From: Vallitalea guaymasensis
Lineage (GTDB): Bacteria; Bacillota; Clostridia; Lachnospirales; Vallitaleaceae
Reading direction: 5' to 3'
Length of the DNA: 64,000 nucleotides
Assembly: GCF_018141425.1 (NCBI RefSeq)
Contig: NZ_CP058561.1
Span: 3,162,001-3,226,000, forward strand
Every line of letters starts with the position of its first letter. Position 1 is the stretch's first letter. The notes under the pieces were generated by a model. The model made no database searches. It was not told the origin of the DNA and saw only the letters and a list, made by a program, of their open reading frames with translations. Shown piece by piece: positions 1 to 64,000 of the stretch. The translations under genes and the position numbers were made by a program.

Positions 1-1386
1 TTTTCCAGGCATGTTATCAGCTTTGGAGAGCAAATTAACCCTATTCAAAGGCTTTTTATAGCAAGTAACTTTATGGGGACGTAGGAAATTGTAATAAGCT
101 ACCCATAAAGACAAGGCATAATTAGCACCATCATAATTATCGTAACCATTGGTTATACGATAAGAAGCTTTAAAAGTTCGGTTAAGGCGTTCTACAATCT
201 GCTTGAATGGGCGAAACTTTTTAGAAACTTCGTCATCATTGGAAAGACCTATTACCTGAGTGATATCAAACTTAAGAGGATCTTTCTCACGGAGAGCGAA
301 TTGTTGAGAAGCTAAAGGATAAGCGCTATAGCCATCAGCAATAAAACGAAATTTATCAGGAAGCTTTTTAAGATTGCGAAAAGCCATACGCATAGCAAGG
401 ATACAAGGACCTACGCCACGATTATCAGATACCCTGTAACCAAGGATAGAACGAGAAACAGCATCCATAATGAACCAAACATAACCTTTGATACCACGGA
501 CTTTGATATAAGTTTCATCAGCTATCATAGTAGAGAAATGGTTGTAATTATAATTATCAACAAAAGGTTTAATAAGAGTAGCAGCGGAATGAGCATAGTT
601 AGCAACCATAGTATGAGAGATATCAATACAATGAATGTCTTTTAAAGCCTGAGCAGTTTTTCTTAAAGATAGTCCAAGGTTTACATGATAAGACAAACAA
701 AGTCCCATGATATAAGCACTTTTACTACGGAATTTAAAAGAAGAAGCATTTTTAGGAAGAGAATCCAAATCCATAGCAAAAAAATCTACAGAGAATTCAC
801 GGTAGATATAGCGTAGTTTATACTTATAGCGATCAGAATGTTTTACGTCATTAGGTAATTTACTCACATTGGATATATAATAAGAGCACTTATTATTAAT
901 GCACTTATGTACATTAAAATGTTTCCTATCTTTTTTTGCAACAAGAGAATGATTGCAATAAGGGCATTTAAGAACAAGAGGAGAAGAAACTTGTTCACCC
1001 GTAACAAAAGTTTTTTGGCAAACTTTACACTTAAATTGGCCTTTACCACCATTATTATCGTAAATATATTGCTGTGGAGCACCACATAAAGGGCAAATGG
1101 TATCGTTAGGAACATTACGGATTTTACCTTTTTGAGTCCTAACAGGTTTTAAAGGTTTACCATAACGAAGAAGATAGTATTCAGTCAAAAATTGCCAATC
1201 TTGTTTAACAAAGCGTTTAATAATAGGTAGTTTATCGGTCTTGAATTTCTGATACTTAGGTGAATGAGCATCATCAAAAGCCCATTGCTTAAGAGGAATA
1301 AATTTAGAGATGAAAAGAAGTAACCAAGAAATTTGTTGATTTTGGTATTGAATTATATTAAGTAAATAAGTTATAATTGAAGGCAT
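1..1386 (-). CDS. DDE transposase, 5' part (3' end outside window)
   Basis: The minus strand stays open for 462 codons from an ATG at 1386 down to base 1 with no stop, so the gene continues off the left edge. The start has a good ribosome site (AAAGGATG, about 1394-1401). Near residues 120-180 there are two CxxC-type zinc-ribbon pairs (CPLC with CKVC, then CPYC with a later Cys pair). They are followed by a DDE nuclease domain with motifs IADETYIKVRG (Asp290) and IADGYSAY (Asp351) and a likely catalytic Glu near 399 in QIVERLNR. The layout resembles IS6/IS240-type and related DDE transposases, but I cannot assign the IS family and did not find both terminal repeats. Shorter open frames inside this span are shadows of it. 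Confidence 0.85.
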   Translation of the reverse strand, partial: MPSIITYLLNIIQYQNQQISWLLLFISKFIPLKQWAFDDAHSPKYQKFKTDKLPIIKRFVKQDWQFLTEYYLLRYGKPLKPVRTQKGKIRNVPNDTICPLCGAPQQYIYDNNGGKGQFKCKVCQKTFVTGEQVSSPLVLKCPYCNHSLVAKKDRKHFNVHKCINNKCSYYISNVSKLPNDVKHSDRYKYKLRYIYREFSVDFFAMDLDSLPKNASSFKFRSKSAYIMGLCLSYHVNLGLSLRKTAQALKDIHCIDISHTMVANYAHSAATLIKPFVDNYNYNHFSTMIADETYIKVRGIKGYVWFIMDAVSRSILGYRVSDNRGVGPCILAMRMAFRNLKKLPDKFRFIADGYSAYPLASQQFALREKDPLKFDITQVIGLSNDDEVSKKFRPFKQIVERLNRTFKASYRITNGYDNYDGANYALSLWVAYYNFLRPHKVTCYKKPLNRVNLLSKADNMPGK

Positions 1387-1439
1387 AGCAATGACATCCT
1401 TTCAGGAATTTTTGGTGTGTTGGAACTTCAATTATAACT
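1369..1439 (-). promoter_or_regulatory. Hairpin enclosing the transposase start
   Basis: A perfect 14-bp inverted repeat (AGTTATAATTGAAG at 1369-1382, complement at 1426-1439) encloses the transposase ribosome site and ATG in a 43-nt loop. Codons 2 to 6 form part of one arm. In mRNA this could limit translation initiation, a control known for several insertion sequences, or the repeat could be a transposase-binding site near the element end. Function is inferred. Confidence 0.5.
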
Positions 1440-1515
1440 GAAAATAGGGGGTCATTGTTATTTTATTGCAAAAAACTGTGAAACCCTTGATAAATAAAGA
1501 ATTTAAACAAATAGT

Positions 1516-1537
1516 GTAGTGTTAAACTTTACACTAC
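1516..1537. promoter_or_regulatory. Dyad upstream of sulfatase gene
   Basis: Inverted repeat with 7-bp perfect arms GTAGTGT and ACACTAC around an 8-nt centre, ending 24 bases before the sulfatase ATG. It could be an operator or part of an insertion-sequence end. No matching copy was noticed elsewhere in the window. Confidence 0.35.
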
Positions 1538-1561
1538 CATGAAGCAAAGAGGAGAAGAGAA

Positions 1562-2974
1562 ATGAAAAATATATTAATGATTATTTGTGACCAATTAAGT
1601 GCTACTGCACTTAAAGCATATGGCAATGATTATGTTAAGGCGCCGAACATTGATAGTTTATCTGATAATGGTGTTACATTTGAGAATGCTTATACATCCT
1701 GTCCTTTATGCCAACCTGCAAGGGCATCTTTTTGGAGTTCTAAATATCCACATCAAACGAAGGTTCTTAGTAATTTACCTGATCAAGGGTTTGATACATT
1801 CTCTACAGAGATTGAAACACTAGGAGATCTATTCAGTAAAAATGGTTATGATTGTGTACATATAGGTAAAAGACATGACTATGGAGCTTTGCGAGGTTTT
1901 AAAATAATGGATTATGAGCAGATAAAGAGTGAAAGAGATAATCCTGCTATAACGGTTAATTACGAGACATTTTACGATGAAGATACAACTAGAAAAATGA
2001 TTCATTATCTAAAAGAAGAGGCTTCTGATAATCCATTTTTAGCAGTTGCAGATTTGCAAAATCCACATAACATATGTTCATATATTGGTGAAAACGAATT
2101 AGGACATAAGGACTTTGGTATTAATGAAGATGAGTTGCCTCAGTTACCAGATAATTATAATTTTGATGATGCACTTAATCGTCCAGAATTTATACAATAT
2201 ATGTGCTGTAGTCATAGACGTCAGAGCCAGACAATTCATTGGGGAGAAGATGATTTTAGACACTATCTATATGCCTATTACCATTACATCGGTGTTGTGG
2301 ATAAACAGATAGGTAAGATACTGAAAGCTCTAGAAGAATCAGGAAAGAAAGATGACACTATGATAGTATTGTTTGCAGATCATGGTGAAGGAATGGCATC
2401 TCACCGTTTGGTTACAAAGTATGGTGCTTTCTATGAAGAAACTAATAGGGTTCCTCTTATTTTTTCAGGGAATAATGTAAAGGGAAATAGAAAGGTTGAT
2501 GGATTGGTTTCACTTCTTGATATATATCCAACACTAGCTGATTATGCAGGCATAACAACTTATAAGAAGGAAGAGGGTATAAGTCAATATAAACAGATTA
2601 TCGGAGAGAGTGATACTGCAGATAACGAATATGTAAGTGCTCAATGGTATGATGAATATGATGGTTACATAGTTCCAGGTAGGATGTACCTTGATAAGGA
2701 TTATAAATATACGGTATATCGAGAAGATAACAGCGAAGAGTTGTTTGATATGAAAAATGATAGATTAGAAAATATAAATCTAGCTGTGAAATCAGAATAT
2801 AAACATATTCTAGAACAATATAGGGATAAGCTTAAGAATCACATAGAGAAGACTAATGATAATTTCTTTAGCCTTAAGAGTGAATACGATAAGAAATATA
2901 GACAGCATAAGCCTGGTATGGAAAATCACACTGGACCTAATGCTGTACTGGATTATTCGGAAAGATTAAAATAG
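1562..2974 (+). CDS. Cys-type sulfatase (S1 family)
   Basis: 470-residue sulfatase of the alkaline-phosphatase superfamily. The N-terminus (MIICDQL) carries the first metal-binding Asp. The maturation motif is Cys50-Gln-Pro-Ala-Arg54, so activation needs conversion of Cys50 to formylglycine, normally by an anaerobic sulfatase-maturating radical SAM enzyme. A second metal motif (LFADHGEGMASH) lies near residue 270. No signal peptide is visible, so it probably acts in the cytoplasm on imported sulfated sugars. The start has GGAG eight bases upstream. It stands alone between the transposase and the radical SAM cluster but fits the glycosaminoglycan locus at 9-24 kb, from which it may have been separated. 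The exact substrate cannot be read from sequence. Confidence 0.9.
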   Translation: MKNILMIICDQLSATALKAYGNDYVKAPNIDSLSDNGVTFENAYTSCPLCQPARASFWSSKYPHQTKVLSNLPDQGFDTFSTEIETLGDLFSKNGYDCVHIGKRHDYGALRGFKIMDYEQIKSERDNPAITVNYETFYDEDTTRKMIHYLKEEASDNPFLAVADLQNPHNICSYIGENELGHKDFGINEDELPQLPDNYNFDDALNRPEFIQYMCCSHRRQSQTIHWGEDDFRHYLYAYYHYIGVVDKQIGKILKALEESGKKDDTMIVLFADHGEGMASHRLVTKYGAFYEETNRVPLIFSGNNVKGNRKVDGLVSLLDIYPTLADYAGITTYKKEEGISQYKQIIGESDTADNEYVSAQWYDEYDGYIVPGRMYLDKDYKYTVYREDNSEELFDMKNDRLENINLAVKSEYKHILEQYRDKLKNHIEKTNDNFFSLKSEYDKKYRQHKPGMENHTGPNAVLDYSERLK

Positions 2975-3161
2975 AAAAAATAGGTTGGTTTTTAAATAAT
3001 AGCTTAGGTGTAAATATTAATATTTTTATACAATACTTGGATATCATTATAAACGCAACTAAATAAGGTAAGAAGTTAAGTTTTTGAGCAAGATAATTTT
3101 ATTGATATATAAAGTCATAAAATGGGGCAAAGATGAACTTATATATTTTTTTTAAATTAAT

Positions 3162-3207
3162 AAAAAACTAAGCTAAAGTTATCATAAAACATTAATAGCT
3201 TTAGCTT
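3162..3207 (-). terminator. Terminator of the radical SAM/exporter operon
   Basis: Inverted repeat AAGCTAAAG (3170-3178) and CTTTAGCTT (3199-3207), followed in minus-strand transcripts by a run of six U (3167-3162). It sits just past the end of the exporter gene. Nothing else is recognised between 2975 and 3254. Confidence 0.65.
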
Positions 3208-3254
3208 GATTTATAATAAGTATAAAATATATTATATGTTAACTAAAGTTTGTA

Positions 3255-4463
3255 TTAAAGCCTAAACTTTTTATATAAAGATAAAAGTATACAAAATAAA
3301 ATTAATGATATACTTCCAATAATAGTAAACTGTTGAGCTATAGTAATATAATCATAAATAATAATTGAAAATCCAATTCCTATTAAATTAAAGATTTTTA
3401 CAATAGCATCAGCAAAAGCAGTTCCTCTGCCCCTTGTCTCTATATCAATTTCTTTCTGGGATAAAGTTATCCAAGAAATCATTATTAGTGCTCCAAAAGC
3501 TCCGTATAAAAATAATAAAACAAACGTTAAAAATACAGAATTTATTACTCCTAATAATATTACAAATATAATACTAAATAAAACTCCGATTTTTAAACCT
3601 TTCTTTTCGTTGATTTTTGTTGGTGTATAATATATTATTGCCTGACCGACTATAGTACCTATTAAAAAAATAGATTGTATTTGTCCTAATAATTGACCAC
3701 CGTTATTTAAATATTCTTTTACATACACCACGAGCTGTGGAAAAATAACCCCATCACACATTGTAACTAATCCGAAAAAAAATAAACTTGTTGCTAGAAT
3801 TCGATTATCTTTATATATTTTTATACCACATTGTAATTTTGTAATATAACTTTCTTTGGCATTAACTGATTTAGAACTATCATAAATATATTTTAATTCA
3901 TGTATGGATATAATTATAAATATACAAATTAAAAAAGTTAGTAAATCAAAAACGAACAAATATCTAAACAAAATTATTTCGCTTACAAATCCGGCTATTA
4001 CCATACCTATAGCTCTTCCTAATTTATTAGTTAGTGAATAGATACTGTTTATTTTTATTAAATTGTCCTTATTATTAACCAATTCTGGCAAAATAACTAT
4101 TGAGCTCGTTCTGAAAAATAAACTTATAGTAGCTAAAATAAAATTTCCAATAAAATATAACCATGCATTCCCAGGAATAATTATAAGAAATAAAAGAATA
4201 ATAATGCTAACCAAATTAGACTTTATTAAAATATCTCTCTTATTACTATTATCCACTCTTACTCCAATAAAAGGTCCAAATATAACAGATGGAATAACAC
4301 CAGCTAAAAAAACTATTGCAGCATATTTACCTGATGAAGTAATATTATATGTCATAATTGACATTGCTATTTTTGTAAATGAGTCACCTAATCCTGATAA
4401 AGACGTTGCAATAATCCATCTTATAATAATACTATCAAATTTTCTCACTTTTACACCTGCCAC
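3255..4463 (-). CDS. MFS exporter of the peptide cluster
   Basis: 402-residue membrane protein with about 10-12 hydrophobic segments, resembling MFS exporters of the EntS/macrolide-efflux type. A loop after the second or third segment carries GVRVDNSNKRDILIKSN, similar to the family's D-x(4-5)-R/K motif. It is the last gene of the minus-strand operon and overlaps the end of the radical SAM gene upstream, so the two are probably translationally coupled. The GTG at 4463 opens the frame, but a GTG at 4448 sits better behind AGGTG, so the start is uncertain by five codons. In this setting it probably exports the modified peptide or gives self-protection; that role is inferred from position only. 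The gene is very AT-rich. Confidence 0.8.
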   Translation of the reverse strand: MAGVKVRKFDSIIIRWIIATSLSGLGDSFTKIAMSIMTYNITSSGKYAAIVFLAGVIPSVIFGPFIGVRVDNSNKRDILIKSNLVSIIILLFLIIIPGNAWLYFIGNFILATISLFFRTSSIVILPELVNNKDNLIKINSIYSLTNKLGRAIGMVIAGFVSEIILFRYLFVFDLLTFLICIFIIISIHELKYIYDSSKSVNAKESYITKLQCGIKIYKDNRILATSLFFFGLVTMCDGVIFPQLVVYVKEYLNNGGQLLGQIQSIFLIGTIVGQAIIYYTPTKINEKKGLKIGVLFSIIFVILLGVINSVFLTFVLLFLYGAFGALIMISWITLSQKEIDIETRGRGTAFADAIVKIFNLIGIGFSIIIYDYITIAQQFTIIGSISLILFCILLSLYKKFRL

Positions 4464-5541
4464 TTTTTAATAATTTAAAGTAACTTATACATTCTTCATA
4501 TTCAACATTAGTTTTCCCATCTCTACCAATAGAAGTGCAAGGATTGCATCTAGTATTTAATAATTCACATTCACTGCATGGAAAATAGTTATTGTAGTAT
4601 TTAAAAGAATTAACCTCGTTAGCAACAATATCTAATAGTTTAACCTTTAGTATTTCAAAGTCTATTTCAGCGAATTTTAAATGTTTAATTTCATTGAATA
4701 TATCTTTGTGATAAATTTTACACAAATTGAGTGTTGTATCACTATTAAGATATATTGTGTTTCTTTTGATGCCACATTCCCTAGATTTAAAAGGTAATGT
4801 TTTATTGTGTTTTTTTTCATAGTAAAGTCCACCAATGGGAGGTAAATGTCTAAGTATCAAATTAAATCCTTTATCATCCCATTTTACTCTGTTTTTATTG
4901 TATAAATTTATTAAAATATCTGTAATCTCAATCTCTCTCTCAAAGCTTAACTTTAATTCACTATCAATATCCTTTCTACCTGACATAAAATATCTAAATA
5001 TTTGTAAACGATCTATTTCATTATTAGCTAATTCATCAACTAATTTTTCAATTTCATTTACATTCATTTTTGTTAATACTGTATTAATATAAATTTGAAA
5101 GTTACATTTAGGATTATTTTTTCTTAAATAAATTAGATATTTGATTGTTTTTAATTGATTATTAAGAACATCTTTTCCTCTAATCTCTTTTACAATTATT
5201 GGATTTAAACAATCAATACTTATAGTAATAAATTGTAGATTTTTATTTTCTAATACATTTATAAATTTCTTATCAAACAAATTATCTCCAGTGGAAATAA
5301 AACCAAATGGTTTATTTATATTATCACAAAAATCAAAAAAATTATTTGATATAGTTGGTTCGCCTCCACTTAGTGTTATACCATTTATATATTCATTATT
5401 ATTTATTATGCTAATAAATTTTTTTAAATCTTCTTTATTAATTTCTTGAGACCAATTTTTCCTAGATTTTTTATTGTAACAGAATTTGCAATTCATTAAA
5501 CATTTAGCGGTCATTGGCCACTTTAAATAATATTTATTCAA
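4435..5541 (-). CDS. Radical SAM/SPASM-like protein, third enzyme of the cluster
   Basis: 368 residues. Cys14, Cys18 and Cys21 form the CxxxCxxC motif for the SAM-binding [4Fe-4S] cluster, and GGEP follows at 59-62. The C-terminus has a SPASM-like set of cysteines at 322, 325, 332, 335 and 351, plus an earlier pair around CGIKRNTIYL and NLCKIYH, so it probably holds auxiliary Fe-S clusters. It is clearly more diverged than the two paralogues upstream. The start is TTG at 5541, supported by AAGGAGG about seven bases away; the nearby ATG is out of frame and stops at once. It probably performs a different step on the same peptide, but its reaction is unknown. Confidence 0.85.
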   Translation of the reverse strand: MNKYYLKWPMTAKCLMNCKFCYNKKSRKNWSQEINKEDLKKFISIINNNEYINGITLSGGEPTISNNFFDFCDNINKPFGFISTGDNLFDKKFINVLENKNLQFITISIDCLNPIIVKEIRGKDVLNNQLKTIKYLIYLRKNNPKCNFQIYINTVLTKMNVNEIEKLVDELANNEIDRLQIFRYFMSGRKDIDSELKLSFEREIEITDILINLYNKNRVKWDDKGFNLILRHLPPIGGLYYEKKHNKTLPFKSRECGIKRNTIYLNSDTTLNLCKIYHKDIFNEIKHLKFAEIDFEILKVKLLDIVANEVNSFKYYNNYFPCSECELLNTRCNPCTSIGRDGKTNVEYEECISYFKLLKSGRCKSEKI

Positions 5542-5608
5542 AACATTCCTCCTTAGATAAAATATATAACGTTATAAAAATATCGAATGCAATTATTAGT
5601 AATATATT

Positions 5609-6700
5609 CTATAGTAAATGTTTCCAACAATTAGGGTCTTCTCCTAAGTAATCACCATTTACATAATATGCTCTTGCCCTGCATCCTGCACATCTATCCT
5701 TTTCACTACAATCGCCACAATTGCCTTTTAGATTTCTATCTAATAAGTTATGAACAATAGAATTGTTTATAAATGCCTTTTCAATCTCTTCTTCAGTTTT
5801 ATCTAATATATTAAACATTGGTAAATTTAGTAATGCACAAGGAGTCATATCTCCATTTGAATTTATATTAAAAGATATAGTACCAGCTGGACAAGTATCA
5901 ATTTCTATAACACCATCTTCTTTTTTTCTGTAACGCTTTCTTGATAACCATTTCAAAGGTTCAATGCTTGAGACATCAATCCTATTACCATATTTATGAT
6001 AAAGCTCATTTAGATTATCGCTAAATTTTCTTAGTGTTTTGGCATCCATCCATAACTCAGGCTTTTCTGAGGCTATACCAGATGGAAATACTGAAGAGAA
6101 ACTAACTCTGTTTGCACCTAAAGATATTGCAAAAATAGTCATATCTTCCATTTCTTCTATATTATCTGGTAATATTGTTGATCGTATTGCTACTTGAAAT
6201 GAAGATTCTTTAACTTCTGTTAATCTTTTCAAAGCAGATATTGCATATTCATACGCTTTATCATTATGTCTAAAACTATTATGTTTTGTTGGACTTAATG
6301 TATCGAGGCTAATTGAAAATGTAACTCTTTCAAATTTTAAAGTCTTAATATAATCAATAATATCATTGTCAATAAACGTTCCATTTGACATCAAAGTTAT
6401 ATGAGTAACATTTAATTCTCTAACTGATTTTAGAACTTTTTTGAACTGTTTGTGCATAAAAGTTTCTCCGCCAGAAAGAGTAATTTCTTTAAATGCTGGA
6501 CTATACTTCCTTGTAAATTTGACAATTTTAATAATTTGATCTAATGGTAGATCGATTTTATCATCAAATGCACCTCTACAGTGTTCACATGACATATTAC
6601 AATTCCCAGTTATTTCAATATGTATAGAAGAAAATTCAAAATTATAAATTGCTTTATCCGTTTCTACTTCGATAAATTTATAACTATTTTCACGATTCAT
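5609..6700 (-). CDS. Radical SAM/SPASM peptide maturase-like protein, copy 2
   Basis: 363 residues from the ATG at 6700. A TTG at 6712 also opens the frame, but the ATG matches the start of the upstream paralogue (both reach FIEVETD after 8-9 residues). Radical SAM cysteines are 34, 38 and 41 (CNMSCEHC). The usual GGEP motif reads GGET at 77-80. A full seven-cysteine SPASM domain follows (Cys270, 288, 328, 331, 337, 340, 358) with the tail CRARAYYVNGDYLGEDPNCW. Such proteins carry two auxiliary Fe-S clusters and typically modify ribosomal peptides. It lies directly downstream of the small peptide gene, past a terminator-like hairpin. By eye roughly two thirds of residues match the copy at 7022-8110, so this is a tandem duplication. 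Confidence 0.88.
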   Translation of the reverse strand: MNRENSYKFIEVETDKAIYNFEFSSIHIEITGNCNMSCEHCRGAFDDKIDLPLDQIIKIVKFTRKYSPAFKEITLSGGETFMHKQFKKVLKSVRELNVTHITLMSNGTFIDNDIIDYIKTLKFERVTFSISLDTLSPTKHNSFRHNDKAYEYAISALKRLTEVKESSFQVAIRSTILPDNIEEMEDMTIFAISLGANRVSFSSVFPSGIASEKPELWMDAKTLRKFSDNLNELYHKYGNRIDVSSIEPLKWLSRKRYRKKEDGVIEIDTCPAGTISFNINSNGDMTPCALLNLPMFNILDKTEEEIEKAFINNSIVHNLLDRNLKGNCGDCSEKDRCAGCRARAYYVNGDYLGEDPNCWKHLL

Positions 6701-6730
6701 TTTATCAACCAACTTTCTATAGTTATTATT

Positions 6731-6772
6731 AAAAATCTCATAGGAATATACAAAAGTGTATTCCTATGAGAT
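6731..6772 (-). terminator. Hairpin between peptide gene and radical SAM copy 2
   Basis: Two 17-base arms (6735-6751 and 6756-6772) pair with one G-U wobble around an AAAA loop, followed by U residues in the minus-strand transcript. It starts five bases after the peptide stop codon. A partial terminator or mRNA-stabilising hairpin here would let the short peptide transcript outnumber the enzyme transcript, as in many RiPP operons. Confidence 0.7.
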
Positions 6773-6776
6773 AATT

Positions 6777-6878
6777 TTATGAACATCTATCGCAATAATC
6801 TTGTCCGGCTTTTATTCTGATTCTAGGCTTCTCAGTATTATTGCTTTTTGAATTTTGTTTGATTTCTCTTTTTTTCAC
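6777..6878 (-). CDS. Candidate RiPP precursor peptide (33 residues)
   Basis: Short gene with a GTG start at 6878, an excellent ribosome site (GGAGGTG at 6884-6890, seven bases away) and a TAA stop at 6777. The product has a charged, Lys/Asn-rich N-terminal part (KKREIKQNSKSNN) that could be the leader. The C-terminal part ends AGQDYCDRCS, with Tyr28, Cys29 and Cys32 flanked by Asp27 and Asp30. It lies between two paralogous radical SAM/SPASM genes, with its own promoter candidate upstream and a hairpin after the stop. Tyr, Asp and Cys are plausible sites for radical-mediated crosslinks or thioethers, but the modification is unknown. I cannot match it to a named family. Size, ribosome site and context make it a gene rather than chance. 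Confidence 0.75.
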   Translation of the reverse strand: MKKREIKQNSKSNNTEKPRIRIKAGQDYCDRCS

Positions 6879-6900
6879 AATTTCACCTCCATTTAAATAT

Positions 6901-6916
6901 GTATTAAATTTAATAC
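6901..6916. promoter_or_regulatory. Perfect 16-bp palindrome in the peptide-gene leader
   Basis: GTATTAAATTTAATAC is a perfect palindrome lying between the proposed -10 box and the ribosome site of the peptide gene. It is a good candidate operator for a repressor, although no regulator gene is in the cluster. In such AT-rich DNA some palindromes arise by chance. Confidence 0.45.
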
Positions 6917-6945
6917 TTTATTTAATTAATTAGATCTACATAATA

Positions 6946-6974
6946 ACATTATCACATTATAATATTTTTTTCAA
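6946..6974 (-). promoter_or_regulatory. Promoter candidate for the peptide gene
   Basis: On the minus strand TTGAAA (6974-6969) and TAATGT (6951-6946) are separated by exactly 17 bases, upstream of the peptide ribosome site. This suggests the peptide is transcribed separately from the radical SAM gene upstream. Confidence 0.5.
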
Positions 6975-7021
6975 CATATTTTTTATTGATTTGAATAATT
7001 GTTTGGTTGGATTATATATAT

Positions 7022-8110
7022 TTAATTTTTCCAACAATTTGGATCTTCTGCTAAATAATCTCCATTTACATAATGGGCTCTTGCTCTACATCCACCACAT
7101 CTATTCTTTTCATTGCAACTTCCACAACTCCCTTTTAAATTTCTGTCTAATAAATTATGAACAATAGAATTATGAATAAATGCTTTTTCGATTTCTTCTA
7201 TTGTTTTATTCAAGATATTAAACATTGGTAACCCTAATAGGGCGCAAGGAGTCATATCACCATTTGAATTTATATTAAAAGATAATGTTCCCGCTGCGCA
7301 ACCCTCAATGGTAACAACCCCTTCTTCTTTATTGTAATGATCACCATTAGATATCCATTTTAGTACTTCATTACTTGAAACATCTATTACATTACAATAT
7401 TTATTGTTCAATCTATGTAAATTAGTGCTGAATTCCTTTAATTTTTTTACATCCATCCACAATTCGGGTTTTTCTAAAGCTTTACCAGATGGTAATACTG
7501 ATGAAAAACTTACTCTATCAACACCTAATTCAATTCCAAACTTCACCATATCTTCCATTTCATTTATGTTGCCTGGCAAAATTGTAGACCTTATTGAAAC
7601 AAAAAAAGATGGTTCTTTATACTCAGCTAATTTCTTTAAAGCAGATATTGCATATTCATAAGCTTTATTGTGATGTCTAAATGCATTGTGCTTTTTTGCA
7701 TCTAACGAGTCTAAACTTATTGAGAATATTACTCTTTCAAAATTTAAAGATTTAATATAATCAATAATGTTACTATTTAAAAATGATCCATTTGTAGTTA
7801 AAGTAAGATTTGGTATTTTTAAATCACTTACGCATTTAAGAACTTCTCTAAAATTTTTATGCATAAAAGGTTCTCCGCCCGAAAGCATAACTTCTTTTAA
7901 ATCTGAACTATAAATTTTTGCAAATTTAATTACCTTGTAAATTTGTTCTACGGGTAAATCAACTCTTTTTTCAAACGCTCCTCTGCAATGTTCGCAAAAC
8001 ATATTACATTTTCCTGTTATTTCAAATTGTATATCAGAAAATCCAAAATTATATATGGCGTTATCAGTCTCAACTTCAATAAATTTGCAAATATTTTCGT
8101 TATTTTTCAT
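7022..8110 (-). CDS. Radical SAM/SPASM peptide maturase-like protein, copy 1
   Basis: 362 residues with ATG at 8110 behind GGAGG. The radical SAM motif is Cys35-x3-Cys39-x2-Cys42 (CNMFCEHC), followed by an intact GGEP at 78-81. The SPASM domain has all seven cysteines (271, 289, 329, 332, 338, 341, 359) in the classic order CxnGx4C, CxxC, CxxC, C. Proteins with this architecture include PqqE-like, mycofactocin-type and sactipeptide/ranthipeptide maturases, and also anaerobic sulfatase-maturating enzymes. The adjacent 33-residue peptide gene favours a peptide maturase. It is the first gene of the minus-strand cluster; its duplicate is at 5609-6700. Confidence 0.88.
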   Translation of the reverse strand: MKNNENICKFIEVETDNAIYNFGFSDIQFEITGKCNMFCEHCRGAFEKRVDLPVEQIYKVIKFAKIYSSDLKEVMLSGGEPFMHKNFREVLKCVSDLKIPNLTLTTNGSFLNSNIIDYIKSLNFERVIFSISLDSLDAKKHNAFRHHNKAYEYAISALKKLAEYKEPSFFVSIRSTILPGNINEMEDMVKFGIELGVDRVSFSSVLPSGKALEKPELWMDVKKLKEFSTNLHRLNNKYCNVIDVSSNEVLKWISNGDHYNKEEGVVTIEGCAAGTLSFNINSNGDMTPCALLGLPMFNILNKTIEEIEKAFIHNSIVHNLLDRNLKGSCGSCNEKNRCGGCRARAHYVNGDYLAEDPNCWKN

Positions 8111-8600
8111 TTTTATCCTCCAATTTATTTTTTATTCATTTGGGTCAAACATTATATGGCGAAATATTGTATTAATCTTTTGGTGAATTGTATTATTATA
8201 ATATAAAGATATTTTAAATATTACTATAATTAATGAAATTAGTAAATTATTCAAACGGCTTAACTTAAGATATATAATTAATATTTGAAAATAGATGTTA
8301 ATTAATTAATAAGTAATTATGTGAAAGCTTTATTTATAAACTTATATATATTTAATATGCTTAATAAGTATATTAAATTTGTTATAATTATAATAATTAA
8401 TATATTTTATATTTTTACATAATTAAACACAAATGTCAAGTTTATTTGACAAAAAAATATATATTGTGAAATGAAATAAAAAAATTGTTATAATATAAAT
8501 ATTAATGAATGATTAATTTTATACAATCTATCTTTGTATAATGTAGAATAATACAATTTATTTTAATTGATTAGTTAATAATATTTATATAAAAAATGGA
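8111..8600. other. AT-rich intergenic region between divergent transcripts
   Basis: No convincing gene on either strand. It must hold the promoter of the radical SAM operon; a TATAAT (about 8146-8151, minus strand) is present but its -35 is weak. An inverted repeat GTCAA/TTTGAC-like sequence lies near 8436-8450. Nothing else is recognised. Confidence 0.4.
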
Positions 8601-8795
8601 TAATTTTCTATATAAAGGTAATAAAATCACTGAAAAGTAATGAAAAATCAATCAAAATATAAGAAATAGTAGATAGTTGAGAAATGCACATTTTTAAAAG
8701 TGTATATAAAAAGGGTGATTATAATTAATTTTTTGTAATAAAAGTATATAGGTTGTAAATTGATGATTTATTTATTGTTAAAAGTTATGTATAAT
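8601..8795 (+). promoter_or_regulatory. Duplicated regulatory region, copy A (lyase promoter)
   Basis: This stretch matches 15315-15510 block by block: TAATTTTCTAT at 8601; an AAAATCA...AAGTAAT block near 8623; TAGTTGAGAAATGCACAT at 8674-8691; then a block from GTTGTAAATTGATGATTT (8752) to a -10 box TATAAT at 8790-8795. Distances between blocks differ by at most one base between the copies. There is no good -35 at 17 bp, which suits an activator-dependent promoter. The activator is probably the AraC/YesN protein at 12967-15159. Confidence 0.75.
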
Positions 8796-8989
8796 CCATG
8801 CGTATAGGAGCAAATATTAATCCAAATAAACAAAACATAGGAGGGTTTTTAGATAATCACTGTAAAATGATGATTATTTTACTTGTAATGATTATTGTTC
8901 ATAGTGATTGTCTTAAAATATGTATTCTGCAACAATATTTCTAACCAATTGTTTCAGATATGCAAACTAATCATAGGAGGTATTAAAGA
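8796..8989 (+). promoter_or_regulatory. Structured 5' leader of the lyase gene
   Basis: About 190 bases separate the -10 box from the lyase ATG. Inside lie nested inverted repeats: AATCACT near 8856 with AGTGATT near 8900, and GTAAAAT with ATTTTAC near 8862-8882. A GGAGGG near 8840 precedes the hairpin and a second site, AGGAGG, serves the true start. The importer operon leader lacks this insert. I do not recognise a known riboswitch. Confidence 0.35.
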
Positions 8990-11900
8990 ATGAGAATACT
9001 GAAAAAAGGGGTACTATTATTGCTGATATTAAGTATGTGTATAATGCCCATTAACCCAATTCATGCAACGAATTCACAGAATAGTCCTAAATACGAGACA
9101 GAGGCAAAAAAACTATATGATTTTGGGTTGGTAAAAGGCAGCTCTGAAGTAAATCAGAAGTTGGATTTAGAATCACCTGTGACGAAAGAAGAGGCAATAA
9201 TATTAGCATTAAGATTAAGTAACAATGAGCAAAAAGTAGAGGATTTGACAGAGGATGATATAGTTGGGCTACTAGGTAGATACACAGATGGTAATCTTGT
9301 GTCACAGTGGGCAAAGGAATATGTTGCATATGCTATCAAAAAAGAAATTATAGTTGGAAATGAGATTGACCCTAAGAAAAATATAGATGGTGAAAGCTTT
9401 GCAATGATGCTGTTAAAGCTATTAGGGTATGAGAATAATGAAGATATAAAAGCGTTGGAATTATTAGGTGAAAAAAATGGTTGGACAACAGAACAGATTG
9501 CTGAATTCGATAAACCATTAACCAGAGATGATCTTGCTGGAATGATGTACAAATCATTGAATCTAAGAAATGCCAGTGGTACTTCTATTATTACTAATGT
9601 TTTAGAAAGAAAAGCTGAAGAAATAGATACTAAGTTATACACATTTGAATCAGGAATACCAGATGATATTGAATCAGATAATGAATCAGAGATTTCACTA
9701 AGTGAAAAACATTTTAAGGGTGGTTATAGATCCCTGCAATGGAATTACTCCAAAGAATCTAGTTTAGTGTTCTCAACACCTATAGGTTTTGAATTGTTTG
9801 ATGAGAATTCTGGTTCCAATAAATTAGATACATTTGCTTTTTGGGTATACAATGAAAAGCCGGTCCATGATAAGTTAATAGTAGAATTTGGAAGAGGAGA
9901 TAAGGTTGACTGTTACTTCACATTCGGTCTTGATTTTACTGGATGGCGTACTGCATGGGTATCTTATGAGAGAGATATGCAGGGTGAACCACGTGAAGAC
10001 ATGGATACAATGAGAATTAAAGCTCCGTCTAATGTAGAAGCAGGAACACTATACTTTGACCAAATCGTTTTAGCTAATCCTGTAGATTCAAGACATCAAA
10101 ATAGAGATTTCCAAGTACCTTTTGTGAATGTGGAAGCTGATAATATGGCTAATAAACACTGGGTGTCTCTATACAAATTTTATGATTTAAAGAGTAAAGA
10201 CAAGCTCCCAGAAAAAGTTACTACTGAAGATATTGAAGATTTTAACCTGATATCACAAAGATTATATGATAATCTGTTCATCAATAAAAATGTTGATGAA
10301 AAAGCTATGGATGCTATTAGAAAGCAATTCAATACTTATAACATAGTAAGAAATGAAGGTACAATAACTGGTAATTCAGTAGACCTACCATTTGTAAAAC
10401 AAATCTATCCACAAGAGATTATGGATGCAGTATATATTGACTTAAGACATACCAATGTAAGAAAACAATATACAGATATAATGTATAACATTGCCAATAT
10501 GTATCATTCCACTGACAATGCTGAATATAAAAAAGAGCTGAATCAAATCTTCATTGATATGACAGAACATATGCTTGATCAAGGATGGGAAGCAGGAAGC
10601 ATACTAGGTACAGTACACCACATCGGCTACAATGTGAGAGGATTCTATAATTCTGTTTTTCTTATGAGAGAACAGTTAAAAGAAGCAGGACTACTAGATA
10701 GAGTACAAAAATCCATATACTGGTTTACTGGAATGGGAAGAATCTATGATTACGAGGATAAAGAACCAGGGAATGTAGACATATTGAATACAACTATACA
10801 AGGTATGTTAATAAGTATATTAATAAAGGAGGATACTCCTGATAAAGTACGAGATTTTGATGGTTTCTCTGATTGGATGAATAGATGTATGAAAACTACG
10901 CCTGGTCTTAGTGGTGGATTCAAGGAAGATGGGTCAGGTTTCCATCATAGAAATGGATATCCAGGATATGCTAATCCTGCCTTTAATGGCTTGACTCCAG
11001 TTGTATATTACATGAGTGGAACTAAGTACAGATTAGAAGAACAAGCTCATGAGCTCCTTAAAAAAGTGATAATGGTGACAAGACTATACACTAATAAATA
11101 TCAATGGTTAGTCAGTCTTTCAGGACGTGGAGTTGATGGAACGTCTAAAATAACAGATAAACCTTTTGGATTCTTAGCTTTAGCAGGTACACCAGACGGC
11201 GAAGAAGAAGTAGACCCAGAGGCTGCTGCTGCATACTTACGTTTAACTAACCTTAAAAAACCAAGTAAAACAGCAAAAATGCTCCTTGATATGGGATATA
11301 CTCCAGAGGATAGTCCAAATGGAAACTGGACTATGAACTATTCTAATCTTGGACTACATAGAAGAGATGACTGGTTAGCAGGGGTTAGAGGTCATAGCAA
11401 ATATCTATGGGGTAATGAAACATACACTAATTCCAATCTATATGGACGATATATTGCTTATGGACAAGTTCAGATTATGAGTCAAGGTGACCCAATAAAC
11501 AATAAAGATAGTGGTTATAACCCTAATGGATATAACTGGAACCGTTGGCCTGGAACAACTACAATTCAATTACCAATAGATGAACTGAAATCAGATGTCC
11601 GTAATCTTGATGAATTTTCAGGATTTGAGGAAATGCTTATCTCTGATGAATCATATTCAGGAGCACTTAATATAGAAGGGGAAAACGGTATGTTCTCCAT
11701 GAAACTTCATGAACATCCTAAGTATGATGAGTCTCATAGAGCGAGGAAATCAGTCTTTTTCTTTGATGACAGAATAATATTATTAGGTTCAGATATAGAA
11801 AATGATAATGAAAAATATAAAACACAAACAATAATGTTCCAGAATTACTTAGCAAACAAAGATATGCCTATATGGGTTAACAGTAAAGATAGTGTCAAGG

Positions 11901-12634
11901 AATTCCCTTATGAACAAAATATACAAACAGATAAAGATTTTTGGGTGATGGACAATAACAGTAATGGATATTTTATTCCAGAAGGGTATGATATTGAAAT
12001 AACCCGTTCCACTCAAGACTCCAAGAATCATAAGAATGGAAAAGATACAAAAGGAGATTTTGCAACTGCTGTTATAGATCATGGAAAAGCACCTAAGAAC
12101 CAAGACTATGAATATGCAATTCTTGTAAAAACAGATGTGGAAAGCATAGAAAAGTTCGTTGAACAAATGGGTAATACTGACACCGCTTTATATAAAGTAT
12201 TACAAAAAGATAAAAATGCTCATATAGTAAAAGATAGATTAACTAATACAACTGGTTACGCAATCTTTGAAGCAAATGATAATATAGACAAAGGTATTGT
12301 CAAAGGAGTGGATACTCCAACAATGATTATGACAAAAGAAACTGGAGATGACCTGGTTCTTAGTATGGTTGATCCTGACCTGCATTTATATGAAGGAATA
12401 GATGAGTCTCAATATGATGAGGATGGTAATAGAAAAGAAGTAAGTATCTATTCAAGAGAGTGGTGCAAAAATGAAAGTAAACCATCAACTGTAAAATTAA
12501 CAATTGCAGGTGAATGGAATCTAAAGACTGTCAATGAAAACTGTAAAATAATAAGTAGAGATTCAGCCAAAACTCAGTTTGAGTTCATATGTCAAGATGC
12601 AAAACCTATTGAAATAGAACTTAGTAAAAAATAA
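8990..12634 (+). CDS. S-layer-anchored PL8 polysaccharide lyase (chondroitin ABC lyase-like)
   Basis: 1214 residues. A signal peptide (about 1-27, ending IHA) is followed by two to three SLH-type repeats (about 35-195) for attachment to the cell-wall polymer, a Lyase_N-like jelly-roll region (about 215-365), an alpha-helical catalytic domain and beta-rich Lyase_8 domains. His653 and Tyr660 in FHHRNGYPGYANPAF have the spacing of the catalytic His and Tyr of chondroitin ABC lyase. The enzyme should cleave chondroitin, dermatan or hyaluronan-type chains outside the cell by beta-elimination, leaving a 4,5-unsaturated uronic acid. That product fits the GH88 and sulfatase genes downstream. The start has AGGAGG eight bases upstream, and a terminator follows. 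Confidence 0.9.
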   Translation: MRILKKGVLLLLILSMCIMPINPIHATNSQNSPKYETEAKKLYDFGLVKGSSEVNQKLDLESPVTKEEAIILALRLSNNEQKVEDLTEDDIVGLLGRYTDGNLVSQWAKEYVAYAIKKEIIVGNEIDPKKNIDGESFAMMLLKLLGYENNEDIKALELLGEKNGWTTEQIAEFDKPLTRDDLAGMMYKSLNLRNASGTSIITNVLERKAEEIDTKLYTFESGIPDDIESDNESEISLSEKHFKGGYRSLQWNYSKESSLVFSTPIGFELFDENSGSNKLDTFAFWVYNEKPVHDKLIVEFGRGDKVDCYFTFGLDFTGWRTAWVSYERDMQGEPREDMDTMRIKAPSNVEAGTLYFDQIVLANPVDSRHQNRDFQVPFVNVEADNMANKHWVSLYKFYDLKSKDKLPEKVTTEDIEDFNLISQRLYDNLFINKNVDEKAMDAIRKQFNTYNIVRNEGTITGNSVDLPFVKQIYPQEIMDAVYIDLRHTNVRKQYTDIMYNIANMYHSTDNAEYKKELNQIFIDMTEHMLDQGWEAGSILGTVHHIGYNVRGFYNSVFLMREQLKEAGLLDRVQKSIYWFTGMGRIYDYEDKEPGNVDILNTTIQGMLISILIKEDTPDKVRDFDGFSDWMNRCMKTTPGLSGGFKEDGSGFHHRNGYPGYANPAFNGLTPVVYYMSGTKYRLEEQAHELLKKVIMVTRLYTNKYQWLVSLSGRGVDGTSKITDKPFGFLALAGTPDGEEEVDPEAAAAYLRLTNLKKPSKTAKMLLDMGYTPEDSPNGNWTMNYSNLGLHRRDDWLAGVRGHSKYLWGNETYTNSNLYGRYIAYGQVQIMSQGDPINNKDSGYNPNGYNWNRWPGTTTIQLPIDELKSDVRNLDEFSGFEEMLISDESYSGALNIEGENGMFSMKLHEHPKYDESHRARKSVFFFDDRIILLGSDIENDNEKYKTQTIMFQNYLANKDMPIWVNSKDSVKEFPYEQNIQTDKDFWVMDNNSNGYFIPEGYDIEITRSTQDSKNHKNGKDTKGDFATAVIDHGKAPKNQDYEYAILVKTDVESIEKFVEQMGNTDTALYKVLQKDKNAHIVKDRLTNTTGYAIFEANDNIDKGIVKGVDTPTMIMTKETGDDLVLSMVDPDLHLYEGIDESQYDEDGNRKEVSIYSREWCKNESKPSTVKLTIAGEWNLKTVNENCKIISRDSAKTQFEFICQDAKPIEIELSKK

Positions 12635-12689
12635 AAAAACATTACTTCATAAACTATGAAAAACCTATAAAAATAACGAAATTTTACTA

Positions 12690-12740
12690 ACAAGTTGGAG
12701 CTTATAATGAACAATTATAACTCCTTTCTTGTTTTTTTTG
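12690..12740 (+). terminator. Terminator after the lyase gene
   Basis: Long interrupted stem with nested TTATAAT/ATTATAA arms and outer AACAAG (12690-12695) with CTTGTT (12729-12734), followed by a T run. The rest of the 12635-12966 gap presumably holds the promoter of the regulator gene; no clear boxes were assigned. Confidence 0.8.
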
Positions 12741-12966
12741 TGCATTAATGTTATTATTATATTTGCATTAGGATACCATTTATAAATAATAGATAAATAC
12801 TAATTACAGGCTTTTCTTATTTATAATAAAAAGTTCTATTTTCAATTTATGTTAAAATCTTTTCGTAACCTAGTCACTTTATTTTTACTATAAAAGCTCC
12901 ATCATTTTTTAAATAACCTGAATAAATGAAAATGTGACATATAGATTAAAGGATGTGGGATAGATT

Positions 12967-15159
12967 ATGGTACGTGGCAAATACAAGAAGAAATTGAATA
13001 CAGTATTTTTACTTGTGTTTACATTAATCATTGTTAGCTTTATGAGTATTTTTATGAAAATAGTTATGGACCAGAGGTCAAAAGAATATGAAACCACCAT
13101 TATCAACACTATCAAGACAACACTTAACAATAGTCAGATAAAGCTAGAAGTCATCAATAGTGCATTAGATTTGGTAATGGAGAGTGACGAAGCCAAGAAC
13201 TGGTCAGAAAGCGATAACAATGAGATGTTTTACTTGGGACTATTAAAGGTCCAACAAAAAATCAGGAAATCATCCTCCAAGGTAAATAATGTTAATTTTC
13301 AAATCTCAGCAACCTTCTTAGATGAAGATTCATTAGTTATTACTCCAGTTTCCAGTGAAGCAAAAGACTATTATTTTAAAAAGAATCTTGGTTTGACTAC
13401 AGAAAAAATAGAGGGAATTTATGATCATTTTGAAAATAAATCCAGTTATATGGCTTTTACTATCAATAACAGAGATGGTTCTTCACAGATATGCTATATT
13501 ACAAAGAAAGCATATAGAAAAAGAGATGTTTTATATTTTACAACAATAAATTACGATTCTTTTGTTGAGGAAAATCTAGAACAAGATTGGTATTTATGTA
13601 ATAATAATGGCATATTTGCAATGAAAGAAGATGCAAATGTACCGGCGAATGAGATTTTTGAAGCTTTTCAAAACAGTGATTTAGCTTCCAACAAATTTAT
13701 CTACAAGGATTATAATGTTTTTAAACAATCATTTTATAATATAGATTGGATACTATTGTACTCATATAAAGATAAGAATATTGATACAGCAATGATTTTC
13801 GTATATTTTCTGATTCCATTTATACTGCTTACGTTTTTATCAATATTTCTATCAAGAATCATTACCAACAAATTGTATCGTCCAATAAAAGAAGTACTGG
13901 ATGACTTCTTCTCTGATGATAATTATCAGAAGGATGTGGACGAGTTCAAGATACTGAAACAGAATTCCAATATGATAAAAACACTTAACCAACAGCTAAA
14001 ATTGGCTATTAGCGAGAGAAATAATCTTATAGTACAGAGATTGAACAGGGATTTGTTATTTGGTATCAACATTAATAAGTCTATATACAAGGACCATCTA
14101 ATAGGGGATGACAATTATTGTGTGGCTGTATTGGAATTTTTGAATAATCCTTACGAAGATGTGGACGATAATATTTTCTTATATAAAAATGAAATTCTTG
14201 CGTATACACAAGATATCAATAAGCTTAGATATGCAAATATTAATTACTATACATGTGCCATTATAATTCAATGCGACAAAGTAAAAGAAGCTATTACTAT
14301 GATTCATACACTTCTGGAGAATGTTGAAATAGATTATGACTATGATATCAGAGTAGCTATTAGTAATGTAGCATATGGCACTAAAAAGATTAAAGAATGT
14401 TTTGAGGAAAGCAAAAAGATATTAGAATATAAGTTCCTATATAATCAAAGAACAATATTGACAATGAAACAGATCAAAGAAGATTTGGACCGCAATTCCT
14501 ATTATTATCCTCTGGTTATAGAGAATAAACTTATCCATAGTGTACTTAATGGAGATATAAAAGCAGTTGAAATATTCAATGACTTGATTAATGAAAATAG
14601 TGCAGGAGATAAATTGTCACCAAAGGCATTTAAGAATTTGATATTTGCTATAATCGGTACAATCAGCAGGATAGTACAAGAGTTAAAAACAGATTCACAC
14701 AAATTTTTAGAGGAAAATGATGATTTTTCTACTCTCTCTGATCAGTGGAACAGAAAAGATATCATACCGAAATTAAGAAAAATCTTAGAAGATATCTTGC
14801 TATATGTGAATAACAATAAGAAAGATAGTGAGAATTCTATCGCAGAAGAGATGCTAACATATATACATGAGCATTATTGGGAAGACATCATGTTAGTGGA
14901 TATGGCTAAAAAGATGAATGTATCAGAAAAATATTGCGGTATTTTATTCAAAAAGGCTGTAGGGGACAATTATAAAAATTACCTGAACAATTACAGAATA
15001 GAAAAGGCAAAAGAGATAATGTACAGTAATACCAAAATCAAAGTATCAACATTAGGTAAACAAGTAGGATTTAACAGCTCTAATACCTTCATTAGAGTAT
15101 TTACCAAGTATACTGGTATGACACCAAAGGCTTTTGCAGAGCAGATTAAGCATCTATAA
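12967..15159 (+). CDS. Membrane AraC-family regulator, YesN-like
   Basis: 730 residues. A membrane segment (about 13-36) is followed by an extracellular sensor region (about 37-270), a second membrane segment (about 275-297), a cytoplasmic linker and a C-terminal AraC-type double helix-turn-helix (about 630-728, with MLVDMAKKMNVSEKYCGILFKK and STLGKQVGFNSSNTFIRVFTKYTGM... motifs). Proteins of this design sit beside carbohydrate loci in Firmicutes and activate them on sensing extracellular sugars or binding protein. It lies between the lyase gene and the importer operon, whose promoters share a common element, so it is the likely activator of both. Confidence 0.88.
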   Translation: MVRGKYKKKLNTVFLLVFTLIIVSFMSIFMKIVMDQRSKEYETTIINTIKTTLNNSQIKLEVINSALDLVMESDEAKNWSESDNNEMFYLGLLKVQQKIRKSSSKVNNVNFQISATFLDEDSLVITPVSSEAKDYYFKKNLGLTTEKIEGIYDHFENKSSYMAFTINNRDGSSQICYITKKAYRKRDVLYFTTINYDSFVEENLEQDWYLCNNNGIFAMKEDANVPANEIFEAFQNSDLASNKFIYKDYNVFKQSFYNIDWILLYSYKDKNIDTAMIFVYFLIPFILLTFLSIFLSRIITNKLYRPIKEVLDDFFSDDNYQKDVDEFKILKQNSNMIKTLNQQLKLAISERNNLIVQRLNRDLLFGININKSIYKDHLIGDDNYCVAVLEFLNNPYEDVDDNIFLYKNEILAYTQDINKLRYANINYYTCAIIIQCDKVKEAITMIHTLLENVEIDYDYDIRVAISNVAYGTKKIKECFEESKKILEYKFLYNQRTILTMKQIKEDLDRNSYYYPLVIENKLIHSVLNGDIKAVEIFNDLINENSAGDKLSPKAFKNLIFAIIGTISRIVQELKTDSHKFLEENDDFSTLSDQWNRKDIIPKLRKILEDILLYVNNNKKDSENSIAEEMLTYIHEHYWEDIMLVDMAKKMNVSEKYCGILFKKAVGDNYKNYLNNYRIEKAKEIMYSNTKIKVSTLGKQVGFNSSNTFIRVFTKYTGMTPKAFAEQIKHL

Positions 15160-15177
15160 GTAAAAAATAATAATAAA

Positions 15178-15245
15178 GAGATATGATAGATTGCTATCCT
15201 TAATGAAAAATGGATATAAAATCTATTTTATCTCAATTTTTTTTG
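15178..15245 (+). terminator. Terminator after the AraC/YesN regulator
   Basis: Arms at 15178-15192 (GAGATATGATAGATT) and 15220-15234 (AATCTATTTTATCTC) pair with minor mismatch and are followed by AATTTTTTTTG. Confidence 0.7.
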
Positions 15246-15314
15246 TCTATTTTTCAGAATCTAGTAAAATAGCATATAGTAATTATTGATAGATTTTTAC
15301 ATGTTCAAAATGTG

Positions 15315-15510
15315 TAATTTTCTATTTTTTATTACCAAAATCATTAAAAAGTAATAGAAAAACGGTGAAAAGATAGCAAAATGTACATAGTTGAAAAATG
15401 CACATGATTAAACTATTAATATAAAAAGTCTCAAAATGAATGTCTCTTTGTACAAAAAGTAAATGAGTTGTAAATTGATGATTTATTTTTTATTCAAAAC
15501 TATGTATAAT
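15315..15510 (+). promoter_or_regulatory. Duplicated regulatory region, copy B (importer operon promoter)
   Basis: Second copy of the element at 8601-8795: TAATTTTCTAT at 15315, TAGTTGAAAAATGCACAT at 15388-15405, GTTGTAAATTGATGATTT from 15467 and -10 TATAAT at 15505-15510. The first-to-second block distance (73) is identical in both copies and the total length differs by one base. It drives the importer/hydrolase operon that starts 70 bases downstream. Confidence 0.75.
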
Positions 15511-15579
15511 TCCTTCATAAACAACTTTTGATTGTGCAAAATAAACAATTGAGAAAGGAAAAGAAAAGGAGACAATAAT

Positions 15580-16539
15580 ATGAGCAAAACAAGTAAGGCA
15601 TTACCCATGCATAATAAAGGATATGTCAAAGGCAAAAGTAAATTTACTAAACGATTTAGAAGAGATTGGGATTTGTTTCTTTTATTTTTGCCAGGTTTGA
15701 TATGGTATATTATGTTTGCTTACAAACCTATGATAGGACTTAGAACAGCATTTTATGATTACAATATATTTAAAGGCTTTTCAGGTAGTACATTTGTAGG
15801 GTTAGATAATTTTATTCAATTTATACAAGGTGCTGATTTCGCTAGGACGGTAACGAACACTTTGATGATTGCTTTCTGGCAGTTGGTTGTTTGTTTCCCT
15901 ATACCTATTATATTAGCTATAGCGGTTACAGAGATGAAGAACAAGTTTGTAAGTAAGTTAACACAGACAGCTACATTCCTACCATATTTTATTTCAATAG
16001 TTGTAGTTTGTGGTATGACAATTAACTTTCTTTCTCCAAGTACAGGAGTTATCAATTTCATATTACAGAAATTAGGATTTGACCCAGTCTACTTTATGGT
16101 AAAACCTGAATATTTCAGAGGAATATATACAACTATGACTCTATGGAAAACAGCTGGTTTTAGTGCTATCGTTTATATTGCAGCAATTATGGGTATTGAT
16201 CAGCAGCTATACGAAGCGGCAAAAGTTGACGGTGCTGGAAAATGGAAACAGATTAGACACGTAACTATACCAGGAATCTTACCTATTGTTGTTGTAATGC
16301 TTGTACTTAATATAGGTAAAATGGTAAAAGTAGGATATGAAGCGATTTTACTTCTTTACAAACCAACAACGTATAGTACTGGTGATGTAATTGCAACTTA
16401 TGTATATAGAACGGGTATTACTAATGGTAATTATGGACTGGCTACGGCAGCTGGACTTTTTGAAGCATTTGTTGCTCTGATATTAGTAGTTCTTGCAAAT
16501 AAAATCAGTAAACGTCTTTCTGAGACATCACTATGGTAA
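15580..16539 (+). CDS. ABC sugar transporter permease, LplB type
   Basis: 319 residues with about six membrane segments and the permease EAA loop (YEAAKVDGAGKWKQIRHVTIPGILP spans about 212-236). The soluble N-terminal start and the motif LPGLIWYIMFAYKPM are typical of LplB/CUT1-family permeases for oligosaccharides. It is the first gene of the operon, 15 bases before the partner permease. No ATPase gene is nearby, so a shared MsmK-type ATPase elsewhere in the genome must power it. Likely cargo is the unsaturated sulfated oligosaccharide released by the lyase. Confidence 0.9.
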   Translation: MSKTSKALPMHNKGYVKGKSKFTKRFRRDWDLFLLFLPGLIWYIMFAYKPMIGLRTAFYDYNIFKGFSGSTFVGLDNFIQFIQGADFARTVTNTLMIAFWQLVVCFPIPIILAIAVTEMKNKFVSKLTQTATFLPYFISIVVVCGMTINFLSPSTGVINFILQKLGFDPVYFMVKPEYFRGIYTTMTLWKTAGFSAIVYIAAIMGIDQQLYEAAKVDGAGKWKQIRHVTIPGILPIVVVMLVLNIGKMVKVGYEAILLLYKPTTYSTGDVIATYVYRTGITNGNYGLATAAGLFEAFVALILVVLANKISKRLSETSLW

Positions 16540-16554
16540 GGAAGGAGATAAATC

Positions 16555-17442
16555 ATGACAAAATCAGATAAACTAGTTTCTACAAATGAAAAGATATTCA
16601 ATGGTGCAATGACAGTAGTAGGAGTGATTATATCAATAGTTGCACTTTATCCTATATTCTATGTTTTGATAGCTTCACTGAGCAAGCCAATATTTGTTGA
16701 AAACGGAGATGTAATGTTTTGGTTCAAAGGCTTCAATTTTGAAAGCTATAAACAAGCCTTTATGAAAGATGGTATTTGGATAGCATATGGAAATACTATA
16801 TTTTATACAGTAGCAGGTGTGTTTGTTAATATGTTGTTTACTACAACAATGGCATATGCACTATCAAGAGAAAGATTGATATTTAGAAAGTTTTTTACCT
16901 TGATGGCAATATTCACTATGTGGTTCAATGCTGGAATGATTCCATTATATATGACTTTCAAGGATTTCAATCTATTGGATACCAGAACAGCGATAATAGT
17001 TGGATTTGCTATTAATACTTATAACCTTGTAATCATGAAAAGTTTCTTTGAGCAAATACCGAAATCACTTGAAGAAGCAGCTTTTATAGATGGTGCCAAT
17101 AACCTTAAGATATTTTCTAGAATATTTTTACCACTATCAAAACCTGCACTTGCAACAGTTGGTATGTTCTATGCAGTAACAAGATGGAATGGTTATTTCT
17201 GGGCGATGAACTTACTTCAGGATGATAATAAAGTACCTTTACAAGTTTTATTGAAGAAACTTATTGTAGATAAAGTGGCTAATGAAACAGAAGCCGCAAT
17301 TGTAACTGCTAATTCGTTATTTTCTCCAACCACAGTTATTTATGCGATTATCATTATTGCAATAATACCTATGATGATAGCTTATCCTTTTGTACAAAAG
17401 TATTTTAAGAAGGGTGCTACAGTTGGAGCAGTCAAAGGTTAA
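16555..17442 (+). CDS. ABC sugar transporter permease, CUT1 second subunit (YtcP/LplC type)
   Basis: 295 residues with six membrane segments and the EAA loop LEEAAFIDGANNLKIFSRIFLPL near 178-200. It pairs with the LplB-type permease just upstream to form the channel. A strong AAGGAGA ribosome site lies before the ATG. The C-terminus ends in the basic YFKKGATVGAVKG typical of this subfamily. Confidence 0.9.
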   Translation: MTKSDKLVSTNEKIFNGAMTVVGVIISIVALYPIFYVLIASLSKPIFVENGDVMFWFKGFNFESYKQAFMKDGIWIAYGNTIFYTVAGVFVNMLFTTTMAYALSRERLIFRKFFTLMAIFTMWFNAGMIPLYMTFKDFNLLDTRTAIIVGFAINTYNLVIMKSFFEQIPKSLEEAAFIDGANNLKIFSRIFLPLSKPALATVGMFYAVTRWNGYFWAMNLLQDDNKVPLQVLLKKLIVDKVANETEAAIVTANSLFSPTTVIYAIIIIAIIPMMIAYPFVQKYFKKGATVGAVKG

Positions 17443-17558
17443 TTTTTACATAACGATTTTTCCATAGCTAATGGTATTATTATATATATTGTAAACTTAT
17501 ATAGATATTAGCTGTGAAAAAATAAATTTGAATCAACTAAAAGAAAAGGAGTAGGATT

Positions 17559-19181
17559 ATGAAAACAAAAAAGATATTAGCAATTTTGTTAACGTTAACT
17601 TTAATGGGAACACTATTTATTGGTTGTGGTAAAAAAGATGATAGTGAAAAGGATAACAATACAGATACACAAACAAATTCAACCACTGACAAGCCAGAAG
17701 AAAAAGAATTAGAAGGTAGTTTGATTAGTGAGAAGCCACAGACATTTTCAATATTCTTAAACTTCAATAATATGCCTTTTAATCCTGAATGGCGTGTTTG
17801 GCAAGAAATTGCAGAGAGAACAAATATTTCTCTTGAAGGTGTAATTTCACAATCTAATTCCAATGAAGAAGAAGCATTCAACTTAATGCTTTCATCAGGA
17901 AAACTTGCAGATATTATTGGATTCAAGAATCCAGCTGAATTAGAAAAATTAGGTCGTGATGGTGGTTTAATTCCACTTAATGATTTAATCAAAGAACATG
18001 CACCAAATATCCAAAAGGTTCTTGATAATGATGCAAAATTCAGACAAGGCGCAACTGCTCTTGATGGAAATATATACTATATCCCTAAAAACCAAACTTT
18101 AGTTTCTGCTGAATTCTGGTGGATACGTCAGGACTGGTTAGATAAATTAGACCTAAAAGTTCCAACTACAGTAGATGAATTATACACTGTACTTACAGCA
18201 TTCAGAAACGATGACCCTAACGGAAATGGTGAAAAAGACGAGATACCTCTATTTGATAGAGCTGGATGGAAAATGCCAGATGAATACTTATACTTATGGG
18301 ATACAAGTACTGAATTCTATCCTCGTGATGGAAAAATGACTTTTGAACCAATGGAAGAGAATTTCAAAACAGGTGTTACTAATCTTGTAAAATGGTATAA
18401 AGAAGGTTTAATAGACCCAGAGATATTTACTCGTGGTGCAAAATCCAGAGATATCCTATACAGTGCAAATATTGGTGGTATGACTCATGATTGGCCAAGT
18501 ACAGGAAATTATAATAGAAGTCTTGCAGAAGATATTCCAGGATTTAACAATGTAAGTATTGCTCCACCAGCAAACCAAAATGGTGAAGTGATTGAAAGAA
18601 CAACTAGATATCCAGGAGTAGGCTGGGGAATTTCTTCACAATGTAAAGACCCTGTAACTCTTATCAAATTCTTTGACTTCATGTTCACAGAAGAAGGATC
18701 AACTCTTATGAACTGGGGTATTGAAGGTGAAACATACACTGTTAATGCTGATGGAACAAAATCTTATACTGATACAGTACTTAATAACGAGCAGACACCT
18801 TTGGGATACTTACGTTCATTAGGTATTCAATATCGTATCGGTATGTTACAAGATGCAGAATATGAGTATGCTTTCATGACACCAGAAGCTAGTGCAGCTG
18901 CAAAATTATACAATAGTAATCCACAATGGTTCTTAGAAGATATGCCTCCATATCTAGATGGTGAATTAGGATTAAAATATTCAGCAGAAGATGAAGCGGA
19001 ATATAAGAAGATAATGTCAGAAGTTAGACCATATGTTGATGAAATGTTCCAAAAATGGTTATTGGGAGCTTCAGATTTCGAAAAAGATTATGATGGATTC
19101 ATTAAAGAATTAAACAACAGAGGAATTGAAAGAGCTATTGAAATCAACCAAAAAGCATATGATACTTTCTTAGGAAAATAA
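17559..19181 (+). CDS. ABC sugar-binding lipoprotein
   Basis: 540 residues. A lipoprotein signal ends at Cys23 (LFIGC), followed by a flexible acidic linker rich in Asp, Asn and Thr. The rest is a type I extracellular solute-binding protein of the LplA/LipO group that partners LplB/LplC permeases. It should sit on the outer face of the membrane and capture oligosaccharides. The 116-base gap upstream contains no clear terminator, so it is probably co-transcribed with the permeases, perhaps with mRNA processing raising its level. Confidence 0.9.
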   Translation: MKTKKILAILLTLTLMGTLFIGCGKKDDSEKDNNTDTQTNSTTDKPEEKELEGSLISEKPQTFSIFLNFNNMPFNPEWRVWQEIAERTNISLEGVISQSNSNEEEAFNLMLSSGKLADIIGFKNPAELEKLGRDGGLIPLNDLIKEHAPNIQKVLDNDAKFRQGATALDGNIYYIPKNQTLVSAEFWWIRQDWLDKLDLKVPTTVDELYTVLTAFRNDDPNGNGEKDEIPLFDRAGWKMPDEYLYLWDTSTEFYPRDGKMTFEPMEENFKTGVTNLVKWYKEGLIDPEIFTRGAKSRDILYSANIGGMTHDWPSTGNYNRSLAEDIPGFNNVSIAPPANQNGEVIERTTRYPGVGWGISSQCKDPVTLIKFFDFMFTEEGSTLMNWGIEGETYTVNADGTKSYTDTVLNNEQTPLGYLRSLGIQYRIGMLQDAEYEYAFMTPEASAAAKLYNSNPQWFLEDMPPYLDGELGLKYSAEDEAEYKKIMSEVRPYVDEMFQKWLLGASDFEKDYDGFIKELNNRGIERAIEINQKAYDTFLGK

Positions 19182-19204
19182 TATATTAAGGATGGACAAT
19201 AAAA

Positions 19205-21460
19205 ATGAAGCTTAGGTATAATAACTTTCCAACTGATTGGAAAGAAGGATTACTTATTGGAAATGGTAGACTTAATGGTATCCTATGGGGAGATAGTAAT
19301 AAAGATATTATCAGCCTTAATCATGAACGTCTATGGACTGGTAAGTATGGAGATAGAAAGAACAGAACTTCATATGAATACTTACCTAAAGTAAGAGAAC
19401 TTCTAAAAGAAAAAGATTACTTTAGAGGAACAGCCTTAGCTTCCTTGGCATTTGGTGGTGATGGGGGAATATCCCCCTACCCACGCCAAGAAGATTCATT
19501 CAAGCCTGCTGGGGAAATAGTATTTACATATGATGAAGAACAAGAGAATTATGTAGAGAGAGTACTTGATATACATAGTGGAATAGCAACAGTAGTAAAG
19601 AAAGATATAATAATAGAAGCTTTTGCAGATTGTGTAACTGGAATTATGGTTGCATCATGGATGGGCAGAAATGAGTTTAGTGGTACACTTCATTATGAAA
19701 GACAAGAAGATGGAGCCATAGAAGATATTAGAGCAGATAGAAATAATATAATATATTATTGCAAAATAGATTCAGTAAGTAGTTTCAAAGTAATTGTAAA
19801 AGTAGATACAGACGGTATTTTAGAATATGGTAGAAAAGAAATACATATAAGGAATGCTACATATATTAAAACATTCACTAATATAGGAGTATCATTCAAT
19901 GATATTGAAAAAGAGATTAATGATTATCCTTTTCCTGTCATAGATATAGAGGAATTGAAAAAAAATCACAGTGAAAAATTTTTAAGAGCCATGAGCAAAA
20001 CAGATATTAGTATAGCTGATAACAAAACAGATGAATTATCTGATTCATATATAAATGAAAGAATAGAAAAAGTTAGAAGTGGAAATCAAGATGTTAATCT
20101 TATTGAGATATATGCAAAATTCGGTATATATCTAATGGTATCAGGTTCAATCTGTGGAAAGCTTCCATTGAATCTCCAAGGTAAATGGAATTGTGATATA
20201 GTACCTCCTTGGTTCAGTGATTATCATTTTAACATTAACATCCAGATGAACTATTGGTTTACAGAACAATTAGGATACCCAGAGTATTCAAGGCAACTAT
20301 TTGAGTATGTAAACAAATTTGCTGAGAGTGGAAGAGAAGCGGCAAAATTATTATATGGCTGTAATGGAACAGTACTCTCACTTAATGGAGACCATTGGGC
20401 AATTTCAACACCAGAAGCATATAACTATGCAGCATGGATTGGTGGAGCAGCATGGATGGCACAACATTATTGGTGGCATTATCAATATAATGGAGATAAA
20501 GATTTTCTAAGGAATGAAGCCTATCCTTTCTTCAAATCAACTGTAGATTTCTATATGGATTATATAGAAGTTGATGATAATGATATAGCTCAGATAATGC
20601 CAAGTCAATCTCCAGAAAATCGTTTTGAAGGTACTGGTTATTTTCCAGTAAGCATGTGTATATCATCAGCTATGGACGTACAATTAGCCTATGATGCTTT
20701 TACTTATGCAATAGATACTTCAAAATTATTGAATATTGATCAAGAAAGATGTGCTGAGTGGGAACAAATACGAGATAGATTACCTGATTTCAAAGTTGGA
20801 AAAGATGGACGTTTGTTGGAATGGGATAATGAAGATAAAATAGAAGTTGAAAAAGGGCATCGTCATTATTCACATTTATATGGAGTATTTCCATCAACCT
20901 TATTCAATTCAATAAATAGAACAGAACAATTTGAGGCAGGTAGAAAATCATTAGAATATAGATTAGACCAAAATGGTGGAGGTACTGGCTGGAGTAGAGC
21001 GTGGGCAGCATGTTTATTCGCACGTCTACAAGATGGTGAAGCAGCTAACCACCAATTGAGTTATCTACTTACAGAACTATCATCCTCTGCCTTACTTGAT
21101 TTGCATCCTAGACCTCCTAGATGTACAGTTAGAAATGAGGATACGGAATTCGTATTTCAGATTGATGGTAATCTAGGTGCAACTAGAGCAGTACTTGAAT
21201 GTATTATACAATGTTACGAAGGAAAGATATTCTTGTTACCTGCACTTCCAGCTTCGTGGGAGAAAGGAAGTATAACAGGAGTAAAAACCATAGGTGGTCA
21301 CATAATTGACCTTGCTTATGAAAAAGGTAAAATAACATCACTTAAGATTGAAATGGGATTTGAAGAAAAGATAGTAATTGATAATGGCAATAGACTTTTA
21401 GATGGAGATGAAGAGGTTGTAATACAAGGAGAAAAAGGCAAAGTCTATACATTAGTGTAA
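19205..21460 (+). CDS. GH95-family glycoside hydrolase (alpha-L-fucosidase/galactosidase-like)
   Basis: 751 residues without a signal peptide, so probably cytoplasmic. The N-terminal beta-rich region (LLIGNGRLNGILWG, HERLWTG) and an (alpha/alpha)6 barrel with LPLNLQGKWN, FNINIQMNYW, HRHYSHLYGVFPS, WSRAWAACLFARL and FQIDGNLGATRAV match the GH95 pattern. Known GH95 enzymes remove alpha-1,2-L-fucose or alpha-L-galactose by inversion. Its place in an operon with a sulfatase and GH88, controlled like a chondroitin-type lyase, suggests it trims fucose-like branches or another side sugar. Substrate is inferred. Confidence 0.85.
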   Translation: MKLRYNNFPTDWKEGLLIGNGRLNGILWGDSNKDIISLNHERLWTGKYGDRKNRTSYEYLPKVRELLKEKDYFRGTALASLAFGGDGGISPYPRQEDSFKPAGEIVFTYDEEQENYVERVLDIHSGIATVVKKDIIIEAFADCVTGIMVASWMGRNEFSGTLHYERQEDGAIEDIRADRNNIIYYCKIDSVSSFKVIVKVDTDGILEYGRKEIHIRNATYIKTFTNIGVSFNDIEKEINDYPFPVIDIEELKKNHSEKFLRAMSKTDISIADNKTDELSDSYINERIEKVRSGNQDVNLIEIYAKFGIYLMVSGSICGKLPLNLQGKWNCDIVPPWFSDYHFNINIQMNYWFTEQLGYPEYSRQLFEYVNKFAESGREAAKLLYGCNGTVLSLNGDHWAISTPEAYNYAAWIGGAAWMAQHYWWHYQYNGDKDFLRNEAYPFFKSTVDFYMDYIEVDDNDIAQIMPSQSPENRFEGTGYFPVSMCISSAMDVQLAYDAFTYAIDTSKLLNIDQERCAEWEQIRDRLPDFKVGKDGRLLEWDNEDKIEVEKGHRHYSHLYGVFPSTLFNSINRTEQFEAGRKSLEYRLDQNGGGTGWSRAWAACLFARLQDGEAANHQLSYLLTELSSSALLDLHPRPPRCTVRNEDTEFVFQIDGNLGATRAVLECIIQCYEGKIFLLPALPASWEKGSITGVKTIGGHIIDLAYEKGKITSLKIEMGFEEKIVIDNGNRLLDGDEEVVIQGEKGKVYTLV

Positions 21461-21481
21461 GTTTTTTGGAAGGAGATTCAC

Positions 21482-22867
21482 ATGGCTAAGAAAAATTTGT
21501 TATATATTTTTGCTGACCAATGGAGAAAGATAGCAGTAGGAATTGAAGGACAAGATAAAATAATAACCCCTAACATGGATAGATTCGCAACAGAGAGTAA
21601 AGTTTTTGATAATGCTATTAGTACATATCCCCTTTGTTCACCTCATAGAGCTGCACTTATGACAGGAAAATATCCTTACTCTTGTGGTATGTGGACAAAT
21701 TGTAAAATAGGATTAGATGAAACAGTAATGTTAAAACCACAAGAAGAAACCATAGGAAAAACACTTAAAAGAAATGGATATGAAACAGCATATATAGGAA
21801 AATGGCATTTAGATGCAAGTGAATTAAACTTCAATAAAAATCCTGAATCAGGTGCAATCAATTGGGATGCATTTACACCTGAAGGAGAAAGACGTCAAGG
21901 ATTTGACTATTGGTTCTCATATGGAGCGATGGATAAACATCTAAATCCTCATTATTGGAGAAATACACCAATGAAGATTGAACCAGGGAAATGGTCTCCA
22001 GAAGTAGAGACAGATGTAGCACTTGATTACCTTGAAAACAGGGATAAGAGTAAGCCATTCTGTATGTTTGTTTCATGGAATCCACCTCACCCTCCTTACG
22101 ATAAAGTACCTGAAAAATATGTAGAGATGTACGATGATATTCCTCTTAGAGAAAATGTCCCAAAAGAAATGAGAGAAGACAAAGAATATCTAAGAACTAT
22201 CAAAGAATATTTTGCAGCAGTTACAGGACTTGATGAAAACTTCAAAAGGATACTAGATTATCTAAAAGAAAACAACTTGGAAGAGGATACAATAGTAGTA
22301 TTATCAGCTGATCATGGAGATATGATGGGTTCTCAAGGAATATATGGAAAAAATATATGGTACGAAGAATCAATCAATATACCTTTCATGATTAGAGGAG
22401 AAGGCATAGAACCAGGAAGAACAGATTGTCTATTCTCAAGTATAGATCATATGCCAACTCTGCTTGATTTATTAGAAGTTGATATCCCAGCTGCAGTACA
22501 AGGACAAAGTTTCAAAGATATAATAGAAGACAAAAAAATGGATGAACCAGATACTGTATTTTTATCAATGATTCCAGGGATGCCTGAACTTATTGAACCT
22601 TATAGAAAAAGGGGATTAAATAATAAGTCCTTCGGTTGGAGAGGAATCAGAACTAAAAAACACACTTATGTTATTGATAACGGTACTCATCCAGATGAAA
22701 AACAAAAAAGATATCTATATGATAATGAAAATGATCCTTATCAACTGAATCCAGTAATATTAAGTTCAACTGATGAACGATGCAAAAAATATGATGAATA
22801 TCTAAAAGGTTATTTGAAAGAAATCAAAGACCCATTCTTAATGAAAGGATTAGATAATAATGGTTGA
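21482..22867 (+). CDS. Cys-type sulfatase (S1 family), second copy
   Basis: 461 residues, no signal peptide. The formylglycine motif is Cys52-Ser-Pro-His-Arg56 in LCSPHRAALMTG, with metal motifs FADQW at the N-terminus and SADHGDMMGSQG near 280. It is expected to desulfate imported glycosaminoglycan-derived sugars in the cytoplasm. It needs an anaerobic sulfatase-maturating enzyme for activation; none is evident in this operon. Its stop overlaps the next start by eight bases, which couples it to the GH88 gene. It is only distantly similar to the sulfatase at 1562, so the two probably differ in regiospecificity. Confidence 0.92.
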   Translation: MAKKNLLYIFADQWRKIAVGIEGQDKIITPNMDRFATESKVFDNAISTYPLCSPHRAALMTGKYPYSCGMWTNCKIGLDETVMLKPQEETIGKTLKRNGYETAYIGKWHLDASELNFNKNPESGAINWDAFTPEGERRQGFDYWFSYGAMDKHLNPHYWRNTPMKIEPGKWSPEVETDVALDYLENRDKSKPFCMFVSWNPPHPPYDKVPEKYVEMYDDIPLRENVPKEMREDKEYLRTIKEYFAAVTGLDENFKRILDYLKENNLEEDTIVVLSADHGDMMGSQGIYGKNIWYEESINIPFMIRGEGIEPGRTDCLFSSIDHMPTLLDLLEVDIPAAVQGQSFKDIIEDKKMDEPDTVFLSMIPGMPELIEPYRKRGLNNKSFGWRGIRTKKHTYVIDNGTHPDEKQKRYLYDNENDPYQLNPVILSSTDERCKKYDEYLKGYLKEIKDPFLMKGLDNNG

Positions 22868-24026
22868 TATATCCAAATACAAAAAACCTAATGATGTAGA
22901 GATAGAACAAGCTATGAATAACGCTGTAACGCAAGTAGAAACAGATTTAGAAAACTTTACACATAAATTCAAGATAAACGGAACCACTGATAATTTCTAT
23001 GAACCTAATGACAATATATCATGGACATCGGGTTTTTGGACCGGACAGATATGGATGGCATATGAAATAACAGGTGATGAAAAATATAGAAAAGCAGCAG
23101 AAATTCAGGTAGACAGTTTTCTTCATAGAATAGAGAACAAAATTGAAACCAACAATCATGATATGGGATTTTTATATAGTCTATCCTGTGTAGCAGCTTA
23201 CAAATTAACAGGTAATAAAAACGCAAAAAAAGCAGCAATACTAGCAGCAGACAATTTAATCTCACGTTACAGAGAAGATGGTAAATTCATTCAGGCTTGG
23301 GGAAATGTTGGAGCAGATGATAACTATCGTCTAATTATCGACTGTCTTCTAAACCTTCCATTACTATATTGGACAAGTGACGTAACTGGTGACGATAAAT
23401 ACGCTAAAATAGCTAAACAACATATTGACACTTCCTTGAAAGTTATTATGCGTGATGATTGTTCTACATATCACACATTCTATTTTGAACAGGGAACAGG
23501 AAAGCCACTATATGGAGAAACAAGGCAAGGTTATAGTAATGATTCTTCATGGTCAAGAGGTCAAGCTTGGGGTGTATATGGAACAGCTTTAAGCTACATG
23601 TATACCAAGAACCCAGAGTACATTGAAAAATTCTACAAGATAACTGACTTTTTCATTGATAATTTACCAAAGGACCTAGTACCTTATTGGGATTTCAAAT
23701 TCACCGATGGAAGTGACGAACCAAAAGACAGTTCAGCAGCTACAATAGCTGTATGCGGTATGCTTGAAATGTCAAAATATCTTGATGAAGAAAAATCAGA
23801 TTACTACATAGATATAGCTCTAAAGATACTAAAATCTTTGATTGATAATTACGCAGTTAGTGATTCCAAGATATCCAACGGTCAATTACTACATGGTGTC
23901 TATGCAAGAAAATCACCGTATAATCCATGTAGGAACAGGAATGTAGATGAATGTAATACATGGGGCGATTACTATTATATGGAAGCTCTCATAAGATTAA
24001 CTAGAGATTGGAAATTATATTGGTAG
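22860..24026 (+). CDS. GH88 unsaturated glucuronyl hydrolase
   Basis: 388 residues forming an (alpha/alpha)6 barrel. Asp101 in NNHDMGF and Asp161 in IIDCLLNLPLLYW correspond to the two catalytic Asp of Bacillus unsaturated glucuronyl hydrolase. WTSGFWTGQIWMAYE and SSWSRGQAWGVYG are typical substrate-pocket motifs. The enzyme hydrates the 4,5-unsaturated uronic acid left by the lyase and releases it from the disaccharide, the expected next step after PL8 cleavage. No signal peptide. Its start overlaps the sulfatase stop. It is the last gene of the operon. Confidence 0.93.
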   Translation: MVDISKYKKPNDVEIEQAMNNAVTQVETDLENFTHKFKINGTTDNFYEPNDNISWTSGFWTGQIWMAYEITGDEKYRKAAEIQVDSFLHRIENKIETNNHDMGFLYSLSCVAAYKLTGNKNAKKAAILAADNLISRYREDGKFIQAWGNVGADDNYRLIIDCLLNLPLLYWTSDVTGDDKYAKIAKQHIDTSLKVIMRDDCSTYHTFYFEQGTGKPLYGETRQGYSNDSSWSRGQAWGVYGTALSYMYTKNPEYIEKFYKITDFFIDNLPKDLVPYWDFKFTDGSDEPKDSSAATIAVCGMLEMSKYLDEEKSDYYIDIALKILKSLIDNYAVSDSKISNGQLLHGVYARKSPYNPCRNRNVDECNTWGDYYYMEALIRLTRDWKLYW

Positions 24027-24120
24027 GAAGAATAGAACAAATGAATAGGCATATTCGAGCCTGCTCATTTTAGACTGTCGACAAAGTATTAAGTTGAAAA
24101 AAGACAACGGTCGTATATTG

Positions 24121-24223
24121 AAATCATATATAGTGATAATCACTCTCGTTACGTTTGTTGCATCTATCTGTTTATAAGGATGCAACAAGCCGTAAAGGTC
24201 GTGATTATCACTATATATGATTT
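24121..24223. repeat. Long palindromic element E1
   Basis: Perfect 23-bp arms at 24121-24143 and 24201-24223 enclose a 57-base loop with further pairing (GTTGCATC at 24157-24164 with GATGCAAC at 24179-24186; TTACG with CGTAA). It lies 95 bases after the GH88 gene. It lacks a U run at its end, so it is not a simple terminator. The core looks only loosely like E2-E4. Confidence 0.7.
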
Positions 24224-24394
24224 TCTCTATATTTACCACTCTTGAGCCAGTTTGAAAATGCACTTCGTTATAGTATTGCGTTAATGGATAATGCCATATG
24301 TTTTGTTTTTTTATTTATCTATGAAAAGCAATAGCCAGTAGCTATTTAAAATAGAAGAAAAAGTGTTTTGTAACTATATTGATGGACACTTAAA

Positions 24395-24500
24395 GCAAAA
24401 TAGTATATGTATATGTGAAGTAGTGAGGCAGGACGCCGAACCCAGCTTTTTGCTCAGGACGAGCAAGTAGCTGGCGAAACATATACATATACTATTTTGC
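24395..24500. repeat. Long palindromic element E2
   Basis: Perfect 22-bp arms at 24395-24416 and 24479-24500 enclose a core with its own stem (CCAGCT with AGCTGG, TGCTC with GAGCA). The core carries TGAGGCA and CTCAGGACGAGCAAGTA, shared in part with E3 and E4. It lies upstream of the MFS gene and is much more GC-rich than the surroundings. The rest of the 24027-24655 gap shows a TTGACA near 24583 as a possible promoter. Confidence 0.7.
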
Positions 24501-24655
24501 AAACTCCAAGTCAGAACAAAATACTTATTCTGACCTACTTGACATCTTATAAAAACAAAATAATGATTATTAAATGAATTCCCTTGACAAGAGTCGAATT
24601 ATAGTCCATTATATTATAACAATGTTTAAAAAAAGTTAATAAGGAGGATAATGTA

Positions 24656-25930
24656 GTGGTTATAAAATCGTTTAAACAGTATTCAGGTTTGCCGAAAGAG
24701 ATCTACATTCTCGCTATTCAGAGATTTGTTAATTCACTAGGCGGTTTTGTTTATGCCTTTTTGACTCTGTTTCTGAGTAAGAGATTAGGTTTGCAAGAAA
24801 ATGTTATTGGTACTTTTATGTTAATTTGTTCTCTAGTCGGTATACCTGGTTCACTTATTTCTGGTCATCTAGTTGATAAATGTAATAGAAAAACAATTTT
24901 GCTTGTTTCAAGAACTTTATCAGCTTTCATATTTATTATTTGCGGTTTCCTTGGTAATTCAATAACGGTTGTTTATTTACTTATTATATCAAGCTTTATA
25001 TCTAGTTTTTCAGGCCCAGCAAGTGGTGCTATGACAGCGGATTTAACTACTCCTGAAAATAGAAAACAAAGTTTCTCCTTATTGTACCTAGGAATGAATG
25101 TTGGACTTGCTTTTGGATTTACAATTGCAGGATATTTATTTGAAAATTACACCAGATGGATATTTTGGGGTGATGGTATAACATCTTTACTTAGTTTATT
25201 ATTAGTAGTTTTTTATATAAAAGATACTAGACCAACAAAAGCTCAGATAAAAGAAATTAACGAATCTGATAGAGAGGGAGAAAAAGAGGAAAAAGGTTCT
25301 GTAGTTACAGCGCTTGTCAGAAGACCATTCCTATTAGGATTTGTAATTATATCTTCTGTTATTGGCTTTGTATATAATCAGCATGGATTTATTATGCCGT
25401 TGCATCTGGAGGAATTATTCCCTGATATGGGAGCGAAATATTTTGGTAATGTAATGGCTATTAATACAATGATTGTTGTTGTATTTACACCAATCATAAT
25501 GTACTGTACAAGAAGGATTAAACCAGTTGTTAATGTGGCTATTGCAACTTTAACATACATAGTAGGTTTTGGCATGATGGGATTGATTAATGAGTTATGG
25601 GTATTCTTTGTTGCTGTATTCATCTGGACAACAGGTGAAATAATTGCTACAACCAATACAGGAGTCTATATCTCTAACCATTCACCTGTTAATCATCGTG
25701 GTAGATTCAACTCCATTATAGGTATGATTCAGGCTGCTGGACGTTCTTTTGCTCCATTCTTCATGGGAATGTTCCTAGTGTCACACAGCAACTCACAAGG
25801 CTGGATATTGACTGGATTCGTTGCGATAATAGCATTTATAATGCTTTATATATTATTTACAACAGAAAAGCGTCACAATGAAAATATTGATAACGTTCAG
25901 GAATTACTTTCTGAAAAAGAGGCATCATAA
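24656..25930 (+). CDS. MFS transporter
   Basis: 424 residues with about 12 membrane segments and the MFS loop motif GHLVDKCNRKTILL after segment 2. It resembles drug/sugar exporters of the MdtH/YfmO-like type. The start is GTG at 24656, eight bases after AAGGAGG; the nearby ATG is followed immediately by a stop. Substrate is unknown. It may form an operon with the MATE gene 38 bases downstream. Confidence 0.85.
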   Translation: MVIKSFKQYSGLPKEIYILAIQRFVNSLGGFVYAFLTLFLSKRLGLQENVIGTFMLICSLVGIPGSLISGHLVDKCNRKTILLVSRTLSAFIFIICGFLGNSITVVYLLIISSFISSFSGPASGAMTADLTTPENRKQSFSLLYLGMNVGLAFGFTIAGYLFENYTRWIFWGDGITSLLSLLLVVFYIKDTRPTKAQIKEINESDREGEKEEKGSVVTALVRRPFLLGFVIISSVIGFVYNQHGFIMPLHLEELFPDMGAKYFGNVMAINTMIVVVFTPIIMYCTRRIKPVVNVAIATLTYIVGFGMMGLINELWVFFVAVFIWTTGEIIATTNTGVYISNHSPVNHRGRFNSIIGMIQAAGRSFAPFFMGMFLVSHSNSQGWILTGFVAIIAFIMLYILFTTEKRHNENIDNVQELLSEKEAS

Positions 25931-25968
25931 CAATAAAGCTATAAGGGTTATATAGAAAGGATTTACTT

Positions 25969-27351
25969 ATGAAGAATAAAAATATAGACGCTACTAAAGG
26001 CGATATAAAGAAAAATCTGTGGATACTGGCATGGCCTATAATGATAGGTAATCTGATACAGGTTATATATAATATGACAGATACATATTGGGTAGGGAAA
26101 CTTGACAACAGTACTGAAGCCATTGCAGCTGTTACCATTACATTTTCAGTTGTATTTGTATTAGTTTCATTAGCGGCTGGATTAGGTATAGGCTCAGCAA
26201 CGTTAGCAGCTCAATATTATGGTGCTAGAGAATATAAGAAGGTTGACGAAGTAACCTATACATCATTAATTGTAATTGGTGCTATTGCATTGGTTTTTGT
26301 TGCTGGAGGTATAATTTTTTACAGGCAGCTTTTTGACTTATTACAGACTCCAGATAACATTATTCCTATAGCAAAGGATTATTTCATTATAATAATGGTA
26401 GGTATGATATTCATGTTCATATTCTTTATCATGAGTGGGATATTACGTGGAGTAGGAGATACTAGAACACCTATGATTGCAGGTATAGTCTCTGGTGTAA
26501 TAAATATGATATTGGATCCGTTTCTAATATTTGGATGGTGGATATTCCCTGAACTAGGTATTTCGGGAGCTGCCTATGCAACTGTAATATCTAGAGTATT
26601 TGCTTCAGGATACATTTTTTATGTAGTACTAAGGGGCAAGACTTTCTTGAGAATGAACTTACGCAATATAAAAGTGGATTTGAAAATTACAAAACAATTA
26701 TTTAAGATTGGAGTACCTTCCAGTATTTCACAAGCTGTAATAAGTTTAGGTGGAACAGTTATAATAAGTAGAGTAAATATGTTTGGTGATGTTGCAATAG
26801 CAACACATGGTATTGGTAATAGATTGGAATCTTTGTTGGCCATGCCTACAATGGGACTGGCTCAAGCCGCAAGTTCAATAGTTGGACAGAATCTAGGTGC
26901 TGGACAAAAGGAAAGAGCATTCAAGAGTGGGCAATATGCCATGAAAGCATCATTTATCATCCTTGTAATATTGGGAGCTATTTTTGCAATATTCCCTACA
27001 GTATTTTTTGATATATTCTCAGACGATACAGAAGTAATAGGGATGGGACGTTATTATATATATGGAATAACATTATTATATGCTTTTGTAGGTTGTAGAA
27101 TTGTCATGTCCAATGTATTCCAAGGAGCAGGTGCTGCTTCCGTATCCATGTGGTTAAGCTTAATCTGCTTATGGGGATTCAGGGTTCCACTCTCTTATGC
27201 ACTATCCTATACTCCATTAGGAATAAAAGGATTATGGTTAGGAGTTGGATTATCCTTCATAGTTAGTTTCTTTTTTATGTATTATTTCTATAAAAAAGGT
27301 AACTGGATGAATAAGGTTGTTGTAGAAAAGAAAGAACAAGTAGAGGCATAG
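25969..27351 (+). CDS. MATE-family efflux transporter
   Basis: 460 residues in two homologous halves of six membrane segments, with MATE hallmarks: an N-terminal WILAWPIMIGNLIQVIYNMTDTYWVG, GLGIGSATLAAQYYGA and, in the second half, GLAQAASSIVGQNLGAGQ. Such proteins extrude cationic drugs or metabolites in exchange for Na+ or H+. It lies 38 bases after the MFS gene. Confidence 0.92.
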   Translation: MKNKNIDATKGDIKKNLWILAWPIMIGNLIQVIYNMTDTYWVGKLDNSTEAIAAVTITFSVVFVLVSLAAGLGIGSATLAAQYYGAREYKKVDEVTYTSLIVIGAIALVFVAGGIIFYRQLFDLLQTPDNIIPIAKDYFIIIMVGMIFMFIFFIMSGILRGVGDTRTPMIAGIVSGVINMILDPFLIFGWWIFPELGISGAAYATVISRVFASGYIFYVVLRGKTFLRMNLRNIKVDLKITKQLFKIGVPSSISQAVISLGGTVIISRVNMFGDVAIATHGIGNRLESLLAMPTMGLAQAASSIVGQNLGAGQKERAFKSGQYAMKASFIILVILGAIFAIFPTVFFDIFSDDTEVIGMGRYYIYGITLLYAFVGCRIVMSNVFQGAGAASVSMWLSLICLWGFRVPLSYALSYTPLGIKGLWLGVGLSFIVSFFFMYYFYKKGNWMNKVVVEKKEQVEA

Positions 27352-27421
27352 TATATTATTAGAATTTTAATTAAAAGAAATCCTATCTGAAAATACATTT
27401 AATATAGAAGTCAATTAAGAG

Positions 27422-27450
27422 ATAGAGCCCAATGAGGCTCTATTTCTATT
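27422..27450 (+). terminator. Terminator after the MATE gene
   Basis: Stem ATAGAGCC (27422-27429) with GGCTCTAT (27436-27443), loop of six, followed by a short T-rich stretch. Confidence 0.6.
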
Positions 27451-27604
27451 AATACGTTGTATTTGATAAATACTATGTTATAAGATTATTTAATTTTTAT
27501 ATATATTCACACTTTAAAAAGATTATTATATGTGGTATTGTTGTATTAAAAACTATTGAAATTAATTATAGTAATAAAATTTAGTAAATGGAGTGTGAAT
27601 AATA

Positions 27605-29401
27605 ATGAACCCAAAAAGAGAATACATAAAGGGAAAAGATACGTATAATAAGGAGTTGGACAAGCTTAATCATAAAATAAATGTTTATGGTAATGTTAGA
27701 CTTATTGTAATTCTTTTAGGATTAGGACTTACTATATGGTCGTATACCAGAAAATCTTATCTGCTTAGTTTGAATAGTTTAATTATTACACTGGTTATAT
27801 TTATCAGCTTAATAATTATACATCAAAAAAATATTGATCTAAGACCTAGATTAACAGCTCTTTGTAAAATCAATGAAAATGGTATTAAACGTTTAAGAGG
27901 AGAATGGAAGAAATTCCAAAAGAATGGTAAAGAATTTATTGATGAAGACCACAATTATTCATGGGATTTAGACTTATTTGGCAAGAATTCCTTGTTTCAA
28001 TGGATAAATCATACCAATACCCCAATGGGTAAGAAGAAATTAAGAGATGCACTTATAAAACCCAATAAAAATATTGAACTAATAAGAAAAAGACAACAAG
28101 CCATAATAGAGCTTTCTAAAGATATGAGTTGGGTTCATGAATTAGAAGCAGCGGGCATGTTAGAAGATAATGACAGTATAGATGAAGGAGAATTAATAAA
28201 GTGGAGTAAGGATATAGCACCATTCTATCTAAATAATCTATTAGGATTATTTGTAAAGATATTACCTATAGTCTCCATTTTAACTATTGTACTGCCTTTT
28301 TGTATACCATCTTTTTCATTTATATATGGATTGATATTTATAAGTATACAGATAATAGTTGCTTTTATAGGTCTTAATAAAAGGCATACAAGGTTATCTA
28401 CTATTGACGATTTCAGGAAACAGATATCCATATACGATAAGATGATTAAGTTAATAGAATCAAAAGAATTTGAATCAAGTTTATTACAAGACATGAAGAA
28501 ACAAATGGAAAGTGATAATGAGCTTACTTCTCAGCAGATAAAGAAGCTGGATAGTATTATGGATATGTTTAATATCAGACATTTTCAATTTTATTTGATA
28601 TTTGATATACTCACATTATGGGATTATCAATGTGCTATTTCACTTGAAAACTGGAAGAACAGATATGGAAAAAATCTTCCAAAATGGTTGGATTCATTGG
28701 GAGAAATTGAAGCTCTGGCAAGTCTTGCTACAGTAGTCTATGAACAACCAGATTGGGTAATGCCTACTATTACTAAAGAATATAGAGTATCAGCTACTGA
28801 AATAGGACATCCTTTGATAAATGCAAAAGACAGAGTTTGCAATAATGTTACTTTTGGCGGAAGACATTCTTCTCTTTTGGTAACAGGTTCCAATATGTCA
28901 GGTAAAAGTACTTTTCTCAGAACTATAGGTATAAATCTAGTATTAGCTTATGCTGGAGCTCCAGTATGTGCAAAAGAGTTTTGCTGTCCTATGATGGATT
29001 TATATACTTCCATGAGAGTAAAAGATGATATAGATAACAAAATATCTTCATTCTATGCAGAGTTATTAAGAATCAAAAAAATTATTGGAGCTACTAATGA
29101 AGGTAAAAAAGTATTCTATCTATTAGATGAAATATTTAAAGGCACAAACTCAAGAGATAGGCATATAGGTGCTAGAACCTTAATTAAAAAATTATGTAAA
29201 GGAAATACGTTAGGACTTGTTTCAACTCATGACTTGGAATTAGCTGATTTAGAATCAGAATCTGATTCTAGAGTCAAGAATTATCATTTTCAAGAACACT
29301 ATAAGAATAATAAGATATTATTTGATTACAAATTATATTCAGGTGTCTCCAATACATTTAATGCGGTATTCTTGATGAAGGAAATAGGGATAGATATATA
29401 A
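27605..29401 (+). CDS. Membrane-anchored MutS-like ATPase
   Basis: 598 residues. The C-terminal MutS ATPase domain has Walker A TGSNMSGKSTFLRT (about 428-441), a DE Walker B (YLLDEIFKGTNSRDR) and STHDLELADL. The N-terminal half has two hydrophobic pairs (about 32-72 and 210-262) that look membrane-spanning, plus a MutS III-type helical lever region. It lacks the mismatch-recognition domain of true MutS, so a role in mismatch repair is doubtful; this stand-alone class is widespread but uncharacterised. It is monocistronic or leads into the YukJ gene 64 bases downstream. Confidence 0.85.
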   Translation: MNPKREYIKGKDTYNKELDKLNHKINVYGNVRLIVILLGLGLTIWSYTRKSYLLSLNSLIITLVIFISLIIIHQKNIDLRPRLTALCKINENGIKRLRGEWKKFQKNGKEFIDEDHNYSWDLDLFGKNSLFQWINHTNTPMGKKKLRDALIKPNKNIELIRKRQQAIIELSKDMSWVHELEAAGMLEDNDSIDEGELIKWSKDIAPFYLNNLLGLFVKILPIVSILTIVLPFCIPSFSFIYGLIFISIQIIVAFIGLNKRHTRLSTIDDFRKQISIYDKMIKLIESKEFESSLLQDMKKQMESDNELTSQQIKKLDSIMDMFNIRHFQFYLIFDILTLWDYQCAISLENWKNRYGKNLPKWLDSLGEIEALASLATVVYEQPDWVMPTITKEYRVSATEIGHPLINAKDRVCNNVTFGGRHSSLLVTGSNMSGKSTFLRTIGINLVLAYAGAPVCAKEFCCPMMDLYTSMRVKDDIDNKISSFYAELLRIKKIIGATNEGKKVFYLLDEIFKGTNSRDRHIGARTLIKKLCKGNTLGLVSTHDLELADLESESDSRVKNYHFQEHYKNNKILFDYKLYSGVSNTFNAVFLMKEIGIDI

Positions 29402-29465
29402 GATTTTATTTGCTATAATAAAATGAGTTAAGTTATTTTCTAAATCATATGGAAAGGGGAACCTC

Positions 29466-30137
29466 ATGAGTTTACAAGCTTACGGACTATTAAAGGGCAA
29501 AGCAGTAGCAACAAAAGAAGAAAGAGACAATAACAGACCTCATTATCATATCCATGTTAAAGCTAATGAAGAAAACTATAGGATATCAATCAATATAAAG
29601 TCAAATGATGTTTTATCCGAATTACTTTTTTATACTGATGAAAATTTTGAACATGGTATAACTTCAATAATTACTGAATTACCATATGGATTTTATTTCA
29701 GTAATCGTGTATCTATTGATTATATACGAGGAAACATGGGGTTTTCTAGAGATGATATGAAGAAAATTCCTCATGACAAAGCTGGCCCTAATAATGATCT
29801 TAATGAGAAACTTAATTACTACATAGATAAAGCAATTTCATCTGAAGATACTGATATTTATATATATGGGTCTAAATGGAAAACTGGTAATTACTGTAAA
29901 CCAGATAGGATTTTTGGCTTTAGCCCTTCAATGGGTATGCATGATATCCATATGAATCAAGGCAATATCAGAAAGTGGAAAAAAGATAGTGGAGTATGGC
30001 AAGACGGTTGTCTTTTTATACATTATAAAGAGATAGACAAGTGGATTGGAATTTTCCTTGCCTTCCAATCCCAATCATGGGATAATGATGATTGTACAGG
30101 TCAAGCTAACTATAAATATAAGAAGAAAAAAAGATAG
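29466..30137 (+). CDS. YukJ/DUF2278 family protein
   Basis: 223 residues, soluble. The sequence begins with YGLLKGKAV and HYHIHVKAN and contains the central motif PNNDLNEKL and the late motif MGMHDIHMNQGN, the pattern of DUF2278 (YukJ). Function is unknown; some homologues are phage- or toxin-associated. A good ribosome site (AAAGGGG) precedes the ATG, and the methyltransferase gene follows after 13 bases, so the two are probably co-transcribed. Confidence 0.8.
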   Translation: MSLQAYGLLKGKAVATKEERDNNRPHYHIHVKANEENYRISINIKSNDVLSELLFYTDENFEHGITSIITELPYGFYFSNRVSIDYIRGNMGFSRDDMKKIPHDKAGPNNDLNEKLNYYIDKAISSEDTDIYIYGSKWKTGNYCKPDRIFGFSPSMGMHDIHMNQGNIRKWKKDSGVWQDGCLFIHYKEIDKWIGIFLAFQSQSWDNDDCTGQANYKYKKKKR

Positions 30138-30150
30138 GGAGGATTAAAAC

Positions 30151-30630
30151 ATGTTTTATGGAATATTTAATTCGCCTTTATTTCCTATTATTGCTGCAGG
30201 AGATGAAAAAGGGCTGTCTTGTTTACATCTTCAAACTAAATCAGGTGAAGAACTTGAGCTATCAAAAGAGTGGATTAGACATGATGATTTCTTTACAGAT
30301 ACTTTTAAGCAACTAGATGAATATTTTAGTGGCAAAAGAAAAATGTTTGATATGAAATTGAATCCACAAGGAACCCAGTTCCAAAAGAAAGTATGGAATG
30401 CACTAACTAAAATTCCATATGGTGAGGTTTGCTCGTACAAGGATATTGCTATTGCAGTAGGTAATGAAAAAGCTTGCAGAGCAGTAGGGATGGCTAATTC
30501 TAAAAATCCTATAGCTATAGTAGTTCCATGCCATAGAGTAATCGGCAGCAGTGGAAAACTGGTTGGGTATGCTGGAGGATTAGATACAAAAGATGAACTA
30601 CTAAAATTAGAAAAAAGATATAATAGATAA
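30151..30630 (+). CDS. ogt: Methylated-DNA-protein-cysteine methyltransferase
   Basis: 159 residues. The active-site motif IVVPCHRVIG contains the acceptor Cys (about 128), preceded by the helix-turn-helix-like region IPYGEVCSYKDIA and the arginine finger context NEKACRAVGMANSKNP. It repairs O6-alkylguanine and O4-alkylthymine by transferring the alkyl group to itself. Its length matches the single-domain Ogt type. GGGAGG precedes the start. Confidence 0.95.
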   Translation: MFYGIFNSPLFPIIAAGDEKGLSCLHLQTKSGEELELSKEWIRHDDFFTDTFKQLDEYFSGKRKMFDMKLNPQGTQFQKKVWNALTKIPYGEVCSYKDIAIAVGNEKACRAVGMANSKNPIAIVVPCHRVIGSSGKLVGYAGGLDTKDELLKLEKRYNR

Positions 30631-30639
30631 TAATAAATT

Positions 30640-30705
30640 AAGGGGCAGTTTCCATCACATATTTTGACTTTGTTAGTCATGGTATATATATGGAGACTGC
30701 CCCTT
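30640..30705. terminator. Bidirectional stem between convergent genes
   Basis: Arms at 30640-30655 and 30690-30705 (GGGGCAG with CTGCCCC) pair with one internal mismatch and hold an inner TGACT/AGTCA stem. It separates ogt from the convergent SPOR lipoprotein gene and probably ends both transcripts, although the U tracts are weak. Confidence 0.6.
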
Positions 30706-30749
30706 AGATACTATATGTACTCTAATAATATTTGTTTATGTAATGACAT

Positions 30750-31343
30750 TTATTCAGAAACAATAAAGCTGTCATATCCGGCTTTATCTACAAGGTCTTT
30801 TCTTTTAGTAGCATTTTTCATTTGTGAAAATGTACCAGCTATAACTCTATGCTTATTGTTGCTTGGTGAAACATAAGCATCTATTTTCTTAGCGATAAGT
30901 TCTTCTTTTAGCTTAGTAGCATTTTCTTTTTTGTCAAATGAACCTACAATTACTCTAAAATATTTTTTAGAAGTGTTTGAAGTTGTAGTTGTACTGGATT
31001 TTGAACTAGAAGAACCATTATTTACTGTAGAAGTATCAGATTTTTTATCTTCTTCTTCTTTTTCATCTAACTTCTTGTTAAGGTCTTCATTTTGGCTTTT
31101 AAGATCATCAATAATCTTATCTTTTTCAGCTAGAGAATCTTCAAGTTCTTTTATTTTCTCCATAGATTCAGTGTCTTCATTTGATTCATTGGAATCATTA
31201 CCAGTTGTAATGTCTGTAGTTTCTTGTTGCTTACTTGCATCATTAGTATCATCATTCACCATTTCATTGAGTGATGGTTTCTTTTGACAACCAACAAGAA
31301 CTAGGGTTAATAGTAACATACTTATTAATACTTTTTTAATCAT
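30750..31343 (-). CDS. SPOR-domain lipoprotein
   Basis: 197 residues. A lipoprotein signal ends at about Cys19 (LVLVGC). It is followed by a low-complexity acidic Asp/Asn/Ser stretch, a coiled-coil-like segment (about 60-100, rich in Lys, Glu and Leu) and a Ser/Thr linker. The C-terminal SPOR domain (about 126-197) has two repeats of the RVIVGSF/RVIAGTF type. SPOR domains bind denuded peptidoglycan at division or sporulation sites. GGAGG precedes the ATG. Confidence 0.85.
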   Translation of the reverse strand: MIKKVLISMLLLTLVLVGCQKKPSLNEMVNDDTNDASKQQETTDITTGNDSNESNEDTESMEKIKELEDSLAEKDKIIDDLKSQNEDLNKKLDEKEEEDKKSDTSTVNNGSSSSKSSTTTTSNTSKKYFRVIVGSFDKKENATKLKEELIAKKIDAYVSPSNNKHRVIAGTFSQMKNATKRKDLVDKAGYDSFIVSE

Positions 31344-31589
31344 TTATTCTCCTCCTCGATATGATTATGATACATAAGTCATTTTACTGATAATATGCTA
31401 ATAATTGTAATAACTTATGTCATATTAGATTATATAGCAGATATATGTCGATTTCAATAGTAGATATGTTTGAGGGTTGACTTTTTATGAGTAGAACAGT
31501 ATATTTATATTATTGTATTTACATTTTTTAAATATCGTGGTTTAATGTAATAAAAAGGCAAAGCGTTAAAGCTTACACAAGGAGGCAAC

Positions 31590-32597
31590 ATGAAGCGATT
31601 AATGATTATTGAAGATTACGAATCAAAGATGAGTCTAATGGAGACTGAGATAGCAGTAAAACAAACGAAAGATTTTTTTGAAAATTCTTTATCAAAAGTA
31701 TTGAATCTTACAAGGGTATCAGCACCATTATTTGTATTACCTGAAACAGGACTTAATGATAACTTGAATGGATATGAAAGACCTGTTAATTTTGATATCA
31801 AGGAAACAGGCAAGGTTGCAGAGATTGTACATTCTCTAGCAAAATGGAAAAGAATGGCTCTACATCGTTATAAAGTTGAAGCTGGAAAAGGTATCTATAC
31901 TGATATGAACGCTATAAGAAGAGATGAAGAGATGGACAATCTTCACTCAATCTATGTAGATCAATGGGATTGGGAAAGAGTTGTTACCAAAGAACAAAGA
32001 AATGAAGAATTCCTAAAAGATGTGGTTAAAAAAATCTATCAAGTTTTTAAAGATACAGAGAATTTCTTATATGAAAAATACTCATTTCTAGGTAAAAATC
32101 TACCTGAAGACATCAAGTTTATTACTACTCAAGAATTAGAAAATCTATATCCTGACCTAAAACCTTCTGAAAGAGAAGACAGAGCTGCAAAAGAACATTA
32201 TGCTGTTTTCATCATGAAAATAGGAGGAGCTCTAAAATCAGGAGAGAAACATGATGGTAGAGCACCAGACTATGATGACTGGGAATTAAACGGAGATATT
32301 GTATTCTGGAATCCAGTATTAAATAGAGCTTTTGAATTATCATCTATGGGTATTCGTGTAGATGAAGAATCTCTTGAAAGCCAACTAGTAATTGCAGAGG
32401 CAGAGGAAAGAAAAGAATTGAAATATCATCAAATGATACTTAATAAGACTCTTCCTTATACAATTGGTGGTGGGATAGGTCAATCAAGAATATGTATGTA
32501 CTTCTTAAAAAAAGCACATATTGGAGAGGTACAAGCTAGTATTTGGCCAGAAGAAATGATAACAGACTGTGAATCTCATGGTATTAATTTATTATAG
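31590..32597 (+). CDS. asnA: Aspartate-ammonia ligase
   Basis: 335 residues, the usual AsnA length. It makes asparagine from aspartate, ammonia and ATP. The fold resembles class II aminoacyl-tRNA synthetases. Characteristic segments are [18 protein letters not shown] near the start, [35 protein letters not shown] and the C-terminal [23 protein letters not shown] lies five to six bases before the ATG. The upstream leader shows no T-box pattern that I can recognise. Confidence 0.95.
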
Positions 32598-32778
32598 ATT
32601 ATTTTTTGATAAGTGAAATATTTTTTGTAATAATTTGTTTTGAAATTTTCAAGTAGTATTCCTAATGGTTTTTTTATTAGGAAAGTTTAACAGTTATATC
32701 TTGATATAAGAAGGAAATATACATGTTTATTACAAAAAAACTAAGCTTATAATGATTATTATCTAAAAAACAAAAAAG

Positions 32779-32807
32779 TTGACAAAGGTATTGTGTATAA
32801 ATATAAT
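32779..32807 (+). promoter_or_regulatory. Sigma-A promoter for the ion-homeostasis operon
   Basis: TTGACA (32779-32784), exactly 17 bases, then TATAAT (32802-32807): a consensus promoter. Transcription would begin near 32814, leaving a leader of about 165 bases before the MpsC-like gene. Confidence 0.8.
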
Positions 32808-32876
32808 AATAAAAGTGATAAAACTTTAATATTATTGGTAAATGAGTTTGAGTATCTTTGGATAAGCAATTTTATG

Positions 32877-32940
32877 GACCAGTTTCTCTTATAGCTTTCT
32901 TATTGAAATAAGCTTTAATTGAACTGGTCTTTTATATAGA
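32877..32940 (+). promoter_or_regulatory. Attenuator-like hairpin in the leader
   Basis: GACCAGTT (32877-32884) pairs with AACTGGTC (32922-32929), with an inner AGCTT/AAGCTT stem, followed directly by TTTTATATAG and then seven T. It lies between the consensus promoter and the first gene, so it could terminate the leader transcript conditionally. It does not match a riboswitch I recognise. Confidence 0.55.
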
Positions 32941-32978
32941 TTTTTTTAATAAAACTTATTTTCTAGGGAGGATCAGAC

Positions 32979-33344
32979 ATGACTAAAGGACAATTAGAAG
33001 CATTGATAAGTACTAAAATGGTAGCTTTCCAACGAGAACAATTGGGTAGAGGTGCTGAAGGAACAAAAACTTATATTAATGGAGACATGATTATAATAAG
33101 AATGAAAAATGTTCTGACACCAGCCGAGAAACAATTAGCTATTACTGATCAAGGTAAAGGTTTGATAAAAGAGATAAGGATTCAGTTAGAGAGTATCATC
33201 CGTCCAAAATTAGAAGAATTGATGCAGAATCTTACTGGAGCAAAAGTAATAAGTATACACAATGATATTAGTACCAAAACAGGTGAACGAATTGATATGT
33301 TCATATTGGATTGTAATCTAGAAGAAAGATTAAAACTAGATTGA
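32979..33344 (+). CDS. MpsC/DUF2294 family protein, copy 1
   Basis: 121 residues, soluble. It begins MTKGQLEALIST and ends with VISIHNDISTKTGERIDMFIL, the pattern of DUF2294, named MpsC after the Na+-translocating membrane-potential system of staphylococci. Biochemical function is not settled. It heads a run of ion-transport genes (antiporter and chloride channel), which supports a role in cation or membrane-potential homeostasis. A paralogue of the same length lies at 36940-37305. Confidence 0.85.
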   Translation: MTKGQLEALISTKMVAFQREQLGRGAEGTKTYINGDMIIIRMKNVLTPAEKQLAITDQGKGLIKEIRIQLESIIRPKLEELMQNLTGAKVISIHNDISTKTGERIDMFILDCNLEERLKLD

Positions 33345-33473
33345 TCTTCACAGTATTTTTTAAGATTTATTAATATATTAAAACATTGAAGCAGTTCAAG
33401 TTTTTAATATGATAATAAATTATTACATTGATATGATTAATTAACTAGAAATTATTATAAGGAGAGTGTCATA

Positions 33474-34670
33474 ATGTTATCATATGGTTTTTTCTTAGAT
33501 TTAGCGATTATCTTACTTAGTACAAAATTATTAGGTTTAATGACTAGAAAAATACGTATGCCACAAGTAGTAGGAGCACTTCTTGCGGGATTAATACTTG
33601 GACCAGCACTATTGAATGTTGTCCATGAAAGTGATTTTATAGATAAGATGGCTGAGTTAGGTGTTATTGTTCTAATGTTCTCAGCAGGTCTTGAAACAGA
33701 TTTGAAAGAATTGAAAAAATGCGGAAAAGCATCTTTTATTATTGCAGTATTAGGAGTTTTATTGCCTCTTGTTGGAGGTCTTGTAGTAGCTGGATTGTTT
33801 GCTGGTAATCTAGCACATATGACTCAAAAAGAATTACTTGAAAATATATTCATCGGAGTGGTTCTTACAGCAACATCTGTTAGCATTACAGTTGAAACAT
33901 TAAGGGAAATGGGAAAATTGAAATCTCCATCAGGAACTGCTATTCTTGGAGCTGCGGTTATTGATGATGTACTTGGAATAATAATTCTAACAGTCATTTC
34001 TAGTTTTGCTGACCCAAGTGTTAGTATTGTAAGTATTTTAGTAAGAATATTATTATTCTTTGTATTCGCTGCTATCTGTGCATTTGTTTTCTATTATATA
34101 TTCAATAAAATGTCTGATAAGTACGGAAAGAAAAGAAGACTTCCAATATATAGTTTAGCATTCTGTTTGATTCTAGCTTACATAGCTGAAGAGTTTTTTG
34201 GAGTAGCAGATATAACAGGAGCATTCTTGGCAGGGATAATCATTTCTAATGTAACTCATTCCGATTATGTTTCAGAGAAGCTGGATATTACATCCTATAT
34301 GCTTTTATCACCTATTTTCTTTGCTAGTATAGGTATAAAGACAAGTGTTGAAAATATGGATATGAAGATTATTCTATTCGCAGTAGTACTACTTATCATT
34401 GCAATCCTTACTAAGGTAGTAGGATGTGGATTGGGTGCTAGAATGTGTGGATATGAGAGCAAAGAGGCTGTTCAAATTGGAGTTGGAATGATTTCCAGAG
34501 GTGAAGTTGCACTTATTGTAGCTGATAAAGGAGCATCTATCGGACTTATGAATCATACATATTTTGCGCCTCTGATTATCGTTGTTATCATTACCACAAT
34601 AATTACGCCAATACTTTTGAAGGTAGTTTACAATAACAAAAACAATAAAAAAGTTAGTATGTCAAGATGA
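33474..34670 (+). CDS. CPA2-type cation/proton antiporter
   Basis: 398 residues with about 12-13 membrane segments and no C-terminal regulatory domain. KIRMPQVVGALLAGLILGPALL, LGVIVLMFSAGLETDLKELKK and the family's conserved acidic pair context (GAAVIDDVLGIIIL, about residues 158-172) identify the Na+/H+ or K+/H+ exchanger family (PF00999, KefB/NapA-like). The DD motif indicates an electrogenic exchanger. AAGGAG precedes the ATG. It lies between the MpsC-like gene and the small unknown protein. Confidence 0.92.
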   Translation: MLSYGFFLDLAIILLSTKLLGLMTRKIRMPQVVGALLAGLILGPALLNVVHESDFIDKMAELGVIVLMFSAGLETDLKELKKCGKASFIIAVLGVLLPLVGGLVVAGLFAGNLAHMTQKELLENIFIGVVLTATSVSITVETLREMGKLKSPSGTAILGAAVIDDVLGIIILTVISSFADPSVSIVSILVRILLFFVFAAICAFVFYYIFNKMSDKYGKKRRLPIYSLAFCLILAYIAEEFFGVADITGAFLAGIIISNVTHSDYVSEKLDITSYMLLSPIFFASIGIKTSVENMDMKIILFAVVLLIIAILTKVVGCGLGARMCGYESKEAVQIGVGMISRGEVALIVADKGASIGLMNHTYFAPLIIVVIITTIITPILLKVVYNNKNNKKVSMSR

Positions 34671-34689
34671 AAATTGGAGGCATGATAAA

Positions 34690-35013
34690 ATGTATTTGGT
34701 ATTATGTACAATAAATGACGAAAGCAAAAAGAATCTATTTGAAAGTGTATTAACAACAAAAAATGGAGTTCATAGTGTTTTATGGTTAACAGTAAAAGAC
34801 GGATTAGATAAAAAACTAAAAAACACTATCATAGGTGGTTCTATTTCAGGATTATACGAAAACAAATACAAGTTGACTAGTTTGATCACAATGGAAAAAG
34901 AATCATATAAAGATATATATGGGAAATTACAGAAATTAGGATTAGAAGATTACATTGACAGTTATGCCACATTACCAATACTAGAAGATTGTAAATCTAT
35001 TTCATTAGCCTAA
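34690..35013 (+). CDS. Small soluble protein of unknown function between antiporter and chloride channel
   Basis: 107 residues; I do not recognise the family. No membrane segment or signal peptide is visible. The predicted alternation of strands and helices (YLVLCTI, VLWLTV, a glycine-rich IIGGSISGLY turn, YGKLQKLGLEDYI) resembles a small ferredoxin-like or PII-like regulator, but this is only an impression. It is spaced 19 bases after the antiporter stop and 12 bases before the channel start, clearly one operon, so it may regulate one of the two transporters. Confidence 0.7.
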   Translation: MYLVLCTINDESKKNLFESVLTTKNGVHSVLWLTVKDGLDKKLKNTIIGGSISGLYENKYKLTSLITMEKESYKDIYGKLQKLGLEDYIDSYATLPILEDCKSISLA

Positions 35014-35025
35014 GGAGTGCTTAAT

Positions 35026-36594
35026 TTGAGTAACAATAATAAAACTACGGATACATTGAATCATTGGTATACTCTGGATTTAAAGGTCATATTAGAAGGA
35101 ATTATCATTGGATTCATAACAGGACTTATAATTGTTTCATACAGAGTGTGTTTAAGCCATGCAGATGAGATTAGAGATAAAGCCTATGAATTTATGTCTG
35201 GGAAAACTGCAATGATTATACTATGGTTTGTACTATTGATAGTAGTGGGAATCATCCTTGGATGGTTAGTCAAGAAATATCCAATGATAAAAGGTAGTGG
35301 TATTCCACAGATAAAAGGTTTCTTGGTTAGACAGTTGAATATCAGCTGGTTGAAAGAACTGGTACTAAAATTCTTTGGTGGAATATTATCTATTGGGTTT
35401 GGACTTTCATTAGGAAGAGAAGGCCCTTCGGTACAAATGGGAGCTACAGCTGGACTTGGATTCAGCCGTATTTTCAAGAGATTCCATCTTGAAGAAAAAT
35501 ATCTAGTTACTGCCGGTGCAAGTGCAGGACTTGCAGCAGCTTTCAACGCACCACTTGCAGGAGTTATATTTGCACTAGAAGAATTACACCGTAATTTTTC
35601 ACCTATCATACTTATGTGTGCCATGGGAGCATCTATAACAGCAGATTTTGTTTCAAGTAATTTCTTTGGACTAAAACCAATATTTGATTTTACCAACTTG
35701 GAGATTCTACCACTTAAGTATTATCTTATGATTGTTGGACTAGGAATCATAGCAGCTGTGCTTGGAAAACTATTTAATAATCTACTATTATTTGCTTCTA
35801 AACACATAGATGGTTCAAAAAAAATAAAATCAATATATAAACCAGTAATACCTCTTTTAATATCTGGAATTCTAGGATTTACAATTCCAAGCATATTAGG
35901 GGGAGGGCACGAGTTAATTGTCAGATTGACTAATGAAAGTATGTTGATTAAGGTGTTGATAGTTTTATTTATCCTAAAACTATTATTTACAGTTATATCC
36001 TACGGTTCTGGTGTACCAGGTGGTATATTCCTACCTGTTCTTGTACTAGGGGCATTAATCGGAAAAGCCTATGGACAAGTATGTGTATCAATATTTAATA
36101 TAGATGAAGTGTATATACTCAATTTTATAACTTTGGCCATGGCAGCATATTTTACGGCTATTGTAAAAGCCCCAATAACAGGAAGTATACTAGTCACTGA
36201 AATGACAGGTTCCTTTAGTCACTTATTACCACTTATAACAATCTGCTTAGTAGCACAAGTTGTAACAGGAGTAATAAATTCAGGAGCAATATACGACCTA
36301 CTATTAGAAAAACTATTAAAAAACAAAAAAGGTAACTACATGAAAGAAGCAGGGGAAAAGAAAGTGATACTGGAAATCCCTGTAATGTTTGGTTCAGAGA
36401 TTGAACATAGTAAGATTAAAAATATAACATGGCCTTCTAATTGCCTAGTAGTCGGAATTAGAAGAGGAGAAAAAGAACTGATCCCCAATGGAGAATATAA
36501 AATCTACGCTGGTGACTTTTTAATCATACTAACGGATTCCAATGATGCAGATACAATGAAATTGGAATTACTTGATATGGCTACAGTTGAATAA
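35026..36594 (+). CDS. clcA: ClcA-type chloride channel/antiporter with RCK_C domain
   Basis: About 522 residues. The membrane domain carries CLC signatures GSGIPQIKGFL, GLSLGREGPSVQMGA, AAAFNAPLAGVIFALEEL and GSGVPGGIFLPVLVLGALIG. The Glu in GREGP is the gating glutamate of the exchanger. The C-terminal 70 residues (SKIKNITWPSNCLVVGIRRG...) look like an RCK_C/TrkA_C domain, which in some Firmicutes transporters binds cyclic di-AMP. A GTG at 35017 also opens the frame but overlaps the AAGGAG ribosome site; the TTG at 35026 has correct spacing and is preferred. Confidence 0.92.
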   Translation: MSNNNKTTDTLNHWYTLDLKVILEGIIIGFITGLIIVSYRVCLSHADEIRDKAYEFMSGKTAMIILWFVLLIVVGIILGWLVKKYPMIKGSGIPQIKGFLVRQLNISWLKELVLKFFGGILSIGFGLSLGREGPSVQMGATAGLGFSRIFKRFHLEEKYLVTAGASAGLAAAFNAPLAGVIFALEELHRNFSPIILMCAMGASITADFVSSNFFGLKPIFDFTNLEILPLKYYLMIVGLGIIAAVLGKLFNNLLLFASKHIDGSKKIKSIYKPVIPLLISGILGFTIPSILGGGHELIVRLTNESMLIKVLIVLFILKLLFTVISYGSGVPGGIFLPVLVLGALIGKAYGQVCVSIFNIDEVYILNFITLAMAAYFTAIVKAPITGSILVTEMTGSFSHLLPLITICLVAQVVTGVINSGAIYDLLLEKLLKNKKGNYMKEAGEKKVILEIPVMFGSEIEHSKIKNITWPSNCLVVGIRRGEKELIPNGEYKIYAGDFLIILTDSNDADTMKLELLDMATVE

Positions 36595-36608
36595 ATATTT
36601 ATATTTAC

Positions 36609-36637
36609 TTGACTGTTTTACATATAAACCCTAATAT
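36609..36637 (+). promoter_or_regulatory. Promoter candidate upstream of MpsC copy 2
   Basis: TTGACT (36609-36614), 17 bases, TAATAT (36632-36637), just after the clcA stop. A terminator-like hairpin follows immediately. Confidence 0.5.
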
Positions 36638-36649
36638 AATTTAAAAGAA

Positions 36650-36697
36650 AAATATCCCAATAAGAGATTGATTTATCTGCTTTGAGGGATATTTTTT
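36650..36697 (+). terminator. Terminator or attenuator after clcA
   Basis: AAATATCCC (36650-36658) with GGGATATTT (36686-36694), then more T. It may simply end the clcA transcript, or act as a leader attenuator of the next gene, because a promoter candidate lies just upstream. Between it and 36940 is a second stem, AATGCAAGT (36800-36808) with ACTTGCATT (36821-36829). Confidence 0.6.
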
Positions 36698-36939
36698 GTA
36701 TCTATGATAATGTAACTCAGGTCTATTAATAACTATTGTTGTAGGTGTTTTAGATGGAAATGGAGAAAAGGAAAATGTAATTGCAAAAGGGGTTATAATA
36801 ATGCAAGTGGAAAATAAAGAACTTGCATTACTTTGATTATTATGGTATCATCTTAAGGGAAAACGCAAATGGAAGGGTTAGAGATGGATAAACCAGCTTG
36901 AACCAAGCCGATAACGTGGAAATTGATGGGAGATTATTT

Positions 36940-37305
36940 ATGACAAAGGGTCAGAAAGAAGCTAAAATTTGTGAAGTAATTACTCAATTTGAAGCTGAAT
37001 ATATGGGAAGAGGCCCCAAGAGAATTAATGCAAAAATAATGGATGATGTTATTTTTGTAAGACAATGGGGATTTTTGACATTAGCTGAGGAATCACTTGC
37101 AGAGACTAATGATGGAACAGAACTCATTAAAAAGGTTCGTTCACGTCTTTTTGAAAAGGTTAATATTAGATTTAGGAATGCTATAAATGAAGTGATTGAC
37201 TCAAATATTATTAGTATTCACTCAGATGTAAGTACAATAACAGGAGAGAAGATTATTGTTGTTACATTTGATGAAAATATTGAAGAAAAATTTTTTGGTA
37301 ATTAA
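36940..37305 (+). CDS. MpsC/DUF2294 family protein, copy 2
   Basis: 121 residues from the ATG at 36940, which has GGGAG seven bases upstream and gives the same length and same MTKGQ start as the paralogue at 32979. An upstream TTG at 36898 would add 14 residues but has no ribosome site. Conserved segments include VISIHSD-like IISIHSDVSTITGEKI. The two copies bracket the antiporter and channel genes, pointing to duplication within the locus. Biochemical role is unknown. Confidence 0.85.
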   Translation: MTKGQKEAKICEVITQFEAEYMGRGPKRINAKIMDDVIFVRQWGFLTLAEESLAETNDGTELIKKVRSRLFEKVNIRFRNAINEVIDSNIISIHSDVSTITGEKIIVVTFDENIEEKFFGN

Positions 37306-37360
37306 AAACAGAATATAGATGATTGGAAGACAATTAAATGGTTTTTAACCAGTTAAAAGT

Positions 37361-37408
37361 AAGCCAATATTCACTACTGTAATTAGTGGATATTGGCTTA
37401 TTTTTTTA
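37361..37408 (+). terminator. Terminator after MpsC copy 2
   Basis: Sixteen-base arms at 37361-37376 and 37384-37399 pair with a single G-U wobble, followed by ATTTTTTTATA. A strong intrinsic terminator. Confidence 0.85.
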
Positions 37409-37455
37409 TATAATTAAGGAGTTTTCTCCTGAAAAACAAGAAAATATATGACTGA

Positions 37456-39381
37456 ATGAATATCCAAAAAATAAAAAGCCTTAGCAAAGGGAAGGGAATG
37501 TTAGATAATATGAGCTCATTTGATGTAACTAGGTTTAAAGTTAATAAAGACGTTAGAAGCATATTGGATTCAGCTTCAAAAGTGATTGTACCAAGAAGTA
37601 GAGGACATCTGTTGGATTTAGCTACTGGTGGAGGACAATCAGTATTTAAAGTTAATTATTTTATTGACGGAATTGGTTTAACTGAAGAAGCTACGGTAAC
37701 TAAATGTAAAAATGGATTATCTGTTAATTATCATGAAGAGTATATGAGAAGACGTGATCCAGAATGCATGGTTATCGGAGATAATAAAGATACAGACAAA
37801 ACAAGATACAAAGAAAGATTTAATGAGGATTTTGACGGTGTAAGACTAGAGACTTATGAATGGTTAAAAAATCAAGAACTAATTGTGATGCCACTTATTG
37901 CTGGAGATGACGAATTTGGTTCTCCAACACTACTTATTTGTCCTGCTAATGCTGCCTTTTTTGCAGGGGGGCTTGCTGATCTACAAGGATTTATACCAGA
38001 AGAGGAAATAGGTGAGGAATTTGAGCCTAAGGCAATAATATATTTAGCTCCACCTTTTAGACATACACATTTTGATGGTAAGCAAGTTGTTGTCCACAAT
38101 AGACTTGATGATATTCATGAAATCTTTTCATTCAATTTGTATCCAGGTCCAAGTGCCAAAAAAGGTATTTATGGTGTTTTACTTAATATAGGTGAGTTGG
38201 AAAGTTGGACAACTGTTCATGCATCAACAGTAAAAGTAACCACACCATACGATAATTCATTGATTATCATGCACGAAGGAGCTAGTGGTGGCGGAAAAAG
38301 TGAAATGATTGAAGAAGTGCATAGAGAAGTAGATGGAAGTATATTATTTGGTGAAAACACAGTAACCAATGAACGCATATATCTTGAAATAGCAGATACA
38401 TGTGAGTTGAATCCTGTTACTGATGATATGGCTATGTGTCATCCTGAACTACAAAATAATAATAAATTAGTTGTTAAGGATGCCGAAGCAGGCTGGTTTT
38501 TGAGATTTAATCATATTACAGAGTATGGGACTTCTCCACAACATGAAAAGCTGTGTATACATCCAAAAGAACCTTTGATATTCTTGAACATGGATGCGTC
38601 TCCTGATTCTACGATTCTAATATGGGATCATATTCAAGATGCTCCAGGGAAACCTTGTCCTAATCCAAGGGTAATAATGCCAAGAAGTTTTGTTCCAGAA
38701 GTTGTTTCAGAACCTGTGGCGATAGATGTACGTAGCTTTGGAGTTCGAACACCAGCATGTACAAAAGCTGATCCGACTTATGGTATTATTGGGTGTCTTC
38801 ATATATTACCACCTGCATTAGCCTGGATATGGAGACTAGTAGCACCAAGAGGTCATGCTAATCCTAGTATTACCGATTCAGAAGGCATGACTAGTGAAGG
38901 TGTAGGTTCATATTGGCCATTTGCTACTGGTAAAATGGTAGATCAAGCTAACTTATTGTTAGAACAAATAATCAATACACCAAGTACAAGATATGTCCTT
39001 ATTCCAAATCAGCATATTGGCTCCTATGAAGTTGGATTTAATGCACAATGGATAGCGAGAGAGTATTTGGCTAGAAAGGGCAGTGCCAAGTTTAAACCAG
39101 AACAGATTGTAGAATCACGTTGTTCATTACTTGGTTATTCTTTAAATAGATTAAGAGTTGATGGTTATAATATTCCTAAAGGGCTTTTACAGACTAACTA
39201 CCAACTAAGTGTAGGTGAAGAAGCATATGATCAAGGTGCCAAAATATTAAAAGATTTCTTTAAGCGTGAGCTTACTAAGTTTAATACAGATGAATTACTC
39301 CCACTTGGAAGAGAAATCATAAATTGCTTTATGAATGATGGTACAGTTGATGATTATGTAAAATTAATATCAATGAAATAG
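37456..39381 (+). CDS. DUF4914 protein, PEPCK-like P-loop
   Basis: 641 residues, soluble. The segment MHEGASGGGKSEMIEE (about 273-288) is a kinase-type P-loop like that of ATP-dependent phosphoenolpyruvate carboxykinase, and the overall layout fits DUF4914. The reaction is unknown. The start is uncertain: the ATG at 37456 has no ribosome site nearby (AAGGAG lies about 34 bases upstream inside a GGAG/CTCC stem), while the ATG at 37498 follows an AAGGGAAGGGA stretch. The OFA-family transporter gene follows after ten bases, so the pair probably handles a common small carboxylate; that is inference. Confidence 0.8.
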   Translation: MNIQKIKSLSKGKGMLDNMSSFDVTRFKVNKDVRSILDSASKVIVPRSRGHLLDLATGGGQSVFKVNYFIDGIGLTEEATVTKCKNGLSVNYHEEYMRRRDPECMVIGDNKDTDKTRYKERFNEDFDGVRLETYEWLKNQELIVMPLIAGDDEFGSPTLLICPANAAFFAGGLADLQGFIPEEEIGEEFEPKAIIYLAPPFRHTHFDGKQVVVHNRLDDIHEIFSFNLYPGPSAKKGIYGVLLNIGELESWTTVHASTVKVTTPYDNSLIIMHEGASGGGKSEMIEEVHREVDGSILFGENTVTNERIYLEIADTCELNPVTDDMAMCHPELQNNNKLVVKDAEAGWFLRFNHITEYGTSPQHEKLCIHPKEPLIFLNMDASPDSTILIWDHIQDAPGKPCPNPRVIMPRSFVPEVVSEPVAIDVRSFGVRTPACTKADPTYGIIGCLHILPPALAWIWRLVAPRGHANPSITDSEGMTSEGVGSYWPFATGKMVDQANLLLEQIINTPSTRYVLIPNQHIGSYEVGFNAQWIAREYLARKGSAKFKPEQIVESRCSLLGYSLNRLRVDGYNIPKGLLQTNYQLSVGEEAYDQGAKILKDFFKRELTKFNTDELLPLGREIINCFMNDGTVDDYVKLISMK

Positions 39382-39391
39382 GAGTATATTT

Positions 39392-40642
39392 ATGAATACC
39401 TTTAAAAAAAGTAGTACAAGTAGTTCAACAGATCCTTATAAATACAAAAAATGGATGTTTGTTATTCTAGGAATGATAATGTTTATGTGTCTGGGAACGG
39501 TATATTCATGGAGTGTGTTTAGAACTCCCATAGAAGAGCAGTATCAGATTGATGCTACTTTGAGTGGTTTACCATATTTAGTATTTTTATTAGGGTACAC
39601 AGCATCTATGGTGATAACGGGTAAATTGATTGATCGCTTGAATCCTAAACTTATGATTTTAATAGGTGGCATTATGGTAGGATTAGGCTGGTTTCTATCA
39701 GGTATTGCAGTATCCTTTAATATGATTATAGTTTCATATGGTGTAATATCAGGTGCTGGTGTTGGTATTGCTTATGGACCACCAATAAAAGTCATATCAA
39801 GTTGTTTTACAAAAAAACGTGGTGTAGCTATAGGATTATTACTTGCAGGATTTGGCCTATCACCTTTAGTAACAGCTCCAATAACAAAAGCTTTAATCAA
39901 TCATATAGGCGTTAATAATACTTTTAAAGCTGTAGGTATATTTTTCTTGATAGTGATACCACTGATAGGACTATATTTTGAAAAACCTGCTAGGGTAACA
40001 GAAGATAATAATGAATTGAAAGTTGATGACAATGATACTCATGAAGGCAGTATTCTGGAAGTATTAAAAAATGCTAAATTTCAAGGATTGTGGCTATGTT
40101 TTGTTATTGGGACTTCTGTTGGACTAATGATTATTGGTATCTCAAGCCAAATTGGTGAAGAGTTGTTCAAAATTGATTCCAATACAACAGCCTTCCTTTT
40201 ATCCATTTTTGCAATTTTTAATGCAATTGGGCGACCACTTTTTGGCTGGATTACAGATAGATTCAGTCCCTTTGTATCTGCTATGACGTCATTCATACTT
40301 ATTTTTATTACAGCAGGTCTAATGTACATGACAAAAGATTATACAATCTTAATATATATAATAGCACTATCGGTGCTTTGGATGAATTTGGGTGCATGGC
40401 TTTCAATTGCACCAACGACTGTAGCAATGTATTTTGGTGAAACAAACTATAGTCGTAATTACGGCGTTTTATTTACTGCTTACGGTATAGGTGCAGTAAT
40501 AGGAACACCTTTGGCAGGTTATATTAGAACACAGTTTGGCAGCTATCAATATATCTTTTTACCTATAATGATCATGGCGATCATAGGTATGTTTATAGCT
40601 TTGCTAACACTCAAACCCAAGTCTATTTTTAAATTAAAATAG
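39392..40642 (+). CDS. OFA-family MFS transporter (oxalate/formate antiporter-like)
   Basis: 416 residues with 12 membrane segments. The N-terminal GMIMFMCLGTVYSWSVFRTPIEE, GKLIDRLNPKLMILIGG and GAGVGIAYGPPIKVISSCFTKKRGVAIG are typical of the oxalate/formate antiporter group. Many members carry other monocarboxylates, so substrate is unknown. It lies ten bases after the DUF4914 gene with AGGAG before its start. Confidence 0.9.
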   Translation: MNTFKKSSTSSSTDPYKYKKWMFVILGMIMFMCLGTVYSWSVFRTPIEEQYQIDATLSGLPYLVFLLGYTASMVITGKLIDRLNPKLMILIGGIMVGLGWFLSGIAVSFNMIIVSYGVISGAGVGIAYGPPIKVISSCFTKKRGVAIGLLLAGFGLSPLVTAPITKALINHIGVNNTFKAVGIFFLIVIPLIGLYFEKPARVTEDNNELKVDDNDTHEGSILEVLKNAKFQGLWLCFVIGTSVGLMIIGISSQIGEELFKIDSNTTAFLLSIFAIFNAIGRPLFGWITDRFSPFVSAMTSFILIFITAGLMYMTKDYTILIYIIALSVLWMNLGAWLSIAPTTVAMYFGETNYSRNYGVLFTAYGIGAVIGTPLAGYIRTQFGSYQYIFLPIMIMAIIGMFIALLTLKPKSIFKLK

Positions 40643-40686
40643 AAACACTGTTCAGCAATTTTGGTTAACTTTTTGGTTTATGCCCC

Positions 40687-40717
40687 TTGACCCCAACGCT
40701 ACGTAATAGTATATAAT
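40687..40717 (+). promoter_or_regulatory. MerR-type promoter with 19-bp spacer
   Basis: TTGACC (40687-40692), 19 bases, TATAAT (40712-40717). The spacer holds CAACGCTACGTAATAG, close to the GTTACGT/GTTGCGT dyad bound by Mta/TipAL-type regulators. A 19-bp spacer is the hallmark of MerR-activated promoters. The MerR gene follows, so it is probably autoregulated. Confidence 0.8.
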
Positions 40718-40758
40718 AAATTTTAGTGATATTACTAAAATTATTAAAGGTGATTATA

Positions 40759-41484
40759 ATGACCGTAAAAGAATTAAGCAAAATTGCTGGAATAAGTGTA
40801 AGAACTCTTCACTATTATGATGAAATAGGTTTACTTAAACCAAAAATGATTAATGAATCAGGTTATAGAATATATAGTGACAATGAATTAGAAACATTAT
40901 ATCAAATACTATTCTTTAAAGAACTTGACTTCAAACTAGGTAAAATAAAAGAAATAATAAGTAACCCTAGTTTTAATAAAGAAGAAGCACTTAAACAGCA
41001 TAAAAAACTGTTGCTCGAAAAGAGAAAAAGACTGGATAATATTATTAAGTCTATAGACACATCTTTAAAGAAAGGATTTGACAAAAATATGATGGATCTA
41101 TTTAGTATGGAAAATTATGAAAAATATAAAGAAGAAGCTATTGAAAAATATGGGGATACAGCTATAAATAGCTACAAAAAAACAAGTAAATATAGTAAAA
41201 AGAAATGGGAAACAATAATCAACGAGGGTAATACAATCTATAGGAACTTAGCTGATAATATGGATAAAGATGTTAGCGATCCTTACGTACAACAATTAAT
41301 AGGTCAGTGGAAAGATCACATTACAACATATTATTATGACTGTAATATTGAGATTTTCAGAGGGCTTGGTCAATTATATGTGAGTGATGAGAGATTTACC
41401 AAGAATATTGATAAAACAAAACAAGGTTTAGCTGGATATATGAAGGAAGCAATGGACTATTATTGTGACAATTGCCAAGGATAA
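40759..41484 (+). CDS. MerR-family regulator with TipAS ligand domain
   Basis: About 241 residues from the ATG at 40759, which has AAAGGTG six bases upstream; an earlier GTG at 40726 lacks a site. An N-terminal MerR winged helix (VKELSKIAGISVRTLHYYDEIGLLKP) and a coiled coil (about 75-110) precede a C-terminal TipAS-like domain (about 120-240, with YGDTAINSYKKTSKYSKKKW and the final YMKEAMDYYC). TipAS domains bind thiopeptides and other drugs. Related Mta proteins activate efflux genes and themselves. Confidence 0.92.
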   Translation: MTVKELSKIAGISVRTLHYYDEIGLLKPKMINESGYRIYSDNELETLYQILFFKELDFKLGKIKEIISNPSFNKEEALKQHKKLLLEKRKRLDNIIKSIDTSLKKGFDKNMMDLFSMENYEKYKEEAIEKYGDTAINSYKKTSKYSKKKWETIINEGNTIYRNLADNMDKDVSDPYVQQLIGQWKDHITTYYYDCNIEIFRGLGQLYVSDERFTKNIDKTKQGLAGYMKEAMDYYCDNCQG

Positions 41485-41554
41485 TGTAACAAAAAGCATT
41501 TATCTCTCTTATAATGATATTAAGTTATATTAATATTATGTGGGAGAGATGCTT

Positions 41555-42433
41555 ATGGATATGTTTGATTGTGGAATTTATTCTTTTGTAAATGCTATTA
41601 CAATAGAAACTATCAGGTATTGGTCTAAAAACTCGTACCAGCATATTGATGTTTTATTAAATTCTGCAACTCCAAACAAAGGAATTCTATTTGATAGCTT
41701 TAACAATGACTTGAAGAGGCTCTACAAAACTTTTCAAAACATTTATAATGAACTGGATGATGTGAAGAGAGATACTAATGTTTATTTTATGGTAAAAAGA
41801 TTTCTTATAGCCAATGATCATTTTATCATATTATTACAAAGGCTGAAATTTGAAGGATTCAATGGTTTCCCAATATTATATCAAGTTACATATCATATCC
41901 TATATGAACAGATGTATGTTAAGGAGATTTTTAGACCTTTGATGTGTACTGGAGATGTTTATCCAGATAATGTGATAATAAACTCTAATTTTAGACGAAT
42001 GGCTCTAGGTACTAATCCATTACAATGCATATATGGACAAATATATTTTTGGAGTATTATAGGTGCTGAACATCCATCTATCATTATGAATATCAGCCCT
42101 AATGAAATGGAGCAATTACCTAAAAAAATCATAAATGAGTTTAATGATATAGCTAATAGATTCAATAAGATTAATTATAAACTCTCTTGCATATATTCTA
42201 AGTTGAATATGATGAACCTTGGTATAATCCTAAAAGATTTTTGTAATGTCAACGAAGATTTTCTTGTATTGCTAGATAGATTTAAGGACAGCGTGGAAAA
42301 TTTACCTGCTAATATTAAGAATAACTTGCCAAAATTGTTCTTTGCTATTCTTGAACATATAATCAAAGAACATGAATATGCAAAATTGTTGACAGAAAAA
42401 ATTATGGAAAGTCAATATAGTAGAAATAACTAA
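41555..42433 (+). CDS. DUF2935 family protein
   Basis: 292 residues, soluble and helical. The two halves each look like a four-helix bundle with paired His and Glu residues (for example FWSIIGAEHPSIIMN and HIIKEHEYAKLLTEK), the DUF2935 pattern of clostridia and bacilli, suggesting a ferritin-like metal site. Function is unknown. The ATG at 41555 is preferred because GGGAG lies eight bases upstream; earlier GTG and ATG codons overlap the site. It follows the MerR gene. Confidence 0.7.
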   Translation: MDMFDCGIYSFVNAITIETIRYWSKNSYQHIDVLLNSATPNKGILFDSFNNDLKRLYKTFQNIYNELDDVKRDTNVYFMVKRFLIANDHFIILLQRLKFEGFNGFPILYQVTYHILYEQMYVKEIFRPLMCTGDVYPDNVIINSNFRRMALGTNPLQCIYGQIYFWSIIGAEHPSIIMNISPNEMEQLPKKIINEFNDIANRFNKINYKLSCIYSKLNMMNLGIILKDFCNVNEDFLVLLDRFKDSVENLPANIKNNLPKLFFAILEHIIKEHEYAKLLTEKIMESQYSRNN

Positions 42434-42456
42434 AAGATAATATATAAGCCTAATTA

Positions 42457-42528
42457 AAAATAGACTTTACTTAATCAGATGACTTAAACGAAGTTTAAGA
42501 CCTGTTTAATGATAGAGTCTATTTTTTT
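42457..42528 (+). terminator. Terminator after the DUF2935 gene
   Basis: AAAATAGACT (42457-42466) with AGTCTATTTT (42516-42525), inner CTTAAAC/GTTTAAG stem, then more T. Confidence 0.8.
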
Positions 42529-42656
42529 GTTCCATTTATTTCTATAAGAACCATAACAATTCTTTTAAATTAGTACGAAATGGAGTATACTAAATATAAG
42601 TATTCACGTATTACATATTTTTTAATTAACAGCAGAAAACAATCAGGAGGAAGACA

Positions 42657-43610
42657 ATGATAAAAATAATAGCAGATTCAACTTGTGACCTATCACCAAA
42701 TATTATTAAGAAATATGATATAGGAATAGCTCCACTTACTATAAATATAAATGGCAAAGTTTATAGAGATAAAATAGATATATCAGCAGATAAATTCTAT
42801 AGAATTATTGAAGAATTAGAAAATGAACCAACTACTTCAATGCCTAATCCATCTGAATTCTTAAGAATCATCAATGAGGCAGTTGAAGAAGGACACGATG
42901 AGATACTATGTATTTGTATGTCCAGTTCCACTAGTGGTTCATATCAATCTGCAGAACTTGCAAAAGCATATTTCTATGAAGAAAATGAGAAATCAGAAGT
43001 CAAGATAGAAGTTATTGACTCTAAGTGTATGAGCCATGGTAGCGGCTGGTTAATCATGAAAGCTGCTATTTATAGAGATAGAGGAGCTAGTTTTGACAGA
43101 TTGGTCAATTGGATAGAGATTCATAAAAAACAGGTAAAACATTTCTTGACAGTGGACGATCTGGACCATCTTATCAAAAGTGGAAGACTTACCAATGCCA
43201 GTGCGTTTGTAGGTAAAATACTTAGAATTAAACCAATAATGACCATGAAAAAGGGAAAAGGAGCCATAGTAGCAAAAGAACGTGGAAGAAAAAAAGTCCT
43301 ATCTTTCTTGGTTAAGGAATTCAATAAAAGAATTGACATGAGATATAGTAACTTTATTATATTAGGCTATACATCTGATATAAAATATGCAGAAAATCTA
43401 AAAGAAAGAATCAAGAGAGATTCTGAATTTACTGGGGAGATTTTAATAATGCAAATGGGAGTTGCTGTAGGTACGCATGTTGGTCTTGGAGCAGTTTCTA
43501 TGTTCTATATGGAGAAGAAGAAAGGTCAAGTTTTTGATAATCTATTAGTTAATCGCATGCATGATTTTGTTGATAAGACTAATGATTTTATTGATAAGAT
43601 AAAGAAATAA
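42657..43610 (+). CDS. DegV-family fatty-acid-binding protein
   Basis: 317 residues. It begins with KIIADSTCDLSPNIIKKYDIGIAPLTI. Conserved segments TSMPNPSEFLRIINEA, ICMSSSTSGSYQSAELA and HVGLGAVSMFY are the DegV family pattern. Family members bind a fatty acid and, as FakB, feed exogenous fatty acids to a kinase for phospholipid synthesis. The insert KKGQVFDNLLVNRMHDF at the end is a lineage feature. GGAGG precedes the ATG. The amidohydrolase gene follows after 21 bases. Confidence 0.92.
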   Translation: MIKIIADSTCDLSPNIIKKYDIGIAPLTININGKVYRDKIDISADKFYRIIEELENEPTTSMPNPSEFLRIINEAVEEGHDEILCICMSSSTSGSYQSAELAKAYFYEENEKSEVKIEVIDSKCMSHGSGWLIMKAAIYRDRGASFDRLVNWIEIHKKQVKHFLTVDDLDHLIKSGRLTNASAFVGKILRIKPIMTMKKGKGAIVAKERGRKKVLSFLVKEFNKRIDMRYSNFIILGYTSDIKYAENLKERIKRDSEFTGEILIMQMGVAVGTHVGLGAVSMFYMEKKKGQVFDNLLVNRMHDFVDKTNDFIDKIKK

Positions 43611-43631
43611 TGTAACACAAGGGGGAGAAAG

Positions 43632-45260
43632 ATGGATATTATTTTGTATAATGGTAAAGTAATTACAATGGATGAGGATAAACCTTATGCCAGTGGGGTA
43701 TGTATAAAAGGAAATAAAATATATAAAGTGGGAAATGATGAAGAAGTATTAGCATGCAAAAAAGAAAATACAAAATTAATTGACTTGCAGGGAAGATCAC
43801 TTTTACCAGGTTTTAATGATAGTCATATGCATTTAATAAATTTTGCGTATACAGATAGTATGATTAGATTGGCAGGGCTTACTTCAGTTAATGAAATCAT
43901 AGAGAAATCCAAGGAATCCATTAAGCAAGATACTGCAAATGCTAGTTGGATTAAAGGAAGAGGCTGGAATCAAAATAACTTTGATGAACCAAGAATGTTG
44001 AATAGATATGATCTTGATAAAATAAGTGTGGATAGACCAATTTGTTTTATAAGAGCCTGTGGACATGTTCTGGTAATTAATTCATATGCCCTTAAAATGT
44101 TAAATATAACTGGAGATACTGTCCAAGTAGCTGGAGGTCATTTTGATATAGACGCAAATAATGAACCAACAGGTATTTTTAGAGAAAATGCTATGAACCT
44201 AGTATATGATAATATGCCTTCACCAACTATAACTGAAATAAAAGACATGATCACAAGTGCTTGTAAATTAGCATTAAGTGAAGGAATAACGTCTATTCAG
44301 ACAGATGATCTTGATAATTTTTCTGATAATGATTATGACAAGATTATAAAAGCATATGAAGAACTTAGAGATGATGGAGAGCTTCCTGTAAGGATATACG
44401 AACAATGTTTATTGGGAGATCTTGAAACTTTCAAAGGATTCCTGAACAAAGGATATAGAACAGGTCAAGGAGACAATTTTTTCAAGATAGGTCCATTGAA
44501 GATACTAGCAGACGGTTCTCTGGGAGCTAGAACAGCTTATTTATCAGAACCATATGAAGATGATAGCAGTACCTGCGGTATTGGAAAATTAACACAAGAC
44601 CAATTGGACCAATTGGTCTTATGTGCTCATAAAAACAACATGCAGATAGCGATTCATTGTATTGGGGATAAGATAATGGACATGTCTTTTTCAAGCATAA
44701 AAAAAGCTATTGAGGAATATCCAAGAAAAGACCATCGTCATGGTATTGTACATAGTCAGATTACTACAAAACAATTGCTTGATGAATTTAGAAAAGTTGA
44801 TGCTATTGCATATATCCAGCCTATTTTTTTGGATGGGGATATTTCTATTGTGGAAAAGAGGATAGGCAAAGAGAGAGCAAAATACAGCTATAATTTTAAA
44901 ACCTTGATTGATATGGGGGTACATACTCCATATGGGTCCGATTGTCCTGTAGAACCTTTTAATGTATTACATGGAATATATTGCGCTGTAACAAGAAAAA
45001 CGTTAGAGGGTCTTCCAGTGGAGGGATGGTTGCCAGAGCAAAAGGTAACTACTCTACAAGCAATCAGTTCTTTTACTAAAGAAGGAGCATATGCTTCTTT
45101 TGAGGAAGATGCAAAAGGTATTATCAAAGAGGGTATGTTAGCTGATTTAGTAGTACTTGATAATGATATACTTGAGATGGAGTCCCATAAGATAAAAGAT
45201 ATGAAGGTGGATTATACAATAGTTGATGGTGTTGTTGTATATGATAGAATGAAACAGTAA
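43632..45260 (+). CDS. Amidohydrolase, YtcJ-like
   Basis: 542 residues. Amidohydrolase-superfamily metal motif HMHLINF follows GFNDS near residue 65, with DGSLGARTAYLSEPY, IAIHCIGD and GSDCPVEPFNVLHGIY later, as in the YtcJ/LAF3 group. Predicted to hydrolyse an amide or cyclic imide in the cytoplasm; substrate unknown. GGGGGAG lies before the ATG. It shares a transcript with the DegV gene. Confidence 0.9.
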   Translation: MDIILYNGKVITMDEDKPYASGVCIKGNKIYKVGNDEEVLACKKENTKLIDLQGRSLLPGFNDSHMHLINFAYTDSMIRLAGLTSVNEIIEKSKESIKQDTANASWIKGRGWNQNNFDEPRMLNRYDLDKISVDRPICFIRACGHVLVINSYALKMLNITGDTVQVAGGHFDIDANNEPTGIFRENAMNLVYDNMPSPTITEIKDMITSACKLALSEGITSIQTDDLDNFSDNDYDKIIKAYEELRDDGELPVRIYEQCLLGDLETFKGFLNKGYRTGQGDNFFKIGPLKILADGSLGARTAYLSEPYEDDSSTCGIGKLTQDQLDQLVLCAHKNNMQIAIHCIGDKIMDMSFSSIKKAIEEYPRKDHRHGIVHSQITTKQLLDEFRKVDAIAYIQPIFLDGDISIVEKRIGKERAKYSYNFKTLIDMGVHTPYGSDCPVEPFNVLHGIYCAVTRKTLEGLPVEGWLPEQKVTTLQAISSFTKEGAYASFEEDAKGIIKEGMLADLVVLDNDILEMESHKIKDMKVDYTIVDGVVVYDRMKQ

Positions 45261-45330
45261 ATAGTATTATAGAATCAATGAAAACGTATTTAACTTAATT
45301 AAGTGAATGTATAGATGTTTAAGTTCATAA

Positions 45331-45386
45331 AAAAGGCTGTCTAATATATTTTTATGCATAATTTGCTAAATATATTTAGACAGCCT
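45331..45386 (-). terminator. Terminator of pyrBI, facing the amidohydrolase gene
   Basis: Arms at 45334-45351 and 45368-45386 (AGGCTGTCTAA with TTAGACAGCCT) pair with one bulge. On the minus strand a run of T follows directly, so it ends the pyr transcript. It may also stop the convergent amidohydrolase transcript. Confidence 0.8.
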
Positions 45387-45412
45387 GTAATTATACTAGA
45401 TTTTATATTGTT

Positions 45413-45835
45413 TTATAGAGAAGTTCTAGTATCACAGTACTCGCATTTATATTCTTTTTTCTCTGGGTCAACTAAAGTAAATGTGATATCTTCATTTTTT
45501 TCGATAGTGGTTACGCATCTAGGATTATTGCATTTGAGAATACCCACAACTTTTTCTGGAATAGATAGTTTTATCTTATCCACTATGTTCTCGTCATCAA
45601 TTATTGTGATTGTAAGTCCTGGGTCTATTAATCCAAGAATGTCTAGGTTGAGATCAATTACATTATCTATTTTTATTAAATCCTTCTTACCTAATTTGCT
45701 GGAAGGTGCATTTTTGATAAGAGCTGTAGTACAATCTGCTTCATCCAATTTTAGCTCTTTGAATATTTTGTATCCCAGTCCAGCTTTTATATGGTCTATG
45801 ACAATCCCTTTTTTGATTCCATTAATTTTTAACAT
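45413..45835 (-). CDS. pyrI: Aspartate carbamoyltransferase regulatory chain
   Basis: About 140 residues. An N-terminal allosteric domain ([19 protein letters not shown]) is followed by a zinc domain with CNNPRC and CEYC, four Cys holding Zn2+ at the interface with PyrB. The ATG at 45835 is preferred: it has GGAGGGG six bases upstream, while the ATG at 45841 abuts the site. It overlaps the end of pyrB by 14 bases. The presence of PyrI implies nucleotide feedback control of the enzyme. Confidence 0.95.
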
Positions 45836-46751
45836 TAGCATCCCCTCCTAAAAGCTTTAATATCAGCGCCATTCTAACATACATACCATACTTAGCCTGG
45901 TTGAAATAAACTGCTCTTGGGTCATTATCCACCTCTGTGCTTATTTCATCTACTCTTGGTAATGGATGCAGGATAATCATATCTTTCTTAGCATTCATCA
46001 ACTTGTCATTATCTAACAGATAATAACCTTTTAGTCTGAGATATTCTTCTTCATTGAAGAATCTTTCTTTTTGGATACGAGTCATATATAATATATCAAG
46101 TTCAGGAATAGCTTCTTCTAGATTGGATGTTTGATAAAATTCATGGTCAGTAAGTTCATCAGTAATGTAAGATGGTATTTCAAGCTCTGGTGGAGCTATA
46201 AAGACAAATTTAATATTTTCATATCTGCTAAGGGCTTTGACTAATGAATGAACAGTTCTTCCGAATTTCAAGTCACCGCATAGTCCAATAACATTATTGG
46301 AAAAACTTTTTTTGTATGAACGGATTGTAAGTAAGTCAGTCAATGTCTGAGTAGGATGTTGGTGTCCTCCGTCGCCTGCATTAATCACTGGTATATCAGA
46401 ATATTTGGAGGCTAGTTTTGGTGCACCTTCTTTTGGATGTCTCATTACAGCTATATCAGCATAACAGCCTACCACTCTAATAGTATCTCCAATACTTTCG
46501 CCTTTGGAAACTGAGGATGATGAAGCTTCTGAGAATCCGAATACTCCGCCACCTAGTCTAAGCATTGCAGCTTCAAAACTGAATCTTGTTCTTGTAGATG
46601 GTTCGTAGAATAAAGTTGCTAATAGTTTGCCTTTGCAAACGTCCAAGTATTTATCTGGGTCTTTAATAATGTCATCTGCCAATGTAAAAATTTCTTCTAA
46701 TTCCTCAACAGTAAAATCATCTGGTTGTATCAAATGTTTTCCTTTTAACAT
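45822..46751 (-). CDS. pyrB: Aspartate carbamoyltransferase catalytic chain
   Basis: 309 residues. It joins carbamoyl phosphate to aspartate, the first committed step of pyrimidine synthesis. The carbamoyl-phosphate motif [13 protein letters not shown] (about 49-61), [15 protein letters not shown] and the aspartate-site region [10 protein letters not shown] are intact. AAGGAGG precedes the ATG. It is co-transcribed with pyrI under the leader described at 46852-46965. No other pyr genes are in the window. Confidence 0.97.
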
Positions 46752-46851
46752 GGTATTTCCTCCTTTTTAGCATCACGGTACTAGATTAAAGGTTATTATT
46801 TTATAGGATATCTTTTAGGAATTCTGCCATTATATAATTGAATTTGGACAT

Positions 46852-46965
46852 AAAAAAAACTTCCCTATAGGAAGGCATATGTTCTTGCTAATATGATATC
46901 AGGTATTATTATACACCTAATAATCATGTTATCCGTTACCTTCCTAGCCTCTCTTGGACTAAATT
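46852..46965 (-). promoter_or_regulatory. PyrR-dependent attenuation leader of pyrBI
   Basis: On the minus strand AGTCCAAGAGAGGCT (46960-46946) matches the PyrR-binding consensus of pyr mRNA leaders (AGUCCAGAGAGGCU). It is followed by GGAAGG, which can pair with the later CCTTCC, and then by the terminator CTTCC/GGAAG (46874-46860) with eight T (46859-46852). This gives the known binding-site, antiterminator and terminator order. The remaining gap to 47353 is very AT-rich and must hold the divergent promoters. Confidence 0.85.
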
Positions 46966-47353
46966 AAAGATACCTATCAATCAATAGATTAACACTTACT
47001 TTTACATAAGTCAAGTAAAAAATTTTACTAAAAATTATATAAAAAATTTTAAATTAATTATTTACTTTTTTTACAGTATATGCTAATATAATGTTATATA
47101 ATTTATAAATTATAGTACAAGCTTGTTACAAACATATCTGTTTAATTAAAAAACACTCAATATAATGCGAAATATCTTATTCTATGGTCTATTCCGAAAA
47201 TTCCCGCGTAAAATTAACTGAATATTTCTTAAAAATATACCTTTATTTACATAATGAAAATAAAGTATAGATGAGGAGTGATAATTTTCAAGTAATTTCA
47301 TAAGTAACCCACGATAAAATTTTTTGAAAAATAAAAAAATAGGAGGAATTGTA

Positions 47354-50300
47354 ATGAAGAAAAATTTTAAAGGGAAAATTGGGTTGTTTTTGGCTATCAT
47401 GTTTGTTACACTTATATTGTCTCCAAAGACCTTGCTAGCTAATACTGAAGGCGATAGTGATAACCCGTGTATTATTTATCTAAAAGGTGTTGAATTGAAC
47501 TTAGAAGAGGGTAGAAGAGAAAAAAGATCTGTAGTTGAAGATTCTGGTCTATATATTATTTCTTTTGAAGGACCTATTGAAGAGTATATGAAGAACGATA
47601 TAACAAAATTAGGTGTAGAGCTTATTGAATATATCCCCGATTTTGCATTTCTATCAAGAATGAATTCTAATACAATTTCTGATGTTTCACTGCTTTCTTA
47701 TGTAAATAAGATTGTAAGTTATCAGCCTGAATATAAAATAAATCCAGTATTAAAAAGTAAAAGAAGAACAACTAGATCAATCACTCTAGAGGATTTAAAT
47801 GAAAAAGATATAACTGTTAAAATATTTACAGTTGACGATTCCTCTATTTTAGATGCTTACATAGAAGAATTTGGCGGTACTAAAATAGATTCTACTGAAA
47901 ATGAAGTAATAGTTAAATTGAATCCAAGTGATGTTGAGAGATTTGCAAGCCTTGATTCAGTTAAATACATAGAGCCAGTTGTTGAATTCGAATTATTCAA
48001 TGATAAAGCTAGAGATTTCATGGGTGTAAATAGTGTAAATAATCTAGGTTACAATGGATCTGGACAAGTTGTTGCAGTCTGTGATACTGGTATTGATACT
48101 GGTGTTAACGATAGTGGCATGCATTCAGATTTCCAAGGTCGAATTGATAGTATATTCCCATTGGGAAGAGCTACAGCTGATGACATACATGGTCATGGTA
48201 CTCATGTTGCCGGTTCAGTTCTAGGTGATGGTACTAGATCCAATGGTCAAATCAAAGGTATTGCTCCACAAGCTCATCTAGTATTTCAATCAGTATTAGA
48301 TTCTGGTGGAGGACTAGGCGGTCTTCCAAATGACTTGAATGACTTATTCCAACAAGCAGCAAATGCTGGTGCTCATATTCATACAAATTCTTGGGGAGCT
48401 GCAGTAGGCGGACAATATACTGGAAGTTCACAAGATGTTGATGAATATGTATGGAATAATAAAAATATGATTATCCTTTTCGCTGCTGGAAATGAAGGCG
48501 ATGGATACAGTGGAACAGTTTATAATTCAATTGGTTCTCCTGGAACAGCTAAAAACTGTATTACTGTAGGTGCAACTGAAAACAATCGTCCTAATATGCC
48601 TAATACCAAGTGGGGAAATATAGGGGATAATCCAAATGAGATTGCTCCATTCTCTAGTCGTGGTAATTGTGATGATGGAAGAGTAAAACCTGATATAGTA
48701 GCTCCAGGTACATGGATTCTTTCTGCTAAATCATCTGTAGCGCCTTCAAGTAATTTCTGGGCAGACTACAATAATTACTATGCTTACATGGGTGGTACTT
48801 CAATGTCTACTCCATTAACTGCTGGAGCAGTAGCAGCAGCACGTGGATACATGCAGGATGTTTGGAATCATACACCAAGTGCAGCATTAATGAAAGCTGC
48901 AATCATCAATGGTGGTACTGATTTAGGTTTTGGTTTCCCAAGTAAAGATCAAGGATGGGGACGTGTTAACTTAGCAGATTCATTGAAGAACAAGGAATAT
49001 GAATATTCTGATCAAGCTTATAGTCTAGCAACAGGTGCTACACAAAACTTTACTTACACTATAGAATCAACTAGTACTCCATTAACTATATCTCTAGTAT
49101 GGTCAGATTATCCTGGTTCAACAGCTGCATCTAAAGCATTAGTTAATGACCTAGATATAAAAGTTACTTCTCCTTCAGGTACAGTATATTATGGTAATGA
49201 TTTTACTCAACCATTTAATAGTGATTATGATAGATTGAATAATGTTGAAAATATATATATTGATTCACCAGAAACAGGTAATTATTCAGTTGAAGTAAAA
49301 GGCTACAATGTACCACAAGGACCTCAATCTTTTGCATTATTTGCGTCTGCTGATTTTGGTACTGCAATAGTTGATGATGTAGCACCAACATGTAACATCA
49401 CTTCTCCAAGTAATGGTGATACAGTTAATGCTATGTTAGCTATTGAAGCCAATGCTGAGGATAATGTAGCAGTCAGCAAGGTAGAATTCTATGTTGATAA
49501 TAATAAAATAGGTGAAGTAACTGCAGCACCTTATAATTTCAATTGGAATACAAATACTGTAAATAACGGTAATTATAATCTTAAAGTAAAAGCGATAGAC
49601 ACATCGAATAATGAAGCAACATCTAGTGAAATAACAGTTACAGTCAATAATGTTATTGACGATGAAGCTCCAACTTGTAATATAACTTCACCAACTAATG
49701 GTGATGATGTTAACGGAACAATAAATATTAACGCTGATGCCCAGGATAATATAGCAGTTAATAAGGTAGAGTTCTATGTTGACAATAATAAAATAGGTGA
49801 AGATGCTACATCACCTTATAGTTTTGAATGGGATACAACTACAGTAAGTAATGCATCTCATACATTAAAAGTAAAAGCAATAGATACATCAGATAATGAA
49901 GGTTTATCTAATGAGATTACTGTTGCTGTAGACAATGCTCCAACTGTGGAATATAAAACTGAAACCTTTACTGGTAGTGCAAGTATATTCAATAGTCCAC
50001 AAATTGATATTGATGTAACTGCAAATGGTACAATAGATCTACAATTATCAGGTAGTTCATCATCATTAAAAATGAAACTATATGACCCAAGTGGCAGCCT
50101 ACTAGCTACTAACAAATCCAGTATATCATATGATGCCACTGAAACAGGAACATATTCAATTGTAGTTTCGGCATTCAGCTTTTTCGGAGCAGATTATACA
50201 TTGACAGCAACTTATCCTGTTGTTTCTACTCAAGATGAAGATATAGATTCAGTTGAAGATTCAACAGAAACTGTAGAACCAATAGAGGTTATTGCTGATG

Positions 50301-50551
50301 GAGATATCATTAGTGATATTATGACTATAGATACTTATGTTGATGAGAACAAATCTATAAAGCTTATTGAATTATATGTTGATGAAAATAAAGTAATGGA
50401 ATTCACTGAAATACCTGAAGTTATTGAATGGGATACTACTACAGTAGACAACGGTAATCATGAGGTACAAGTAAAGATTACTGATGAATCAGGTAATGTT
50501 ATTACTTCTACTACATTGAATGTTGTTGTAGAAAATGATATGAGTGAATAG
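47354..50551 (+). CDS. Secreted subtilisin-like protease with Ig-like and PPC domains
   Basis: 1065 residues from the ATG at 47354, seven bases after AGGAGG; an upstream TTG at 47324 lies before that site. Domains in order: signal peptide (about 1-30), propeptide (about 40-215), S8 catalytic domain with Asp244 (VCDTGID), His281 (HGHGTHVAG) and Ser483 (GGTSMSTPL), a beta-jelly-roll, and two near-identical Ig-like repeats (about 678-770 and 772-862, each with KVEFYVDNNKIGE and a TVxN ending). A PPC-type domain (about 868-955) and a degenerate third Ig-like repeat complete it. The catalytic core resembles KP-43-type subtilases. No cell-wall anchor is seen, so it is probably released. Confidence 0.93.
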   Translation: MKKNFKGKIGLFLAIMFVTLILSPKTLLANTEGDSDNPCIIYLKGVELNLEEGRREKRSVVEDSGLYIISFEGPIEEYMKNDITKLGVELIEYIPDFAFLSRMNSNTISDVSLLSYVNKIVSYQPEYKINPVLKSKRRTTRSITLEDLNEKDITVKIFTVDDSSILDAYIEEFGGTKIDSTENEVIVKLNPSDVERFASLDSVKYIEPVVEFELFNDKARDFMGVNSVNNLGYNGSGQVVAVCDTGIDTGVNDSGMHSDFQGRIDSIFPLGRATADDIHGHGTHVAGSVLGDGTRSNGQIKGIAPQAHLVFQSVLDSGGGLGGLPNDLNDLFQQAANAGAHIHTNSWGAAVGGQYTGSSQDVDEYVWNNKNMIILFAAGNEGDGYSGTVYNSIGSPGTAKNCITVGATENNRPNMPNTKWGNIGDNPNEIAPFSSRGNCDDGRVKPDIVAPGTWILSAKSSVAPSSNFWADYNNYYAYMGGTSMSTPLTAGAVAAARGYMQDVWNHTPSAALMKAAIINGGTDLGFGFPSKDQGWGRVNLADSLKNKEYEYSDQAYSLATGATQNFTYTIESTSTPLTISLVWSDYPGSTAASKALVNDLDIKVTSPSGTVYYGNDFTQPFNSDYDRLNNVENIYIDSPETGNYSVEVKGYNVPQGPQSFALFASADFGTAIVDDVAPTCNITSPSNGDTVNAMLAIEANAEDNVAVSKVEFYVDNNKIGEVTAAPYNFNWNTNTVNNGNYNLKVKAIDTSNNEATSSEITVTVNNVIDDEAPTCNITSPTNGDDVNGTININADAQDNIAVNKVEFYVDNNKIGEDATSPYSFEWDTTTVSNASHTLKVKAIDTSDNEGLSNEITVAVDNAPTVEYKTETFTGSASIFNSPQIDIDVTANGTIDLQLSGSSSSLKMKLYDPSGSLLATNKSSISYDATETGTYSIVVSAFSFFGADYTLTATYPVVSTQDEDIDSVEDSTETVEPIEVIADGDIISDIMTIDTYVDENKSIKLIELYVDENKVMEFTEIPEVIEWDTTTVDNGNHEVQVKITDESGNVITSTTLNVVVENDMSE

Positions 50552-50650
50552 ATAATAGGTTAAGGGTAAAATTAAATATATAATCTATGTTCAGTAATAA
50601 TTAATAATCATAGTACATAATTATGATTGTTAAGTAAGATAATCATCCCA

Positions 50651-50690
50651 AACAAGTTAGCACAGTAAAGATACACTGTGTTAACTTGTT
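50651..50690. terminator. Bidirectional terminator between convergent secreted-protein genes
   Basis: Sixteen-base arms at 50651-50666 and 50675-50690 (AACAAGTTAGCACAGT with its complement) have one G-U wobble and an eight-base loop. It lies between the subtilase and DUF5050 stops. T runs are short on both sides. Confidence 0.7.
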
Positions 50691-50707
50691 CTTTGATTAT
50701 ATGTATT

Positions 50708-52267
50708 TTACAAGTCAACTCGATACAGAATATTAGGAGTGTTTTCTAAAGTATAAAAAATGTTTTTATCAGTAATTACTGTATGAACATAATCATCGGA
50801 ATCTTTTACAATATCAACATAATGTTTGATTTCTTTTGTATTATAGTTAATTCGCATTATACCACATAGTACATTTCCATCTTTAGTTTCTGTAGTGGTT
50901 ACCACATCTTGGGTAGGTTTGAATTGATCGAAATAGTGCCATGCTTGATTAGATAGGTCAGGTATCTCTCTGAAACCATCTTTAGTATCTTTTATCATTT
51001 TTTTATTAGAACCATCTATATCCACTTGATAAATACCATCTCTTTTTGCATATGTAATATGATTACCTTCAAGACAATATGTAAAATGCATACCTCTATC
51101 TGGATCATCAATAAGTCTAGTCAGGTTAGTGCCGTCTAAGTTAACTCTAAAGAAATCTCCAACTTCTCCACTTTCAGATTGCAAATAAAAGATTCCATCT
51201 TTATTGACAGAAATACGAATGACATCGGAAGAAGTAAGTTTTTCAGATTCATCTCCACTGACTCTAATTCTATGAACACCACTTCCCCATTTTTTATAAT
51301 ATATATAGCCATCCATTGTATTAAGATAATTTTCACAAGATTCCTCATCTATTATTCTGTTAACTCCAGTAGACAGATTCATAGCTGCTAGCCCATTAGA
51401 AGCTGTTCTATAATAAACCCAATCATCTTTTGCACCTAGAATTCTATCCATATCCTTCATTTCATAGGTTCTAGTAATAGGAGTATCTGTTTCTACAATC
51501 AAATCAAGATTCAGGTATTTTTCTATATCAGTTAGAGGCATATAAAAATCTGAACCATCAAAGTCTAAAGGAGATTTTATAACTGTAAGATAAACTAGGG
51601 AGTTATCCCAATATACCTTTAATATGGAATTCTTAAATTTATTTAGTTTTGTAATACTAAGACTGTAATGTTCATCTTTGGCATATTCTATCCAAGAGGA
51701 ACCATATTGTTTTCTTTCACCATTTAGACCAATGATGTTTTTGATATATGTAAAAGATAAGAATGGTATACCTTCTTCAGAGATGTATCCTATTTCTTTA
51801 TCTTTATGATAGAATATATTATTTTTATGTGAAAGATTTATTGTATTATGTTTAGGGTAGATAATGGGATTATTATTTGTCATAGAAGAGAATTTTTTTG
51901 CATTTTCTATTGATATATAATTCTCATTCTCTATCAATTTGGTTTCTATAGGAATGTTATTAATAATAACCTTGGATTTTGTCCATTGAGTATCTAAACT
52001 ACCCTTATAATAATTTTCTTCAGACAGAGGATAAATCATCTTGTGTATATTTTGTGCAAAAGTAAGTACATCATCAGAATACAACTGAAAGAACCCAAAA
52101 TCATTTAAATCAGTTGCTTTTATATAGATATCACCATCTATACTATAATAATTGAGAGGAAGACCATTAAAGAGAACTTTGGTTTCTTTTTTATCAGCGG
52201 CAGAACTAGTTGTATAACAAGTCATCATGAGTATGAATGTCATGGTGAATAATACAAATTTTTTCAT
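50708..52267 (-). CDS. Secreted protein with DUF5050-type beta-propeller
   Basis: 519 residues. A signal peptide (about 1-23, ending SSAA) precedes an N-terminal copper-amine-oxidase-N-like region with repeats such as LNGLPLNYYSIDGDIYIKATDL. The C-terminal half (about 275-519) consists of blades such as KDDWVYYRTASNGLAAMNLSTG and KDGIFYLQSESGEVGDFFRVNLDGTNLTRLI, typical of DUF5050 propellers. Probably extracellular; ligand unknown. AAGGAGG precedes the ATG. Confidence 0.8.
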   Translation of the reverse strand: MKKFVLFTMTFILMMTCYTTSSAADKKETKVLFNGLPLNYYSIDGDIYIKATDLNDFGFFQLYSDDVLTFAQNIHKMIYPLSEENYYKGSLDTQWTKSKVIINNIPIETKLIENENYISIENAKKFSSMTNNNPIIYPKHNTINLSHKNNIFYHKDKEIGYISEEGIPFLSFTYIKNIIGLNGERKQYGSSWIEYAKDEHYSLSITKLNKFKNSILKVYWDNSLVYLTVIKSPLDFDGSDFYMPLTDIEKYLNLDLIVETDTPITRTYEMKDMDRILGAKDDWVYYRTASNGLAAMNLSTGVNRIIDEESCENYLNTMDGYIYYKKWGSGVHRIRVSGDESEKLTSSDVIRISVNKDGIFYLQSESGEVGDFFRVNLDGTNLTRLIDDPDRGMHFTYCLEGNHITYAKRDGIYQVDIDGSNKKMIKDTKDGFREIPDLSNQAWHYFDQFKPTQDVVTTTETKDGNVLCGIMRINYNTKEIKHYVDIVKDSDDYVHTVITDKNIFYTLENTPNILYRVDL

Positions 52268-52420
52268 TATAACCTCCTTTTTATGATAGTTTTATTAAAT
52301 TATCCAATAAACTATGTTATAACAATTATACTCCATTTATAGTATGTATCAAATAAAAAATTAAGTTAGCAAGTGAAGTTACATTGAAATAATAAGATAT
52401 CTAGATTATAATTTATCTTG

Positions 52421-52490
52421 TAGAACAGATGAGGCATAGCCTCGGAAACAACTTGTTTCTCAAGACGCGATTAAGTCCATTTGTTCTGAG
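52421..52490. repeat. Palindromic element E3
   Basis: Imperfect outer arms (AGAACAGATG near 52422 with CATTTGTTCT at 52478-52487) enclose GAGGC/GCCTC and GAAAC/GTTTC stems. The core shares TGAGGCA and CTCARGACG with E2 in the same orientation. It lies just upstream of the histidine-kinase gene. Confidence 0.5.
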
Positions 52491-52528
52491 AAAAGAAATA
52501 TAACTTTCTATTAAGGTAAGGTGCTAAT

Positions 52529-53686
52529 ATGATAATGATTAGAAAAATAGGATACTATTTGATAGATTTACTTGCTGTGATAATATTTTATTTTGCGTTT
52601 ATATATGAAGGAGCTAAGGATAATAGGTATATATTATTGCTGACATTATTCGTAGCTTATGTCATATTGTCTATCGCTAAGAATATCTTTAAAGAACATT
52701 CAAAAATAATACTGGTCATACTATGTTTGAAGATAATGTTGTTGCTGTTTATAGAAATCAACTCAAAGTTTGCAATCAATTATTTTATACATGCTGTTTA
52801 TTTATTAATAATAATCGAATCGACCTCATTGCTTAGTTTCAAAAGCAGTTTGATAATTAATTCCTTGGCATTTATAGTATCGTTGTACAAATTTCTTAAT
52901 CTAATATCTTTTAACAATAGTATTTCTAATATATCTCAGATGTTTCTTTTCGTTCTCATTAATTCTTTGGTAATTATTATATTGGGGTTCGCTAAGTATC
53001 ATCAAGAAGAAAAAAGTAAGATTGATAATATATATAAGGAATTATTGAATGCCCATTATAAATTAAAAGACTATGCTCAGCAGATTAAGGAACTGACAAC
53101 TACCCAAGAAAGAAATAGGATAGCCAGAGATTTGCACGATACACTTGGACATAATATGACAGGGCTTATTATGCAACTGGAAATGACAAGTTCAATGATG
53201 GATAAAGATATGGATGAGGCAAAAATTCTTATGGAAGAATCTAAGATAACTGCAAGGGAAAGCTTGAAGAAAGTTAGAGAGATTGTAGAAACTTTTAAAG
53301 ATGAAAGTAGAATGTATACTGATATAGGTGCTATCAAGGAACTTATTGATGAGTTTTCCAGTAAGACAGGTGTTAAGATCAGTTTTGAAATTAAAGGAGA
53401 GAAAATTGCTTTATCCCCAGATGTTTATATAACATTGTATCGGGTTATACAGGAATCAATGACCAATGCTGTAAGGCATGGTAAAGCTGATGAAATTAAG
53501 ATTGTTATTAAATATGAGAAAGATGTTATTAGATTTTCTATAGTTGATAATGGTGTTGGATGTGATGATGTTTGTGAGGGATATGGATTAAAGGGGATGA
53601 GAGAAAGAGTGGGGTTATTAGGTGGATTTATTGAGTATAGTAATGAATGTGGATTTGAAGTTATGGGGGAAATTAATAGAGGGTAG
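52529..53686 (+). CDS. Sensor histidine kinase, NarX/LiaS/DesK type
   Basis: 385 residues. Several N-terminal membrane segments (about 8-160) are followed by a coiled segment, a HisKA_3 phosphoacceptor domain with the His in RIARDLHDTLGHNMTGL (about 190-206), and an HATPase domain (QESMTNAVRHGKADEI, DNGVGCDD, GYGLKGMRERV). No extracellular sensor domain is present, so it may sense membrane state, like LiaS or DesK. It pairs with the response regulator downstream, from which element E4 separates it. Confidence 0.92.
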   Translation: MIMIRKIGYYLIDLLAVIIFYFAFIYEGAKDNRYILLLTLFVAYVILSIAKNIFKEHSKIILVILCLKIMLLLFIEINSKFAINYFIHAVYLLIIIESTSLLSFKSSLIINSLAFIVSLYKFLNLISFNNSISNISQMFLFVLINSLVIIILGFAKYHQEEKSKIDNIYKELLNAHYKLKDYAQQIKELTTTQERNRIARDLHDTLGHNMTGLIMQLEMTSSMMDKDMDEAKILMEESKITARESLKKVREIVETFKDESRMYTDIGAIKELIDEFSSKTGVKISFEIKGEKIALSPDVYITLYRVIQESMTNAVRHGKADEIKIVIKYEKDVIRFSIVDNGVGCDDVCEGYGLKGMRERVGLLGGFIEYSNECGFEVMGEINRG

Positions 53687-53720
53687 GTTTTAATTAAGGG
53701 GACTAACGGGATTAAGCGTA

Positions 53721-53790
53721 GTGATAAATAGTAAGTTTTACTTGCCTTACTCCTGAAGGAACGGTCTTCGTAAAACTTACTATTTATCAC
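53721..53790. repeat. Palindromic element E4
   Basis: Perfect 21-bp arms at 53721-53741 and 53770-53790 around a 28-base core. In reverse orientation the core carries TTCAGGAGTAAGGCAAGTA, similar to TCAGGACGAGCAAGTA in E2. It lies between the kinase stop and the regulator start, inside a two-component operon. Confidence 0.75.
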
Positions 53791-53867
53791 AATGCAGTGT
53801 ACGTATTGGGTTAGTGTTTAGGGTATTTTGGGTGATATTTAGTTGATTAAATTTGAAAGGGATGTGG

Positions 53868-54518
53868 ATGATGATAAGAGTATTGTTGGTGGATGATCAG
53901 GATATTTTGTTACAGGGGTTGACTATGATTTTGGGGAAAGAGGAAGATATTGAAGTAGTAGGGGGAGTAAAAAACGGAGAGGAAGCTGTAAGTAGATGTA
54001 AGGTAGATAATATTGATGTGGTATTGATGGATATTAGAATGCCTGTTATGAATGGTGTGGAGGCTACAAGAGCCATAAAAGATTTTAAAGGGAGTATTAA
54101 GATTATTGTTTTGACAACTTTTAATGATGATGAGTATATATTTGATTCTCTGAAATATGGGGCATCAGGATATTTGTTGAAAGATGCAATGCCAAAAGAG
54201 ATATCTGAGGCAATTAGATGTGTATATAATGGAGGAACATTGATAAATCCATCTGTTGCAACTAAAGTAATGGATAGGTTCAAGGAGATAAGTAACAATG
54301 AACAGGAATATGAAAGGGTACAGGAGGTAAATACTTTAACATCGAGAGAAAAAGATATCTGTAGTCTATTGGCGAAAGGGAAGAATAATAAAGAAATATC
54401 CGAAGAGTTATTCTTGAGTCAAGGGACTGTCAAAAATCATATAACTAGTATATTGGGAAAACTTGATCTCAGGGACCGTACTCAGTTGGCTATCTTTGCT
54501 ATTAAGAATAAGCTATAG
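53868..54518 (+). CDS. NarL/LuxR-type response regulator
   Basis: About 216 residues. A receiver domain with phosphoacceptor Asp in VLMDIRMPVMNGVEA (about 53), Thr in VLTTF and Lys in LLKDAMP precedes a LuxR helix-turn-helix (about 150-215, TSREKDICSLLAKGKNNKEISEEL). Consecutive ATGs at 53862, 53868 and 53871 follow AAAGGG; 53868 or 53871 fits best. Probable targets are the lipoprotein and ABC exporter genes downstream, as for LiaR-like systems, but no operator was identified. Confidence 0.92.
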   Translation: MMIRVLLVDDQDILLQGLTMILGKEEDIEVVGGVKNGEEAVSRCKVDNIDVVLMDIRMPVMNGVEATRAIKDFKGSIKIIVLTTFNDDEYIFDSLKYGASGYLLKDAMPKEISEAIRCVYNGGTLINPSVATKVMDRFKEISNNEQEYERVQEVNTLTSREKDICSLLAKGKNNKEISEELFLSQGTVKNHITSILGKLDLRDRTQLAIFAIKNKL

Positions 54519-54640
54519 TCATATTATAAATGTGCAAAAAGTCATGGGTATAATGTGACAATAGATACATGGAATATTATTGGTAATGGTGTATATTAGT
54601 TGTATAGTAATTAACTAAATAGCTAAATGAGGTGTATAAA

Positions 54641-55585
54641 ATGAAAAAGATGATTAGTGTAATAATGATGACGGTTATTGTAGTAGCAATGTTGACTGCC
54701 TGTTCAACTAAAGCACTTGTAGATTATAATAATGCGGTAGTAAAAACGGATTCGGAGAAGATGGGGAAAGAATCTATGGAAATAAAGATAAATGTAGATT
54801 ATAATACAGAAGGTTTATCTTTAGAAAAAGTTACACAACTGAATCATTATAAGGAAATGATGTTTAATATAACTAATCAGTATGATATGACACAAGATAA
54901 GATTGCAACAGATATTTATATGAATTTTGGTGGATTAGGTATGGATTCTTATTTTTATAAGGATGGAGATAAGCAGTATATACAAATTCCAGTACTCAAG
55001 AAATATGCTAAGCTGGATGAAAAGAATTTCACTACTAACAACTATGATAAGATATTTGCTAATGTATCAGATAAATGGTTAGAACTATTGGGAGAAGAAA
55101 ATGTACTGAAAGGTGAAAATACAATTATTGATACAAAAGATGGTCAGGTAAAAGCAAAAGAAGTATCAATAAAGATTAGTGCTGAACAATTAAAAGAATT
55201 GAGTGAGGAGATATATAAAAGTTTAAAAGAAGGTAAAATCATTGAAAATTTTATTTTTATATCTGATGATAGAGATAACCAAGATAATATTGATAAAGAA
55301 GATATTATAAAAAAAATTGATGAGATGTTTGAAATAGTGGTTTTTGATAATTTTGAAGCCAAGGCTTATATTGATTTTGACGGATATCTTATAAGAGAAA
55401 AAATGACAATACAAATGAGTATGGCTGATCAGGAAAAAGGAGAACCAATGTCAATTCAAGTTTCTATTGATAAAACTAACTGGGATATAGGAAAGGAACA
55501 GGAGATTAATATTCCTAAGCTCAACGAAGAAGATATTATTGAGTTGGATGAATTGAAGAATATAGATAATATCATAGGTCTGTAA
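54641..55585 (+). CDS. Lipoprotein of unknown function
   Basis: About 314 residues from the ATG at 54641, seven bases after GAGGTG. The lipobox MLTAC places the lipid Cys near residue 21. The rest resembles LppX/LolA-like or DUF6612-type lipoproteins with alternating strands (METSDKIA-like DMTQDKIATDIYMNFGG, YIQIPVLKKYAKLD), but I cannot assign a family. It lies between the two-component genes and the ABC exporter, so it may sense or bind the exporter's substrate. Confidence 0.75.
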   Translation: MKKMISVIMMTVIVVAMLTACSTKALVDYNNAVVKTDSEKMGKESMEIKINVDYNTEGLSLEKVTQLNHYKEMMFNITNQYDMTQDKIATDIYMNFGGLGMDSYFYKDGDKQYIQIPVLKKYAKLDEKNFTTNNYDKIFANVSDKWLELLGEENVLKGENTIIDTKDGQVKAKEVSIKISAEQLKELSEEIYKSLKEGKIIENFIFISDDRDNQDNIDKEDIIKKIDEMFEIVVFDNFEAKAYIDFDGYLIREKMTIQMSMADQEKGEPMSIQVSIDKTNWDIGKEQEINIPKLNEEDIIELDELKNIDNIIGL

Positions 55586-55643
55586 ATCAAAGTGTTATGA
55601 AATGTATAATGATATAGAATCATAGGAATGGAGGCATATTAAT

Positions 55644-56579
55644 ATGCAATTACTTAATGTATCACATATGAAAAAATATTTTAAGGACATAAAAGCGGTG
55701 GATGATATTTCATTTAGTATAGAAAAAGGTGAAATATTAGGGTTGCTTGGACCTAATGGAGCAGGAAAATCAACAACTATCTCCATGCTTTCAACATTGA
55801 TAAAGCCTGATGATGGTGTCATAACATACAAAGGTAAAGATATAGTAAAAAGTCCACAAGCCATTCAAGGAAGTCTAGGTTATGTGCCTCAAGAAATAGC
55901 TCTTTATCCAAACCTAACAGGTAGGGAGAATCTTGAGTTCTGGGGAAGAGCTTATGGATTGAAAGGCAATAAACTGAAAAAACAGATCAAGAAAGTCTCT
56001 GGAATCATTGGTATAACAGATAGATTGAAAGATAAAGTAAGTCAATATTCTGGTGGAATGCAGAGAAGACTTAACATTGGAGCAGCTCTTTTACATGAAC
56101 CTGAATTAATCATAATGGATGAACCAACTGTAGGTATAGACCCACAATCAAGAAAACATATTCTTGATACTGTTCTCGAGCTTAATAAAGAGGGAATGAC
56201 AGTAATATATACAAGTCATTACATGGAAGAAGTAGAGTATATCTGTAACAAAGTATGCATCATGGATAATGGTAAAATAATTGCTAATGGTACTAAGAAA
56301 GACTTAGTCAATCTAATTGATGATAAAAAAAGAATTCTTATAAAAGTTGATAAAGTCAATGATGCATTATTGAAGGATATAGGTAATATTGAAGAAGTAA
56401 CAGATGTCAGCAGTGAAGAAAATACAGTTATCGTTACTGTCAGTAATGGTAAAGCAACATTTAAAAGAATTATTGAAGTGTTGAATAATACAGAAATCGG
56501 TATCCGTTCTATTGATATTAATGAACCTAACTTAGAGACTGTATTTTTACACTTGACAGGTAAGGCACTTAGAGATTAG
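55644..56579 (+). CDS. ABC exporter ATPase, DrrA/CcmA type
   Basis: 311 residues. Walker A GPNGAGKST (about 38-46), Q-loop, signature YSGGMQRR, Walker B LIIMDEPTVGID and the H-loop TSHYMEE are complete. The C-terminal extension matches the DrrA drug-resistance group. It supplies energy to the two ABC-2 permeases that follow. The start codon has GGAGG upstream. Confidence 0.95.
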   Translation: MQLLNVSHMKKYFKDIKAVDDISFSIEKGEILGLLGPNGAGKSTTISMLSTLIKPDDGVITYKGKDIVKSPQAIQGSLGYVPQEIALYPNLTGRENLEFWGRAYGLKGNKLKKQIKKVSGIIGITDRLKDKVSQYSGGMQRRLNIGAALLHEPELIIMDEPTVGIDPQSRKHILDTVLELNKEGMTVIYTSHYMEEVEYICNKVCIMDNGKIIANGTKKDLVNLIDDKKRILIKVDKVNDALLKDIGNIEEVTDVSSEENTVIVTVSNGKATFKRIIEVLNNTEIGIRSIDINEPNLETVFLHLTGKALRD

Positions 56580-56594
56580 AAAGGGTGGGGCTAA

Positions 56595-57935
56595 TTGAAA
56601 CTGAGACATATCATAGTCAAAGATGTAAAAAAGATCATTTACGATAAAAAATTATTAGCTATTATCCTTTTAATGCCTATTGTACTTATGACTATATTAG
56701 GTTTCTCTCTTAACAATATGTTTGGGGATGGGGGAACTTCTATAGGCAACATTAATGTAGCCATTGTTAAGAATTATGATGCCTTAGAGGATATGGCAAG
56801 ATTTGAAGAAACTGTGAATAAAAGTTTTTTTACAAAAGATTTGGATGAAAAAAGTAGAGAGAGTCTATTATCAATCGTAAAAGACTATAACATAGAAAAT
56901 ATATTTTTTGAGTTTCTTGATTCAGACAACATACAAGAAGTAATGACTTATACTGTACAGGATGAAGAGAAAGCAAGAGAAATGTTAGAATCCAAGGAAG
57001 TGACTGCTGTTGTTATTCTACCAGAAAACTATATTTATAATACTTACATGAACTATGCTTTACCTGTAAGAAATATAGTGGATGTAGAAATTTTGAAGCA
57101 TACGGATAATAGCATAAAAGGAAGTATTGTAGAAGCTGTCATTGATGGTTTTATGGGAACAATGAATAATTATTCTCTTGATAAAGAAGTATTTATCAAT
57201 AAGGTTCAGGAATACAGTGATTTGGAGTCGGCATTCGAAGGAATTCCTTATTTGATGGAAGAGTTAACTGAAAATGTTCAGAAGAACCTTGATATTAAAG
57301 ATATAGATGTGGAAGGAAAGAAAAATTTGTCTAGCTTCCAGTATTATGCTGTAGCTATGATGGCTATGTTCATTCTTTATAGTGCCAGCAATGGTGGTAG
57401 ATTGTTATTGGAAGAAAAAGAGAATATAACTTATCAAAGAAATAGAGTTGCTGGAGTACCACTTAGTAAGATAATGATAAGTAATTTCTTTATGATATGT
57501 ATAGTTGCTATATTACAGTCAGTTGTCATGATTCTCTATTCCAGTATCGTGCTGAAAATAAACTGGGGAGATATAGGGCTTGTATTATTAAGTATACTAA
57601 GCAGCAGTCTGGCTATCGGTGGTCTGGGAATATTCATATCTGTTATAACATTGATAGTTGGGAATTATAAATTCGCTAATGTATTTGAACTTGGAATAAT
57701 ACAGTTCATGGCATTGATAGGTGGTAGTTTCGTACCAATAGAGACTTTACCAAGTTTTATGAACAAGTTATCATATTTTTCTACCAGCGGGGTTGCCATA
57801 AAAATATATACTGGCATCATGAGAAACAACAGCTTGGCTGATATGTGGAATTATTATGGGATATTAATAGGTACTGGAGTAGGGTTTATTATGGTCTCTG
57901 CTATTATGGTCAAGTTACGAAGGGAGGCTATATAA
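56595..57935 (+). CDS. ABC-2 type permease, first subunit
   Basis: 446 residues. One N-terminal membrane segment, a large extracellular loop (about 45-245) and a C-terminal group of five to six membrane segments are characteristic of YhgE/YhaP-like or DrrB-like ABC-2 permeases. The start is TTG at 56595, a few bases after AAGGGTGGGG. It lies 15 bases after the ATPase and directly abuts the next permease. Confidence 0.88.
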   Translation: MKLRHIIVKDVKKIIYDKKLLAIILLMPIVLMTILGFSLNNMFGDGGTSIGNINVAIVKNYDALEDMARFEETVNKSFFTKDLDEKSRESLLSIVKDYNIENIFFEFLDSDNIQEVMTYTVQDEEKAREMLESKEVTAVVILPENYIYNTYMNYALPVRNIVDVEILKHTDNSIKGSIVEAVIDGFMGTMNNYSLDKEVFINKVQEYSDLESAFEGIPYLMEELTENVQKNLDIKDIDVEGKKNLSSFQYYAVAMMAMFILYSASNGGRLLLEEKENITYQRNRVAGVPLSKIMISNFFMICIVAILQSVVMILYSSIVLKINWGDIGLVLLSILSSSLAIGGLGIFISVITLIVGNYKFANVFELGIIQFMALIGGSFVPIETLPSFMNKLSYFSTSGVAIKIYTGIMRNNSLADMWNYYGILIGTGVGFIMVSAIMVKLRREAI

Positions 57936-59093
57936 ATGTTTGCAGTACTGAAAGTCAAAATTTTAGGATATAAGAATCAATTACCTCTTCTTCTTAGTTT
58001 TGTTGCTATGATGCTTATATTCACTTATATCTTTGGTGGATCTTTTTCCTCAAAAAGTGTTAAGCCAACGGTGTATATTGTGGATAAAGCAGAGAACAAT
58101 GTAAGTGAACTGTTGATAACTAAACTACAAGAGAGTAAAGCTATAAAATTAAAAGAAGTGGGTTATGATGAAGCAATAGAAAGCGTAGAAAGGTCAAAAG
58201 GGATTGGTGCTATTGTTGTAGAACAAGGTACCGAGGGTATAAAACTATCATTAATGAGTATAAATGAGACCAGAGATACAATGATGTTAAAAAGCTTACT
58301 TTCAGGGATATCAAGTGTATTCCGAAATGATATGAAACTTGCAGATATAACCTACAATTATCTTGATAAGACAGGAATAGCTGTAGAAAAGAATATGATT
58401 CAAAAAGATATAATGAAAGAAATTGGAGAGTTAAGAGATAAAAAGACATTTTATAAAACCAGTTCAGAATTTATTGATACTGATTTGTATGGTTATGATA
58501 ATCTCAAGCAGGCTTTAGCAGGTTTTGCATTGTTCTTTTCAATGTTCTTGGTATTCTTCGGTATAGGTAATATAGTTGATGAGAAAAAGCATTATGTATG
58601 GCAGCGACAGCTGGTATCTCCAATAAAAAATATTTCTATATTGTCAGGAAATGTTATTGCTACATTTATGGCTGGTTTTATGAATATATTGGTTATGGTG
58701 TATGGAGGTAAATACCTGTTTCATATAGATTGGGGAAAAAGCGATATTGGAGTACTTTTACTATTAGGGGCTTTTATATTTACGATTACATGCCTTGGAC
58801 TGTTTATATCTTCATTCTTCAAGACGCAGCAGCAATTATCATCTATAGTGCCAGTAATTACTGTTAGTACCTCAATGCTAGGTGGCTGTATGTGGCCATT
58901 AGAAATAATACAATCAAAAACATTGTTGTTCATAGCTAATCTTACACCGCAAAAATGGGCTTTGGAAGGCATAAAAGATATGATAATGTATGGGCATGGT
59001 ATAGAATCCATAGTCACACCTGTATTAGTATTGTTATTGATGGGAATCATATATCTGGCATTGGGAATCAGATTTATTAATGCCAGTAAATAA
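57936..59093 (+). CDS. ABC-2 type permease, second subunit
   Basis: 385 residues with the same layout as the previous gene: one N-terminal segment, an extracellular loop (about 40-185) and five to six C-terminal segments with the conserved LTPQKWALEGIKDMIMYG motif near the end. Its ATG directly follows the TAA of the first permease. The two probably form a heterodimeric channel for lipids, peptides or drugs. Its stop is six bases from the convergent AraC gene. Confidence 0.88.
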   Translation: MFAVLKVKILGYKNQLPLLLSFVAMMLIFTYIFGGSFSSKSVKPTVYIVDKAENNVSELLITKLQESKAIKLKEVGYDEAIESVERSKGIGAIVVEQGTEGIKLSLMSINETRDTMMLKSLLSGISSVFRNDMKLADITYNYLDKTGIAVEKNMIQKDIMKEIGELRDKKTFYKTSSEFIDTDLYGYDNLKQALAGFALFFSMFLVFFGIGNIVDEKKHYVWQRQLVSPIKNISILSGNVIATFMAGFMNILVMVYGGKYLFHIDWGKSDIGVLLLLGAFIFTITCLGLFISSFFKTQQQLSSIVPVITVSTSMLGGCMWPLEIIQSKTLLFIANLTPQKWALEGIKDMIMYGHGIESIVTPVLVLLLMGIIYLALGIRFINASK

Positions 59094-59098
59094 ATATA

Positions 59099-59950
59099 CT
59101 ATGTGGTTTTTGAGATATAAGTAAAATCCTTAACATATTTTTTCGGAGATAGACCAACTATCTTCTTGAATTTCTTATAGAAATTGGAATAATCATTGAA
59201 ACCAACTAAATAACAAGCATCTGTAACTGGGACACCTTCTAATAGAAGGTGTTTCGCTCTTTCTATTCTTTTCAGATTGATGTAATCAATTATTGTAATT
59301 CCCATATGTTTTTTGAACAAATGGCATAGATAATATTTATTGATAAAAAACTTGTTGGATAACAAATCCAGATTGATGACAGTATCTAGATGGTCATTAA
59401 TATATTCTAGGGTAGCCAATATTTTGGGGTCGGACTTTATAGTATTCTTATCTTTTTTTGATTCAAATATAATAGTATTCAATTTGATAATAAGCTGTAA
59501 AAGCAATGTTCTAGTCATTATATCACCAGAAGGCTTATCGCAGTATTTGTCTATTTCCATAAAATAATAGATTAAGTTGTTTTCAAGTGTATCAGAAGAT
59601 TTTATGACATTATTATTACCTGACATCCTTGATTCATAGATTTCTATGGGATTATTTTCAGGTATGTCAAAAAAAGATAGATATTCTTTTCTGAACTGGA
59701 TTATTTTTCGCTCGTAAGTATCTTTAATCCTTAAGACAGGTCTATGAAATTCTTTGTTATTAGTAATTATGATATCATACTTATTCATTTCATATGTTTT
59801 TCCATCTACATAATAATTAATATTATCACTGATACATAGGAAAATTTCATTGACATTATGATTATGAATAGGAATGGTGAAGTTTCCTGGAGAGATTGAG
59901 TGAAAATAGCTGAAATCCCTTTCTTGTTTGTACTGAGCGTAATCATCCAC
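59099..59950 (-). CDS. AraC-family regulator with cupin sensor domain
   Basis: 283 residues. An N-terminal cupin-like domain (about 15-110, with TIPIHNHNVNEIFLCISD and DIIITNNKEFHRPV) probably binds a sugar. The C-terminal AraC helix-turn-helix pair (about 180-280) has LDLLSNKFFINKYYLCHLFKKHMG and DACYLVGFNDYSNFYKKFKK. The start is GTG at 59950 behind AGGAGG. It is divergent from the oxidoreductase/isomerase operon and likely controls it through the dyads at 60005 and 61200. Confidence 0.92.
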   Translation of the reverse strand: MDDYAQYKQERDFSYFHSISPGNFTIPIHNHNVNEIFLCISDNINYYVDGKTYEMNKYDIIITNNKEFHRPVLRIKDTYERKIIQFRKEYLSFFDIPENNPIEIYESRMSGNNNVIKSSDTLENNLIYYFMEIDKYCDKPSGDIMTRTLLLQLIIKLNTIIFESKKDKNTIKSDPKILATLEYINDHLDTVINLDLLSNKFFINKYYLCHLFKKHMGITIIDYINLKRIERAKHLLLEGVPVTDACYLVGFNDYSNFYKKFKKIVGLSPKKYVKDFTYISKTT

Positions 59951-60004
59951 AATAAAACCTCCTTAGATTTAATGTTAATTAATGGTATCCAGATGAAAGT
60001 CATT

Positions 60005-60050
60005 ATAGTATGACTATACTATAGTTTTATTATATAGCAATATATGCAAT
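60005..60050. promoter_or_regulatory. Dyad and AATATATGCAAT motif in divergent control region
   Basis: ATAGTAT (60005-60011) and ATACTAT (60016-60022) form a perfect 7-bp dyad, and CAATATATGCAAT lies at 60038-60050. Both occur again, in reversed order and slightly varied, at 61170-61215 upstream of the epimerase gene. Likely operator of the AraC regulator. Confidence 0.55.
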
Positions 60051-60144
60051 ATATAAAGCAAAAACTTCATAGATTTTTATACTATGATTATAATACAATA
60101 ACCCTATATTATAAGAATCAAATACCTTTGAAGGGAAGAAAAAT

Positions 60145-61167
60145 ATGGAAGAGGATAAGCTAGGAGTTGCCATTGTAGGTTGTGGTACCATATTTGAAAA
60201 TCATATAAAAGCTATTATTGAAAATGATGAAGCAAAGTTATTATATCTAGTTGATATTGAAGAAGAAAAAGTGAAAAAGCTGGCTAGTCAGTACAATTGT
60301 TATTATAGTACTAACATTGATGATATTCTTTATGATGATAGTATTGATGTTGTTCACATACTGACACCTCATTATCTCCATTATGAGATGGCTAAAAAAG
60401 TTTTACTGGCTTCTAAGCATGTTGTTTTAGAGAAACCTGCTGCTATCAACGTGGAGGATGTTCAAGATTTGAAACAACTGTCATTGAAGATGAACAAACA
60501 GATAGCTGTAGTTTTCCAGAATAGATATAATCCATCATTGGTAGAAGCAAGATCAATTATAGAATCCAAGAGATTAGGTTCAGTCATTGGTATGAGAGCA
60601 TTCATCACATGGAAAAGGGACGAGGAATATTATAACCAGGATGTATGGAGAGGAAAATGGAAAACAGAAGGAGGAGGTTTATTGATAAATCAAGCCATTC
60701 ACACTCTTGATTTGATGAGATGGTTTGGCGGGAGGATAGATAAAATAAAAGGACATGTGGATACAAGGTTACTTGGTGACGTCATAGAAGTGGAAGATAC
60801 CGCAGAAGCAACCATAAAATTTGAAAATGGTGCAATAGGTCTTTTCTATGGAAGCAATAACTATGTGGATAATTCACCTGTTGAGATGGAGATTGTATGT
60901 GAAAAAGGTAAGCTGTTATTAAGAGATGGTGCATTATGGTTACAAGATGATGAAAACATACAAAAAGTAGTATCTGACGATAAAATCCATGGGTACAAGA
61001 GTTATTGGGGTAACGGACATAAGATATTCATTGATAAAGTTTATAAAAAACTAATTGAAGATAAGCCAGTTGAAATAGATATAGATATTGGACTGAAAGC
61101 ATTGGAGATAGTTCAAGGTATCTATATATCCAGTGAACAGAATGATTATTATAAAATGAAATATTAA
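60145..61167 (+). CDS. Gfo/Idh/MocA-family oxidoreductase, copy 1
   Basis: 340 residues. An N-terminal Rossmann fold begins GVAIVGCGTIFENH, a variant of the GxGxxG motif, and HVVLEKPAAIN carries the family's EKP motif (about residues 94-96). The C-terminal alpha/beta domain includes GGGLLINQAIHTLDLMRWFGG, where His is the likely catalytic acid. Such enzymes oxidise or epimerise sugars or inositols with NAD(P). It is the first gene of the operon divergent from AraC. Confidence 0.92.
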   Translation: MEEDKLGVAIVGCGTIFENHIKAIIENDEAKLLYLVDIEEEKVKKLASQYNCYYSTNIDDILYDDSIDVVHILTPHYLHYEMAKKVLLASKHVVLEKPAAINVEDVQDLKQLSLKMNKQIAVVFQNRYNPSLVEARSIIESKRLGSVIGMRAFITWKRDEEYYNQDVWRGKWKTEGGGLLINQAIHTLDLMRWFGGRIDKIKGHVDTRLLGDVIEVEDTAEATIKFENGAIGLFYGSNNYVDNSPVEMEIVCEKGKLLLRDGALWLQDDENIQKVVSDDKIHGYKSYWGNGHKIFIDKVYKKLIEDKPVEIDIDIGLKALEIVQGIYISSEQNDYYKMKY

Positions 61168-61169
61168 AA

Positions 61170-61215
61170 CAATATATGCAATGTAACTATATATTGAACT
61201 ATAGTATGGACTATA
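61170..61215 (+). promoter_or_regulatory. Second copy of operator motifs before the epimerase gene
   Basis: CAATATATGCAAT (61170-61182) is identical to 60038-60050. TATAGT (61200-61205) and ACTATA (61210-61215) form a 6-bp dyad like the one at 60005. It sits in the 63-base gap between oxidoreductase and epimerase, suggesting an internal regulated promoter. Confidence 0.55.
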
Positions 61216-61230
61216 AAGGAGGAACTTATA

Positions 61231-62082
61231 ATGAGTAAATTTATTTTATCAGCTTTTTCTGATGAGGCATCTATGGATTTGACTACACAGCTTGATGTTT
61301 TACAAAAGCATGGAATAGAATATATGGAAATGCGTGGTGTTAATGATAAAAATGTTGCTGATTTGACACTGGAGGAAGCAGGAGAGATAAAAAAAGAGTT
61401 GGATAAAAGTGGAATAAAGGTTTCTGCTATAGGATCACCCATAGGTAAAATAGGGATTACAGATCCTTTTGAACCTCATTTGGATAAATTCAAACACGTT
61501 CTGGAATTATCTAAAATTCTTGATACAAAATATATTAGGATGTTCAGTTTCTTCATACCAGAAGGGGAAGACCCTGATGATTATAAAGATGAGACTATAA
61601 GACGCTGGAAAGGATTTTTAGAAGCAGCTAAGGATTATGATGTGATTTTGCTTCATGAAAATGAGAAAGATATTTATGGAGATATACCGCGTAGATGTTA
61701 TGAATTAGTTAAAGCTCTTAAGTGTCCTCAGTTCAAATTGATATATGATTTCGCTAACTTCGTACAATGTGATGTAGAGAATTATCCTGATGGATTTGAC
61801 CTATTAAAGGATGAAGTCATTTATTTCCATATAAAAGATGCACTCTATAAAAATCACAAAGTAGTGCCAGCAGGTTATGGAGACGGACAATTAGAAGAAA
61901 TTCTAAGAGAAGCTAAAGAAGCTGGTTATGAAGGATTCTTGTCCTTAGAGCCACACTTAGGTAATTTTAAAGGGTTTGCAGAACTTGAAAACGGTCAGGT
62001 TAATGAAGAATTAGAAGATAGCGGTCCTGTAAAATTTGCTGTTGCAGTAGATGCATTAAAAGAATTATTAAAGAAATTATAA
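61231..62082 (+). CDS. Sugar phosphate isomerase/epimerase (AP endonuclease 2 superfamily)
   Basis: 283 residues. A TIM barrel of the xylose-isomerase-like superfamily, with metal ligands in HENEKDIYG (Glu), DFANF (Asp), HIKDA (His) and the final LSLEPHLG (Glu). Members include IolE/IolI-type and ketose epimerases. In an operon with two Gfo/Idh/MocA enzymes it probably works on an oxidised sugar or inositol derivative. AAGGAGG precedes the ATG. Confidence 0.92.
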   Translation: MSKFILSAFSDEASMDLTTQLDVLQKHGIEYMEMRGVNDKNVADLTLEEAGEIKKELDKSGIKVSAIGSPIGKIGITDPFEPHLDKFKHVLELSKILDTKYIRMFSFFIPEGEDPDDYKDETIRRWKGFLEAAKDYDVILLHENEKDIYGDIPRRCYELVKALKCPQFKLIYDFANFVQCDVENYPDGFDLLKDEVIYFHIKDALYKNHKVVPAGYGDGQLEEILREAKEAGYEGFLSLEPHLGNFKGFAELENGQVNEELEDSGPVKFAVAVDALKELLKKL

Positions 62083-62099
62083 AATAGGAGGATGACAAA

Positions 62100-63257
62100 A
62101 TGGAACAAGTACGTATTGGTGTTATAGGTTTTGGAAATATGGGTTCTAATCATGCTAAGTCTTTATACGAAGGCAAAGTCAAAAACGGTAAATTAGTTGC
62201 AGTCTGTGATATAAATGAAGAAAAACTAAAGAAAAGTAAAGAATTATATTCTGACATTATGTGTTATGACAATCATCATGATATGTTAGAAGATAGCAAT
62301 ATAGATGCAGTTATTGTCGCAACACCTCATTATGACCATCCATCTATTGCAATTGATGCATTAAAAGCTAATAAGCATGTCGTGATAGAAAAACCAGCAG
62401 GGGTATATACAAAAGCTGTACGTGAGATGAATGAAGTAGGTAACAATACAGATAGAGTATTCGCCATTATGTACAATCAAAGAACTGACCCTTATTATAG
62501 TAAGGTTAAAGAACTTATTGATGCTGGTGAATTAGGTGAAATTAGAAGAGTCAACTGGATAATTACTGACTGGTACAGACCACAAAGCTATTATAATTCA
62601 GGTGGATGGAGAGCTACTTGGGCTGGTGAAGGGGGAGGAGTACTCCTAAACCAAGACCCTCACCAACTTGATATATGGCAATGGATTTGCGGTATGCCTA
62701 CAAGAATTAGAGCATTTTGTCATTTCGGTAAGATGCATGATATTGAAGTTGAAGATGATGTAACAGCATACGCTGAATATGCTAATGGAGCAACTGGAGT
62801 ATTTGTTACATCTACAAGTGACGCACCAGGTACTAACCGTTTAGAAATAAGTGGTGATCAAGGTAAAATAGTTGTAGAAGACGGTAAAATAACATTCTGG
62901 AGATTAAGGGTATCAGAAAGAGAATTCAACGCAACATTTACTGGTGGATTCGGTAATCCAGAGTGTTGGAAGTGTGAAATCAATGTAAAACCTAATCCAC
63001 TACAACAGCATGTAGCAATCCTAACTAACTTTGTTGATGCAATATTAAATGGTAAAGAATTGATAGCACCCGCAGTTGAAGGAATCAGAGGACTTACAAT
63101 ATCTAACGCTATGCACTTGTCTGCATGGACGGACGATTGGGTAAACCTACCTATTGATGAAGATCTCTATTACAGTAAATTACAAGAAAAGATTAAGAAT
63201 TCAACAATAGTAAAAGAAACTAAAAGTGTCACTCTTGATGTTGATGGAACTTTTTAA
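62100..63257 (+). CDS. Gfo/Idh/MocA-family oxidoreductase, copy 2
   Basis: 385 residues. The Rossmann motif GVIGFGNMGSNHAKS is at the N-terminus, followed by HVVIEKPAGVYT (EKP motif) and GGGVLLNQDPHQLDIWQWICGMP, where His is the likely catalytic residue. It is only distantly similar to copy 1, so the two probably act on different intermediates. It lies 17 bases after the epimerase with AGGAGG before the start. Confidence 0.93.
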   Translation: MEQVRIGVIGFGNMGSNHAKSLYEGKVKNGKLVAVCDINEEKLKKSKELYSDIMCYDNHHDMLEDSNIDAVIVATPHYDHPSIAIDALKANKHVVIEKPAGVYTKAVREMNEVGNNTDRVFAIMYNQRTDPYYSKVKELIDAGELGEIRRVNWIITDWYRPQSYYNSGGWRATWAGEGGGVLLNQDPHQLDIWQWICGMPTRIRAFCHFGKMHDIEVEDDVTAYAEYANGATGVFVTSTSDAPGTNRLEISGDQGKIVVEDGKITFWRLRVSEREFNATFTGGFGNPECWKCEINVKPNPLQQHVAILTNFVDAILNGKELIAPAVEGIRGLTISNAMHLSAWTDDWVNLPIDEDLYYSKLQEKIKNSTIVKETKSVTLDVDGTF

Positions 63258-63286
63258 AATATAATAATGTAAGGAAGGTATAATTT

Positions 63287-64000
63287 ATGAAAATAGCAGC
63301 GCAACTTTTTACAGTACATGATTATTTAGGAACAAAAGAAGATTTGGATATGACCTTCAAGAAAGTTAAAGAAATGGGTTATGACTATATTCAACTATCT
63401 GGAGCAGGATACATAGACGATGAAAAAGCTGAATATGTAAAAGGATTATTAGAAAAATATGAACTAATCATGTGTGTCACCCACATGAGCTTTGACCAAT
63501 TAGACAACGAATTAGATGCTTTATTAAAATATCACAAATTATGGGGTTGTGATTACATCGGAATAGGTTCAATGCCAAAACAATTTTCACGTGATGAAAA
63601 AGGCTACAAAAGTTTCGCAGAATGGGCTAATAATATAGGAGACATAGTATCACAACAAGGCTTAACCTTCGTATACCATAACCACAGCTTTGAATTCGAA
63701 AAATACAACGGTAAAACAGGCTTAGAAATCCTAGCAGAAGGATTCAACAACCATGTTCAACTATTATTAGATACTTACTGGGTTCAAGCAGGTGGTGCCA
63801 ACCCAGCATCATACATCACTAAACTAGCAGATAAGATCGATATAATACATCTAAAAGACTACGGTATCAAAAATTACGAACCATACTTCGCAGAAATAGG
63901 ATCAGGAAACATTGATTGGCAAGACGTCATCAAAGCATGTAACCAAGCAAGAGTAAAATACGCAGCAGTCGAAAGAGACAAAGGAGAAATAGAACCCTTT
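63287..64000 (+). CDS. Sugar phosphate isomerase/epimerase, partial (cut by right edge)
   Basis: 238 codons from the ATG at 63287 (AAGGAAGG upstream) to the end of the window with no stop. The TIM-barrel start KIAAQLFTVHDYLG, the central FVYHNHSFEF (metal His), LLLDTYWVQAGG (Asp), HLKDYG (His) and AAVERD (Glu) match the xylose-isomerase-like family. Only the last few dozen residues should be missing. It continues the sugar-catabolic operon. Confidence 0.9.
   Translation, partial: MKIAAQLFTVHDYLGTKEDLDMTFKKVKEMGYDYIQLSGAGYIDDEKAEYVKGLLEKYELIMCVTHMSFDQLDNELDALLKYHKLWGCDYIGIGSMPKQFSRDEKGYKSFAEWANNIGDIVSQQGLTFVYHNHSFEFEKYNGKTGLEILAEGFNNHVQLLLDTYWVQAGGANPASYITKLADKIDIIHLKDYGIKNYEPYFAEIGSGNIDWQDVIKACNQARVKYAAVERDKGEIEPF

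Follow-up and report, generated by a model that had tools for sequence, protein, structure and literature searches.

Two radical SAM enzymes, TrnC and TrnD, form a tight complex in the thuricin CD system and work jointly on precursors that acquire thioethers (PMC12093266). 'Cluster 115' of a radical SAM network combines several radical SAM enzymes with one Cys-containing precursor (PMC9062424). The window, that is, the 64,000-nt stretch of DNA analysed here, contains a five-gene cassette that resembles both: two radical SAM enzymes are present as in thuricin CD, and several accompany a single Cys-containing precursor as in 'Cluster 115'. The thuricin CD system has two precursors (PMC12093266). 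The cassette has one, and its twin enzymes are 69% identical, appear to offer no N-terminal room for an RRE and are joined by a third radical SAM protein. 'Cluster 115' in turn differs from the cassette: it includes a peptidase as well as a hydrolase, and it has an Asp-Cys motif and three or more conserved Cys (PMC9062424). We think it probable that the locus is a horizontally acquired, self-contained radical-SAM RiPP cassette whose core is a C-terminal Cys-x-x-Cys tail. The cassette has the appearance of an unnamed variant within a familiar type of natural-product pathway. The first-pass annotation had proposed that the cluster is undescribed, which is supported in so far as it is absent from the libraries and literature searched.

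The gene order and coordinates given in that annotation were confirmed, with maturase copy 1, the peptide, maturase copy 2, a third radical SAM protein and an MFS protein following one another on the minus strand. These five genes sit on one AT-rich insert of ~5.7 kb (approximate borders 2950..8640, no strand assigned, from congener comparison and GC content) that is absent at the same site in the congener G003. This follows from the flanking genes, which lie side by side in the congener: the sulfatase and lyase blocks are 540 nt apart in G003, the same gap measures 6026 nt in the window, and homology picks up again at 8643. The GC content of 3255-8110 is 26.0%, versus 31.9% for the window minus the insert. 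Gene calls and Pfam revealed no dehydrogenase, oxidase or peptidase gene in the cassette, no gene for an RRE or a PqqD-like protein, leader binders that are frequent but not universal in radical-SAM RiPP clusters, was apparent there to judge by length, fold and family matches, and a search for Rfam elements in 2900-9000 gave none. Upstream of copy 1 lies a promoter-like site (8411..8439, minus strand; TTGACA, 17 nt, AAAAAT, TG before) with 10/12 matches; sites of this kind turn up as often in shuffles (49 found versus 55.8 expected).

Copy 1 (7022..8110, minus strand, 362 aa) matches PF04055 at 74.7 bits and the SPASM family PF13186 at 23.5 bits. For copy 2 (5609..6712, minus strand), ATG 6700 is a more probable start than TTG 6712. 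The two were described as twins, and they are indeed identical at 248/360 positions (69%). Both also carry the CxxxCxxC motif and the seven SPASM cysteines that had been read in them, and at the Pfam SPASM cut-off of 21.5 bits copy 1 passes while copy 2 falls narrowly short (19.5). With dN 0.196 and dS 1.26 between the copies (dN/dS about 0.15), both evolve under constraint with their catalytic motifs intact. In the structure model of copy 1 (mean pLDDT 87.7), the radical SAM core is predicted to start near residue 30, with only a beta-hairpin ahead of it. The ten best PDB chains for this model belong to four RiPP maturases, SkfB, SuiB, PqqE and CteB (TMq 0.62-0.73 for the predicted fold); the cassette enzyme differs from these in sequence (18-22% identity) and in precursor, and reaches no curated cut-off. 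The three enzymes matched 74, 73 and 42 NCBIfam models in all, and for each of them none of the 25 top-scoring models attained its cut-off. The top models for copy 1 were NirJ2, AhbD and GeoRSP at 171, 136 and 135 bits, with cut-offs of 500, 500 and 400. PapB ranthipeptide maturases act on a precursor core with Cys-x3-Asp; copy 1 scored 88 bits against the PapB cut-off of 340, and the tail in the window has no Cys-x3-Asp.

PQQ and mycofactocin are cut from their precursor peptides, and the product of the cassette might likewise be a small molecule, a redox cofactor or a metal binder, released from the YCDRC tail of a RiPP precursor, instead of a secreted peptide. That the twins score higher with the NirJ2, AhbD and GeoRSP models than with sactipeptide models speaks for such a product, as do the presence of PqqE among the best matches of the predicted copy 1 structure, the shortness of the tail and the capacity that Tyr-Cys-Asp-Arg-Cys could have to bind metal. 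Nevertheless, we regard it as unlikely, since the cassette encodes an MFS exporter, has none of the dehydrogenase, oxidase or peptidase genes sought, and copy 1 stays far under the PqqE and mycofactocin cut-offs (73.5/381 and 72.6/265 bits).

The short gene between the twins encodes a 33-residue peptide, MKKREIKQNSKSNNTEKPRIRIKAGQDYCDRCS (6777..6878, minus strand), which ends in a Cys-x-x-Cys tail. As first reported, it is a small ORF beside the maturases. It has a clear ribosome site: its GTG start lies 7 nt downstream of GGAGG (6886-6890), and, large genes and their internal starts aside, it is the sole minus-strand ORF of more than 25 aa in the insert with a Shine-Dalgarno-like site. The precursor type had not been recognised at first, and no Pfam or NCBIfam family matched it at E<=0.01. 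No homologue was found in its own genome, in plasmids or in phages, apart from one chance phage match (E 2), and conservation of its tail therefore cannot be shown. Four nucleotides past the stop codon follows a hairpin of 16-17 pairs and a U-run (6735..6772, minus strand). The fold of 6713-6790 has -24.9 kcal/mol compared with -8.74 in shuffles (z -6.79; 0/200 shuffles as good), and a pattern scan listed the hairpin only as a plus-strand site (1 found vs 0.9 by chance). It is likely an attenuating terminator.

The third, divergent radical SAM protein (4435..5541, minus strand) had also been assigned to the SPASM group. Its Radical_SAM domain stands (PF04055, 53.8 bits), but the Pfam SPASM model was not matched; several C-terminal cysteines align with those of SPASM domains, and C256, C274, C322 and C325 are invariant in the alignment. 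A search of 40 other genomes gave no relative at E<=1e-15, and a viperin-like identity was rejected (68.6 bits, cut-off 180). The model of this protein had a mean pLDDT of 66.9, with the SPASM part mostly <50, and for this reason it was not used for structure search. Overlapping this gene is that of the MFS exporter (3255..4463, minus strand), an assignment borne out by PF07690 at 102.9 bits; its start may be at GTG 4448. Behind it, a stem and T-run read by eye at 3162..3207 (minus strand) make a plausible terminator, as had been proposed, but the fold is weak (z -1.29) and missing from the pattern scan.

What follows on the peptide as substrate, on cross-link chemistry, on how the enzymes share the work, and on attenuation, export and role is our inference. 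The peptide would be the precursor, with the basic first ~23 residues as leader and the C-terminal tail AGQDYCDRCS as core. The twins would have descended from a duplication, both being kept functional, and would act on the tail. The most likely reaction is a Cys-based cross-link (thioether or similar) at its two cysteines, with each twin handling one or the pair working as a heterodimer. A further step may come from the third radical SAM enzyme, in keeping with the earlier proposal that three maturases would introduce several modifications, and the MFS protein would export the product. The hairpin would stop most transcripts after the peptide gene and so give more precursor than enzyme. Because the cassette has no peptidase gene, as had been pointed out, leader removal would need a host protease. 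If this is right, the cassette adds a precursor type outside the curated libraries used here, and its five genes form a unit compact enough to be transferred intact to a laboratory host. Twins flanking one peptide would then be well suited to exploring why a RiPP pathway retains a pair of almost equal radical enzymes, and the cassette would suit the question of how RRE-less maturases find their peptide.

Among the genomes sampled, the cassette enzymes had no close homologue, and copy 1 gave no match at E<=1e-40 in 58 other relatives. The nearest relatives are the enzymes L017 and L020 from two genomes, at 32-33% identity and placed as a sister clade with moderate tree support (88/79, below the program's starred threshold). 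The first-pass annotation would have been contradicted by relatives lacking a conserved peptide; in these relatives a small conserved peptide does stand immediately ahead of the enzyme. This peptide is Lys-rich, ends in CCTCGSFK and lies 41 and 45 nt upstream of L017 and L020, respectively. Over its last 20 codons, on which this comparison rests with 6.5 changes, pN was 0.136, with 15/20 residues identical (CCTCGSFK 8/8), compared with 0.311 for the enzyme; the two genes that come next had 0.339 and 0.386. The sister-clade peptide is more conserved than its enzyme. The best class-sample match outside the window's own genome, locus L033 in G1522, lies with a peptide ending in ACIPCMSLE, a PqqD-like protein and SPASM, MFS-like and GNAT genes; this was the 1/5 further class-sample matches with a CxxC peptide beside the enzyme (tail CIPCMSLE), the other four having none. 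In a strict enrichment test, CxxC tails beside radical SAM genes were not significantly enriched (2/8 vs 4/106, p 0.056; minus the window 1/6 vs 3/82, p 0.25), with a filter that missed the L018 peptide (ribosome site AAGGGG) and treated the L033 peptide as non-adjacent on account of the intervening PqqD-like gene; the test carries no weight in our reading.

The 33-codon ORF could instead be an attenuation leader in which stalling at Cys codons controls the hairpin and the downstream genes, the substrate of the enzymes being something else. In layout this ORF matches a leader peptide, being short and backed by a terminator-like hairpin, and two Cys codons stand near its end. Yet the ORF lies mid-operon, after copy 1, and the sister-clade peptide is conserved in its amino acids more than the enzymes are. 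The fold in L022 lacks a U-run (z -2.1), which counts against the leader explanation. For the RiPP reading, it speaks in favour that the peptide is followed by a hairpin with U-run in L018 as well (z -2.9) and in L023 (z -2.2), and against it that L022 lacks the U-run and L033 has no fold (z -0.5). We consider a regulatory leader very unlikely.

Only a slim chance is left that the peptide is incidental and that the twins work in the heme pathway (NirJ2/AhbD-like) or on other small molecules. Although NirJ2 is the best NCBIfam model, the control enzymes L035 (621 bits) and L034 (542) pass its cut-off, with L037 at 413, and the twins fall in a clade separate from NirJ2 in the tree, the cysteine filter of which left out the L033 proteins, L011 and L015. 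Their gene neighbours differ as well: a siroheme-decarboxylase-like gene is present in L035 and L037 and was absent among the window neighbours searched. An identity as heme enzymes was thus rejected for the twins on the copy 1 scores. Finally, anaerobic sulfatase maturases are SPASM enzymes, and the neighbouring sulfatase (1562-2974) has a Cys-x-Pro-x-Arg motif (read by eye), but that the cassette serves this sulfatase is highly improbable and was set aside, as G003 has the sulfatase without the cassette and the 25 best models of each twin do not include sulfatase_rSAM.

A radical-SAM RiPP cluster, the reading of the first-pass annotation, thus remains the best one, supported by the enzyme-model, sulfatase and sister-clade-peptide checks. 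Beyond this, we can only tentatively suggest a distinct radical-SAM RiPP class with short basic precursors that carry a C-terminal Cys-x-x-Cys tail and with SPASM enzymes that are heme-synthase-like and lack an RRE. Horizontal transfer would have scattered this class among distantly related bacteria, and the duplicated maturase of this locus would be an obligate heterodimer making two different cross-links on one tail. Copy 1 had no match in plasmids at 1e-30; copy 2 at 1e-12 matched 56 plasmid records, all <60% identical (first listed 25.5%), and the annotated neighbours in plasmid regions H3 and H29 lack this gene set. Viral contigs gave no homologue of copy 1, of the three-member alignment or of the L033 enzyme, and phages gave two records at 25-27% identity, of which L015 differs in its neighbours and by an extended N-terminus. 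A scan of genome contigs with two short patterns only found 10 loci (best 30% identity): seven (L003-L009) group within or next to the NirJ2 clade, L011 and L012 match only in part, and L010 is of the ACGX type (580 bits, cut-off 400).

The minus strand of 3162-8110 carries, in transcription order, a radical SAM/SPASM gene (copy 1, 7022-8110), a 33-codon ORF, a second radical SAM/SPASM gene (copy 2, 5609-6712), a third radical SAM gene (4435-5541) and an MFS gene (3255-4463), which bears out the order noted in the first-pass annotation. The two SPASM proteins are identical at 248 of 360 residues, and the CxxxCxxC motif and seven SPASM cysteines are intact in both. Comparison of the gene sequences gave a dN of 0.196 and a dS of 1.26 (Nei-Gojobori, 362 codons), and these values indicate that selection has held both twins since their duplication. 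In the third radical SAM protein, the rSAM cysteines and several SPASM cysteines align with those of the twins in a cysteine alignment; this protein has no match to the Pfam SPASM model.

The ORF between the twins (6777-6878, minus strand) has a GTG start with GGAGG seven bases ahead and encodes MKKREIKQNSKSNNTEKPRIRIKAGQDYCDRCS. By pattern match, a ribosome site of this kind is found at 24 of the 778 small ORFs in the window (18-70 aa, counted by stop). No second copy of the peptide was found in its own genome at E<=10. A 16-17-pair hairpin, followed by a U-run, begins four bases 3' of the stop codon; the fold of 6713-6790 reaches -24.9 kcal/mol (z -6.79), a value equalled in 0 of 200 shuffles, and a pattern scan gave the hairpin for the plus strand only, with 1 site against 0.9 expected. 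The hairpin may act as an attenuating terminator, which would yield precursor in excess of enzyme.

The first-pass annotation had proposed a family search of the SPASM proteins and the peptide. This showed that the peptide has no match in Pfam or NCBIfam at E<=0.01, and that the twins pass the cut-off of none of the best 25 NCBIfam models listed, the top one being NirJ2 (171 and 153 bits against a cut-off of 500). An AlphaFold2 model of copy 1 was built from a 17-row alignment (pLDDT 87.7). The ten best PDB matches of the predicted fold were chains of SkfB, SuiB, PqqE and CteB, followed by BlsE, anSMEcpe and viperin; no AhbD or NirJ structure was seen among the 50 matches listed, and thus the fold alone cannot set that group aside. 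The model places a beta-hairpin ahead of the barrel and predicts no RRE-sized domain.

In a 20-row tree, with rows picked through a cysteine filter, the twins cluster with enzymes of two genomes, G1117 and G1302 (88/79, moderate support), separate from the NirJ2 clade (99/96). G1117 was the one match at E<=1e-42 (3.5e-51) among 395 genomes sampled from the class of genome G792; 288 genomes of its order gave three matches at E<=1e-45 (G1117, G1302 and G993), and in the G1302 family (78 genomes) the two matches at E<=1e-42 were again G1302 and G993. The loci of these two sister-clade genomes, at L022:4498-7882 and L018:263-3559, are syntenic, with a peptide ending in CCTCGSFK, of 25 residues in G1117 and 28 in G1302, located 41 and 45 nt upstream of the SPASM gene, and Amidohydro_2, APH-type and GNAT genes downstream. 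Compared across their 20 C-terminal codons, leaving aside the first 5 and 8, the peptides are identical at 15 of 20 positions (pN 0.136, pS 0.452), whereas the enzymes are identical at 182 of 352 (pN 0.311). Because its pN is below that of the enzyme and CCTCGSFK, the best-conserved part seen, is entirely kept, the sister-clade peptide is very probably real, as judged from these substitution patterns. Overall, the reading of the cassette as RiPP-type with an unlisted precursor is well supported.

In G993 (L023:4040-9562), a 50-residue peptide ending in CASAECGW (Cys-x4-Cys) precedes the SPASM gene. After that gene come a B12-binding radical SAM protein of 1102 aa and a further rSAM-like gene whose match is weak (26.8 bits against a cut-off of 29.5). 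Within the window's class, 5 of 254 other genomes sampled match at E<=1e-42. The best, G1522 (L033:2977-8523), encodes a 26-residue peptide with the C-terminus VACIPCMSLE and a 179-aa PqqD-like protein with two PqqD-like stretches (58.5 bits, under the cut-off of 100). Two SPASM genes adjoin each other at this locus, which also has one MFS-like and one GNAT gene, and a further, third protein there carries a SPASM end. The other loci (L034, L035, L036 and L037) have no CxxC peptide adjoining the enzyme under the small-ORF filter; L034 (542 bits) and L035 (621 bits) pass the NirJ2 cut-off of 500, L037 scores 413, and siroheme-decarboxylase-like genes adjoin the enzyme in L035 and L037. L018 (z -2.91) and L023 (z -2.24) also carry a hairpin plus U-run 3' of the peptide. 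At L022 this stretch folds as well (z -2.12) but lacks a U-run, and L033 shows no such fold (z -0.48). A strict test for preference of CxxC-ending small ORFs before rSAM genes was not significant (p 0.056 with the window, 0.25 without it). An unannotated 'Bacteriophage sp.' record (L015:130-6306), which looks like a bacterial RiPP locus, holds two ORFs resembling helix-turn-helix regulators by eye, an MFS-like gene and a SPASM protein with an extended N-terminus.

The 33-residue peptide would be the precursor, with the C-terminal AGQDYCDRCS as its core. Thioether formation is frequent for SPASM enzymes on short Cys-containing precursors (PMC8326336), and PMC12093266 describes the two rSAM enzymes of thuricin CD as working in a complex; by analogy, the twins may likewise form a two-enzyme complex introducing Cys-directed thioether links. 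No peptidase gene was recognised in the cassette, in agreement with the earlier claim, so the precursor would be cut by a host protease, or the peptide left whole. The literature listings searched, in which coverage of subscription journals is thin, contained no account of this precursor or of the twin arrangement. Orphan clusters of rSAM RiPPs are common, but this one offers a clean test case through its compact five-gene unit, the constrained twin maturases and the recurring Cys-x-x-Cys tails.

The cassette is probably a single inserted unit (approximate borders 2950..8640) and, antisense ORFs (the longest 135 aa) aside, holds no recognisable gene-sized ORF beyond its five genes. Its genes run opposite to the neighbouring sulfatase and polysaccharide lyase genes, and the GC content of 3255-8110 is 26.0%, compared with 31.9% for the window once the insert is excluded. 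The sulfatase-lyase gap is 540 nt in the congener G003 and 6026 nt in the window, with DNA identity of 82% in the sulfatase block and 79% in the lyase block; homology upstream of the lyase starts again at 8643. A deletion in the congener, rather than an insertion in the window, is possible, although copy 1 has 0 matches in 58 other relatives (E<=1e-40) and the twin alignment has none in 391 further genomes from the order and 397 further ones from the phylum (E<=1e-60, overlapping samples). A transposase-like ORF on the minus strand (1-1386; DDE_Tnp_IS240, 35.3 bits), cut by the left edge, adjoins the sulfatase gene and may be connected with rearrangement of the region. Positions 8643-8778 and 15379-15488 both match one stretch ahead of the congener's lyase (L043:13751-13886), and are perhaps a common regulatory element of polysaccharide genes.
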